Assembly: GCA_037903475.1 (NCBI GenBank)
Contig: JBAJFG010000234.1
Location: 434,001 to 498,000 of the forward strand
Reading direction: 5' to 3'
DNA: 64,000 bases
From: Ancylostoma caninum
Lineage: Eukaryota; Nematoda; Chromadorea; Rhabditida; Ancylostomatidae
The notes under the pieces are model-generated. The model searched no databases. It was not told where the DNA came from and worked only from the letters and a program-made list of their open reading frames with translations. Below are positions 1 through 64,000 of the stretch, piece by piece. The position numbers and the translations under genes were made by a program. Each line of letters opens with the position of its first letter. Positions within the stretch are counted from its first letter, which is position 1.

Positions 1-2499
1 TTAACTTTTCGTGATGGAATCTTTGACAGCCGATACTGTCATAATCTTACAGATGAGTTCACGAGCATCATTTTGATACCTCATTCGGTATCGAAATTCG
101 GAAAACAATTTCACTTCGGATTGAACCATGAACTGCCAATTTTCCGTGATTTTTTGCTGTGAAACCAGAAATCAAGGGAAAAATCATAAATATCCTGCCC
201 TACTGTTTTTTCACTCATGCAGTGTAGTATATGGAGAAAAGACGTTAAATATAAGCCAAATCTTTTCATGAAAAAAAAGTTCCAGTATCCGTCTAAGATT
301 TCTTACATTTGCACTGAGGAGGGAGCCCTAAACGATGGGAGCTATTGAGGAGTGGAACAGTGATCAACTATCACGCACTGTCACTGTCTCTAATAAAAAA
401 AGTGGACATAAAGGTTTGTTTAAAGAAATTAAGTTCAGAAAAGCATACTTGGAATTTCTATTAAAAAATAGAAAGAGTCTCGAGAGACTCTGCCTTGAGG
501 CCGATACTTTCGACACGATTCGACGATCATCTTGATCTAATTCTTACAGCGAATGTTGGTTTAGCTAGGTGTGGCTTAGTTGCCCAGTTCACACATTACA
601 CGATTTGGGTTATTCCATCGCCCATTTCTCCAGGCAATTGTTCAGGCACTCACAATGCTGCCAGCAAATTCCTCAGGATCCTTTATCTTGCAGATAAAGG
701 AACGAGCGCCTCTTTACTGTTAATGAACGTATCAAGTTTTACTTGTTCTGTATTTCAACACTATAATTTTCGATACTTTGAATTTGTCGAATAATTTTTC
801 AAGTCCACCTCGTCTTTATTGCAGTCAGTGCTTGAAAGTTGAAAGTTGAACGCCCACCATTCCATTCGTCAGTACATAGATTCCATCACCGGATTCTTCC
901 TCCTTTTTTGTGTGCAAGTGATAGAATTCCTCCCAAATAGATGTTGAAGGTGTCTTTCCCGTCAGAAATTGAGAAAGAAACCAGTTCATGTTCAAAGTCA
1001 TTTTTTTCTGCATTGGTAGAGGAAGCTGTGGAGCACGATGTTGACCATAAGTTATTACAGGTCACTTGATTGCTTGTATTACCAGCAAGAAATCACGAGA
1101 ATTAGTAATTCTGGTTCATTTCAACTTGAAAAGTTTTTCGAATTTCGACACCGAATGAGGTATTAAAAGGATGCTCGTGGACTCACCTGTGAGATTATGG
1201 CAATATCGGCTGTTAAAGATTCCATCACGAAAAGTTAAGTTTTGAGGGGCAAATTAATTGCTAATTGGTCATATGATAGACTGCCGTAGGGGAAGTACGC
1301 GGAAAAAATGAGGTCATGCAGACTACAAAGTAACGAGGAGACCTTTTATGCAGCAATTAGTGCAGGTAGGTAGAGCATGGCCCGCAGAATTGTTTGATAT
1401 GTCTTGCTTTCAAGAAAAACAATTTAAAATCAAGTTATAAGAAAATCCCGATAAGTCTGCGATTTTCCGCGAATTCTCGGGAATTTTTGAGATCCCGCGG
1501 CCGCAAGTGTATTTTGATGATGATTAAAAGCCATGCAAAGAATCCCTCCCCTCATACCTTTAGAGAACAGGCTTTCAAGGGCTCTGAATGCCCTTTGAAT
1601 TCTATACACACTACGGTAATCTCCATGTACTCTGGTTTTCAAACACTGGAACTCCAAAAATTTTCTCACAGCACTTGTCTTTTTCCTGGTTGTTAGATGA
1701 ATGTTTTATTGATGGTCTAGCGCTTCAATATGGACCTCTTTTTCAACCTCCTGAAAATTGAGTGGAGCTCTGAGACGCATTCTAAATTCGTGTGAGAGCG
1801 GTTCTTGTAGCAAAACTCGAATCTCAAGTTATTAAAGCCTCAGAGCAAGGTTTTGCTACATCCATAATTCAGTTAGGGAAAAAAGCTTATATTCACAGAG
1901 CTCTAGGTTTTCTTCCCTCATTTGAATTCCGTTTCCAGCCTAAGCTAGGTGATCGTTTTCATCTCGTCTCTACTGACGAGCTCTGAAAGAATTCCAGCGA
2001 TCTTTTACACATTTGCCTTACCTTTCCTTTTCCTCTTTTTCTTTATTCCCTGAAAATTCTTGAAATCTAAAACTTGAGCTCTATCTATTTATTCATTTAT
2101 TTACAAAATACACGTGAAGGTGGTGTGCCATACTCATCAGAGATTTCGTGAACATGCTAAATACACAATATATAATTTGCGTGTACATGTTTCACACGAC
2201 ACGAGCTTTTCGAAATGCATTGGACTCGCATTTGAATTTTACTTAGCACTTTTGTTCTTCGGTCGGAATTCTTGTTCGAATTTCGCGCGCGATCCATTTC
2301 GCATTGCATTTTTTTGCATTGGTTGATCGTAGGGATAGGTCTCGAAATTGTTGAAGATTGAACAGGAGTACTCAGTTCCTTTACATTTTATATTTATTTT
2401 GGTTTTATATTCATAAAACTGACCTTAATTCAAAATTAGAAGAAGCTGAGGTAGTCCTTCTTTTTAATATTGCTGCTTAGGTGAACTTGTCTGTTTTAA
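1..2499. other. Intergenic; no supported gene
   Basis: AT-rich sequence with only short frames (62-100 codons) lacking domain signatures or splice-phase support. A TTTA-rich tract at about 2085-2105 is followed by GGTGTGCC, resembling the short (AAAT)n-tailed repeats seen elsewhere in the window. Confidence 0.5.
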
Positions 2500-3270
2500 A
2501 TGCAGCACCCACGGAAAATTCCGTCTCTGAGATTGTGGCGGAATATTAGATTTTTTTTACTATGAGTACCGATGAAATGTCTAATTCCGCCAAAACTCCC
2601 ACAAAAACGGTTTTCGTATTCTTCTGTGTTGGTAGGTTAGAGCATCGCGGTCGAGTTACACGCATGAGATCGAACAAAAAGGTCGACAACGCAGCCACCA
2701 TTGCCACCTATTTTCTTTGTGCCATCGGACATTTGGCTGATAAAGTAGTTCTCTTGAAACAGGAACAGCACAAAAAGAAAGGAAATGGGATATTCATAAT
2801 AAAGACATAATTAAGGAAAAGAACAAAATCACATGGTAATTTTATGAATTAAATGGTCTAGATACACGCATTATTGAAGAAATTGGGTGTTCTGAGTGAG
2901 AAAAAGAGATTATAGAGATTAATATCGAGTGGAAAGGAACTATATATAGAGGAAACCTTCGCATAGGAATGTAATCCTTGTCAAAATGGGTAATGAAAAG
3001 ATCATTATGAAGGACTGCCACTCGAAATCATTGCTTAATCAGCTGACACTTGCTGTTTGTTGTGCTCCAAGGATGATTTTGGAGCGCGGTGGTAGCAAGA
3101 GAACTCGTAAAACTTATTGCCTTCTGATTCTGCTGATCCAGGTACTACCTGTTATTACTCGTGATGGGAAAAGTTATAGCTGGTACTCTTATTGGAAAAT
3201 TGACCCGTCAATCAATTGGACCACGATTGGATCAAGATCTAAGAAGCGAAAATTTCCGTGGGTGCTGCCT
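2500..3270. mobile_element. TTAA-flanked MITE (AGGCAGCACCCACG family), copy 1
   Basis: The ends are inverted copies of AGGCAGCACCCACGGAAA; the left end has one change (ATGCAGC). The element is flanked by TTAA at 2496-2499 and 3271-3274, the target duplication of piggyBac transposases. Length is 771 bp. It has no credible coding sequence; the 143-codon frame at 2986-3417 runs out through the right terminus. Copies at 51489-52203 and 57835-58193 and a lone end at 35535 share the terminus. Confidence 0.7.
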
Positions 3271-3274
3271 TTAA

Positions 3275-4289
3275 AGGTACCTTTTTGCCGTTATTTTTTC
3301 ACGCCTCTACTCAAATCGCATTTCCATGCAAGTTTTTGCTCAGGAATTTTATATCATCTGCAATTCTTTAGCCTTTTTTTCGTTTATGGAGAATTTTTTC
3401 TTTTTAGAGCTGTGTAATGCATCTTTGAACGCTAAGTTCCGAAAGGCTGCTTATGGCAGCCTAAGAGAATCATTTTCTTTGGAGGTTTTTTCTAACTGAG
3501 GCCACTCATAGCTTTCTATCCACGTTTTCAATACCACGTTAAAGTTGTGGAGCATTTTTCTTTGTCAATATCGTCGTATTTGGCTAAAATTCATAAAGTT
3601 CGGCTACGCCCCACTGGCTCAGAAGTCGTGAATAAAAGCGCATTTTGAAAGGGAGCCCTGGAGAAAATCAAAATATCATGAATATATGCATTTCAAATAA
3701 TAGCAAGGGCAAGAAATCCAACTAGGAAGTGAAGAAAATCTATGAGAGTTTTGCGTAGGAACACTATTCATTCAAGAGTGTGGTACAGGCTCTTGTATTA
3801 CTTATGGGCTTTGATCCTATATTCTAGAAAATACCATATCCTTTGTTTCCCTACGTAATTAGTCTTTTGTTAGTTGTCGCTTTTTGAACGCAAAGAACAC
3901 ACCATTGTTCCTGCCGTATATCTCAACATATCATTAGTGAACCACGTAAATTTCCAGATCTTCCCGTTTCTTCAACTTTTTCATTTTTTTTTCTGCTCAA
4001 GTGCTCCATCTGTATAGTCTTGTTGTTTTTATTTTACTTTTTGTTCTATGTTCTTAATAATCTTTGGTCGATGTTCACACAATTTCACGAGTATCAGCAC
4101 GCTCATTCCATGACCACCGAACTCCAAACACACACATTACTTCCGTGAAAAGCATGTTTTTTGGAGTGTGTGTGGTACTTTTCAGGTCTCTGCACCTCTC
4201 TCGTTCGTTATAAAGCTACTTCTGTCGTTTATCATTTGCCATATTCGTCATCAATTCATTAGTATCCTTCATAAGGTGTGCTATGTTGA
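3275..4289. other. Intergenic upstream of GPCR exon 1; nothing recognised
   Basis: AT-rich, with no convincing frame, tandem repeat or RNA gene. A distal promoter or outron for the receptor could lie here, but no TATA-type or other motif stands out. Confidence 0.4.
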
Positions 4290-4314
4290 AATAGCGTCCG
4301 TTTTTCAGGAGGCG
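4290..4314 (+). promoter_or_regulatory. Likely spliced-leader trans-splice acceptor of the GPCR gene
   Basis: A polypyrimidine run ending TTTTTCAG at 4308 is followed six bases later by ATG at 4315. A 22-codon open exon then reads to a CAG|GTTGGC donor at 4380/4381 in phase 0, which matches the phase-0 acceptor of the TM1 exon at 22477. An acceptor this close to a start codon is typical of SL1 trans-splicing in nematodes. A cis-spliced 5' UTR exon further upstream would look the same. Confidence 0.5.
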
Positions 4315-7300
4315 ATGTCATCCGAGCTGGATGAGAGGTACCCGGATTGGACCCATTTGGAGCGGCGGCTGCCTTTTCAGGTTGGCCCAAGTTTTCTGAT
4401 TTGTTGAAGATTTTGTGGGAGAATTTAATCATACAAAAATACGTATTTCCACCTGTTCTCGATCAGTGGAGTTCCGGATTTGGGGATCTTTGAGTATAAC
4501 GAACGTAGGAGAAGACGTTAGGAAGCAGAGAGACTATGAAAGTTTGAATGTTCATAAGTATATCTCCAGCTTTGTCTGCTGCCCTGAAATAAGACACCTA
4601 TTATTAGAACTGAGTAGGATATTCGTATCCGAATATTCGATTTCGAATAATTCGGAAACTCGAGTAGTGGAAAAATGGAGGTCAACATAGCCATGGAGGA
4701 AAGATAAGAAGGACTACAAGGTTTTTTCCTTCCCTGAATGTATTAATTTTTTTTCGAGATTTTGCTGAATTATTAATAAATCAGTTGAATTGTTAAGTTT
4801 TTACTGGGTCATTAAGTATTCCTGCTACTTCCTAATTACGTTACCCTGACACGACTCGACTGCGACTCTAGACTTCTCCTGCTACTGTACTTCTTTCTTT
4901 TCTGTGCCGTAGCTCACCGCCGCTTCCTAGGAAACTTACAACCTGTGTAGCGAATTGACATAAAGAACTGGGGCCTGGAGAAATTTTTGGGAATTCTCTT
5001 TTCACCTAGCAATTTTTTCACTTCTAAGGCAGAAAAGTTAGTAAACAGGATATCTGGACGATTTCCTGTTTTAACTCACGACTCACCCCGAAACTATCGA
5101 GGAAGTAGCCATTCGTTCTAAATGATTAAACAATAGCTCATTGAGGTCTAATTTAACTCCCCACGCCCAGCTCAAGCAAACAATGGCAGTTTGAAAATAA
5201 GTTGGAGCGAGTTCTATCCCCTGGAGAACACAAAGTGCAGCGCGGGTCGCTTCAGCTCACTCACGAGCCGTCGCACCAGGAGACCGATGCGCAAAAAAAG
5301 CCAGAGAGAATTCCTTGCGGCCATCGCCTTAGCAAAATGTCAGGATATGTACCAGAGTGTTGGAGTAGTGATATTTCACCATATTGTATCGGATGGTTTC
5401 GATTTGGGCTAAAAAATGGAATGCGACTGCTGGGTCACCAGTCATAAGTATATAGACCATTGCAAATCCTGAATCCAGAGTTCTGGCATCGTCACTTCTG
5501 CGCATGAGCTCGATGATCCCTACTGAAATCTCAGCCTTTTTCCATCTTCAGCTCCCTAACACTCCACATCTTTTCAAAACTTCTTCTGCATCGAGGCTTC
5601 CGCATTGTTCAGCAGCGCATAAGATTCAGTCCCGCTTCCGCGTTTTTGTGCTTTTCAACGAAGGCTTGAAGCATGATCAATTAAATTGTAGTGTAGGGAT
5701 AAAGAGGATCCAGGGAAGGCCTATGCTATTTTCCTGACGAAAACCATCAACGTTCCAAGAAACGTGGCGGCTTGCCGATTTCTCAAAGTTAAGATCCTTC
5801 CATACGAAAACGGGCGGATTATATGTGATTCACTGATAGTATTATAGTTTGCAGTGGCAAACAGTGATATTTATTGTGAGATGCATCAGAACTTTCCGAA
5901 ATCTCGTCCACTCCGAGTGGGCAGGGAGGCTAGGGGTCTACCGGGGAAGCGTTCAGGAATCCCGGCGCTAGTTCACGCTTTCAATTTATGTATGTGCCAA
6001 ATTCTTCCCAGAAATTCTGAATTCTCGTCTGGGTCTTAGTTTAGGAGATACGTAATTATGCATGTCGTACAGAAAACAAGGATTTCTCATGACTTCTGCC
6101 ACAGCGCTTATTGGTTGGCTCTGAGTTTCCTGCTGATCTGGAGTGGACTAGCTTTCGGGCAAACTTTGACGCATTTCACAACCCATTGCTGGCCATCGCT
6201 GATTGATACAAGTCGATGGCATAAACTCGGTCTGTTTCTGAGGAAAGAAAATGTCCACAAAACTGGAAGGATCGATTTCCCTGAGAATGTCCATGAATTC
6301 CGCTCCGGAGTGGAGCTCATTTCTCACGATGATTTATTTACTCGCCTAGTGACTGGATTATGAAGTAATTTTTTTCTTGATATGAGTGCGCCGAAGAGAA
6401 TTGTCCCAGGCATAACTTAAACATTGCCCTGTTTGAGTGGGCCATGTACTAGGACCTCGTAATTTTCTATGCAATCATTCACGCCTGGATGTATCACTGA
6501 GATTACCCATGGTGAACAAGCTAACGCACTCAATGAAATTACTAATGCCATGGAAAAGTCTCATGATAAAGAGGTTGTAAAATTGATAAAGGAATGTTGC
6601 CTATTTGCCCTTTTTCTTCCCTTACCATATAACAGATACATAGCTTTAAGAAATAGGTCCTTCCGGGAACTCGCCAATACGGCGGCAGAGATTCACCCTT
6701 TACTTGGTACCCATCAAAACATTTACCCATATGTGACCTTGTCTACATCCACTTGAGGTAAACGTATCCATGGGTATGAGGTTGCTGAACCTTTTGGTGA
6801 TGCATCAGAGCTCAAAACGACATGAACTATGCTATTATACGCTCTATGTTCAAGTTAGCTCAGCACGAGGATTTCCTCCAACTGCTAGAAACAAGGACCT
6901 TCTGGAGAATCAAAGCACTGTGGAACTTCTTTTGAAGACATGGCGATAAAGCATAACAAATTGCATTGAGCCAATTTGCACCAAAAAAGCTGCTGAGGTC
7001 CATTAAGCTTTAAGAACTGCTGTTTGATCAGTAGAACGTCCATTTTAGCTCGAAGCACGCAGATATTGCCTAATACGATTCCTTAAAGCCAATGTTTCGA
7101 GCTAAGAATAATCTGAGCGAGCACTTTGAGGTTCTTTAACTCAGGAGCTCTTTCCAACCGCCTAAGTTCAGAAATACCTTCAATATTACCCGTTGGTCTG
7201 CCCAATAGAGTCATAGTATTGTTTGCGTTCCATTAGAGTTTTGACGCTTGATGTCGAGGCGACCACAGATCGCCGACCAGTACGTACATTCGGATATCAG

Positions 7301-10300
7301 AACGCAAATGGAGGCTTGAAGTTATTTCTGGATATCGAACATTTAGACTGAGCTGGCTGTGCGTTACCTCTTATGAAATTTGGGCACAGAAATGCTAGGA
7401 TGTGGATTTTGGAACAAGCGACAATGAAGCATTACTTATGACATTACTCTCCATTAGTTTCATGCAGTAGTAAAGTTAAGAAAGACTGGGAATTTACCCA
7501 AATAATTAACTATGTTTTTATGTGGAATGAATTTGCGGATATGGGATTTCATCCTCTACTCAGACAGATTGTCGGAAGGACTACAGTAGAAAGAGGTTCC
7601 GACCATCTGATTAAGAAACTAGAGGTAGAGACGCAGAGATAAAAAGATTTGGAAGAAAATTGCAGCAGCTTTTCGGAAGGAAAGCAGCAGCAAGCCGGGA
7701 GAACCGCAAGTCACCTGTCGATTCTTTCGGTTTAGTGCGGCGGTCGCTCCGAAAATTTGTCTGAGTACATGCAGTATCCTCCCATATACAAAGCTTCGTA
7801 CATAGTTCCTGAATTTTCAAAGGTTCTAGCTAACCTTTATTCTAATCTTCAGAAGCCCCTTCCCTTGCACTTCATAGATTTTAGAAAGCGCCTCTCATCA
7901 TACTGCAATCAGCTGACTCTTTGCAATTTTTCCAGACTTCTGAAGAAACTCTACGGAAGTGCCATTTCCCTAAGCCTTCCGATTTCGTGCCTTCTTCCGT
8001 TTTCCTTCAAATTTCTCTTCTTACATCCTTCCCGTTCCTGCCTGTTTCCGGATTGGGCCTTACTGGCAAAACCTGTTAGTCCGACGCGTGTGGATCTCAC
8101 GTGCAATTCTTGACTCGAGTAGCAGTTGCCAAATCTGATTATTCTGTTATAATCCGTAACATTACTTCCGCATCAAGGCAACCTGATTACTTCTGAATGG
8201 ACTCTGAACTCGGCTTGTTGACTCATAAGTCTCATTTTCACCTCTCTTTTTTGCTCTAAAAGGAAGTGCTTTGAATGAGCTGCATGTATATTGTACTTTT
8301 TTCTCTCAGTTCATTATATTTACTTAGAAACGAGAAAATAGTCCTTGGTATAAAGCATAACCCAGGAACAAGAGAACCTTAAATTGAATAGAGAGCTACT
8401 GGAAAGAAGACAGACACATGCACTGACAATACGAGGCTTGGATGACGATAAAAGAACAAAAAGGAACAAATGAACGGAATAAGAATTGAAAATGTTGTTC
8501 CAAGGGAAACAAACATCTCGGAAACCATTGACCAATTTAGACATTTCTTTCAACTAAAAAAAGCACTAGATCAATGAGGTTCTACTACATTAAAGAGTGC
8601 TTGTTTGAGTTTATGTCTGAATTCACTCAGAGAGTTTCCGAATTTTCTCACTTGAAGTGCCCCACCTCGCTGAGAGGAGTTTGATTTTGAGCAGAGCCAC
8701 GACCCAGAATGACGTGTTTTCCAACTTCGGCTGAAACCACTCGATTTGCTATCTCCACTAGGATATTTTTAGCACTTTTGGGCATCATTAGGCGATGAGT
8801 GGGTTGAGTCCTCTTTTTTCAAAATTTTTTCAAAAAACGCTTTGAGTAAGTAACTTTCTGATGTGAATCCAATGTGCTTCCCCAAAGAGATGCCAAGCGA
8901 AGAGTTGTATGTTTCTTATATTGTTTGACTATGGAAAATTTGTTGCTTGAACGATTACGTCATTATTATTTAGCTAGATATAGAGAGATCAAATGTATCA
9001 ACTCGTATGTACACATTCGTGCCTGTTGTAGTTCTGTGTGTGTGTTTCTTTTTTCGATTCTGGGTTGATTTTACGCCTCAACCTGCTTTCACAAAGAAAT
9101 CCCTCTCTTATTCGATCCGCGTACACAGTGTAAAGTACGCTTGGAAGAACAATTCGAAATGTCAACGTACGTATCATTGAAACCAAATGTTGCTGTTGAA
9201 ATATATAGTACATAGTCAGTCATTACTTTTTTTGAACAATTTTCGGGAGGGCAGCAAATAGCTAGAATGTTACGATTTGCCGAGAATTTGAGTAGAATAG
9301 ATCTACATAGTCTTATCGTTCTACTTGAAAAGGAACCCTTGCTAGTCCAGGAAATCGTCCAGGAAACCTTCCTGGAAAATCTTTATTGTAATGCTATGCC
9401 CTCAACCTTCCCGCTCATCCCATTTTCGGACAAGGTGCATGAAAATTTTCCTAACTGAAAAGGAGAATTTCTGAACAGTGGATTATCTGTATCAACAAAG
9501 TTAATATAGGAGAAACATAATAATAACACAATTACGCTACATAATAATTCGCCAAATTGATATTCAATTTTTCTACTTTTAAAATAAAAATTATTTACTA
9601 TCAAATGTATAAACATCATTACCACAAACAACCAAGACTCCCAACAACAAACTACAAATAAAACTATGGAATCAATTTTTCTATTAGAAAAATTCAAATT
9701 ATAACCTTGAAAATAGTTACCTGTTAATTCTATAAACCACTTGAATGGACAAATAGCTTTTTCTGTGGTTTCCTTGGGTTTGGGAATAAGATTTGTTTCT
9801 TTTAGCCATTTGGTAATTCATGCTTTATTCAGGAGTTGTTATTTTATACAAGTTGGTTATATTATTCATTCACCTAATTCTGAAGTACATCGTCAATGGT
9901 CTACAAAAATGGCGATCAGCTAGGAGATTGAAGATTGATGTTTCTTTATTAGGAAGTAGCTGAAAAAATGCCTTATCATGGATTCCAATGCAAGTACATA
10001 AGTGGGTATGTATGTAACTTGCCCTGTTGCGAATTTCCCTTCAATCGAACGAAGCAACACAAAACCCTCAAACTCTTCACAAACAGTTTTGGGTAAGTAA
10101 TTGGTATTCGAGCAGGTTTTTACGCAAATCCTCGGCTACCAGCTCTACATCTGGAAATGTTCCCATTCACACCCATCACATCCTGGCTACCTGGACGTGT
10201 TTTCGACGCTTCTATTCATTTGCAAAAGCCGTAAACACATGTGAAATTGCCAGAATACTACATTAAACGTGTAATTTAGTTAAGTTTACAAGCATTTCAA

Positions 10301-11257
10301 ATTGGACCGGAGAATTATGGATGAAGCCAGGGTGGAGTGGGTGCTGTAATGCACTAGGTGCAATTCCAGACTTACTGTTATTTTGTTTCATAGCGAAGAG
10401 GGCAAGTATGTAGAACAAATATGCACTTTTCGATTTTATTTTTGTAAACAAGGAGAGAACTCTGAAGAAATGAGCCGATAGCCAAAGTGACATATCTTTA
10501 AGAAGGATTGTTGAATAATTCTTATGTTTTTGAAATTCTCCGAAATATTTTTTGCACTAGTTTTGTGGTGTGGGTTTGTCAGTTGCCGTTTTGTCTGACC
10601 ATCAAGCGCACTTCTATGGGGCAATTTATTATTTGTTTATATATATTTGGTTGTTTTTCGGTTTCATTTCGGAAAGAACAACAAAATGAATGAAACAAAA
10701 ATGAAAATGAAATGAATCTAACACTGGTCAGCCATCCGACACCGTGTCACAGCCGTAATTGCAGACAAAGTCACAGACGCACTCGTTTAGCTGCTTGACT
10801 ATGCATTCTACAGCTGAGTAACTCCCTGTATAGACCCCATCTCGGGAATGAACTGAGCTCAGTTTTTTTTCGACAGCTACCTCATTCTCCGTCATTTTGT
10901 GTATGAAAATTCACGTAACTACGTCAGATTTTCTGCGAATAGGAAATCGCTGCCCTTCCAGTGACGTAATACGTAGGTCAGTGCCGAAAAAAATTACCTA
11001 TAACCTTTATCACGACGCTCTGCGGATTTCTCCCTCTTGTTTTTCCGGGAATTAGCGAGTATAATGATGTTTTTGCCTCCGAGTTCAGTGAAGTCAAAGG
11101 AAGGGCAGGTGCAGGCAAAAACCACGAGGAATAGAGTTGTTTTGCGATTTCTTCTGCGTAATCAGGGCCCTTTGAATTTGCGATGCCACACAACTGCCAC
11201 AACAAAAAGTTGCACTTTTATTATGGATTTCCTACCCAGTAATTGCCAGAATTTCAT

Positions 11258-11308
<51 letters not shown>

Positions 11309-14300
11309 TTCAGGGTGCACCAAAAAAAAAAACGGAACACTAAAACTTAGGTGGAACAAATTCATCGGCATTTATCTTTGTAATACAATGATGATTTGTC
11401 CCAATCCGTGACGGATCAACAGTCAACAATTACGTGAATTTTTCTGAACGAGTCTGGCTCTCTAGAAGGATTCTCCCTCTGCGAATCTATCAGCAAGCAG
11501 GGAAATCTATTTTTTTATCTATGTATGGTCTTGCTATTCCTTGACTTCATGGTCGCTAAACATCCACTTACTGGCGAAAAGGTCAAGAGATGTCCGTGGC
11601 TTGACCACGCCTCCGAAAAACGCTTCTGACGTATGGGCATGTGCTTCTGAAGTGTTGAACTGAGATCGAATCACCTGCACATTGACAGTGACCTCCTGTG
11701 ACGGACTTAGGTGATGGTGATAGGATTAATCCCTACTCCCCCCACCCACGATACGCACTTCCGCATCCATATGAGAAATTATGGTGCACCGTAATTGCGC
11801 CTTGAATGAATAACCAGTCAGAGGCGTTAAGAACCGCACAGAATAAATCCTAAATTTCCAAAATTTGAAGGAGTACACTGTTTCTAAGTGCACCCTGCTT
11901 TATTAGTGAGCAACAAGGACTCAACAAGGAAGAGCAACAAGGAAGAGCAACAAGGAAAACAAAAATTTGTAGTTGTTCCATTCATGGAATATTGAATTCT
12001 TCTCAGTGATGAGATGTCAACGGTGTTATCTACGTTTTGAATGGAAATATTTTTTTTTCGTTTTATCACAGCGTGGGTGAGGGGGTATAGTCCGTTCCAA
12101 GAGCGACGATAGTTGAATATTTGTGCCTTCGATCTGCATTTCTCGCCTGCCTCTCCGAACGCAGCACTATTTCTCGCGTTCTCTCTTTTTCTAATACCTT
12201 CACAGCTATGTTCCTCTGTGAAACACACTATAGTTGGTCGTAGTGAGACCATGCACGACTCTTTTTTGATGGCTTCATATCTCTTTAGTGCATACGTCTG
12301 GTCCGAATTAACTATTATATGTCTTCAACATCAGCAAGTGTATTCTCATACTTCACCACCGCCAATTTTTAACACAGCTGCGATCGTTCAGAAGTGGAAA
12401 CTATGGGAAGCAATGCAAACTATCCAGTGTAGGTATCAATAAACATCTTTTGCTCTGTGTTTCTCACTTCCTTTATAATGGTTATTTTGAAGTGGCGAAG
12501 TCTTCGAACACACTGAGAGATTGAGAGAGAGAGCCTGGTTTTGCAGGAACTTCTGGACGATGAAAATACTTTTCGAGTTTCTCCGAGGAATTTTAGGAGA
12601 AATTAATGGAGAAACTTGAAGAAGTCAATGGACTAACAGACAGAACAGACAAAGAAGAGGAAAACAGACTAAGAAGACAAGAGCAATTTTCCTAGAAAAA
12701 AGACCCCGCTCACACACCAGGCCTAGCTCAAGGTGTTAGTCAAATTATGGCGATTTCACCATATTCTCGGCGGAACCCTCTCGTTTATTGTGATATGTTT
12801 TACCTTTATCAAGCCATTTCATGTCTATTCTGTTGAACTACTTTTTTTGGCTTGATGTCCGTTGAACACTATAAAACCCACTTGAAACCATTTTCGCTGT
12901 GGATTAGGCTCATTCTCCATAGCACTTTTGTTTTCGGTTTACTTCTCTGAGTAATGGTGGTTTTATATCCCAAAAACCTCGTTGGTCGTTGTTCGGTGCT
13001 TTCTAAGGTCAAATTCAGGCTAATACTGGCAGAGATTTCAGTAGTACTGTAACATTTCTCACCTGTGAAAATTTGCAGCTGGAAATCGCTATGGCACTGT
13101 TTATTGTTGGTGACCATGATTACTCTTTATGCGTTCAATTTTTTTTCTAAATGGCAATACTGCGAGGAAGTTGACATGACACTATGTTCAGAAATCAAAA
13201 ATCAAAAAATTACAAGCGAATTTATGGAATTTTCCATGTTCTTCCTGAAGCCCTGGCTCTGAGGCTGCTAATGGCATCTCAACTAATATCCGTTTCCGTG
13301 GGAGTTCATCGGCCCATATTTGTAGGAAACAAGCTTTGAATCCTCGAGAAATTATGGGCCAAGTCAACAATGACTCATGCAAGTCAAACGGCTTCCAGTG
13401 CTGAATCCTGCAGATCCTTCTCCCTCCATTGGTGTTGCTGGATTCCGTTCTTGTCTTCTGCCAAGGCGGAAGTCATCGGAGTCATTGGCAATTCATCTCC
13501 ATGCCGAATTGTGTTAGTCTCGCTGCTGTCCTCCCCCACTACCCTCCCCAAAGGACGTGGGATGACTATGAGCTCTGTTGATGGCCATATGACACCCCTC
13601 ATGGCGCTACGTAGTGTGTTGATTCTCTCACTCCAAGTGTTTTCCAACTTTATTAGCATCCAGCCCCTTATTACCGCAATGGAAAGGGGGCGTGGCGGGC
13701 GGAGGCATTCCGCTATCGGCCGCTCCTCTACTCGCATCGTCACCTCTCATCGTGGATTGACTCCATATTCCGGGGAGAGAAGATGTTGTTGGTGAGTGAG
13801 AAGGATTTTCTAGATGTGTTCAGAGACTCTGCTAATTTTAGATATGTTCTGGATTTATCCTTAAAGAAAGAAGGGCAAAAACGATCCCCGAAAATCACTC
13901 TCTCGGAAATCTAGCTTTTTTTTTCCAAATTAAAGCTTCTTCCCGTCTGAGGCTTCTCCTCGATAACCCTTTCTCCCATTGTCATCCTAGGAATTTTTCA
14001 TTGATTAGTAGCTATTTCTCCATGCTATTCATTGCCTCTGGTCTTTTCCTCAGTGGCAATTTGTCGAAAACATGGCTCAGCCCTCTAGGAGGATTAGATC
14101 ACCATTGACAGGTTGTGGGAAGGGTAACACGGATTCTCGACCAGTGATCACAGTCCATTACGTTTCTTCCTGCTAGAGTGCCAGGGCCGCGTGCATCATT
14201 GAGGTTACCCATGGTAGAAGTATCCACCGCACAAGTTTACCCGTCGCCAAACACTTTTACCATGGGTAAGGGCGTGGTTGATGCCCTCGCTTCGTTGCTA

Positions 14301-17300
14301 CTCCACGGCTATGGGTGATTCCATTTTTTTGCTGATTCGAGATGACTATTCCTTCCCGAAAAAAATTTTTGCTTTCAAAAACTCCGAAGTTTGGGAAGAC
14401 TATTGGAGTTGTTTTAGTAAGAGGAATAGAAAAGAAAATTAGTGAGAAGAAAAAGAAAAGAAATTATTCAAATTCAAGAAGGATTTAAACTGAAGTGTTT
14501 CAATATTTCCCAGAATTATTATTTTCGTGTTTAAGGTGTTTTTCTCAAGTTCCTCAAACGAGCTTTTATTGCTACAGGCCCCACCTTCATCATAGCAGTT
14601 CTATCAGTAGTGGAGTTCATAATCGTACCCTCAAATATTGGGCTCGACCCACCCGCCCATAATGGACGAGTTTTCTGGAAGAATTGCTTGTTGTGACGAA
14701 TTCCCCGAGTAAAATGCCCAAGTTTTGTTGGGAAACTTGTCTGCCTTGGCCTTGAATGTAAATAAAAGCTATATTTTATGCCTCCTCGAGAGTATCTATA
14801 TATCCCACCACAGGATTTGGTCCCAGGAACAGCTGCTAGGGATTCCCTTAGGTAGTTTTGCCGGATTTGGAGGGTTCTTAGAACTTCGAGCCGTTTACTT
14901 TGAAGCTTGAGGTTTACTTATAGCTCTGAGTAGCTGTATTTTATGAGAGCAGCCGAAAAAGGTAATGAGCTCAGAAGTTGAAGGCCTAATGACCAACTAG
15001 GTATTAATTAACGATCACTGAAACTAATTGTTGGTGTTTTTGACACTTGTCCGAGTTGCACGCCGCTTTCTCGCTCTATTCCAACATTTTATTCACACTA
15101 AGCCTCATAATATCATCTAGGAATTGCTCTGTTCACCCTATGTTCACCCTTCTCGTCTACCGTACATATACCAACCATATGTAGTTCAAGATGATGTCAC
15201 TATCGCAGGTTCCATAGCGCTTTCACACAATTTTGGTGGATTCTTTGAAAATCTCCACTATTTGCACTCACTTTCCGTTAGCATTTGGGCGAGACCTAGC
15301 GTGCCCTTTTTCCGCTTGTTTATTACTGGGATGCCTGGAATTCCTGGATTGTTATTCTGCTGACGTTCTGCTTACAACTCGCTTATTCAATTTCCTCACG
15401 AATTTTACTCCGAGAAGTTTAGAGAACTGAATATTCCTGAAAAGGATGGAAATGAGAGGTGTCTGGGTGTTTTCCCCGGGCAAATTGCGCAAAAAAGAGG
15501 GAGAAAATAAAAGAGAACCCGCCTAAAGTGTTGCTATGTGTAGAGTTTTTTTTCCAACAGGAGTATTACGCAGAACGAACTGAAATGGATAGCGTGGTGA
15601 CTGCTTGTCTATCATCTAAGAAGGGAAATTTTCTGTCGGGATAAAGAAGAAACAAATTTCTGGGAAACTTCAGGAAAGTCAAACATTCTGGCATCTTTCT
15701 TGCATGTTGAAGGCAAATTTTCTACCGGCTAGTCGAAGCGAAAGTCAAAAACCATGTCTGTAAGTCAATGAGCAGTCTGAGGCTTAGTTGTCATGTATCC
15801 CTGGTCCATATGTGGTTGGGCATCTAACCTCCTATTCCACCCATGGCTTTCAGGGTTGCGCCGCTGTTTCTTCCGGATCTTGCCGGAAAATCTCGTCGGA
15901 ATCCCAACCTCGCCAGCAAAACACAGAAAAAAAGTTGTTTTTGCTTCAGCTATACGCAGATCCAGACTGCAATTACGAGAGCGAATGGAAATAGCGCACA
16001 TCCTGCTAATTTTTAGGAAAACGCTAACACAGCGTCTCGATTGATGCATACATTAATTGCTGAGCAATAGTACCGTGTAATTGCTGGGAAATTCTTCTTG
16101 AAAAATTGTGTTTGCAGTCGTTTTTAGGCGTATCATCACTGTTCTGTATTCAGAAAAAAACCAGGTGGCGGGTATTGTGGAATAGAACCCCCGCGAGAAC
16201 TGGTCCCCGCGCTTTATTTATGGAAATATCAAGATTTATTCGCGTTTCAATGGTCAATTATAACAGCCACAATCTGCCGATCCCTTTCTCGTCAACTATG
16301 TAGGGCAGATAGCCTCTGCAATCCCATTTAGATGGAAGAGTCAACGCCGTCTGGATATCACATTTCATCGCAACGTTTCCTTCACATTCGTAATGGCTTG
16401 GAAAAAACTTGCACTTCTCTTTATTGCCCCTTTATCCGACACTCAGAGCACAATTCGGTTTGAATTTCTGAATGTCAGCGCAGTCGGACTTCGAGGGCAG
16501 CAATATTCTGGCATTGAAGCTTAAAATTTTAGTTGACTGATTTTGGTGGGCGTGTCTTGCAGTTCAGATTTCGATGTGTCCTGTACTAGAAAATGTGTGG
16601 AATAGAGCAAGGATGAGAACGTGTTTTGTTGGCCAATGGGTTGTGGAAATAGATTAAATACAAGTAAATACACGTCTATACAAGTTTGGCAGCAGTGAAG
16701 AGCTTGCGAGAACTGGTCCCCATGCTTTTCTTGATGCTATATGTGCGTAAGCAGAGGTTCGAATTATTGTACATGACTCATATCGAGCAGATATAATGTT
16801 TTATGCACTTGGATGGCTATCATCCTCTTTGATGTCGTGTGGATTCCTGGCAAACGAAACCCTCACAAGAACTGGTCCCCATCTTTCCCCTGCTGTACCT
16901 CGGGCCAGCTCTGTAGCCTGAACCTCCTCGCTTAGACCTCATACGCCCACCGTTAATCAAGGCCTATTCTCGCATATGCAAGCCACTCCTATCCCACCCA
17001 CCCATTTGTTGTACTCTTCGTAGAGGAGGTTCCAAACTCGTCCTTTCGCCATAACATCATTTCGGGTACGATATTGCAGTGCGCGGCTGAATGGAGATGT
17101 GCAGCAGATGTGGTTGTACTTTTGCTCAGCAGCTCACACGTACATCTATTCCTGTTCAGGAATGCATGTGCCTTCAATGAAATAAGCACTGAGGTGTGAG
17201 GCATCTAAAAAGGGAGGGTGCACGTTTTGCAAGGGGGTGGGGGTGACGTGTGGATTCTTGGGATTCTTGTAGCCTGGGTTTCCACAAGGGTCACGCTTCC

Positions 17301-20300
17301 ATCATGTATCATCAAGAGGTGTCTCTTCCAGAAAGGCTTTAGCAGGACGAATTCAATAATTGCTTACCTGTTGCACTTATATATGGAGCAAATTTCATAT
17401 GAAGATGTTATGGGTTTCCTACAAAAAGCGAGCAAAGACAAAACAAAGACATTTAAAGGATATATTGCGCAGAATTTTTTACAGCTATTCCTGTTAAAAC
17501 TAGCAGGCAGTAGACCTTTTTCCTGACTAACATCCACATTTGTCTAATTGTCGGGAAGCATGACCAGTATAGGGCATTCAATTCTCCACTGCCAATCAGG
17601 CTTGGAGATTTTCATTCAAATCTACCAGCCATAGTGCGGGGTGGGAAGGGGGGGGGGGAGTGGGGTGGGGTGAGGTACAGACAAAATGAAGACATTTCAA
17701 AGAATGTATTACTCATGAATATTTGTCCAAAGTAGTCGCTTATTCAGACCTTGACTGAGTCTAACCTGGGCTGGGTTTCATGAAACGATAACCAAGCCAC
17801 CAACTTTTGCCGTCTGCGTCTCTTAGCTCTATGAAGTCAATACAATAGCCAATCAGGCTAGTTATCCTTGGTTTCCTTGGTTATCGTTTCATGAATCCCA
17901 GCCCTGCATGTTGCATGAGATGTACAGGGTTTTAATGATGTTCATGACTCTCCTGGATATGGCTGCAATTCCTAGCCTGTCGAAAGTGTACAAGTTTTCC
18001 CAGCAAAACAGTTCGCGACACCACTGTGCAAACGGCTCGGGTTAGCAAATTTCGGCTATCCAGGGGGTAGTAGGCTAAATCAGATTTCTTTGAGAAAACA
18101 CGCCCCCTTTGCGCTATGAATATCTAGATATTGTATTACATGAATACTTATTTGTTACACTATATTAACAATGTTGTATCAACAACAGGAACATTTATTT
18201 CTGCCACTAATGGTTCGCAACGTCCCCTTTTTCTGGGTCATATCAAATCTCGCCTAGAAACTATTGTCTTATGGGTCCACTGCGTCTGGATTGCTTTCTA
18301 GATTGCTCACGCTGCTGTGCCTCATCCCAGATAGGAAGCTTCTCTCATCAGTGACTCTATACAAACCATGTCCCGTACGATGAATGAACCTAAACACAGT
18401 GATCATTGGTGCGTCTAATTAATTTTCCGGCTATGTGTCCGGAAAATCTGTTATGATCGTGTGGCCCGAAGGGAATCAACACACCGCTGTTGTTTTCCGA
18501 GCTGTGTTTGAGCCGAAGTGCAGTCGGTGCGCAGAACTTGTCAGCATTAGCTACGATCTGACAGTTATACATGTATGCATCACAAAACACTATCCTAAGC
18601 CGACATAAATAATCCAGAGATTGATCTTTGATGGGTTAAAGTGGAGCAGGGAGACAGTGACGTGGGTAGACGTGAAAACTCATCCGAATCATCCCATTCT
18701 ATTATAATGACGTGCATCGACTCTATTTCGATAGGAATCCAATGAAGAGCAATGGGCTAACATCACTTTGTATATGCTTGCGAGTGTCATGCATGCAGCT
18801 ATGCACCTTTGACGAAACCATGGCGCATGTGAGAGGCTCGCGTATGCAGTTTCACGGCCATACATCACCAAGAAATTATAAAGCAATCTATACCATCATG
18901 TAGACACATGCGTTTGACGCGCATGCGTCTATATGATGAAGGACAGGGCCAGTCGCATCGCTGACGCAGGTCGGCCGCACGCGTTTACGGTATCACGGCG
19001 GCCGCGCCTTCTCTCCATTGAAGATGTACACGCCATGTTGGTCGGTCTTCATAGAGAAATCTTCCGCATATGGATACGTGCGTATGACGCACGCAGCTAG
19101 TATAAATTGCCCTTATCTCGTAAATGAATACGTCTGACGCGGATCTGACGCACATCTGACGATATTGGAGTGGTCGTAGCTATCGCTTTCGTTAGTCCGT
19201 CCGTGCGTGCGTCCGTCTGCCTAGAGCCGCATGGTTACGGTGATGGCGAGAACGAGAATTCCCTGCAGTAACTGTAAAAGTAACTCGAAGCAGGCAGTAT
19301 GTCCGACCTGCGTGCGTCCGTCCATCTGGGTCTATTATCTGTTTTTTTTTGTGTATAGATATTTATTTGCTACGTAAGCCTTCAGTTATGTGAATATTTG
19401 GTTATAAAACGAGAACAAAAATAGTTGAAACGCAACACACATAGCAGTTGCCACAGTTGGGATAAACTATAATATAGATGGACAATCAAAAGCCGACACG
19501 TTCAAGGCAAGGTGTCTCTTATTCTTCTGAAAGGTTTCTGGGAAATTTCCGTTCCTCTTCTGAGGGAGGAACATTTTTCATCCTGTTCCTGCTTTCAGAG
19601 AAATACTTTTTAAACTGTTGGTTGGTTTCCTGGAACCTCCTCGGAATAGCGCATAAGTACACTACTCCTTGTCGGAAAGATGAACGATCGCGCGTGCGGT
19701 TTCACTGCGTCTTGGCTGCAGAATCGTGTCGAGACCTACTCTAGCCTATTAGATATCAGCAAAATAGAATATTATATGAAAGCTGTACAGCCAATCATTC
19801 AACGTGAGTGTTTGAGGGTCCCCGGATTTTCAGGACTTTGCTCTGAAGCAGACCCCTAGTGAAAAAAGTAAGGCAGGTGAATCCCACCCAAGTAATTCTT
19901 TTGGATGCTGGAAACGCTACACTCCATGGATTCTGTTCCCTTACCACCCGTTATCCTCTTCCATTCCTATTCCTGAAAAACCACTAAAAAGGCGCCTGCA
20001 TTTGAGAAAACGACGTTACTGAGCTGGTGTGGCGAAAGCCTACAAAAACGCTGCTTGAGGTTTTCCTTGAGAGTTCGCCTCAAAGCCACTGGGAATCCAC
20101 AATAGCCAAGATGCAAGAACTCGCTCATGCATAATTTTTAGTCGCTTTCCACCCGTTCTTTTTGTGGGAGCAGATTTTCCTTAGCAGAAGTGCGTCTTTT
20201 GAGAGCTCACGTACTGGGTGGCAAAGGAGATGGGTGGGTAAAGATTTCTGCATTTTTTACCAGGTGTTTTTTTTTTGGTTGTTTAACCTACTTAGCAATA

Positions 20301-23300
20301 GTTTTGTCAGCAGGATATCTCTGTAATCTGCACACAGCCGTTCACATCGCCGTAATTTAGCCGCGAGCTGATGTGCAACGATGTGAGTGACAGGCGATGC
20401 TCCTGATACATGAACTATGGTCTCTGGCCTCCTGGATTTTCACATCCATTGCTTGTCCCACGAATCCATAAAGTTTTGGAATCAATCGGATACATTACAT
20501 AGAACTCAAGCTGAATAGCGTTTACTACAGCAGCCGTGCAGCAATTACGTGCTGCATCCCTTCCGCCTCTGCCTGTTCCCGGAATTCCGTCACACGCGCA
20601 GTCACGCGTGACGTCTTCTGAGCTGCGGAGGTCTCAGGCAGAATATTCATTCGCATCGGCGCAGCTTCAATATGTCACGACGCTAAATATAAATGAGTTT
20701 CCCACCGTGAACTGAGGCTTCTCCGAATAGCGGTAACGTTCCTGCCTTACGGGGCGAGAATCCTGGGAAAGTTCCGGGATTTTGCACGGGGTCTACATAT
20801 TTGCTGCGCTGGTAGCGAGCAATGGGTCCGATGGAGTTCGAGGAGTATGAAATCTGATCTCCTTCAGGAAACGATCAGAATAAACCATGAGATTTCAATT
20901 TCTGGAGAAAAGGAACGAAGAAAGGCGAAAACGCAAATTTTTGAGCTTACCACGGCTTTTCGTGAAGGGTAACCGTGAATTGTAATGGAATTGCATTACC
21001 TTTTATACCAAAAATAGGTGAGAGTTAGAGTGAGAGTTATTTGCGCATGAATTTGCAATTTTGGTGCTGAACGGTAGGTAGCCTTGCAGGTTTTCACCTG
21101 AGGCCGCATGCATAATTGAGATTACCCAGGGTAAAGATGTTGATAGCCGCAAGTTTGCCCATCGTTAACGCGGTCACTTTCACCCCGGTAATCTCAATTA
21201 TACATCCAGGAACCGCATGTTTCATTAGATTACCCATGATAAACGTGTGAACACAACACAATATTACCTACGGTTGACAAGCGCGTCATCACATTACGCT
21301 AGGTAATCTCATTGACGCATCTAGGGGCCGTGTGCATTATTCAAGTTACCCAGGGCAAGCGTGTTAACACACCACAAATTTATCCATCGTTAGCGTGGGT
21401 GTCAACACGTTTACCCTGGATAATCACAATCATCCATCAAAGCCACAGATTGTTCTCTACATAATCAGGGCATGTTTATTATGCTCTTTCTCCTCTTATT
21501 TCTCCCTTACTCTTCTGTGTGGCGCTAATAGCGCATTTCTGCATTTGCTGCCCTCTTCGCCCCAATTATTGGTCTTTTAGCTCAGATATTCTCTCCGGAA
21601 AGAAGCATTATGGAAGCCGTTGTCATGCTCTGCGCGGTTAAGAACGACCCTGCTTAACTTGACGATTTTTATCTGAGTAAACAAGGAAGTAACCCAACGC
21701 AATCGAAATCCGGAAAATTCGTGAATTTCGGCACCCTCACTCATGTGAATGCCAATCCATGCAACAATTGCCAGCTCTTACCCACGTCCTTTTGTTTTGG
21801 GAATGAAAAATCGTGGAAAGGGATTCCAATGCTGAGAAATAATGTGGTCGATAGCCACCTGCTGGCCGTCAGAGTTCTGTGCTGCGGCGGGTAAGGGATG
21901 GTAGTGGGGGAGGACGAGGGGGAGGTAGGGTTGGAAAATTGTTATCTGTGGAGGGATCGTATTCTTTAGATGTTAATGCCATATAAAAACTCCTTCTATT
22001 TCCAAAAAAAAAGCTTCCAACGTGGCTTTCATTCCTGAATTGGTCCCTTAATCTTGAAGAAGACCTGCTCACCACTTTTCATATCAGCTACGATTGGTCG
22101 CTTCTTTGTCCTCATGAAGTCAAAAAATTCCTAGGGAAAGTAAACCATGCCCCCTTTCAATTATTTGTAGGGCAATTTGTTATTTACTTCCGATGATTCG
22201 CAGGGCTTTACAAGGTTCCACATAAGTTGGAAAAAAATCCTGGAAAATCCTCGATTTTCTGTTTATTTAATTATCTGCGCTGACTTCCTTTAATCGTACC
22301 TCTTTGGGTCTTCATGGATTTCGTTAGGTTGTGAATTTTCGAAAAGATTCCCGGCAAAGACTCCCTTATAGGGAGAAAACTCTAATGAAGGCGAATGATT
22401 TTCTTGCTAACCAACAGCTGTATTCAGCCATTAATATATGTACATACATCATCCTACCTTTAATCTTCTGTTTTAGGGCTTGCGTATGTACGTGGCGCTC
22501 ACGTACACAGCATTCAACATCGTTGGATTTGTCGTGAACATATGGGTGTTGTACGTGGTTGCACCGTTGCTGTTCGCTCCTGCTGTCAAGGTTAGTGCAT
22601 TGCTTCCGGAAATTTTTGCACGCTACAGTATCCTAGGTCTGCAAAAATGGAGTTGCCCCTGGTGAAAATGAGATTTCTATGGAGTTTTGTAGAAAGTGGC
22701 ACGCAGCTGCCTGGGCATGCAGAGGCATGCAAATATTGTAGGTCTCAAAGGTGGAATTCAAGTGGTTTTCTTTCAAATCTACCAAATCCCGAGCCTTATG
22801 ACTATGTATGTGTTATTTTGTAAGGATGGTTTTACGGAGGCATTTTTAACGTAGGTTGCTGCTATACTCCCACAGTTCATCATATTCGTCCGCTACGGCG
22901 TGACGAGACTGGCTTTGATACGTATTGATTGTGGGCGGTGCGTCGCTGGCGCTATCGCAGCCGCAGTCAGGCACTAATCGATATGTATCAAAACTACTCC
23001 TGCAGCTCCGCAGTGACTTTGTCCTTATATGTTCTTCTCGAGGATTGGCATTATTTGAATTGTAAGTACATGGACCTAAAACGTGTGGTTGTCTCCTGGC
23101 TGCAGCAGCTGCTGATATAGTGCTGCAAGCAATGGCCTGTCGGTTTTGATTGCCCACCGGTGTGAACAAGTATTAACTCAGGATATCGTAAGAGTTCAAA
23201 CTTCGAATTTACGAACTTCAACCGTTGAAGAAGGCAGATCTCACGGAATGAGCACGGCATTTATTTGTTTATTTATTTATTTGTTTACCGAATACACCAC

Positions 23301-26300
23301 ATAGGTGCACCATCAAAAGTCGTGTGACACAATTCACCAATAAATAGTTAAACCTACAAACGAAAAAAGCTGAATAATACCTAATAACTCGACCATTAGA
23401 AACGACATCTAGTTCTAAAAAAAAGAGGTGATGGGAGGATGGCATCAATATGTTGCTACCGAAATTTCAAGTAGCACCTGCCTTTTTTCTATCATTCCCA
23501 GGTCTAGCAATCACAGCCTCTGCTACGTAACTCTCAACACTCACATGATTTGTGAGTAGCCTCGCTAGCATATTACCAACGAAATTGGCTCACTATACTC
23601 AGAAACTGCTCCAGACGTTTGCACACGATTTGTTATTCTGCGCGCTTCTCCGAAGACGCCTCAATATTATTTTCCAAATGAGGTTTGGAGCATAACACGT
23701 AGCGTGAGGTTTCTATCCGCACAGATGGGCAGTGGGGAAGTTTTCTTAGCAGTTAAAACTTGTAATTACTTTGTCGTTTAAACGCATTTTGAAATGCATT
23801 CAAAATTGAACGCTTCTCTTTTTTGGCTCAATGACTGATGACCAGCAGTGGTAATTATATTGAAGTTTGATGTCTCTATGTTCACTTCATTGTAGGGATC
23901 TATAAATACTCATAGGAATACTCTGAAGGTCATAATTTTATTCTGACAACACAATTTTCGAGTTTGGTCATTGTTTTCATCATATTCTTTGGTTTTCTTC
24001 CATGAAAACGTGAAAGATGATCTTTGACGTGAATCCGTGAATCGGTGAGTGGACAAGGGTGTTACTGGAGTTAACTTGGTACAAAACTCATAAAACCACG
24101 CTATTAGTGCACATCGGTTAAACCTAAAAGTGACATGCGTGGGAAGGAGCTATTTACGGATTCGACAGATAGCCTGTCGCAGGGGGGGGGGGGGGAGGGA
24201 GGGGGGAGGGGGGTTGGATTGGTTTATGGTGGCCACGGTGGAGTTATCGGCTATGGATTTTGAGCAGGCTTCTCGCCTACCGCTCACATGGATTTTCGGG
24301 CCCAGTTGTCTTAGTGGGCTAACTTCTCTGGTAACGGCGCAGCACGAACGCACCCCGAACGGCGTAATGGTTCGGTTAGAAACGCTAGCAGCAACGGTTC
24401 CCAGTTGCTGCCATCTTCCCCTTGATTGCTGCTCGAGCTGTTGGCCCTTTGGCAGCAATTGCTGAAAGACGGCAGCAATCAAGGGGAGGATGGCAGCAGC
24501 TTGGAACCGTTGCTGCCAGCGTTTCTAACCGAACCATTACGCCGTTCGGCCTGCGTTCGTGCTGCACAGTTATCAGAGTTAGAGAACTAACAAGACAGGT
24601 ATCATGCAGCGCTAGTCTAGACAGACATTTAGGTCTTTCTCTTTTTTGAACATTCGAATTCTTCGGATCTAGTCCCGAATAAATAATCAAATAAATTGAA
24701 TTAATCGATTTTTATTCGGGCCTCAGTATAGTGCTCCGGATAGCTGTGCAGGGATGGATAACGACATGAATGGGACAGAAGATTTTGAAACCAGGGTATC
24801 CTCCCCCTCCTCCTGTACGGTGACTGTGGACTGATACTGCTGTAAATTTTGCACTAGTATTTGTCTTCATTTTGTGAATGGGTATGAGAACTTCTTGTTT
24901 CTAAACACTGGTTATCTCACGGTTTTCGGCAGATTTCATGGATGCTGCTTAGAATATTACCAACGGCTCTTCCTTGTGTGAAAGCAGCTTTTTATTGGGT
25001 CAAGAAAACAATCTGCAGCAATCCAGAAATTTTCCAGAAATCCCGAAAATCTTCAGGAAGGAACCTGTTTCAAAATTTGTTCGTTTAGGTGCCAAAGAGC
25101 ATCCTTTTCTTCATCTTTGCCCTAGTTGTCGGTGACTTGACCACCATGATTGGTGAGTTTGTACTTACCCTGGATATGCCCCTCCCATTAACCCTGTACC
25201 ATATTTCAGCGATGTTACTGCTTATTATCGAGCTCGTTTTTGGCACCTGGCAATTCAGCGCCGTCGCCTGCACGTCGTATCTGGTTTTCGACTCTATGAA
25301 CAAGTACATACTTCTTGCATTAGGGGTTTATCAACCTGGGGAACAATTCTCGTTTTTAGATTCGTTGCCCCAATCATAGTGTTCCTGATTAGTAGGACTT
25401 GTTATACTACTGTGTGCTTGGATAAAACCAGTGGAGAACGAGCTGCTACATTGAAGGCGAGTCCAAGTTGTCGACCTTCGCCATTTTTCGGTATTTATGC
25501 GTATTCGAGTCTAGAAAGACTAATATAGCTTACTTTTTAGTATGCTGTCCTGCAAGTAGTCTTTGCTCTTGGATGTGTGATGGTGCTCCTTTGGCCTGTC
25601 TTCGCTTATTCAAAGGTACAGTTTAAACTGTTTTCGCGGCTGCGGAGTGTATACACTTCTCGCTTCTGGTGAAGAACTGGAAAATTACTTACATCAATCA
25701 ATCATTAATTACTTAATACTGAACTGATTACTATATCACCTCACTGATTACAGGCACTAAAAATCACTGAAAGTTTTTATTTCCTTAAAAGATATAATTT
25801 TGAATTTCGACCTCCGCTTTCAGAAATTATTTTACTAGCTATTTTATTCATTAGAATCGTCTGATTATTTAATTTAATACAGTGTGATTATTCAAGGTGT
25901 TCACCCACATTCTCCATCAGAACAACACTACCAAGGAAGTGACGTACATTCTGAAGTGTGGATTTTCACCCCCGCCAGGTAAGGAATTCCTGATTTTCCA
26001 AGTTCTTGGACTGCCGCTATACTTCATGTCTTCTGTGGCAGTCGGTCACCATCGCTCAGGCGGCAGCAATTTTGATTCTCATTGATTTTGGGCGAGAAAT
26101 CGCTGGTGTCGCCGCGGCCACCAGCGATCCATACATAATAAAATCGATGTCCCCTACACGACAGCGATTCAGGGTGCTATACTTCACGTGGAGTATAGCG
26201 CCAGCTTCGAGAAAAGAAAACGGTTGATCCTCCTGGCACCACATTTATAGTTCACATGAGGAAACATCATTATTTAGTGAGGTTTGCAGGATGCATGGGC

Positions 26301-29165
26301 CAAGCACTAGGCTTGTCGATGCGAATGATTGATTGAGAGATGTTGTTTGCACCGCCCATTTTCTCCACTCGGTTTTTCGTACATTTCCCCAGTAACAGTT
26401 GCTTGTGTGTTAGGACTAGACTGTGGGCCTATTTCCTATGTGGGCGTCACTCGCTTATCAAGGATTTTGGTTCAGGAAAGAGAGAGACAGGAGAAAAATC
26501 CCTTAATATAAAATGGAATAACCAGCCATCCATTTCAGAAATCGAGTTTTGGTTCAACGTCGTTGCTTGTATCACTTCTTATGCTGTGCCACTGTTCGGT
26601 ATCGTCTACTGGTACATGTCCGTGCCGTTTTTCCTGAAACGAAGGGCTCTGACAACATTGGTGGCATCCAGGTATATCCACAGTTTTTTTTTTCAGGAAT
26701 ATTCTTTTGGAACCTGATAATGGATAAAACAGCGGTAAAACTGTTTAATTAAGACATAATAGTGCTTTTGAAGTTGTTTTCAAGGCCATTTTCGGGCTTA
26801 TTATATTAATACGTTTTTTTTTGGCCAGAAGATTCAATTTTTCTACAAGTAACATGCTGAATTGAACAAGTTTCAGCTCAATGGATGCTGCTCTGCGCAA
26901 GGTGATCACTACTGTTCTGTTGCTCACCGCTATCTACGTGCTATGCTGGTCGCCCTACTGGGTCTCCATGTTCGCCAACAGCATCTTTTCCAACTTTGAG
27001 AAGAGGAGTAGTAAGTTTCGCACTTTTCTCTCATCGTAGTGGACATTCCAGCAAAATTGGGTTTAAAAACCATCGTTGTGCCAGGGTGCCACAGCGAAAA
27101 AGCTGTGTACATATTTTTGTAGACAGGTATGGCAGCACCCCATAAATTTTCGATTCTTCTCATTCATCCGCAGCAATTATCTGTCTTTTTTTCAAGATCA
27201 AGTCCATAGCCACTCAATGGGAGGAATATTAGAATTCTCGGTTCTCTTTTCTATTTCAGTACATTTCTTGGTTCACTTTGGTACAGCATTGGGTGTATTC
27301 AAATAATAAATAAGCAAATAAACAAATAACTGCCATATTCCTCGACAGTACACTAGTGAGAGAACGTGTATACCTCTTTTTCAGTGATCATCGTGTCCTA
27401 CTTCATCCACCTGCTACCGTATGTGAGCTGTGTCGCGTACCCGCTTATTTTCACCCTGCTCAATCGAGGTATGGAAATGATCTATGCAAAAAATAATAAT
27501 TCCAGGAAATTGCATCAAAGATTATCTAATAATTTCTTACGGTCTGCACATGTTTTGTTCGGTTTCGATTAGCTTCGTAAGTGAATTTGCGCTGGTGAAT
27601 AATCCCACTCACATGTGTAAATTAGGTTGCCGGCTCTTGCAGCTTTTACTAGCTGTACCGTTTTGCAGCCTTCGAGCAGTTTCTTCTTTGCAGGAATCCG
27701 AACCGCCCACGCGAAAATAGTCCAGGATCAGCGGAGGCGGTTCAGGAGTCTTACCGATGAGGCTAGCAGTCAAATACGGAACGCTATCAGGTGATTCCCA
27801 GGGATTTTTTTCATTTGTAGACGTTTCCGGAAAGGATTATGGGCTCCCGCTCATGCAGAATGGACGAGCGTTTAAGAGTAAAATTCTTTACAACTATTTT
27901 ATTATTATTTACCGGTACCACTTTTTGCCGGGACGATTCACTCAAACTTTTCCCGCAAAACTCGTCGACTTTGGACAACCGGAGATGGTGCAACCTCCCT
28001 GGAAAAATTCCTGTTTTTCATTCACGGCAGTATCCAAATCAAACAGGAAGTAAATAAAGTAGTTTGCAATGCTACACCCATCCTTCGAGGGTTTATTGCA
28101 GAATTTGCTCCCCTTGGACTACAACACCCCCGAATTGCAATCAAAAGGCTGCTGTAATAACCCAAGATTATGTTTTGGCCACGGTTCCGATGCCAATTTC
28201 TTCGTTTTTTCTTCCACGCATTTCAGCAGAAATGAACCAAAAATTCCATCTTTTTAATGGATTTTTAATGGAGTAATTCCAGAAGCCTGCCGTCAAAAGC
28301 GTCGTCGACGATTCGATCCCGAATGTCATCGTACGTGTTTGAGGAGCCTCGAAAACCCGAGAAGTCTGATTCGACGAGTACCGAGCTGATACGGGTTGGT
28401 TTTTGGTGTTGGTGGAAGCATTTGCGGAAAATTGGGTGGAAATAAATATAAAATTAGAAAATGGGAAAATGTAAATAGATAGATTTATGTCATAAATCGA
28501 ATAATATAAAAGTGAGTCGAAAGAAGAGCTTGAGTCGTACCACTTGTGTAACTGAATTGAGGCACTCTTCAGGTTTGTTTCTTTGGGGTTTTTGGGGTTT
28601 CTTTTTAACTTCGACGTAGTGTAGAGCTTAAAAAATTAGCACTGTTGACACGGGTCACGTTATTTCCCAATACTTTTTGCTGGAGCAGATACGTGACTTT
28701 GGGAAGTAATACGTGACTTTGGGAAGTAAAGGACCATAAGGTCCAGAATTTTCCAAGCTCATAGATTTTCATTACCATCCTATCTCTTGGGGTTTCTGTG
28801 AATGTCAGACGTCTTATCTTTTCTGAAATTACCCGTTGTTATGCGAAAAATTCCAAGAATTCCACATTTTTTTAGATTTCTAAGTGATGATTATAAAGAA
28901 AGTGGTGTGAGAGATGAATTTCCCGGAAAAATACGATTATTGCGACGTTTCTGAGAATAAATCCAGCAAAATGCTCTGGCTCCATAACTTCAATGCTTCT
29001 GACCAAAGATGAGCTTTTTCTGGTGCAAGATACTGCCATTTTCAGCCACAACTGCTGGGCTCGCAAGCGTACCCCAGCCCACAGGTCAGCCGAGCTGCTT
29101 CGACGATCAATTTCAAGGGATCCGTATCGTCGCTGGACAACAACGACTCCGAAACACTGCTCTAA
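4315..29165 (+). CDS. Rhodopsin-family (class A) peptide-type GPCR, 13 exons, about 423 aa
   Basis: Spliced seven-transmembrane receptor of the plasma membrane; ligand unknown. Proposed coding exons: 4315-4380, 22477-22590, 25089-25152, 25210-25303, 25360-25456, 25541-25615, 25897-25978, 26539-26671, 26877-27010, 27385-27468, 27694-27790, 28283-28394, 29046-29165. All phases close and the total is 1272 nt ending in TAA. Visible hallmarks: TM1 about 26-52; TM2 with Asp76; extracellular-loop-1 Trp95; TM3 Cys102, which would pair with Cys191; an Asn-glycosylation site at 179; TM6 CWSPYW at 265-270; TM7 ending in YPLIF. The DRY position reads Ser-Arg-Thr (124-126) and NPxxY is altered. The cytoplasmic tail is rich in Ser and Thr. 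Intron 5 uses a GC donor (25457). Exon 1 is the least certain part because it lies 18 kb away. A nematode neuropeptide receptor is likely; relation to the gnrr group is only a guess. Confidence 0.8.
4612..4666. repeat. TTCGAATATTCG-type low-complexity repeat, cluster 1
   Basis: Short, partly palindromic ATTCGAATA steps. The same composition recurs at 50730-50885 and 54010-54105. Confidence 0.5.
11256..11310 (-). repeat. (ATTT)n tract, possible tail of a short retroelement
   Basis: About 13 TTTA units followed on the plus side by AGGGTGCACC. TTTA-rich tracts at 2085-2105 and 23258-23287 are likewise followed by GGTG-type sequence, so these may be (AAAT)n-tailed SINE-like elements in minus orientation. 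Confidence 0.55.
13384..13743 (-). other. Unassigned 119-codon open frame, GC-rich
   Basis: A frame of 119 codons lies opposite another open frame (13370-13795) on the plus strand. It has no signal peptide, membrane segment or recognised motif. High local GC may explain both frames. It could be a retroelement scrap; it is not presented as a gene. Confidence 0.15.
14187..14302. repeat. Palindromic repeat with GATTACCCATGG-type ends
   Basis: GCATCATTGAGGTTACCCAT near the left end and its inverted counterpart (ATGGGTAAGG...GATGC) near the right end make a foldback of about 115 bp. It belongs to the same family as the units at 21105-21430 and the partial at 6481-6530. Confidence 0.6.
17768..17904. 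mobile_element. 137-bp foldback MITE with GGGCTGGG ends, copy 1
   Basis: The first about 30 bases (GGGCTGGGTTTCATGAAACG...) are the near-perfect reverse complement of the last about 30. There is no coding capacity. A diverged copy lies at 49652-49802. No clean target duplication can be read. Confidence 0.7.
18910..19325. repeat. CG-rich stretch with repeated TGACGC and CGTCCGTGCG motifs
   Basis: TGACGC recurs at about 18914, 18962, 19087, 19134 and 19145, and GTGCGTCCGT-like runs occur at 19195-19220 and 19305-19325. CpG density is far above the flanks. It may be part of a subterminal-motif transposon, but no terminal inverted repeats were found. Confidence 0.4.
21105..21432. repeat. Three tandem about 107-bp palindromic units (GATTACCC family)
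   Basis: Units begin near 21107, 21214 and 21324. Each starts with a variant of ATTGAGATTACCCAGGGTAA and ends with an inverted variant (TAATCTCAATTA), so each unit is itself a foldback. Between units sit short GCATCTAGGGGCCGTGTGC-like linkers. Confidence 0.7.
23258..23287 (-). repeat. (ATTT)n-like tract in GPCR intron 2
   Basis: TTTATTTGTTTATTTATTTA is followed by TTGTTTACCG and, 20 bases on, TAGGTGCACCAT. This resembles the tract at 11256-11310 and may be the tail of a minus-strand SINE-like insertion. Confidence 0.4.
24181..24213. repeat. Poly-G tract with A interruptions
   Basis: Nearly uninterrupted G over about 33 bases within intron 2 of the GPCR gene. It is a simple repeat prone to assembly or sequencing error. 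Confidence 0.8.
24318..24592. mobile_element. Foldback element, about 120-bp arms (intron 2 of GPCR)
   Basis: The left arm (about 24318-24435) and right arm (about 24472-24592) are inverted copies sharing GGCGTAATGGTTCGGTTAGA and GCAGCAATCAAGGGGA-type blocks, with a spacer of roughly 35-40 bases. A fragment resembling the outer arm (TTCGGCTTGCGTTC...GCTGCACAGTT) recurs at 52922-52951. No protein is encoded; the long frames on both strands are an effect of the symmetry. Confidence 0.75.
28685..28736. repeat. Short direct repeat TACGTGACTTTGGGAAGTAA x2
   Basis: A 21-base unit is repeated twice in tandem within the last intron of the GPCR gene. Confidence 0.6.
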
Positions 29166-29984
29166 GTTGCTTGAGGATGTGCCAATGCGAGGAATACGCA
29201 GGGAATCTCCCACTGCTGGAATTTTTCACTTCGTAGTGGAAATCGTGGACTTAGAGCAGCCAACGCAGTGCAGCGAACCCTAGGAAACTGAAGAATTTGC
29301 ATAAGTATTGTCTGTGAAACTCGCATACTATTATTTAGCGACCTCTGTACCGTTCGGGTATTTGTAAAGCAGGCCGCCAACTCAGCCTACGTCACAATTT
29401 TTGTTCGTTTTTTTTCAGTCAATTTTCTGCCGTGTCCAGTGTGTTGTGTGTAGTTACGGGTCATTTGCTAAAATTATGTGAATAAATTTTTTTTTCAAAG
29501 GAGTGTGTATCCTCCCAATGATGACCATATGTGTTATGGGGGAAGAGCAAGTAATCCTTTGAACAAAACTACAAGTATGGCGATATTGTTTGGTCAAGGA
29601 GTGGGTAATAAAAAAGAGAACATTAGTGGTCTGAGAAGTTCTGTTCTGGTGATATAAACCTGCAAAATGGGCCTTGTGATGGGCTCTAATGATGACTAAC
29701 TGAAGCTGTAGCGAAGGAAGACAGAAATGAAGCTCGGCCTGCATGAGCAACAAGTTTATCGGAACAAGTTGGCAGGTAAAGTGTCTCGTAGATGAATTTT
29801 AAACAAATTAACCCTTTGAAACTGGTGCCATTTTCTTTCGCGTTTCTCTCGCCATCCCACCACTTGATTAGATTAGTGTTAGCTCGATGAAAACTCCAAA
29901 ATCAGGAAAAGTCCCACAACCGGAGATATTGGCTCTGGATGGCGGGGTTTGATACAATTCATCCTTTTAAATTCCTGGGACACC
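29166..29984. other. 3' flank of the GPCR gene and intergenic DNA; nothing recognised
   Basis: Begins after the receptor stop codon. An AATAAA-like signal is not obvious in the first 250 bases; AATAAATTTTTTTTT occurs at 29480. No gene or repeat was identified. Confidence 0.4.
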
Positions 29985-30550
29985 AGGGCCCGTATTAAAG
30001 TGTCATGGCGGTGAGACCAGCTGCCTGCACAACTCGTCGCCACACTTGGGGCGACGATCGCACGCGCGACGACCTTCCAACATTGAGGAATGAAGACCAT
30101 CCGTGACGATGCTGCGAACATGTACATGAGGGGCGATGATCGCCATCGCTTGGCGACTAGACAGTATGCGGAGCGGAGAGACGCCGAGTGAACTACTCGG
30201 AGCATCTCACTCGGAGTATGGTGGTGGTGGGAAGGTACGTATGATCAGGTGCGCGAATTGCACAGAATGCACCTGAGCCTACGGACACAGGCATGTTGAT
30301 TTTCGCCCCACAACACAGAACAAGCTCGAACGTGTACGACTTGTTAGCCGCAATGGTTCATACCTGTCTCACACGCTAAAACAGCCCCGGAAGTGATGTG
30401 AGAATACAACACCACATTTCATCACTTTTCATGTACGATCCGTCCGACCTGCCGTGGTGATGATCACCATACTCCTCTCCAAAGCGAAGTGCTATCATTG
30501 TCCTGAAGGTGATGTGCGATGATCGCACTGGACACTTGACAAGGAGCCCT
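29985..30550. mobile_element. Candidate non-autonomous element with GCGATGATCGC motifs
   Basis: The ends are imperfect inverted copies (left AGGGCCCGTATTAAAGTGTC, right complement AGGGCTCCTTGTCAAGTGTC). The interior holds repeated palindromic GCGA(C/T)GATCGC-like motifs (30050, 30135, 30510) and GTGATGATCACC at 30456. No clear target duplication and no coding capacity. The call is tentative. Confidence 0.45.
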
Positions 30551-31822
30551 AGTCAATGTTCAGCCTTTTACATTACATGGGATAAGTAGTGTTCAGTCCA
30601 ATGTATAGCCTTTTGTCTACAAATATACAAAGAGATATAAAGGCACTTCCAAGTAGCCCTTTTCATTCAAAGCGTACGAAATTCAAAGAAGAGTCAAGAT
30701 CACATGGTGACTAGTGTTCAGTTCGCCATAAGACTTCTATGAATCCAGAATTCAAACCATCTGAAGGATCTGCCCACACGGAAATGGGCGAGGCGGCTCT
30801 TCCCAGCAATCTAAGGACATCTGAATTAGATTTAATGTTCTCGTGACGATGTTTCGAGCATCTCTTCTCACGCACTGAGGCGATTTCTAGTGCTTGCCCT
30901 ATAACAAGGAAGGGCTGCGTTGTATTCTAACTGGCAATCAGTGCAGCTGTAGGGGTTTGTAGTAGTCATGGCAAAACATTTGTTCGATTTTTTTCTTGTT
31001 CTGCTTTAATAAAGAGCGAAAACTTGGAAGAAAGATATCAGCCTAGAAGGCATTAATATTCATTATTTTGTTAAAAGTGTAGCACGAAATTGTTCTAGAA
31101 CTTTCATGTCTAACCCCTGTTTTCTTGGTTTAGAAATCACCTTCGGATTCTTTTGATTGGTGAACTAACTCTTGCCACTCGTGCATATTCACTTTTTTTC
31201 CTGCCTCGTGTTACTCTTCGTTAAGCCAGTGTCAAACATATTCTGGTTGAGTATAATTTTTCCGTCAATGTCTTCGTTTGATTTCAATGGGATCCCAAAG
31301 ATTAGGAAGTAGACGCAGGGCAAGTTCCGTTGTTCCGTTCAGAATATGATTGGTGGTGGAGAATCATGTGCCATCAGAATTAGCGAAATGTAACACAGAT
31401 ACTGGGAGCGGACTTTAGGCGAATTTAGCCGAGCAGAAAATGATCCCTGGCGTTTTTCTTGTGGAACTACGACGTTTCGGAACAAAAGGCATCTGTGGAT
31501 ACTGGTTAATGTACTGCTTCGAAAGAGCATCATAGATTAGATCGTTTAGAAGAAATTTCAGAAAAAAATCGAATGAAATGCTTTTAAAAGGGCTTGTACA
31601 TATCTCTTAAACGGGAACCGTTGAGCCAGTTCTCAGCGGTGGAATCGTCACTGGCCTCTGGGTTAACACGTAACGGACAGTACGACCCACCGGTGGGTTC
31701 GTGTGTGTTCTGACCCTTTTTCTTCAAGGGAATTCTCCCAGATTCTGCCTGCTAGGGGTAGTTCACGCGCCGATCACAAATATGACATCCGAAGAGATAT
31801 AGATACAGATAGTACTGCAGAG
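30551..31822. other. Intergenic; only a short palindrome recognised
   Basis: No supported gene. Positions 31667-31703 carry a CGACCCACCGGTGGGTTCG palindrome preceded by TAACGGACAG, shared in inverted orientation with 43925-43970. Confidence 0.45.
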
Positions 31823-32094
31823 CAGTGGCGGACGCAGGGGGACGCCCCCCCCCCCTTCCCGAGAATGGGTCGCCAAATTTTCGAAATTACTTTACAATAC
31901 AAATAAAAATCTTGTATAAGTTTATTTTTAATTGTTTATTATTATTGTTGTTTTAATATAATTTCTACTAATTATTTATTATTACAATTAATATTTTTAT
32001 TACTTTTGTTTTCCGTCTGAGTCCCCAAAACGGCGGAAACCCCACTTTTTTTCCGACGCCCCTCCCTCCCGCCCACTTTTTGCGTCCGCCACTG
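31823..32094. mobile_element. hAT-type MITE, copy 1 (272 bp)
   Basis: Terminal inverted repeats CAGTGGCGGACGCAG/CTGCGTCCGCCACTG are preceded by CTGCAGAG (31815-31822) and followed by CTGTAGAG (32095-32102), an 8-bp target duplication with one change. The CAGNG end and 8-bp duplication are hAT features. The interior is AT-rich between subterminal C/G runs. No coding capacity. Confidence 0.85.
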
Positions 32095-32102
32095 CTGTAG
32101 AG

Positions 32103-33519
32103 GTAAAGAGAGAGATGTAGAGAGAGAGAGAGATACAGATAGTGCTGTATACTATATATCGTCTATATATCGTACATCCCCTGTAGGTAGTGCAGACGTC
32201 TTTTCTCATAAAATCTAATGAAGCACACAAACAACACATCTAATGAAGCACACAAACAAAGTGGGGTAGTTGACATGCTGAACGCAAAAATGACACCTCT
32301 TTTTACAACAAGGCCTTTCAGGTTGTTGTAGGCTTAATGTGAATATGGTTCTCACAGGGTTGACGCTGTAACATCGGAAGAAATCGTCAGCATGCCAAAG
32401 GCTTCGTTGTCGTTTTCAGCTGGTCAAATGTGCCCTTGTTACGGTTGTGTACATAAAAATAAGGCAAAAATTCGCATAGGTGCAGAAACGCAAAATCGTG
32501 AATGCGTTGAATGCAAACCTGTGTTTCAAATTGAGTTTGAAAGAAAACGGAAAAGTTAGAATGCAGGGTCCGTGAATTTTCGAGTAATTCCTGACTCTTG
32601 ACTGCAATGAATATCTTCAAAGGAAAGCAGCAATTGCATTCTTCCATTCTGTGCATTCTTCTACTCCTTAGCGTTTGTCCCGCTCTGTAGCAGGGTGATG
32701 AGTGCTACAGTTACCGGGCGGCATCCGTTGTGCACGGCTTGTGCACATTTGCCGTCCTTATACAGCCGTATTGAGACCATATCTCAGGGATGGGACGTTA
32801 ATCTAGCGAATGATTAACGATGGTATCGTGACAATCACGACCATCAATCAGTAAACCCAACTCAAATGTGACGCCATGTCATACCTGAGTATTATATTGT
32901 TGCCTGGGTAGCCGATCTGCTGTCGTGTTTGGGCCGGAAGAGGATCGGAGCCGTTCGATACTGCCGTCGTCCCTACAGACCCCGATGCCCCCCCCCCCGT
33001 CAACTTGGCCTGTAGGCCTTGAATGTTTGTTTCTCATGATTGTTTTCTTGTTCATAAACTATTGCTCACATTGTGTCAGATGAACCATCGGTGCAGCATG
33101 GTTGGCTAAAATAGTTTTTTCCCCTTCTCAACCACTTATGTTTCGCCTACTAGAAGAAAGACTTACAAGGTTTCTGAGAAGTCGGAGCGTGGCAGGGACC
33201 GTCTCATCTCGTCGAGAACTGGCGCGCACTGTTAGCTTCATTTCCTCGGAAACCCGGCGTCGCGTGAAGCCGATCAAGATATGGGCGCGGACAATCAGGC
33301 TGGGGTCCGACGGCCGGGGAGGCCCGGAGCAAGGATGCAGCCGGGAGGGCCCGGAGTCGTGAAAGCCCAGAAACCAGGGACGCCGTTCGTAGATGGCTAC
33401 CTCACCTTAACGGAGACTCGCAACGTCGAGCCGATTCTGAGGTCTTGATTCTAAATTGTCTACACTACGTTGATGAAGTTCTGTCACTAAAAATCGATTT
33501 TTGACGGATATTAATCTTA
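32103..33519. other. Intergenic; no supported gene
   Basis: Short unsupported frames only. A poly-C tract lies near 32990, and GC rises at 33190-33370 with an 86-codon frame that has no recognised domain. Confidence 0.4.
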
Positions 33520-34104
33520 TTACTCAGACAAACCCTCGCTGTGCGCGCGAAAATCTCGCTGGCCGCGCAGGTAAGACCCCGGCAGAGGCGAGATTGGGGC
33601 GCGCGCCCACGACGTCACAACCTGTCAATACCGGGTTGATGGTCAGGTGCTGAATGTTGAGCCACATGGCTTCACCACATGGATCTATCGATGGTGCATA
33701 ACCATGCATCTTTACAAAAATGGCAGCCACCACCTCCCCTCCAAAGGGTGGGCGGCTAGCGGTTGAAAAGATCGGCTTCACGCCCTCAGGAACCGAACCT
33801 GGTCGCTGCATTTGCCGGCGGAGTCCCACTGATGCTGCTTCGTAATTCTTGCTAGTGAAGATGTATTCTCGCTCTCACCGAGCGATGTTCTCCGCGCGCG
33901 TCTTTCGTCGTCTGCGAACTTCGAAAATTGTGCCTCGTCTGCTCCGCGCCCAGCGAAATTGTGCTCCGGCAGAAGCGAGCGACTTTACCGACCTGCGTCT
34001 TCGAAACTGTACTATCTCCTTCTGCTCCGCGCGAAGCGAAGCAAAGGTCGCTTCTCGCTGAGACCTCAAACAGGTGCGCGCGACCGGAGGGTTTGTCTGA
34101 GTAA
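33520..34104. mobile_element. CG-rich non-autonomous element, TA-flanked (585 bp)
   Basis: Ends are TTACTCAGACAAACCCTC and its exact reverse complement; the outer TA on each side would be the duplicated target, giving a Tc1/mariner-like TA insertion with CTCAGACAAACCCTC termini. Two about 80-bp direct units with CTTCGAAA...CTGCTCCGCGC...AGCGAA lie at about 33910-34040. The open frames on both strands reflect CG content and not a gene. Confidence 0.65.
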
Positions 34105-35373
<1,269 letters not shown>

Positions 35374-35499
35374 GTGAGACTCTTTGCAGGCCATTTTTTG
35401 CAAATTTGTGAAACCGGTGACAATAAAAACCGCCTTTTTTGTAAGAACTGACAAAATTGAATACGTTTTGACTACAGTGCTATACCTAGGAATATAGCA

Positions 35500-35535
35500 A
35501 AATCTGAGAGATCAAAATTTCCGTGGGTGCTGCCT
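35500..35535. mobile_element. Solitary right end of an AGGCAGCACCCACG-family MITE
   Basis: AAAATTTCCGTGGGTGCTGCCT is followed directly by TTAA at 35536-35539. It matches the right ends at 3270 and 52203. No left end was found upstream; the adjacent (CA)n tract or a deletion may have removed it. Confidence 0.6.
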
Positions 35536-35539
35536 TTAA

Positions 35540-38190
35540 ATAATTCTCTCATAAACCCAGACGTTAGTTATCAACACTCACTCCTATTCTAACACCTCCT
35601 GCCGATGTATGCTGCTTCACCAAATAGGATTTATATAATCCTCCGCTTTCCTGGAAATGATCATTCAGAGTTCAGGAGCTAAAGGTGCACAAAAATGTGC
35701 AGTAGTACTTCAGTACTCAAATCGATTACCAAACTATGTTACTACCACTACAGTGCATTTGATAAATATAAGACCACCACCGCAGCCAGCTTTTTTGCGC
35801 CTTCTGGTAATCGGCTGACTCAATGACTCCAACCATTGGATTTTCCTCATTGAATTACGTGGTATAAGACTTACGCGAAGTAATGTCATCCTTAGAAATT
35901 TTAAGATTTTTTTCCCGATTTTTCTAGGCGTTTCAAAAATATAAGATCACTTCCTAGTAAATGAAGTTTTGTTAAGAATAATGCCGGATTGGAGGTTCAG
36001 TAACTAGCACGTCTTCTTTTACAGATAGCTGCATCAAATAGACTGCACACCATACTCTGAATTATATCACATGCAACGTTTGTACCCGTCTCCCTCCTAC
36101 CTCACGAGATGGCTTTTCTAAGCTCGTCAATTATCACAAGTAGGCAATTCATTACGCAATCTTTGTAAAAGTAGCTTCTTAGGCTTTTCGTAGAGTTTAG
36201 ATACGGACTGCATTAGGAAAGCCCAAAATGTTTAGTTTATGGGGCTGGAACCGCACCGCTGTCACGACAACGCGGTGGCAATTGCTATTTGCCTCTCATT
36301 TGCTGTAAGCTCTTTTCATTTTTTCGGCATTGAATCGAGGCCTAGGCCAGTTCCTGCTGTTTTAGAAGGAAAGTGATCTTCTTTGCTGTTTCTTTTCTAA
36401 TGTTTCTGCTGCTTCCCAGCACTTCTCAGGTGGTAGTTCATACAGACAGCCTTAAGGCTAAATGTGCCCAGTTTATGGGTCAGGTGTACATACATGGTTC
36501 GATGACTTCTTTTGGAACAGCCCCGAACCGCGCACAGGTCCCCAAATAGGGTTGGTGAAATAGATATATCAAGTGTTAACATAAGCCCTTGCGCTTTTTT
36601 CAGTTGCGATTTTTCCTGACACATTGTCATTTTTCCGTAACGTGGTTTATACATTCTGAATGCGCTTTCCTTCCTCTACAATAGATTCAATATGGTTTTC
36701 ACAGAACTAATGAATTACTTAATTTTTAGGCTTAAGAAGGAACACACTAAATTTAGTACAAACACCATTCCACCTTGTATTCGGCAGGGACCAGCGAGCG
36801 AGCGTGTAAGCTCTGTAGGTTGTATGTGCACACGGAAGGACATCATCATTCGAATTCTAGAAGAGACAGTTTGATGGTGTGCACAAATGTAGGGCCCGAC
36901 GTTATCACGAGGCAAGATGACTGGATCCTTCCGGTTGGATTCTTTGAACAGGATTACCCGAGTTGTTCGGTACTGTTGAGAAGAGTGATGTTCTTAGCGA
37001 CCACTCGATTCCTCTGGAGCGATTCCCAGGGGTTCGTTGAAGGAAATCTGTTCGGTTGAAGTGGTTGTTGTCATTGAGATGTCACATGTCTTCTTACAGC
37101 TTAAAATCCGCTAATGACCGGTCATTTCGAACAAAACCTCTCTATCATAATTAGTAGAACTCGCTTGCCCAGTTTTGAGCTTCAACAGAATGACAGGATA
37201 GTATCTGTCGGTTGCGCTAATGTTCATTGAATTATCGCTTCATTTCGCAGGTTTAAAACTCAGGTAAACTGTCGCCTCTGAAAAAATGTCTATATTATTC
37301 TTGCAGTGAAGATTGGTGCTTTCGAACTGTATATGAGTTGTACCTAAATGATAACAAGTACGTGGAGAAAAGCGCATTCGAGAAAAAGCACAAGGACTTA
37401 TGTTAACGTCTAATAGATAGCGTCCTTGTCATGAGTTTCAAATAGAACCCCACAAACATGTGATAGCGATGTGGAATCTGGCCGATGATGAGCTAACATC
37501 TGTGGCCTGCACCGTGAAATGCAAAAATCTGTTATGGAACAAATTCGTGTAAATTCTTCTGTTTAACTTTGATTAAATGACAGTCGTGCATGGAGTCTGT
37601 TATGGAACAACCTGTGGTCACGACCATGGTTGCTTTGAGGATCAAAGTTGACGGAAGAAAAATTCGCGACCCAATTGCCCACTGCCCATTGAGAAAGCGA
37701 TTCCGAGCCAAAACAAATGCAAGATTACCGCATAGCCACGAGGACTGATCGAGTTTGAATCCATTAACCACAATCAGCCGAAAATCGCGTACGCTCATGA
37801 TTTGTTTGCAACTTCATAAAAACCTTCAGGAAAGAGCCAGAATATCCTAGCAGCAGTTGAAAGAGGAATAAAAGCCCTACCAGAAGCTCACATAGGTTGG
37901 CTGAAGTTGGTCAAAATTGACAGAAGAGAAAAGTTTATTTATGCATACTCCGAAACGGCAATTAATTTCGCAACGACCTGATATTTTTGAAACGCACTGT
38001 AGTGTTTATACGAGCATGCCCAGCTCTTTTTTTGTAAATAGCTCACACACCTCAGCTAGTCTTTAGATGTTGTGTCCAAATGTATGTTCCTTAATAGTTA
38101 TTCGAGGGCTCGAACACCAGAAAACGTTGAACTATATGGAAGACCGCAATTCCAATGGAAAATCCATTATACTACAGTGCTTCATTTCAA
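35540..38190. other. Intergenic; no gene supported, possible decayed coding scrap at 37840-37975
   Basis: Most frames are short and unrecognised. The plus strand at 37840-37972 reads about 44 codons including ALPEAHIGWLKLVKIDRR, which looks protein-like, but no family could be assigned. A minus-strand frame at 37532-37798 is also unassigned. Confidence 0.3.
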
Positions 38191-38194
38191 TTAC

Positions 38195-38325
38195 ACATGC
38201 TTTGTCTTCCTTGTAAGCTCCTGCTGCTCTCTTCGATGTGATAACATTCCTCGATCTCCTCGCGCTGATCTCCCGCCAAATTAGTCGACGAGGTGCCGAA
38301 TCAATCAGAAAGGCCTCAATTGCCT
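38195..38325. repeat. Dispersed repeat shared, inverted, with 48300-48440
   Basis: ACACATGCTTTGTCT...GCTCCTG...CTCTCTTCGA...CGATCTCCTCGCGCTGAT...GTCGACGAGG is found in reverse complement at 48300-48440, next to the right end of the DIRS-like retroelement. It may be a displaced terminal fragment of that family. Confidence 0.6.
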
Positions 38326-38760
38326 TCTTAAGCGGGTTTCATACAATTTTTGATGAGCGGCGCGGCGTGGCGCGAGAAGTGACCCGCGCGGGTGAAACTT
38401 CTCTGAAAGTTGCGTCGGATTTGCCGCGCGGCAACGAATACCCCGACCATTCCACTCAGGCTCGCAAAATACCACGGAAGGCTCGCGCGAGGCAAATTCT
38501 CTGGAAGCCCCCCTGCTCGCGGCACTTGCCGCGCGAGGTTGCTCTGCGTTACCGCGCCCTATCCTTCATCACATGGCACGGCGCCGCGCGGCAGAACTCT
38601 GAAATTTGCTTCAGAGCTCGCGAGGAGCAGTTGCTTCTCTCGCCTCCGACAGAGCTGCCGCCATTTTATTTTGCTACCCACTTTCACCCTCGTCTTCTAC
38701 TTCATTCTAGCCTCCATCCTCTCGGGATTCGAGGCTGCTGTGGCGCTTCTCCCAAAGAAA
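38326..38760. repeat. CG-rich stretch with CCGCGCGG motifs
   Basis: GCGCGGCG, CCGCGCGG and GCTCGCGCGAGG-type motifs recur between 38360 and 38620. They generate 147- to 191-codon frames on the plus strand with no recognised domain. It could be another motif-rich non-autonomous element; terminal repeats were not identified. Confidence 0.4.
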
Positions 38761-38786
38761 GGGGGGGGGGGCGAGTTGAGAGCTGT

Positions 38787-38863
38787 CTCCGACGCCTTCC
38801 TCCTTCCCAATGAGTTGAAGCTTCTCAGGCTTCAACTCATTGGGAAGGAGTAAGGCGTCGGAG
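38787..38863. repeat. Perfect-looking hairpin, 35-bp arms
   Basis: Arms 38787-38821 and 38829-38863 are reverse complements with one mismatch around a 7-base loop. It lies directly after a poly-G run (38761-38771). Confidence 0.9.
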
Positions 38864-39374
38864 ATGATTATCGGGGATCATGCATTTTGTGAAATCTCGC
38901 AAGACTCCTCGTGGGTTATCGATCAGCACCAACTTTCGCACCTCAATGTAGGATGGGGTACTCACAGTAGGGATGTAATAAGTCTGATTTGTTTCTGATA
39001 TCCGATGAACCATTGCACTCGGATTGTGCGGTACTAGAGCAGATGGAGCGGGAGCTGCTCGGGGAAAACCGTCCACTGAAGAACCCACGGAAGAAATGCG
39101 CCGAAAGAGGGCCCGTGGTCGACGACCACGCAACCGACGTCAGTGCTGCCGTCGTGAGTCGTCGGACTCATCAAGGTCCATCTATTCCCCTTTTTCGCCC
39201 ATCGGAAAACTCCGAAGAGGACAACGAAATGGAGAACGATGAACAGGACAACACCAGTTACCTACGCAGAAGAACAAAGCAAGCCAGAGAAGCCCCGCTG
39301 CGCTCGGTACACTTCGCCTCTGGAAGAGCGCGTGTTCAATCCACGAGGCACCAGAAATAGCTGGGCTAGAGAAG

Positions 39375-39831
39375 AAGAAATTGCGAGCACGAGCCAAAAT
39401 ATGCGAGAAACCTACAGAGCATTTTGATTCATGCTCCGCAGGCCTTTATGTAGGGTCAGATGAGAGGGCGCAACACTATGAGAAGCTACGGCTAGTCGCG
39501 TCCGACCTAGCGGTGATACCAATTCTTGATGAAGGGCTCAGAGCATCCAGTTTGGTGAAAAATAAAAATCCCAAATGCTCAGCGTGCGTATCAAAGAACA
39601 TATTGCAGCAAAGAAAAGAGAGAAACTGACAACACCTTTAGGGCGTCACAGGATTGAGGTACACAATGGCAACGATTTCAACATCAAATGCGAGATTCTA
39701 GCATACGAAAGTAAGATTTCGGCAAGGAAAGCGCTGGAAGCGGCCTAGATCTTCACCAAAAATTCGGGCATAAACAACAAAAATGAATGCCTCTCACTGA
39801 CAAGTGACCTACTTCCTTTTATTCATTATGT
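39375..39831 (+). pseudogene. Penelope-like retroelement fragment, GIY-YIG endonuclease end
   Basis: The frame at 39578-39745 reads RIKEHIAAKKREKLTTPLGR..., then an ISARKALEA-type stretch. After an in-frame TAG (39746-39748, where a Trp is expected) it continues with NKNECLSLTSDLLPF to a stop at 39829. This series is the C-terminal part of the GIY-YIG domain of Penelope-like elements as I know the family. The piece upstream in another frame (39381-39629, containing YEKLRLVASDLAVIPILDEG) fits the preceding region, so at least one frameshift is present. Reverse-transcriptase motifs were not found. Further scraps in shifting frames reach back to about 38989. A dead, 5'-truncated copy. Confidence 0.6.
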
Positions 39832-40571
39832 GAGCTATCTGGAGATCGAATAAGAAGCGGACATCGAGTAACGTCCTCTCGTCCATTGTAATGACCACGA
39901 GCAAGTCTTCCGCGAAATGTGGAACAACTGGTGGGTTCGACTTCGACTCCGGGTGTTCTCTTCGTGCTTTGTCTGAGACAACGTCGAGGACTGGCAGAGC
40001 ATGATGAGAAGTTTGACCGTATAGGTTACAGATCGAACAACTGGAGCCAACGACGACGGTTTCGTTGAAAGTCAATAAAGATCCATCGTAAGAACCTGGA
40101 GTGGCAAAAGCAAGTGATACTGTTCATAAAGTTCAAAAATGCCCAGGTTTAACACATTCGCGACAACGCAGATTTTCCGCTCAGGGCTACTTTGGACCAA
40201 AGCAAGTTTGCGCTTGTTTCTCACCGGAGTTGTGGGAATTAGATCATATTCGACATGCTGATCACAAATATGTCATCGATTTTACTTGATAGAGCACTTC
40301 TGAAGTGTTACTGTTTGTATATTGTAGAAACTGCAGAAGGACTTTTTTTGTCAGAATTCAACCAATATTTGCACAGGAAGGTTATTTTACATACATATTA
40401 AGATTATGATATCCATTGTCCCATCGCATCACTGCGGGGTTACTGTAATCATACTGTAGGAACTGTGGGAAAGGTTTTGCATCAGAATTTGCCCGAAAAT
40501 AGAATTACTTCACACTCTGATCTCAAATATGGCATCCGTTTAGCACAGAAGTCTTTCTGTAGATCAATTGT
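39832..40571. other. Intergenic with a degenerate repeat; no supported gene
   Basis: 40250-40555 contains two weakly similar units (GATCACAAATATGTCATCGAT / GATCTCAAATATGGCATCCG and ACTGTAGGAACTG / ATTGTAGAAACTG). They resemble, loosely, the CTACAGTA array at 43416-43905. The frame on the minus strand at 39809-40075 is unassigned. Confidence 0.35.
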
Positions 40572-41506
40572 ATGCATGCAGTAATGAATAGGTTGTTGGA
40601 CGCTGTCAACACTTCAGAAGACGATCAAGAGGAAGAAGAAAATGACGATGATGATGACAGTGACAGCAGCATGGAAACATGGTCAGACAATGTCGTTGTG
40701 CATGATTCTTGGATTTTCAGTACTAATAGTAGAGCCCCTCAAATTTTGTCAGATTGTAAGCATCCGATTGATTTCTTCCCTATGTTCGTGAATGATGGCA
40801 TGCTCAATCTGATTGTCGATGAAACTAGTGGATATGGAATGACAGGCTTGGGTCCCAATGGATGTCCAGGAAATGAAGAGCTTTGGCTTCCGTCTTCAGA
40901 TGGGCATAGTAAAGTTACCAAAGCTTAGAGATTACTAGAGCACTAGACCAGTATTCAGCGGTCATCCAATAGGATCGGATGTTGTGCCGAGGAATAGATT
41001 CAAAAATCCAATCTTCATTTGGCAGACAACGCCAGCTTTGATGGGAGCGACAGACTCTACAAAATTACTCCTTCCATTCACCTATTCAATACGGCTTGTG
41101 AAAGATCCTTCACGCCCGGTGAGGAAGTTTGCATAGATGGATCATTGGTGGCATTCAGAGGTAGAGTGATCTTCCATTAGTACATTCCAAGCAAGTGCCA
41201 CAAGTATGGTATCAAGCTGTTCAAGTTATGTACTAGGGGAGGTTATACATGGAGAACACTTGTGTATGCCGGCAGATACTCGTCAAGGATCGGTTCTGTT
41301 GCAGAGTCTGTTATTATGAAGTTAATGGATGGATTACTCGACGAAGGAAGGCGCTTGTACACATACAATTGGAACACCAGTCTGCCATTGGCTGAAAGAC
41401 TAGTTCAAAGTAGGACTCGTCTCATGGGTATTGTAAGTAGAAACAGAAAAGGGTTGCCGAAGCGCGTCATAGAAAGGAAGCTGAAAAAGGGTGATGCGAT
41501 TGCTCC

Positions 41507-42196
41507 TCTGAACTTTCTGCCCGCGGTGGATCCGCGGTGTGCCCGAGGTGGAGCGTCGGTTCGCCACCGCGGGCATGTGCGGGTCCACCGCGGATGTACT
41601 GCGGCTCCACCGCGGGCATGTGCGGCCCCACCGTGGGCATGTGCGGACCCACCGCGGGCATGTGCGGACCCACGGCGGGTATGTGCGCGTCCACCGCGGG
41701 AACATGCATTTTCAAGGAACTGGTTATTTCTTTCTAAAAATAGTCCTGTATCGAAGACCCTGTCGTGAGGAGGAAGAGGCAAACCCACGATGGCACTGAT
41801 ATTTCATCCTGCAGGCGTTTTTACATCACTGGATTCGAACCCACGTACCTTTTCGAACTCATGTTTGGGAGTCCGCACTCTTATCCACTCGGTCATGCGT
41901 GCATCGTGCATGGGGGTTTTGTTGGCATTGATGACGCAATCAGCTCTACTGCGGGTCCACCGCGGGCAAGTGCGGGTCCACCGTGTGACATGTGCGGGTC
42001 CACCGCGGATAGCCATGTTATTGCGGGTCCACCGCGGGCATGTGCAGGTCCACCGTGATCATGTGCGGACTCAGCGCGCTAGTGACGTCACTCCCGGTTG
42101 TCCACCGCGGGCACGTGCGGATTTATCGCGGGCAACCGCGAGTCCACCGCGGATTGACCTCGTACCGCGGACCCACCGCGGGCAGAAAGTTCAGAG
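41507..42196. mobile_element. 690-bp non-autonomous element with CCGCGG motif arrays, inserted in piggyBac
   Basis: Terminal inverted repeats of about 31 bp (CTCTGAACTTTCTGCCCGCG... and its complement, one mismatch) sit between TC (41505-41506) and TC (42197-42198). Removing the element and one TC joins the two halves of the piggyBac frame exactly, so both boundaries are well fixed. Left array 41517-41703 and right array 41946-42191 hold about a dozen copies of a 20-21-bp unit, CCACCGCGGGCATGTGCGG, all in one orientation apart from the extreme left end. The middle (41704-41945) contains a tRNA-like sequence. No transposase is encoded. Superfamily unknown. Confidence 0.85.
41829..41902 (-). 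other. tRNA-like (pol III A/B box) segment, class II type, pseudogene
   Basis: On the minus strand TGACCGAGTGGATAAGAGTG resembles a D-arm/A box, followed by an anticodon-like stem with an extra-arm-like GAGTTCGAAAAGGTACG, then a T-arm B box GGTTCGAATCC. The 5' and 3' acceptor strands do not pair, so it is not a functional tRNA. It suggests a tRNA-Leu/Ser-derived SINE or promoter inside the array element. Confidence 0.55.
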
Positions 42197-42859
42197 TCAA
42201 CAGAACAAAAGCGGCATTACAGTGCTCAAATGGAGAGACAAGCGAGACATCCTGATGCTTTCTACTACTCATGACGCCGCCATGGGTGAGAATAGAAAGC
42301 CACAAGTTGTCGAAGATTATAATCAAGCCAAACTATACGTCGACACAAGTGACCAGATGGCATCCTACTCCCCGTTTGTCAGAAGGACTCAGAAGGACAA
42401 AAAAGTGGTACATCCGCCTCTTCTTCCATTTGCTCACCCAGACTGCTCTTGTCAACGCGTGGCGCCTATATAATGACAATATCCGGAGAGTCACCTTCAA
42501 TGACTTCAAGATTGAAGTGATTGAGTGTCTACTCGACAACGAGAAGCTGAACGCAACAACAACACGACATAGCTTGGAAGAATTAGCAGGCCCTAAGGCT
42601 GTCACTAGAAAAAGATGTAGCTCCTGCTATCGAAACTGGTCGAAGAAAGAAGGATCTCGCTGTGCAGATGTAAATACCAAAAAAGTCAATACGCGGTGCT
42701 ACTAGTGTAATAAGCATTTTTGTATTGATTGTTTCAACAAATATCATAAAAAGTGCTCAAATTAATTTATCAGATAGTGTAGTTTGGACTTGTTCTATGT
42801 TAAGATGTGAAACATGTAGATGCTGTAACGTTTCATGTGTGAAGATATTATAATAGAAT

Positions 42860-43288
42860 TGTCAGAGGATCACAGTGATCTAGGCGACCACGCGGTGGGC
42901 GGGAAGAGACGGTTCCTTGACCACCCCAGGCGGGTATAAAAGAAGGCCAAAAGGGGGAGCTAGCGAGTTTTTCTGATAAGCTCCGAGAAGGGAGACAGAG
43001 CCGTTGAGTAGAGAGGCGGCCCTCCCCCAGACCAAGAGAACAGAAAGAAGTAACCCGCCTGTGTGGCCAAGCAACCGCGTGCCCTCACCTCGAGGCCGCC
43101 CAAGTTTCGTTAGTTTCATTGTTGAGATTGTTGACCGATACCGGTCGTTGTTGTTGTTTGCTTTAAGGATAAATAATAAGTACAGAGAGCTGTCTTTGAG
43201 CAAAAGAACCGCTGTCGGTAACACATCCTTCTCAAGCTAAGCCGTTTATTTCTCTCTAATCATACCCCTAGACTAGATTCGACCCACA
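42860..43288 (+). mobile_element. Solo LTR, 429 bp
   Basis: Begins TGTCAGAGGATC and ends GATTCGACCCACA (TG...CA), flanked by GAAT on both sides (42856-42859 and 43289-43292). It contains a TATAAA box (42935-42940) and an AATAAATAATAA-type polyadenylation region near 43170, in the order expected of U3-R-U5 on the plus strand. No internal retroviral-type genes adjoin it, so it is a solo LTR. Ty3 or BEL/Pao origin cannot be decided. Confidence 0.7.
42935..42940 (+). promoter_or_regulatory. TATA box of the solo LTR
   Basis: GGGTATAAAAGAAGG lies 75 bases inside the LTR, a usual U3 position. Confidence 0.55.
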
Positions 43289-43311
43289 GAATAGATGAAT
43301 GGCGTGAAGAG

Positions 43312-43316
<5 letters not shown>

Positions 43317-43350
<34 letters not shown>
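43317..43350. repeat. (TA)n microsatellite
   Basis: Uninterrupted TA dinucleotides just downstream of the solo LTR. Confidence 0.95.
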
Positions 43351-43355
<5 letters not shown>

Positions 43356-43415
43356 TCGTTCTGTCTAGAGTATTTGTAGCACTACTTACAGAAGTTTACG
43401 GCAATATATCAAATA

Positions 43416-43905
43416 GTACTGTGCTACGGTACAAAATGTATGTCAAATTCGTGCTCAGCATGTCAAATAACCCCATTTGCCAATGTTTCACTGAAATTGG
43501 TGAACAAAATGCATCTACAGTGTGTCTACAGTGACCCTATAGTACTGCGCTACAGTACAAAATGATGTCAAATTCGTGCTCAGCATGTCAAATAACCCCA
43601 CTTGCCAAAGTTCCACTGAATTTGGTGAATAAAATGCATCTACAGTATGCCTACAGTAACCATACGGTAACGCTACAGTAGCCTTACAGTACTGCTCTAC
43701 GGTGCAGGACTGATGGTATTCATGTTCAGCACGTCAAGTAACCCCAAAGTTCAAATTTGCAGTAGATGCTGTGAGAAAATACATCAACAGTATCTACAGT
43801 ATGACTACAGTAATCCTACAGTTTCGCAGTTACGGTACAAAATGGATGCCATTTCCGTGTTCAGCGGGTAGAATAACCCCTAGGGGCAGAATTTGGGGGA
43901 GCTCC
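43416..43905. repeat. Tandem array, 3.6 copies of a 125-150-bp CTACAGTA-rich unit
   Basis: Units start at 43416 (GTACTGTGCTACGGTACAAA), 43542, 43689 and 43821. Each has a GTTCAGCA/GCTCAGCA...GTCAAATAACCCC block followed by repeated CTACAGTA octamers. The last copy is partial. It lies between the solo LTR and the DIRS-like element. Confidence 0.85.
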
Positions 43906-43942
43906 ACCTAAGAAAAAGGGATAAAACGGATACGACCCACCG

Positions 43943-44685
43943 GTGGGTCGTATTGTCCGTTATGTGTTGAAGATGAAAAAACATGGAAGTTATTGCAAAA
44001 TTCTCAATTTTTCTGAGATCCCTTGTAATGCAGCACCTCCGTTTAGGATCGCGGTTGAGGAGCACACTATGGTGTCGGATGAGGAAGTCACAATGAATGC
44101 GCTCAACCTGCTTGCCATCAGCCGCAACGAAGCAGCGGAGGGACGCCACGAGAAGGCAGATCTCTACGTGAAACAGGCAATGGAACTCCTGGGCATCGGT
44201 ATACACGATATGAACGTACGCAGAAGAGAACGCTTCTTCAGGCTAGTAACAGGATATATTTCCCCGCTTCTGTTAGGAAAACGGATTAATTTCCTTATTC
44301 CAGGAGCTTTGGAGTGGATCCCTCCAAGTCGGTTCCGAACTATCGCAGACTGTCAATAGAGTCCCCGGCTAGGTCGGCAGAGAAACCTTGGAATGAGTTT
44401 GCGCCGGCCCTTCTTGGAGGGAAACTCGCGTCAGAAGTCGTGGAAAAAACTCTATGTCAGAAGCTGATGGAAACGCTTCTCAAGGAAGGAAGAGCCCACC
44501 ATGGAAGGAAGGTCAGGGCTAGCCACAGAACACGTAGCCGCTCGCGCAAGAGAGAACGGAAGAGCGACGACAGGTACGGTACACCTCCTTGTGTGAGAAT
44601 AGAGGGAGGTGAAGGGGAAGGGCCTAATCAGCCTGTGAGAGGCAAGCAAAACCAACCCTTTTCGCACAGCAATGGGAAAAAATAA
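43943..44685 (+). pseudogene. DIRS-like ORF1 (gag-like), frameshifted
   Basis: Two overlapping frames, 43943-44359 and 44314-44685. The first has a helical segment (EEVTMNALNLLAISRNEAAE...VKQAMELLG). The second has a basic Arg/Ser stretch (RTRSRSRKRERKSDD) and ends NGKK-stop. The reverse-transcriptase frame overlaps its end, as in related elements. The role as a nucleic-acid-binding structural protein is inferred from position and composition. Confidence 0.6.
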
Positions 44686-45482
44686 GAATTGATGACTGGG
44701 TCCGACAAACCCTCCGCCGCTACGAGATACCAATTTCGGCAGTGAGACCGACTTTAAACAAAAACTCACCTAGGAAAGATCCATGTGATTCAAGGCTCAA
44801 AGTAGAAGTTGAAAAGATGCTTTTGAAAGGAGCTATTGGAGAGGTACCCTGGTCGGAAGAGGTCTGGTTGTCTAGCATTTTTGGAATACCAAAAAAGGAT
44901 GGTTCTATTAGACCTATAATCAACCTACGTCCTCTGAACCAGTTCATAGCTCATCAGCACTTTAAACTTGAATCGATTGAGATGGTAAGAGCATGGCAAA
45001 AATCGATATGAGGGACGCATACTTCTCAGCACCCATTTGCATCAAAGACAGGAACTACCTAGCCTTTAGTTACGAAGGGAAGTTGTACAGATTTCGAGCC
45101 CTGCCATTCGGTCTCTGATCGGCACCTTACGCGTACACCAGGCCGGTAAAGCCAGTTGCCGCATTTCTCAGAGAAATGGGGATGCGCTTATTAGTGTACC
45201 TAGACGATTGGATCTTTCTCGCCGATTCAGAAAAGCGACTCCGGCAACAGCTTAGCACAGCCTTAGAACTATTTGGAGATCTTGGGTTCATAGTGAACAC
45301 GGAGAAGTCACAGCTTGAACCTGTCCAGAGGATCGAATTCCTAGGCATGACCACAGATTCAAGATCTTTCCTTTTCGAGGTACCAGAAAAGAAGGTCCTC
45401 ATTATCTCCAGTATAGCTAAGCAGCTGCTATCCACAGGGGAAGGGGTCTCCTTAAGAGCGATTGCTGAGTTCATGGGAAAGT
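44668..45482 (+). pseudogene. DIRS-like reverse transcriptase
   Basis: The frame opens within the end of ORF1 (QWEKIRIDDWVRQTLRRYE...) and reads FGIPKKDGSIRPIINLRPLN, then after a frameshift near 45000 MAKIDMRDAYFSAPI, LYRFRALPFGL, an in-frame TGA at 45115-45117, and the polymerase motif LLVYLDDWIFLAD (45185-45223; the YxDD box reads YLDD). It finishes in a thumb-like region to a stop at 45482. Membership of the DIRS reverse-transcriptase group rests on the DMRDAYF and YLDDW wording. Inactive because of the stop and frameshifts. Confidence 0.85.
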
Positions 45483-46356
45483 GAACTCAATTACTATCGC
45501 CTGTAGGGTCGCCACCTTCTTTCTGCGAAACGTACAAATGTGGTTAGCCAGCTTCTCACTTGCCTCGTCAGATGACTACGAATCCATTCAGGTCATTCCG
45601 GACAGGTGCAGGGCTGACCTGGAGTGGTTCCTCTCCGAATTTCCAAAGTACACGTCAGAACCCATCATCCCTCCAGCCCCATCCATGGTTATTACCTCTG
45701 ACGCTTCAGATCAGGGTTGGGAAGCCTGCAGTGGGGAACAAACAACAAGAGGCAAGTGGACCATTTCTGAAAAGGCATGGCACATCAATGGACGAGAGCT
45801 CACTGCGTGCTTCTTCGGGCTCCGCTGTTTCGCTGGAAATGTGCGAAATAGTACAGTTAAGGTAGAGCTAGACAACACTACTGCTGTCTGGTATCTGAAC
45901 AAACGCGGCGGTACGAAGAGCAGGGCCTTGAACCTGATAGCTAGGACTATTGCAAGATGGTGTCTCGCGCGGGGTATACACATAGTAGCTTGCTATAAGC
46001 CAGGCGCAGAAAACTTCCGGGCAGACGCACTATCTAGGAACTTCGAGGACTCCTCCGACTTTTCCCTGGACCCAATCACAGCAATGTCATTGTTTCAGCG
46101 TTGGGGAGTTCCAGAGGTAGACCTCTTCGCATCTCGTTCAAACACAAAGTGCCAGAAATACTTCTCCTTCCTTCCAGATCCCGGCGCCACAGCGGTGGAC
46201 GCGTTCAAGCAAAGCTGGTTGGGGATCTCCGCTTACGCATTTCCACCGTTCAGCCTGGTGGGCAGGGTGATTGCGAAAGCCGTACGCGAGAAAGCGAAAC
46301 TGATACTGGTATGCCCTCGCTGGCCAACCCAACCATGGTGGCCGCTGGTGCAATAA
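45481..46356 (+). pseudogene. DIRS-like RNase H and downstream conserved region, 291 codons open
   Basis: Continues the pol protein in a shifted frame. RNase H motifs: ITSDASDQGWEA (first Asp), HINGRELTA (Glu), VKVELDNTTAVWYLN (second Asp), ENFRADALSR (last Asp), so all four acidic residues are kept. Then comes the DIRS-specific tail WGVPEVDLFASRSNTKCQ...AYAFPPFSLVGR and LVCPRWPTQPWWP. The open frame of 291 codons is the longest intact piece of this element. Confidence 0.85.
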
Positions 46357-46519
46357 TACAGCCAGGATCGGGTCCAAATTCCGCGTTGTCCGGATCTTCT
46401 TACAGACCCGACAGGCACTCCGCACCCATTACTGCGCAAGGAGACCTTCACACTAATCGCATGTCGCGTTCCAGACCGGGGCTAGCTTCTCGACTATCAA
46501 TACGCATCGCTCCGCAATA

Positions 46520-47882
46520 ATCACTCTACTAGAGTCTGTACAAAAACAGTTCGATGCAACAGAGAAAGCTCTGTTGGCCAGGTGCATGAAAGGCTTCTTC
46601 AGGCTGCGACCTTCAAAGCCGAAATATTTATTTATTTATTTATTACATCACATATGATGTGCTCGATACCAATGACAGTTTACACGACAAATAGAGAATG
46701 TAGGCGAGAAAAGTGTTGAGCATATGCAAAGAAAAAGGTATGAGATCTTCTCAGTATTTGTTAAAATACCCATGTTTTACTACGACATGCTGACAAGCGT
46801 TATCAATTTCTTCTCCCGGTATGTTAGCAGTAATCAGTTGTGTGACTATCTAGCAAGCACGCTCCACGGCGGGTTCTGTATTTCAAGAGCCTCTTTGAAC
46901 TAGTACGAACCGCGGGCGCTATAGGGAGCACGTAATTGTTATCAGTTATTTCATTATGTCTGAAGTCAACAATGAGTGACCTATCAAGCACGCTCCGTGG
47001 CGGGTTCTGTGTCTCAAGAACCTCTTTGAACTGGTACGTACCGCGGGCGCTGTAGGAACACTTGTGACTCGTGACTTTGATGATAGCAGTAACATAGATT
47101 CAGACGCTGACGGTAAGTAGATGTTCTCATAGAGATCTGAACTCATCGATTTCAAAACGAAATAGAGCAACTCAAATACCTTTGATTTGGACTCAACACT
47201 TTCCTCGGTACATAGTGGTATCATGTGACAGAAAGAATAGAAAGAAAAAATAACACTATAACACTATAAAAACTATAAATAACACTATAAATATAACACT
47301 ATATGGGATGTATCAACGGTCCTGTCATATCTGGAAGGGTTGGGACAAAATGATCTTTTAGATCTGAGACAGTTAACCCTGAAGACGGTAATGTTGCTCG
47401 CACTAGTCTCACCCAAGCGAGTATCAGAGCTGACCTTGCTGCGGTTGGACCGTCTGCAACAAGGAGAGAGCAAGTGGGTTTTCTCGCTAGACTACGTGAA
47501 TAAAAATAGACGTGTGGGCACCTCACCACACACAGCAGTGTTTGACACCTTTCCAGATAACAATGTCCTATGCCCGGTAAGCACCATGAAGGCATACATC
47601 AAACGCACCTTACTATACAGACATAAATCTTCAAACTTACTCTTATCCTTCCAAGCCCCTTACGGTGCAGTCACCCCGACCACGGTGTCACGCTGGCTCA
47701 AGGAAGTCTTATCCAACGCCGGAGTCGACTCCCTTTACGGCGCACACTCCACACGGGCAGCGTCCACAACTTCAAAAATGCGCGGAGTGACATCAAAAGC
47801 TATTATGGAGGCAGCAAATTGGTCATCCAAGGGGACTACCTTTGAGAAATTCTACTACAAAGGTTCACCTATTTCTTACTAG
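46520..47882 (+). pseudogene. DIRS-like tyrosine recombinase, split by a 0.68-kb insertion
   Basis: The N-terminal part (46520-46627, ALLARCMKGFFRLRPSKPKY) is separated by inserted DNA from the rest (47304-47882), which reads WDVSTVLSYLEG through SPKRVSELTLLRLD (catalytic Arg), GAHSTRAASTTS (His-x-x-Arg) and TFEKFYYKGS (nucleophile Tyr) to a stop at 47882. All catalytic R-H-R-Y positions survive. Integration by a tyrosine recombinase rather than a DDE integrase is the defining trait of the group. Confidence 0.85.
46628..47303. mobile_element. Insertion inside the recombinase gene, with an internal direct repeat
   Basis: Starts with (TTTA)4 and ends in repeated AACACTATAAAT units (47248-47303). 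Two direct copies of an about 90-bp unit (AAGCACGCTCC...CGGCGGGTTCTGT...CTCTTTGAACT...ACCGCGGGCGCT) lie at 46855-46935 and 46983-47060. It encodes nothing recognisable. ATAT flanks each side, but the frame does not close exactly, so target-site duplication is unproven. Confidence 0.65.
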
Positions 47883-47947
47883 GGTGCCGTCCTAAAGAAC
47901 GTGTAGGTTGAAGAAGCATGTGTAATTGATATGGAGCAGCGTAGTAT

Positions 47948-48515
47948 AATAGGATATTTTACTAGACAACGAAGTTGTTGAAGGAAAATATTTATTATAC
48001 AAACTGCGGAATATCAATTACAGTTACCCACCCTTCCCCTCCCAGTACGGAGACGTTCTTTAGCACTTCTTTCTTTCGGACCTCAGCGTGGAAAGTCCCC
48101 GCCACCGCCGAGCTCGAGAAAGACACCACTCAAACGGAGCGACAAGGCCAGTCGAATGCATAAGAAGAAATAGAGTTCCCCGTGTAGTCCTTTTTGTTGC
48201 ATTCTCACACGGTTACTGTTGCGTTGGAGAAATAATGAAGATGGTTTCACTCCTTTGTAGTCAGATTTCTCAAATAAGAGTCGAACCTCTCCTCATGTCG
48301 CTATAAGTGCGGCAATTGAGGCCGTTTTGGTTGATTCGACTCCTCGTCGACTGATTTGGCGGGCGATCAGCGCGAGGAGATCGAAGAATTTGATCACGTC
48401 GAAGAGAGCAGGCAGGAGCTAACTAGGGAGACAAAGCATGTGTAATTGATATTCCGCAGTTTGTATAATAAATATTTTCCTTCAACAACTTCGTTGTCTA
48501 GTAAAATATCCTATT
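47948..48515. repeat. Perfect 75-bp inverted repeat at the DIRS right end
   Basis: 47948-48022 and 48441-48515 are exact reverse complements, separated by 418 bp. GCATGTGTAATTGATAT is also present as a direct repeat (about 47918 and 48436). The spacer contains an 11-bp inverted pair (CTAAAGAACGT 47892 / ACGTTCTTTAG 48053, one arm outside) and the segment shared with 38195-38325. It probably represents the terminal repeat structure of the retroelement. Confidence 0.8.
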
Positions 48516-49207
48516 CTAGTGGAATTAAGACATACTTCGACAGCATATCTAACTCCTCTCTGTTGAATTTTCTACCTCCACTAATGATCATCATAGGAAA
48601 TTCTGTGAGTATGTGCCCAGCTAGCAAAATAGGAAGCAATGCTTGCTGATTCTCCTCGTTTCGCTCTTTTTTTTTCTTTGAAATAAATGGCCTGTTAATA
48701 CATAGATCATCTCTCATCGCATCACTTCATATTCAAATGCCTGCATTTTTTAAATTGTTAATGATTCCATCAATAGTTTTCATCTTCATTTATTCTGTTG
48801 AAAAAATTAAGTTTTGGAAACATGTCCCTGAAAAATCGGGAACTTTACCAGCTAAGGAGCCGACCGAACCGAAGCAACCAGTAGTTCCATTTTAGAGACT
48901 CAATTTTTCATGGAAAAGGCAATTTCGGCCAATAATTGCACACTACAAATTAAAAATAAGTTCCGGCAGCAGTTATTCACAGGCAACTATCCCTAAACTC
49001 AAAATAATGCACTTTTTAAAGGAATTTTCCGATTGCTAGCTGCCTAACCAACTGCTAACCACAGCTTCGGACGTTAGGTTGGAACTGGCCCGTCGGTGAC
49101 CTGCCGATGACCAACCCGTGCGCTCATGAGTCGCAGCCAGCGCCAGGCCAGCCTTAAACTAGGCCGTACCCATAGGGTACGCCTTAATGAATCGCACCCC
49201 AGGACGG
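48516..49207. other. Intergenic; nothing recognised
   Basis: AT-rich DNA without supported frames. Composition shifts to higher GC after 49060. Confidence 0.4.
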
Positions 49208-49486
49208 CAGTGGCGGACGCAGAAAGTGGGCGGGAGGGGGGCGTGGGAAAAAAAGTGGGGTCTCCGCCGTTTTGGGGACCCAGACGGAAAATAAAATTAA
49301 TAATAATATTAATTATAATAATAAACAATAAATAAAAAATATATTAAAAATAATAATAAAAATAAACAATTAAAAATAAACTAACACAAGATTTTTATTT
49401 GTATTGTAAAGTAATTTCGAAAATTTGGCGACCCATTCTCGGGGGGGGCGCCCCCCCCGCCCCCCCCCCCCCTGCGTCCGCCACTG
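49208..49486. mobile_element. hAT-type MITE, copy 2 (279 bp), inverted relative to copy 1
   Basis: CAGTGGCGGACGCAG...CTGCGTCCGCCACTG, flanked by a perfect 8-bp duplication CAGGACGG (49200-49207, 49487-49494). The interior matches the 31823 copy in reverse orientation, including TGGCGACCCATTCTCGG. Confidence 0.92.
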
Positions 49487-49651
49487 CAGGACGGTGTCTG
49501 CAACACTCTGCTCTTACCTCGTCTTTAGTTTTTGTTCCGTCGTGCTTCTCGCGCCGCTATGCCCTCCTCTCTGGGATCACGAATTAAGACAAGCAAGTGA
49601 AGCTGTTATCCTTCAAAAAAGTGGCAGAGAATGTCATTATGGACTGCTCCA

Positions 49652-49802
49652 GGGCTGAGATCCAGGAAAGCATAACCAGGCGAAACCAGGCTAGCAGACC
49701 AATTTTCTCGTCCTGCGTCTCCTAGCATTACGTAGTCTCTACAATAACCAATCACGCTAACCATCGTTGGTTTGCTTGGTGTCGTTTCATGAATCGCAGC
49801 CC
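49652..49802. mobile_element. Foldback MITE with GGGCTG ends, copy 2
   Basis: Diverged relative of 17768-17904: the right end (GTCGTTTCATGAATCGCAGCCC) is well kept, the left end more decayed. It shares the interior CTGCGTCTCCTAGC and AATAACCAATCACGCTA-type blocks. Confidence 0.6.
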
Positions 49803-49830
49803 AGATTGGTGTTAATGGGATATCAATGCA

Positions 49831-50104
49831 CCTGTGGCGAACGCAAGAAGACGCCCCTCCCCCCTCCTCCAAAAATGGGTCACCGTTTTTTTTGGAATCA
49901 CTTTGCAAAATAGATTATAACTTTGTATTAATTTATTCTTGACTGTTTATTTTTAAAATCATTTATGTTGAGTATTCAATATCACAACTGACATTCTCAA
50001 TTTTTTTTCTCTACCTGGGTCTCCAAAGTGGCGGAGACCTCAATTTCCTCCCATCTTCCCCCCCCCCTCTCTTTTTCTCACCCACTTTCTGCGTCCGCTC
50101 GCTG
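49831..50104. mobile_element. hAT-type MITE, copy 3 (decayed)
   Basis: CTGTGGCGAACGCAAG at the left and CTGCGTCCGCTCGCTG at the right correspond to the CAGTGGCGGACGCAG ends. The interior AATGGGTCACC...GGCGGAGACC matches the other two copies. No target duplication remains. Confidence 0.7.
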
Positions 50105-51488
50105 TACACATAAATAAGATGCGAACGTAATCAGCAATTACAATCTTTCACTCTATTTCTCGTGTTATTATAGTAGTGATTCATCGAGCTTTCTGTGGAA
50201 GGAATTATCTATAACCGAGTCGAAATACGCACACCGCACCCCCACCATATATTCCCATCGTGTCTCAAAAAGAAACCAACTTCATTTCTGTCCCCAACCT
50301 GCGTAAAAGGCAAAACTAATATCGTTTAGTTTTGTTTCTTTTTTTTCTTATATGGATGTTGGTGGCCGCCTACTTCTTTCAAATTCGCGTACCTCCACGT
50401 TGGCATGAGCTTTTCAAATTGTGCTATAATCTTTTGAATTCAGCCGAACAGTGAGCCAAAAAAGGAGGTCCCATGGGATTAAAAGTTTGCAGATGATAAT
50501 ATGAGCAGCCTCTGTTATGTAATTTGAAACAAGTCAGGTTCGTCTTTTCCGCGGGTCTTGTCAGTACTGATCGATTTTTTTCATTAGGCAATCAAAGAAA
50601 AATAATAAATGAATAATGATGCATGCTTGTCGCTTGCATTCAGTCAAGGTGGCTCAATTGCTGAGGGTAAATCATAATTTGTAATCCATGAATCTTGGCA
50701 GTTTTATCATTAAACCGATTGTTCGCTATGATGCTCGAATGTTCGAGTAATCGAATATTTTAACTTTTCGAATGATTCAAACATTCGAATAATCGAATAT
50801 TTCGACTTTTCGAATTATTCGAATATTCGGACGGCGGAAAATTCGAATTATTCGAGCAATCGTTCGAAAATATTCGTTCGAATACCAATGTATACTGTCA
50901 ATCAGTCCTGTTTTGATACGTAATGGTTGATCGTTCTTGTTTGCTGTCTGGTCCGATCGGATAAGAAAGAATGCATATCGATTTAAAGGTTGATTTCGTT
51001 CCAATTTCGGGCTTTTATTATGTTCCTGTTGTGTCTTCTTCATTGAAACTGCTCAGTGTACAGAGAAAACGCACGGGAGCCGGGGGGGGGGGCACTTGAA
51101 AAGGTGGGGGTTGGACGAGGGAATGGGGCGGGGTCGTATTGAGGATGGTTTTTCCTATCGTCATGCTTGACCCTGCTCGTGAGTCGTCGGCAAATAAGGG
51201 TTGAGAAAAACGGTTGAGAATACAGGCATGATATTGCCTGAAATCTGGGCTTTGGCCTGGAATATCATCTCCAACTCAAAAAAAAGTAAGTGTTGCGCAG
51301 TTTTCAGACATAATAATACGACATTGCACAAGATGGTGGTGGAGTGACAGAAGTGCATACAAGGGTAACTGAGAAGTCTTCTGGACCGGTAGTAAAGTCC
51401 TCAATTTTGGCATCCATTTCCTGGTGCCGTGACGTGAGGTAGCTGCCGACAAATAGCCAGAGGGATGTCGGCACTTTTCTATTCTTAA
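50105..51488. other. Intergenic; AT-rich repeat cluster, no gene
   Basis: Contains the TTCGAATATTCG cluster (50730-50885), a poly-G run near 51085 and unsupported short frames. Confidence 0.4.
50730..50885. repeat. TTCGAATATTCG-type repeat, cluster 2
   Basis: Roughly a dozen overlapping (A)TTCGA(A)TATTCG steps, many palindromic. Same composition at 4612-4666 and 54010-54105. Confidence 0.7.
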
Positions 51489-52203
51489 AGGCAGCACCCA
51501 CGATAAACTTCATGTCCAGAATTTTGAATGTTTTGGAGTCTGACGATAGTCCCAGTAATTCTACGCAAGTTGCACCGCCGAAGGTATCGGCGTTCCCAAG
51601 ATTTAACAAGTTAGACTTGGTATCCGGGTATCCGCGAGGTGAGATGTGGCGCGATCCGAATCAGCTGATTTCTGCCGCAGTCACTCAGTTTTCCTAAGAT
51701 AAAGTTTGTTTTCCATGCTCATTTCCAGAAATTTTACATTGTGATGATCTGATTCTCCCATCTACGCTCTTTCAATTGTTGTTAGACCATATGATCGCTT
51801 CTTTTTGCCAGAACTTTCAAATTTTCAATCATGATATAAATTTCTGCTCTTAGCTCTTTACACTTAATCACAAGTTTTGTTTCTTTTCTTCGCATGTTTC
51901 TGTGGTGAACATTCTATTTCCCTTTTGTTTGTGCTTTTTCTCCTCTAGGAAAGCTGGAAAATTAGTCGACTATCTAGTTGCACCGATAAATTCGCTGATA
52001 ATAAAAGCAGCGTTATCGACTTCCTTGATCTACTCCACCAGCGTAACTCGGCCGAATTGCTATAATGCAGCAAATTGGGAGCATCTAAAAACCATTTTAA
52101 CATGAGTTCTGACGAAATTGACCACATTATTCATGCTCCACATAGTCAGAAACCCAAGATCGCTCTGAAACCTGAGTGACAAAGTTTTTCGTGGGTGCTG
52201 CCT
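51489..52203. mobile_element. TTAA-flanked MITE (AGGCAGCACCCACG family), copy 2 (715 bp)
   Basis: AGGCAGCACCCACGA at both ends in inverted orientation, with TTAA at 51485-51488 and 52204-52207. The subterminal region (TTGGAGTCTGACGATAGTCC...) aligns with copy 3 at 57835. No coding capacity. Confidence 0.8.
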
Positions 52204-52207
52204 TTAA

Positions 52208-53416
52208 GCATGTACCCTCACGTCGGACACCAGCTTGTTGGCAGCGATGACCTCAGGGCTGCCGACAGCTCGATTTCTCCCAACACGATCTGAGCCCACA
52301 GCGGCAAGTCAGAAAGTGAGGAGAGAACATGTAGAGGCAAGAGGCATAAGCTCGGTCATGGTCGGGAGCATGACGGACGTCAGCACCTCCTACCAAACCC
52401 CATTTCCATGGAATTGTCCTCCTTTTAACTAGAGAATAGTGGTCCCCAGCACATATTTGCCGTAAGGAAGGTGTTTTAAAGGATTAACCAGTTGAACTTG
52501 AATCCTTTAACGTGGCAACATCTACGCTTGTTCCCTTAACCTCGTCAATTGGATAGCCCGTCAATGGCAATTCCATCACGGCACCGCTACCTACGCCAAC
52601 TACCTAAATTCAGACCAGACTTATTGTACCTGTGCTCGTTGGGCATCGCTTGGTCTCTCACATGGCCTTGGGCCATCCCAAATCATCTTACCGTCCACAT
52701 CGTCCTTCAAGTGAATTTCTCTGACAGTTGTGCAGCACCAATGCCGCCCGAACAGCATAATACGTCGGTTTCAAATTCTACTTAAGTAAGTCTCTTATTT
52801 CTTGCTGTAGTCAATTTCTTCCATTCTTCCTCATTTTCTGTCGAAGGGAGCAAAAGTTTAACAGTAAAAGAGAAGGCAAAAGGTCAACAATGGTCTTAGG
52901 CTCTGAACTCGACGTACTGCATTGTTCGGCTTGCGTTCAAGCTGCACAGTTTCCAAAGATAGAGCCCAGCGCATAGACTTCGTAAGGAAGACCTCCTCAA
53001 GCTGTGTAGTGGACCAACCCACTTCTCAAACGCGTTACATTGATATGAATACTACACACTACATCAATACTGTGTCGGCATCTCTGCTCTCAACGTGTCG
53101 GTATCTATGCTTATCTCATTTTCCATTGTGATGCTGCCGTAGATGGGAGCATGTTGGGAGCAAAGATGCCAACATGCCGGGAGCACCTGCCGAAATGAGG
53201 GCATCTCAACGTCACGTCATGGGGTACTTTACTACCGGCCCTGAAACGTAAAAACAATGATATCTTCTTTATTTGGTAAAACTGAAAGTTGGGAAGTTGT
53301 CAGCTGAACTCAGAATGAAACTCTGAACAGAATAATATACGAGTAATATAGAATAATATACTGAGCAGAATAATATACAATACTCGGTAATTTCATCAAC
53401 TCCTGACGGAGAATCC
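52208..53416. other. Intergenic; no supported gene
   Basis: Only short frames. 52922-52951 resembles the outer arm of the foldback at 24318-24592. Confidence 0.4.
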
Positions 53417-53529
53417 AGGGTGAGACAGATGCCCCGTCCGTCTCACCCTCTCGTCGGGCGCCCTCTCATACTACATGCTCTCTCGCTAACCCCCCCCCCT
53501 GAGCTACACGGGGCATTTGTCTCATTGTC
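53417..53529. mobile_element. Small foldback MITE, GGTGAGACARATGCCCCGT ends
   Basis: GGGTGAGACAGATGCCCCGT at the left is inverted as ACGGGGCATTTGTCTCATTG at the right. The interior holds a second GTCCGTCTCACCCTC and a poly-C run. About 113 bp; no coding capacity. Confidence 0.55.
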
Positions 53530-56253
53530 AGGATTTTTTCATCCAAGCAGTTGAAGCACTATGTATTATATCACCCCACTCAGAATCTCACGGGCTGACA
53601 ATTGTGCAACACCTGACTTTTTGAAATGGATGAAATATCTAGCGGAAAAGCGTTTCAAACATGTCCTGTTTTCTGGGCCAGTTTCGGACAAAGGCACTTG
53701 CTTTTATAACCGCTGTATGCACAAGGATGTCAGCAATTAAATAGACAACTGCGCAACTCACGATCCTTGAAAACAAGCGACGCATTCCTTCTATTGCAGG
53801 AATATAACGTTCGCATTCCACCTTCGTTCGTGTTACTGAATAATTAAGTCTTTGACGCTGGCGCCGCCGAAGTCACCCTAAAAATACCGATCTCGGATCA
53901 TTTCCATCCTGCGTGATTGACGCGCACGACGTCGTCGTAGGTGTCTGAAACTCTGCGTCCAGCGACAGGGGTGCGGCGGCATTCCGGATGCCACGAACTA
54001 GAGTTTTACATTCGAAAACATTTTTCGAATATTTGAATATTCGAGTTTTCGAATTTCTAGAGACCTCCGAATATTCGAATGTTCGAATATTTGTTCGAAT
54101 AATATTCCATTTGGTAGAAACATTTTCTATCCATGTATGTAGGCAAACAATGCGATATTTTTCCCAATCACAACGGGCATAAAAGTTTTCGGGTAGTAAG
54201 TTTCATTTGCCGTTTTCCAATTCCTCACAAGTTTCTCAAAAGTGGAAGCTTGCGCTGCTGTGGAGTTGGTCACTTATCGGTTTTAAAATTGAAACTGGTT
54301 GAAATTCCTAAGCTTGAGGACGTATATCTCTCTTCAGTTCTGTAACCATCATCAAAGGATCGTGAAGTGGATGAAACTCTTCGTCCGTGAAAAGGCTTTT
54401 TTTAAAAAAATATCTCTGTGCTGTGGTTAAACAAAACGTGCCATGTTAGTGAATGTAGAGGTATTGACGCGGTAAAAGTAATGTTGAGTGCAGAGGTCCA
54501 GTTACTTTGATCATGAATGAGCTTCCAGGTATCAACAAAAAAGCGTCAGCGATATTTAAAAAAAACACTGTGTGCCACCCCGTTCCTCATTATTACTTCT
54601 TTCCATCCGGTACAGCTGCATGCTTGTACGTTGAATGTTAGAACCAACAGAACTTCTATAACAAGAAATCGGAGTATGTTTGGGGAGAAAAGATAATAAT
54701 AGATCTCAAGATTTTGTGTGAACTTTGAATTCCATAACTAACGGTGATGTACTTAGAAAGAGTTTCAACGAAGCAGTAGTCGGGTATGAGCTAAATGTAA
54801 GGAAGAATGCTGTGTAGAAGTTATTGTTGTAGTTTGCAGTTCACTTACATAGTTCTGGAGGAAAGGCTTGAATAATCAGAAGTATAGTCGAAACTGATGG
54901 TCTCCCAAGTGTCTAGAAAAGTAGATACGTAGGTTTAACCGGAGTATCTACTTTATGTATGACCAAGTATGAGCAGGCTGAAATGAGAAATTGGACTGCG
55001 GTTTCAATTGGAATGGTTCTTCAGCGAGAAAATGGAACTGATATAACAGTTGCGAGGCAAAAAAATTCCAAATATTCGACTTTTCGGCTTAAAACACGGA
55101 AAGATGTCATCCACTGCTGTGATAAGCGTGCGCCGGCGCCCAAGTGTGGGCAGACGGGACCACTGTTGTGAAACACAAGCAGCCTATGTATCACGCAAAA
55201 CATCGGGCGCCAACGGCGCCAGGGTGGAGCTGGGAATCATCGTCTGACTAAAACAGTGACAATTGTGATGTATGCTTATGCTTTTGTGAAGTTGAAAGAA
55301 AGTCTACATCATGTGTTGCTTCGCAGGAATGCTTGATGCTCTTACCATGGCACGTCACAGTTTCATGGAAATTTTATATAAGTCCACCCCACATTTCTAT
55401 GGAACCTTGTTTTTTTTTTAGAATTTTGAGGAGAGCAGGGCACTTGTATGGCATATTTGGAACAATGATGATGATGATGACCAGCGAAATCGCGAAGGTA
55501 AATGGCGTTTGGACATCAACTTTAGCGTCATTGTTGTGAACTTATGTAAATTGCGCATCGAAACACGTGAACCCTCTCCAGGATAGAGAAATACCCCGAA
55601 AACAAATACCTCGCCTACCTCCATAATTTTCTGGGAATTTCCGTTTTCCGGGCTAAGAACCCGTAAAACGTAAAATGGAAGGCCAAAAATGGACGGAAAG
55701 CGTAAAACGGAAAACGAAAATTCCGCACACCCCTGGCCTCGATTCGTTGAGGAACAAGTGCGAAATGACATTTTAGATGCTAATATATTTATTTCAACAA
55801 GGGTACAAGTCATTTCAACATCTATTTTCCTTTGTAGGCTCGGATAATGATGTCTTTGGGCGGATTCATATAACTACGGAAGAAATCCTCTCCGTACTGT
55901 TGCAATCCAGCTTCTGAGATTTTTGGTGGTAGGAAGTCCACCTGGAAATTGACTATGCACTTGAAGAAAAAAGAACCATTCCAGAGAAAGATCAACGTGA
56001 AAACCATTTCTGCTTTTTTTAAAGCAAAACACAAAGGCAAAATGGTGTATCGCAATGCAAAAAAAACAACGAAAAATTGGTTATACGTAGTTAGATCATG
56101 GGCGCTGACTTCGAGTTCGTTTTCCATGACCGGATGAGTCCGTGGAATGTTGCGGATGTTAAATTACCGGGCGCCTACTGAAGGAGGAGTGAAGAGAACA
56201 GTTCTGAGGATTGCAACAGCAATTTTCGACACAACCGCGGCTTTTTGCTCACG
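53530..56253. other. Intergenic; no supported gene
   Basis: Holds the third TTCGAATATTCG cluster (54010-54105). Frames at 55418-55813 and 55822-56127 (minus) are unrecognised; the latter has hydrophobic stretches but no splice or motif support. Confidence 0.35.
54010..54105. repeat. TTCGAATATTCG-type repeat, cluster 3
   Basis: Same palindromic AT/CG steps as the clusters at 4612 and 50730. Confidence 0.6.
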
Positions 56254-56255
56254 TA

Positions 56256-57541
56256 CGAGGGCGGTTTGAAAAGTTTCCGGAATGACCGTAAAAGGAAAGT
56301 TCTTTTCAGAAACTTTTGAGGTCTTTTTGTTGGGCAAATCGTTACATGAATATACTAGAAATATCAGGTCAATTTAATGAAAAGCCTGTTTGTGCCAACT
56401 CGTTTACCTCAAGCAACTTCGAGTGTACTTAGTTATGAATAAGCTCGAAGTTCGCGCGGTCATCAAATTTTTTCATCTGGAGGGAAGAACCGCAACAGAA
56501 ATCAAATCTCGCCTGGATGCTGTGCTCGGAGGGTCTTCGCCTTCATTTTCCACCGTAAGTTTCTGGGTGTCAGAATTCAGGCGTGGGCGTAACCAAACTG
56601 GAGACGAACCGCACAGTACGCCCAAAAACAGCTACTACCCCCAGAGATCGTGGACAAAGTGCATGATATGGTGCTGGACGACCGACGTGTAAAAGTGCAT
56701 GAGATTGAGGAGGCCCTGGGCATCTCTCGTGAAAGAGCGTTCCATATCCTGCACAATGAATTGGGCCTGAAAAAACTCTCGGCAAGATGGATTTTCTCAA
56801 TCCGCAGCAAAAGCGCATTCGGGTCCGAAGCTCAGCGAAGTGTTTGGAAATTTTTAATAGGGATCCAAAGGATTTGAAAAGGAGACTTGTGACGGTGGAT
56901 GAAACGTGGATTCATCACTACACTCCAGAGTCAAAAAGACAGTCTAAACAGTGGATTGGACACGGGGAAGCGGTCCCAAAGAAGGCAAGGACCACTCACT
57001 CTGCTGACAAGGTGATGACTTCAGTCTTCTGGGATGTGAAAGGCGTTTTGCTGATTGATTACCTTGAGCATGGCAAAACTGTCACGGGTCAGTATTACGC
57101 AGCGCTCCTCGACCGACTGAAGTCAGCAATTCAAGAGAAGCGCCCAGGAATGGCAAAGAAAAAAGTATTTTCCTTAACGATAATGCTCCTGCCCATTCAA
57201 GTGTCGTCGCTCAACGAAAATTAGCTGAATTAAGATTCGAGATTCTTCCGCATCCCGCATATTCGCCTGATTTGGCTCCCTCGGACTTCCATCTATTTCC
57301 GAATCTCAAAAGTTTCCTCGCTGGAAAAAGATTCCGATCAAACGAGGAAGTGATCGACGCTGTGGATGGGTATTTCGAGGACCTTGAAGAAAGTCACTTC
57401 CAGGAAGGAATCGAGAAGCTGGAGAAATGCTGGACCAAGTCTATTGAGCTTCGAGGAGACTATTTTGAAAAATAAAATATTGATTGAATTGCATTCGTTT
57501 AGTTTTCATTGTCATTCCGGAAACTTTTCAAACCGCCCTCG
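56256..57541 (+). mobile_element. mariner element, 1286 bp, perfect 30-bp inverted repeats
   Basis: Left terminal repeat 56256-56285 (CGAGGGCGGTTTGAAAAG...) and right 57512-57541 are exact reverse complements. TA at 56254-56255 and at 57542-57543 is the expected target duplication. A damaged transposase lies between. Perfect ends next to a frameshifted gene suggest a fairly recent non-autonomous or freshly inactivated copy. Confidence 0.97.
56435..57475 (+). pseudogene. mariner transposase, frameshifted
   Basis: Pieces in order: 56435-56625 (helix-turn-helix region, KLEVRAVIKFFHLEGRTATE); a shift near 56625-56640; VDKVHDMVLDDRRVKVHEIE (second HTH) to about 56790; a shift; then KRRLVTVDETWIHHYTPES with the first catalytic Asp (VDE). 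A one-base shift near 57165 precedes LNDNAPAHSS (second Asp), followed by SPDLAPSDFHLFPN (third Asp, D34D class) and the tail to TAA at 57475. All three catalytic Asp codons are present but no single frame joins them. Family: Tc1/mariner, mariner branch. Confidence 0.9.
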
Positions 57542-57834
57542 TAAGCCCAAAAGGAGAAGTTCACCGTCTGCGAGGTCACTGTTTGTAGTACAGGGTTGGT
57601 GAAGAAGTTTTGCAACACTTTTTATTTTCTTCTCTAGAACGCAAAGGCAGTATGACAGATGGGATTTTTGGTTGGTATAAGGTAACATGTTCTCAAAACT
57701 TTCACGTGGAGGGTATACGACGGAAACTCTATTAGTACTTGAGTAACAATGCCTTCGGCCTTGAGTCTCAGTTCGCTTCTTTGTCTTTTATAGTTTCCTG
57801 CAAGGACATCATGTAAAAAGGGCCGATGCCAAAA

Positions 57835-58193
57835 AGGCAGCACCCATGATAATCTTCACTTTCGTAGTTTTGAGATTTTTCGAATCTCAGGCATTGTCCC
57901 GACAATTCTGTGATGGAAGTGCTGTCAGAGACCCCGCATTTTATGAGATATCACAAGTATAACATCAGTTCAACAGTTTCCTACTTGTACTCATTTTTTT
58001 TCTTCACCAGTAAGTCTGTGCAGCCCATACTTCATTTTCTTCTGGTTTCTGTTCTTTCCTGACTTGAATATACTGGAAAACCACGAAAATGTGCAAATCC
58101 GTTGAGGAAATACGTGGCGATCAAGTCAGTGTTATCGACTACTTGCCCTACCCCAAGAAATCTTGGAATTGAAAATTTTCATGGGTGCTGCGT
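57835..58193. mobile_element. AGGCAGCACCCACG-family MITE, copy 3 (359 bp, decayed)
   Basis: AAGGCAGCACCCATGA at the left, TCATGGGTGCTGCGTT at the right. The flanking TTAA has decayed (TGAA at the right). Interior similar to both ends of the 51489 copy, with a shorter centre. Confidence 0.65.
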
Positions 58194-58394
58194 TGAACAA
58201 CCACGATTAGCAGGACGCTCTGAAGGCGAGGCCGGATGCCGATACAGGCAAGTTGGTTAAGACGCTCTAATACGACTATACGACCGTTATCAAGCCTCCT
58301 CACGGTTTTAGTTATACCAAAATTGTCTGGACACGGGTACTCCGCGGGTCGTGCGAATCTGACGGGTCGTGCTGAATGAGCATCGAGAAGTAGC

Positions 58395-58990
58395 TGCCTC
58401 TCCGTTCATTGGGGACGGACTTTCTAAGGGATATTCTAAATTGGGACGAAAGCTTGGTCCTGTACGCTAACTACGCACAGCAGCGTCAATGGATTCCATG
58501 TCTGAACCCATTCCAAAACAGTCAAAACAGACCTGTCCGAAAAGGTTCTTCTATGCTGTTGGTGGAGCTACAAGGAATGCTCTACCACGAGTTCCTAACT
58601 AGTTGCATAACTGTGATGAGCGATATCTGCGCTACTCAAATCCGGAAGTTGACAGGCGCCATTCCTAAAAAAAACTCAAAAGCCCAAAATGAGCAAATGT
58701 TCATCTTCTGCATGATAATGCTCACGCGCATATTACAAACGTAAGTCAGGAGAAGACTCAGGATCTCAGTCTGGAATTTCTGTCACACCTTCGGTATTCT
58801 CCAGACCAGGCTCTGTTGGACTGTCACCCTCTTCTGACCAAGCACAATCATTTACAGAAAGCAAGGCTTAGCAGTCAACAGGGACTCGGAAGTGAGGTGT
58901 CAAAGTTTTTCGCCCCACAGCCACCACAGCTCCGGCAGAAAGGGAAAGGGAAGCTGCCCAAAAGATGGGCGAAGGTACTACATTAATGGT
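58395..58990 (+). pseudogene. Second mariner transposase relic (different lineage)
   Basis: 58409-58744 reads DILNWDESLVLYANYAQQRQW (first Asp in WDES), then GMLYHEFLTSCITVMSDIC and QIRKLTGAIPKKN, and runs into the second catalytic region. The next 200 bases read SPDQALLDCHPLL-like and SKFFAPQPPQLRQKGKGKLP in changing frames. This is the catalytic and C-terminal part of a mariner transposase distinct from 56435-57475. The N-terminal half and terminal repeats are not seen. It lies tail-to-tail with the methyltransferase gene. Confidence 0.75.
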
Positions 58991-59017
58991 AAATATATCG
59001 TCAATGGAGATCCTGCT

Positions 59018-62000
59018 TTAATGAAGGAATCCATTTCCAAAGAATTCGTTGTGAGTGTTCCAGAACTTTTTCACCAACCCAATATTAACACTATTTTCAC
59101 ACGCGAATTCCTGTGGATTTTTCGAGGCTTGCAAGTAACGTAAACTTCGGTTCCAATTTGGACATGAAACTAATTTGCTGGCGCTCATCATAATTACCTT
59201 ATTAAATCCAGCTTTCCTCAGAATCTCCTCGTACGTTTCGTTGAAGAAAAACGTCACTTCGGAGCTCCCCACCACTTCTAAATGTGACTTTCGCATTGTT
59301 ACAATAAGATAAGCTGTAATCTGATCATCATCTTCTTGGGTTATTACAAGCCAACTGTGAATCCAACAAAATTATAATTTGATATGAAAACGTGAAGAAA
59401 TGAAAAATGAAGATTAGTGCATACCTCCATTATCGAAAAATTCTACACAGAGGCGTCGTCCATCATAGAGATATGTGTCGGATTTCAAATTTATGGCAGC
59501 TCCTACAGAACCAATATTTTTTCTTCATTAAATCCACGAACTCTTGTGCTGAGTAAGAGATTGTCCTCACCAAATTTCTGTCCCTCTTCCCTAATAGGAT
59601 TAAAATTAGTAACTCCATTTGGTACCAGAATGACGAGAACACCGCCATCGTTGAGACTGTGGTGGATATTATGGATCGCCTGGAGTATGTTTTATTCTAT
59701 AAAGTTTGAACTTCAGAATATTTTTCCTTTCAGTGTTGAAGGATCACCCACAAGAACAGTGATTTGTGCTACAACACCATTTGTCTGAGAGATTCAATGC
59801 TGAAACACTGAACCAACTGCTTGTGTCTGGGAGCTGATGTCTTCAAATGTGCCAGTATCACCGATTTGGCTATGAATTCCGTCTAGGTATCGAGGCGCCC
59901 AAGATCTCAGGGATGAGATTTTTTTGTTGTTGACCTTTTCAATCTTACAACCCAAGAAATTAGAAACTCACTTTGGATAATTCATGTTTGTTCTTTAAGA
60001 AATGCAACGCAAAGAATGATACAACCACATCGAATCCATGCAAGTCCATGTTCAAAATTGAGGCATGAATGAACTGATATTTAGCACCTGCAAGCAAAAA
60101 GTTTAACTATCATGAGGAATTGTAGTATTCGTCCGTCGTGAAGCCTCATGTGTATCTTCCATAAATATGTTCACAGTTGGCGGGACTTCAATACACAGCG
60201 TTTCACAACTATACGACCACCCTATTTTTTGCAGTACTGAAAGATGCAGCCAAGAGAGACTTTTTCTGTTCCATCCATCAGATTCAGAGATAAGAATAAC
60301 CTCTGAGCACCAATTTTCATTGCGCTGGTTTTTCTCGTAACTTTCTATTTCGAATTTATTAATTTTCTCAACGTTTCATAACTATACGGCCACTCGTGAG
60401 CAGTTCAGTTTCCTTAGAATCTAGCAATGAAACAACACCATTGGCAGCAAATTTAATAGGCTATCGTCCTTCTAGGGTTGGAAACCACTTCAATGGGCGA
60501 TTCAGCATACTGTTCATCAGATTCTTGAGGAAATCGCTCTCTACATCTTCCCAGGCGTCGATGATTGTGGTCTTCAGCTCATAAATCGTCTGAAATTGAC
60601 GATGATTGCAGTAAACCCATCGTGCTAGGATACTCGTACAAATCTCCATTGAGTTCAAGTCCGGGCTGCATGTGGGCCAATCCATGACGTTCGCTCTGTT
60701 CTCTAAAAGCCAGCTTTTGGTTGCCTGACTGGCATGCATTTCGACGTTAACCTGCGGGAAGGCATACTTCTGTCGACGATATCCCTCAAAAATGGCAGTA
60801 AGTGTTTATGTAGAGTGTCCTGGTACTTCATCGAGTCCATGGGTCCCGCACGAAGGCTATCTCTAGTCTCATCCCGGCAGAAAAGTCACTCCAAACCATG
60901 AATGATCCTCCTCCAAAGTTGCTGCGACTGAAGGTGGTGGGGTTCTTTTCCAAACCCTTCCAGTAGCCTATCATGTCGTCAGCTCCATCCAAATTGAACT
61001 TTTGCTCATCTGTGGAGATGATCTGAAAGCATTTCTCAAAGCCTCATTCGTACTACTCCGGCTAGGAAAATTATCGCCGGATTGCTCAAAACTATGGTCA
61101 TGTTCCGTCGAGCGAATCCTTGTTGAGTTGTCCTTTGAAGAAAAATCAGACGTGGAGCGTTGTTTGTAGTTTCTCGTACAACAGTTCCGTTGCGATGTAG
61201 CGCTCTCCACACCATGCTTTTTGAGATAGGGAGTTTCAGTTCTGCTCGGATCCGGTTGAGCCACAAGCAAATGTTGGACACTTGCCTGCGGATCTTTCTC
61301 TCGTCATGGGCTGTGGGATGTTTCGGCTTCCGTTATCCTTTTTCTTGTTGTGTCCATCAGAATTTTTCAAATAATTTTGAACGAGACAGTGAGTAGAACC
61401 ACTCTTCATCCCGATGGCTCTACCACATAGTTCTGCATCGTTCGGAGGCCGGAACTGAGCTTTCTGTTCTGTGCTTACAGATGTACCGCGAAGAACACTG
61501 AGAAAAATGTGAAACCCATCATTTGCCATCGTGGCACACCCAAGCAAGGGCCGCAAACTTTCATCAATTTTGATTATTCGTTAGTGGTCGTATAGATATG
61601 AAAAGTGGGAAAAACGGTCACACCGCATTTTAAAACTTGGCAGATAAGTGTGCGGTGTAGAAATTTGTGCTCCGTGGTTATTTTGCCCGCTGAATCTATT
61701 GCCAACTACAGAGAAATTCCAAAATTGCTGCATCACGTACAGCTGCAAAAAACAAAGTGGTCGTATAGTTATGAAACGCAGTGTACTAATCACTTTATTA
61801 TACAAACTTCCGGCGTTATAACGCCATTCTCAAGAAATGTCTATCTCCTCCTAATTCGTATAATGTGTTGTATTTTTGTAGGTCCGAGAATGGCGTTATA
61901 ACGTCGAAAGCTTGCCTAATAAAGTGGCTAGAATTGAAATCTCTTATGAACATACTTATATCATGAGGGATATTTTTCTATTTTGTCTGACCTGTTTTGA

Positions 62001-62310
62001 GACTTTCAAATGTTTTCCTAGCGTTTTCAATCATTTCTTCGGAGTTGTCTACTCCAACCACTTCGGAAGCGCCATTTTCGAGTATTTCGCGACCAATGTG
62101 TCCTTAACGGAGACCTTTGTATAGTAGGTTGCGATAAGATTTATTGTCTGAGGTGATTCTACCTGTGCCGCAGCCAACATCGAGCACCCTTTTCTGTTTT
62201 GTGACCTGCCAGTTTTCCAAAGCTCGTTCAACTGTCGAAGCAACAATATGCTCCTTTCCGATCCACTTTGATTGAGCACTCGAGTAAGCTGCAGAAGGGA
62301 AGGACGACAT
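59018..62310 (-). CDS. Class I SAM-dependent methyltransferase, 7 exons, 256 aa
   Basis: Exons on the minus strand: 62310-62163, 62102-61992, 60087-59972, 59679-59571, 59502-59425, 59313-59198, 59110-59018. All introns are GT-AG, three are 60-100 nt, every phase closes, total 771 nt ending in TAA. Motif I VLDVGCGTG (residues 42-50) binds the methyl donor; the acidic GVDNSEEM (66-73) follows strand 2; FDVVVSFFALHFL (105-117) is motif II; LNDGGVLVIL (134-143) is motif III. No signal peptide or membrane segment, so probably cytosolic. Length and fold match Methyltransf_11/25 enzymes (small-molecule type); the substrate cannot be told. Intron 2 is 1904 nt because it contains a Tc3-like transposon. 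ATG at 62310 was chosen because AAYSSAQSKW follows, as in relatives, and an acceptor lies 12 bases upstream. Confidence 0.88.
60194..61783 (-). mobile_element. Tc3-like transposon, 1590 bp, within methyltransferase intron 2
   Basis: Ends CACAGCGTTTCACAACTATA and CACTGCGTTTCATAACTATA (inverted) are flanked by TA at 60192-60193 and 61784-61785. The inverted repeats are long (about 200 bp, diverged). A second copy of the end motif lies about 180 bp inside each terminus (60373-60390 and 61575-61595), as with the terminal and internal transposase sites of C. elegans Tc3. Confidence 0.88.
60461..61556 (-). pseudogene. Tc3-like transposase, multiply frameshifted
   Basis: Pieces on the minus strand: DNA-binding region ELCGRAIGMKSGSTHCLVQNYLKNS (about 61440-61365); RIRAELKLPISKSMVWRAL (second HTH, about 61250-61195); STDEQKFNLDGADDMIGYWK (first catalytic Asp, about 61020-60960) and SRSNFGGGSFMVW; then DWPTCSPDLNSMEICTSIL (catalytic Glu) and the C-terminal NSMLNRPLKWF to 60464. 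NFGGG and DWP-SPDLN wording matches Tc3. The reading frame changes at least three times, so the copy is dead. Confidence 0.85.
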
Positions 62311-62340
62311 CGATCATGAAAACTAAAATTATAAATGTAA
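62311..62340 (-). promoter_or_regulatory. Likely trans-splice (or 5' cis) acceptor of the methyltransferase gene
   Basis: On the minus strand a T-rich run ends ATAATTTTAG with the junction at 62323/62322, 12 bases before the start ATG at 62310. An out-of-frame ATG at 62317 lies between them. Consistent with spliced-leader addition, but not proven. Confidence 0.45.
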
Positions 62341-63112
62341 AAAAAAACGATGATGATGGATCTGCAGTAGTTGTGTAGGTAGAAACTGCAGTAATTTCTG
62401 TTATGCAATATTCTGGGCGTTGTGCTCAATTGAACAACGGGCTAATACGCAACAAAATCGAGAAAAAAGTGTTTCGACAACTTTTGAGAAGAAAACATCC
62501 ATCCCGGTAAAAGACAACTTTTTCATATCTGCTACTTGCAATCACTCTACTGTTTGTTTGAAAATTGCAAGGCTGGTGTTATTTTCGAGATAAAAAGGAA
62601 CTTACTTTTTGGTAAATTTGATGATTATCCTTTTCCCCTCACCTGAGCAAGAAGAAAAGCGCAGCATTAGCTGGCCGATGGAAACAATAGGCGTGTATAT
62701 TTCCAATCTATATCAATTCCTCTTTTTTCCCAGTACATAGTTGAAACTAGAGATATTTGGCAAAATTTCTCAAAAGCCGAAGCAGTTGCAGTTTGAGCTT
62801 ACAAGTCAACCTGAGAAATGGCCCATTGACTCCGTGCTTATGTTAAGCCGGTGTAAGCAAGCACCCACGGAGCCTCAAAAGTTTTAAATTTGGTGCAATA
62901 GCTCAGTTTACATGAAAGTTGCGGCAGAAAATTCTACAATTCTACGCCAACACAGCTTTTAATCATGTCTTATTCGCCGCTACTGTATACATACAGGTTT
63001 CTGAAAAGTGATGGCGCGTATTATTAATAATATTTCTCTCCAGCTAGCCACAATTATTTTGTGCTTGCTGTTGTTTATGATGCACAACTATGTATGTATA
63101 TGACTATTAATT
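62341..63112. other. 5' flank of the methyltransferase gene; no gene
   Basis: Likely promoter or outron region for the minus-strand gene, though no core promoter is obvious. AAGCACCCACGGAGC at 62858 may be a very decayed end of the AGGCAGCACCCACG MITE family. Confidence 0.35.
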
Positions 63113-63898
63113 CAGACAATGGAGCGGGCTGACTGCGGTAGCAAAGTGTGTTCCGCGGGCTGACCGCGGTACCATGACATGCGGAACGGGCTGACCGCGT
63201 ACAGAGAGCTGGCTGACCGCGGTCCTTTGTCGAAAGTTCGGCTGACCGCGGTACTGTCCGCGCGCACAATGTACGATGCAACCTTTATGAATATAGTGCC
63301 AGTGTTGAGTAGGATATAAGCGAACGATAGTCTTTGCCTGACGATGTTGAGGAAATCCAGAAGTTTCTCGCATCAATTTTTGCTGAACTAGTGGAGCCCA
63401 CCCAGATTTGCAGGCCATGGATGCTACTCTTCAGATAATTCTGGAGTGAAGCTCTCATTAAGAGAGCACCATTAATATTATGCTTCCTGTAAGTGGCTAC
63501 AAAAAGATCTCATTAAGAGAGCGGCAATAATATCATGCACTTTGTAAATGGTTACAAAAAAAAACTTTTAAGCACATAATCTGAAGAATACGAATGAATT
63601 CTGGCGATCTTGGCCTTTCTATTTTTCAAAACTATTTGGACTGCGCAACTGTCAAGAAAAAGGTGAGGTTTTTGTCTGGTATCAAATTTGATCGCTAAAA
63701 TGTCATCCACACATCATCAGTAACCGTTACTGCTGTTATCAGCACGCCACGACACCGTTTCGGCGGGCTGACCGCGGATCTTTCGCGAGCTGACCGCGCA
63801 CCGATATCTGGCTGACCGCACTTAATTATTTGGCTGACCGCGGAGTTGGCTACGGTCCGCCAAGTATTGCTACCGCGGCCAGCCCGTTCCATTCTCTG
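63113..63898. mobile_element. Non-autonomous element with GGCTGACCGCGGT arrays (about 786 bp)
   Basis: Left end CAGACAATGGAGCGGGCTGA and right end (complement) CAGAGAATGGAACGGGCTGG form inverted repeats of about 29 bp with four mismatches. Inside each end lies an array of about five GGCTGACCGCGG-type units: 63127-63255 and 63763-63885, in the same direct orientation except the terminal right copy. The middle has two about 68-bp tandem units (63453-63570, CTCATTAAGAGAGC). No protein is encoded and no target duplication is clear. Same layout as 41507-42196 but a different motif. Confidence 0.7.
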
Positions 63899-64000
63899 GG
63901 TAGTTTCACGAAAAATTTCCCTAGTGAGCCTCATTGGCCTTGATAGAGGCCTTCATCTTTGTCTCAAAAAAAAACCCACGGTGCGCAACAGGGAGTCGCG
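63899..64000. other. Window end; nothing recognised
   Basis: About 100 bases without a feature. Confidence 0.4.

What the first reader, a model, noticed from the sequence alone, without database searches (positions are those of the whole stretch)
41507..42196. Array-bearing element inserted in a piggyBac gene with base-exact boundaries
Removing the 690-bp element plus one TC restores the interrupted piggyBac reading frame, which fixes the ends independently of any repeat library. The layout is unusual: 31-bp terminal inverted repeats, then two arrays of a 20-21-bp CCACCGCGGGCATGTGCGG unit in the same direct orientation at both ends, around a middle with a tRNA-like piece. A 2-bp TC duplication does not fit the common TA, TTAA, 3-bp or 8-bp rules. 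The arrays could be binding sites for an unknown transposase.
Basis: partly seen in the sequence, partly recalled or inferred. Interest (0 to 1): 0.85.

Follow-up and report, generated by a model that had tools for sequence, protein, structure and literature searches.

The report
Gene-fragment-carrying hookworm-like DNA transposon family
The 691-base insert is one copy of a jumping-DNA family with hundreds of ends in a hookworm-like worm genome; it makes a 2-base duplication, carries repeat arrays at both ends, and some longer members carry pieces of the worm's own genes, while the enzyme that moves them was not found.

Summary
The insert is real: one copy of a non-autonomous DNA-transposon family. 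The window lies in an unnamed 348-Mb genome whose closest named protein matches are Ancylostoma. It holds 327 exact 19-bp ends, reversed control 0. The element is 41506-42196 (691 bp), one base longer on the left than reported, with TC at 41504-41505 and 42197-42198. Three tests agree: an exact 2-bp duplication at 46 of 56 distinct sites (shuffles mean 15.6, maximum 26); six empty sites ungapped at the junction; 44 of 45 piggyBac relatives compared fit 691 plus TC better than 690. The duplicated pair varies (YR in 40 of 46). Copies measure 126 bp to 3.2 kb; 45 of 59 carry a decayed tRNA-like piece; a complete long copy carries SLC12 cotransporter exons beside a tentative JNK-like fragment, as Pack-TIRs do. 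Seven 691-bp copies differ by 1-9 bases, so movement was recent. No transposase was recognised in what was examined; the Transposase_21 search did not complete in 25 tries. A 2-bp duplication is known in animal CACTA/TRC elements, but the CTCTG ends do not match theirs.

The parts
41506..42196 (+). whole element, 691 bp, non-autonomous, no transposase ORF recognised
   Evidence: ends shared with 58 other elements in fetched loci; piggyBac relatives fit removal of this stretch plus one TC in 44 of 45 compared
41504..41505 (+). left copy of the 2-bp target duplication (TC)
42197..42198 (+). right copy of the 2-bp target duplication (TC)
41506..41538 (+). left terminal inverted repeat
   Evidence: 33 nt, 97% complementary to the right end
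42164..42196 (-). right terminal inverted repeat
41564..41700 (+). left array of about 6.5 units of about 21 bp, CCACCGCGGGCATGTGCGGAC; three units inside and near the left inverted end read the other way
   Evidence: TRF; unit positions
41950..42181 (+). right array, same orientation as the left one, irregular spacing (29, 42-43, 73 bp between well-matched units here)
   Evidence: TRF; unit positions
41826..41903 (-). decayed tRNA-like piece (Ser/Leu-like by eye, recalled) with B-box-like 41831-41841 and A-box-like 41885-41895; not recognised as a tRNA by the programs used
   Evidence: motifs, mismatches allowed, in 45 of 59 elements; negative
41181..41505 (+). left piece of the interrupted, already broken piggyBac transposase relic
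   Evidence: PF13843 E 7e-18; frames
42198..42473 (+). right piece of the same piggyBac relic

Best explanation
The insert is a recently moved copy of a non-autonomous, cut-and-paste type DNA transposon family in a hookworm-like (strongylid) nematode. The mobile unit is defined by its ends: CTCTGAAC...GTTCAGAG with about 33 bp of inverted repeat, plus arrays of a ~21-bp GC-rich unit, in one orientation, next to each end. A transposase supplied in trans by an element not yet identified most likely binds the inverted ends and the arrays, cuts the element out and inserts it with a 2-bp stagger. It prefers a YR dinucleotide in a loosely palindromic setting (C at -3, G at -7, C at +5, A at +6). The interior is free to change: a tRNA-like piece in most copies fetched, host-gene fragments (SLC12 exons, perhaps a JNK-like kinase end) in some long ones, almost nothing in 126-132-bp forms. 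Shown: ends, duplication, empty sites, copy number, recency, SLC12-like cargo in a complete copy. Inferred: the trans-acting DDE transposase, the binding role of the arrays, any relation to the CACTA/EnSpm-Mirage-Chapaev group.
For: 327 exact 19-mer ends, reversed control 0. Exact 2-bp duplication at 46 of 56 distinct sites; slid comparisons gave 0-4 of 56; shuffles mean 15.6, maximum 26 in 5000. Six empty sites at 77-90% identity are ungapped at the junction once one 2-bp copy is counted (L026, L028, L031, L039, L065, L075). piggyBac relatives: 44 of the 45 compared, of 103 found, fit 691 plus TC. The seven 691-bp copies fetched differ pairwise by 1-9 bases at different sites. Unit spacing 21-22 bp in 265 of 546 spacings, 42-43 in 74. 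L060, complete with a CA duplication, carries two collinear SLC12A2-like exon stretches. 2-bp duplication in animal TRC/CACTA elements: PMC1636069, PMC4298943 (passages).
Against: No transposase was recognised: ORFs of the long copies were read by eye, and Pfam was run only on seven ORF pieces of L063 and L080 and on one composite plus three ORFs of L064 and L081. 10 of 56 sites lack an exact duplication (mutation, side-by-side copies or rearrangement). Shared ends are partly by selection: copies were collected by similarity to the window copy or by the 19-mer, and both ends had to match within 4 mismatches. 94 of 546 unit spacings are 29 bp, which does not fit simple helical phasing. CACTA membership is weak: ends begin CTC, not CAC or the CCC of animal TRC.
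Confidence: 0.88

Rival explanations
1. The family is a true non-autonomous branch of the animal CACTA (TRC) group, moved by a Transposase_21 enzyme. (This is a narrower form of the best explanation.)
For: 2-bp duplication as in SmTRC1 and Spongebob, and a tandem-repeat region in SmTRC1 (passages); array-rich ends; gene fragments carried by a plant CACTA element (PMC1947982, title and abstract start). One divergent copy begins CACTG (L084).
Against: Animal TRC ends are reported to begin CCC, and plant ones CAC; here 54 of 59 left ends read CTCTGAAC. The Transposase_21 search of the genome did not complete in 25 tries.
Confidence: 0.4
2. Tc1/mariner- or PIF/ISL2EU-type MITEs with relaxed target choice.
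For: TA is the commonest duplication (22 of 46); Harbinger-related elements can make 0-, 2- or 3-bp duplications (passages of PMC12730594).
Against: 24 of 46 duplications are not TA, while mariner duplicates TA (recalled). No 3-bp pattern. Directional 21-bp arrays are not typical of either (recalled).
Confidence: 0.2
3. A retroposed or satellite-like array (tRNA-derived SINE with tandem repeats) rather than a DNA transposon.
For: tRNA-like motifs in 45 of 59 elements; tandem arrays.
Against: Inverted ends at both sides; 14 of 59 elements lack one or both motifs and still have the same ends, most of them with the duplication; 2-bp duplication instead of the longer ones of SINEs (recalled).
Confidence: 0.03
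4. The long copies do not carry captured host genes but are decayed larger elements whose own genes resemble a kinase and a cotransporter.
For: The kinase-like exons stay open and indel-poor in several copies, though L084 has a stop in one; the composite hits only Ancylostoma proteins (7 of 7), as an element-borne gene could. Parental genes were not located (search unanswered).
Against: SLC12 transporters and JNK-like kinases have no known role in transposition (recalled). The SLC12-like stretches are decayed and lie between intron-like sequence, as a captured genomic piece would. The short copies spread without this interior.
Confidence: 0.12

Closest known systems
TRC elements of the CACTA/EnSpm superfamily in animals (SmTRC1, Spongebob)
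   Same: 2-bp target duplication; inverted ends; a tandem-repeat region in SmTRC1; non-autonomous Spongebob copies in several animals (passages read)
   Different: ends CTCTG rather than CCC; arrays beside both ends; no Transposase_21 gene seen (not searchable here); cargo of host-gene-like fragments
Pack-TIRs of animals (PMC8277862)
   Same: host sequence, exons included, carried between the ends of a TIR transposon and, in the multicopy kind, amplified by transposition (abstract and passages)
   Different: that survey reports four multicopy cases in 100 reference genomes plus one in fly populations, a median captured length of 224 bp, and mostly hAT and mariner; here at least 886 of a 1206-base segment recur at 11 places in one genome, L063 itself included, in an unassigned superfamily. 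Parent copies were not located here.
Plant CACTA/En-Spm and Pack-CACTA elements
   Same: subterminal repeats next to the ends that bind an element-coded protein (recalled), and gene-fragment cargo (titles and abstract starts)
   Different: 3-bp duplication, CACTA ends, units in both orientations (recalled)
Plavaka and ESTA (CMCT clade, fungi)
   Same: 2-bp duplications; TA in ESTA (passages)
   Different: Plavaka ends TGT or CATCA; fungal; no arrays mentioned in the passages I read

Membership tests
Non-autonomous TIR DNA transposon (MITE-like) | inverted ends shared between copies | tested here: met
   59 elements; left end CTCTGAAC in 54, right GTTCAGAG in 56 of 59; selection by ends admitted
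Non-autonomous TIR DNA transposon (MITE-like) | target duplication of constant length, empty sites | tested here: met
   46 of 56 sites; six empty sites ungapped at the junction, a seventh gapped; window site 44 of 45 relatives compared
Non-autonomous TIR DNA transposon (MITE-like) | autonomous partner with the same ends | tested here: inconclusive
   from the first 100 of 327 ends: 29 pairs, 25 of them only 132-670 bp, the 4 longer ones without a recognised transposase; 7 of 8 fetched single ends had a partner at 126-799 bp; most other single ends were not followed this way; 62 ends with a different 14th base (control 9) form no pairs of their own
CACTA/EnSpm, animal TRC branch | 2-bp target duplication | tested here: met
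CACTA/EnSpm, animal TRC branch | terminal CCC (or CAC) | tested here: not met
   CTC in 57 of 59 left ends, 54 of them exactly CTCTGAAC
CACTA/EnSpm, animal TRC branch | Transposase_21 gene between the same ends | not tested
   genome search unanswered in 25 tries
Tc1/mariner | TA duplicated at every site (recalled) | tested here: not met
   TA in 22 of 46
piggyBac | TTAA target (recalled) | tested here: not met
Helitron/Helentron | no target duplication, no long inverted ends (recalled) | tested here: not met
Pack-TIR | host sequence inside a complete TIR element with duplication | tested here: met
   L060, CA duplication, two collinear SLC12A2-like exon stretches
Pack-TIR | parental copy elsewhere in the genome | not tested
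   The genome search with L080:1590-6070 unanswered in 7 tries
tRNA gene or tRNA-derived SINE | scores as tRNA | tested here: not met

The most novel reading that the evidence does not exclude
The family is moved by an undescribed transposase type that reads directional 21-bp arrays at both ends and cuts with a 2-bp stagger at YR in a palindromic site. In hookworms it has captured, mixed and spread multi-kb host-gene pieces (kinase, cotransporter), seeding new chimeric genes such as the fused Ancylostoma proteins P0126 and P0127.
Probability: 0.15. Interest if true: 0.82.

Novelty: new variant of a known kind. Interest (0 to 1): 0.52.

Why it matters
Gene capture by cut-and-paste transposons is common in plants but seldom seen amplified in animals: the one survey read here in passages reports four multicopy cases in 100 reference genomes and one in fly populations (PMC8277862). 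A recently active family with arrays at its ends, a clear 2-bp rule and multi-kb gene-like cargo in a parasitic-worm lineage would be a good place to study how animals gain chimeric genes. Its missing enzyme might extend the CACTA group or lie outside it. Genome annotators should also know that such predicted 'genes' can be transposon cargo.

Tried and rejected
Exact 22-mer of the end in viral contigs: 0. The 19-mer unit in genome contigs: 12 stretches, one match each, all bacterial, taken as chance. Transposase by eye: long copies L060-L064 and L080-L084 were translated, wholly or in part; the parts that could be named were SLC12-like and kinase-like. A globin hit at E 0.29 was dismissed. One SLC12-like piece scored PF00324 at E 0.0083, below the family's cut-off (15.3 against 24.6 bits), and another none. 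The JNK reading rests on one 24-residue exon: E 0.017, the 47 sequences listed all JNK; against it, the exon has no Pfam hit, and the Ancylostoma protein P0123, which shares the following exons, hit nothing in the PDB at E 1. Ends followed by a base other than G: 62 against 9 in the control; some are mutated partners of family ends, and no separate paired family appears. Eight unpaired ends were fetched: seven had a mutated partner at 126-799 bp, one (L086) had none within the 4.3 kb held. Codon periodicity across copies: none clear, except an indel-poor stretch around L080 5685-6284. ARAGORN with introns allowed gave long lists of meaningless hits. Rfam hits in L028, L032, L034, L040, L041, L043 and L059 are below the families' cut-offs, as are three in the window. 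Paper searches for this family or for nematode elements with this layout: nothing matching in the listings shown (titles and abstract starts only; some lists were capped).

Full report
WHAT IS THERE. Its reverse-transcriptase piece at 45469-46353 is 89% identical to an Ancylostoma ceylanicum protein, with A. duodenale, A. caninum and Cooperia next; the piggyBac relic is 69% identical to an A. ceylanicum protein. So the host is a strongylid nematode, most likely a hookworm or a close relative. The insert has inverted ends at 41506-41538 and 42164-42196 (33 nt, 97%). The 19-bp unit occurs nine times with up to three mismatches, all nine inside the insert and in the same direction, with a shuffled mean of 0.00.

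THE ENDS. Removing 690 or 693 bases both keep the piggyBac frame, so the frame does not decide. Three independent tests do. First, 59 elements with both ends were found in the loci fetched, 56 at distinct sites; taken as CTCTGAAC...GTTCAGAG, 46 of 56 have identical dinucleotides on both sides, against 0-4 of 56 when the comparison is slid by 1-5 bases and a mean of 15.6, maximum 26, in 5000 shuffles. Second, joined flanks matched uninterrupted copies of the same sequence elsewhere in the fetched DNA at six sites (L026, L028, L031, L039, L065, L075; 77-90% identity), ungapped at the junction when one dinucleotide is kept; a seventh (L067) aligned with gaps and is not counted, and the hits of side-by-side copies (L053, L062) to themselves are artefacts. 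Third, of 103 piggyBac relatives found, the 45 compared (P0128-P0172) favour removal of 691 bp plus one TC in 44 cases and 690 bp in one; the closest has no gap there. The element is therefore 41506-42196 with TC at 41504-41505 and 42197-42198. Caution: elements were collected by similarity to the window copy or by exact 19-mer ends, and both ends had to match within 4 mismatches, so constancy of the ends is partly built in; the duplication and the empty sites are not.

TARGET. The 46 duplications are TA 22, TG 9, CA 7, CG 2 and CT, TT, AG, AA, GA, TC once each: YR in 40. Around them (duplication at -2 and -1) G at -7 in 26, C at -3 in 26, C at +5 in 20 and A at +6 in 22 of 46; the mirror position +1 has G in only 15. 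This is a loose palindrome centred on the dinucleotide.

NUMBER AND AGE. The genome holds 327 exact 19-mer ends, reversed control 0; a first look with the whole element gave 522 candidate places, 40 of them scored. From the 100 ends listed, 29 convergent pairs measure 132-670 bp (25) and 1611-3203 bp (4); 42 ends were unpaired. Of eight unpaired ends fetched, seven had a mutated partner (126-799 bp) and one none within the 4.3 kb held. The seven 691-bp copies fetched differ pairwise by 1-9 bases and sit at different sites, so this form moved recently.

ANATOMY. Units of the array run in one direction at both ends; those within the left inverted end run the other way. Of 546 spacings below 120 bp, 265 are 21-22 bp and 74 are 42-43 bp, but 94 are 29 bp, so helical phasing is at most partial. 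The middle of the window copy carries a tRNA-like piece on the minus strand with A- and B-box-like motifs, present with mismatches allowed in 45 of 59 elements (the sample leans towards the window type). Neither program used accepts it as a tRNA. It is best read as a decayed tRNA or SINE remnant; a Pol III promoter function is possible but untested. The smallest forms (126 and 132 bp) are little more than ends, so nothing in the middle is needed for spread.

LONG COPIES CARRY HOST-GENE PIECES. L060 (3203 bp, CA duplication), L061 (2614 bp, TA) and L063 (2735 bp; flanking dinucleotides differ) share an interior. At least 886 of the first 1206 bases of L063:870-3030 are found at 11 places, L063 included (40 of 48 candidates scored). 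L060 holds two stretches like successive exons of an SLC12A2-type cotransporter. The first, queried from the matching stretch of L080 and also read in L060, lists 32 PDB sequences, all SLC12-family cotransporters, best E 2e-4. The second lists 12, all SLC12A2, best E 1e-4. They are collinear in the target and separated by intron-like sequence. Next to them lies a 24-residue exon whose 47 listed PDB hits are all JNK kinases, but at E 0.017, and, in L080-L084 and L063, a series of further exons whose composite hits only seven proteins, all Ancylostoma. P0123, one of them, has no PDB hit, so the kinase label is tentative. Two of the seven, P0126 and P0127, are fused in the database to a protein-kinase fragment and a weak MFS-transporter match; they may be chimeric genes or annotation artefacts. 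The parental genes were not located, because the search did not complete (seven tries).

MECHANISM. The most likely mechanism is cut-and-paste by a transposase supplied in trans with a 2-bp stagger, the arrays serving as extra binding sites, as the subterminal repeats of En/Spm do (recalled). Shown: ends, duplication, recency, interchangeable interior. Inferred: the enzyme, array binding, superfamily. Because TRC ends begin CCC and these begin CTC, and Transposase_21 could not be searched, I do not file the family as TRC.

NOVELTY. Gene-carrying TIR elements exist in animals (Pack-TIRs; PMC8277862, abstract and passages), but that survey reports four multicopy cases in 100 reference genomes, one more in fly populations, and a median captured length of 224 bp. 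A multicopy, multi-kb case in a nematode with directional end arrays is a new variant. Eight paper searches gave no description of this family in the listings shown.

On rereading the calls I removed an unsupported count from one rival, and qualified the Pfam coverage, the 11-place figure, the Pack-TIR comparison and the SLC12 source locus.

Noticed in passing
window 45469-47882: DIRS-like element (label recalled): an ORF 89% identical to an Ancylostoma ceylanicum reverse-transcriptase protein and, further on, an ORF that looks like a tyrosine recombinase (not tested).
   Followed up: partly
window 56760-57475: Two overlapping ORF pieces that read like a broken mariner transposase (label recalled, not tested).
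   Followed up: no
window 43413-43700: 125-bp tandem repeat (2 copies, 91%) with many CTACAGTA-like motifs downstream of the piggyBac relic.
   Followed up: no
window 35093-35373: 281-bp CA repeat.
   Followed up: no
L065 494-732 and 3722-3982: Two copies of the element face each other with mirrored flanks, as in a 3.5-kb inverted duplication that includes the element.
   Followed up: partly
L053 1258-1261 and L062 535-538: Two family ends stand back to back sharing a single TA between them: repeated insertion at the same place.
   Followed up: no
P0126, P0127 (Ancylostoma proteins): Predicted proteins that join the element's cargo exons to a protein-kinase fragment or a weak MFS-transporter match.
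   Followed up: partly
L064 776-1351 and L062: Another ORF with closely similar stretches in two loci of the family, no Pfam hit for the L064 one; perhaps a further kind of cargo.
   Followed up: partly
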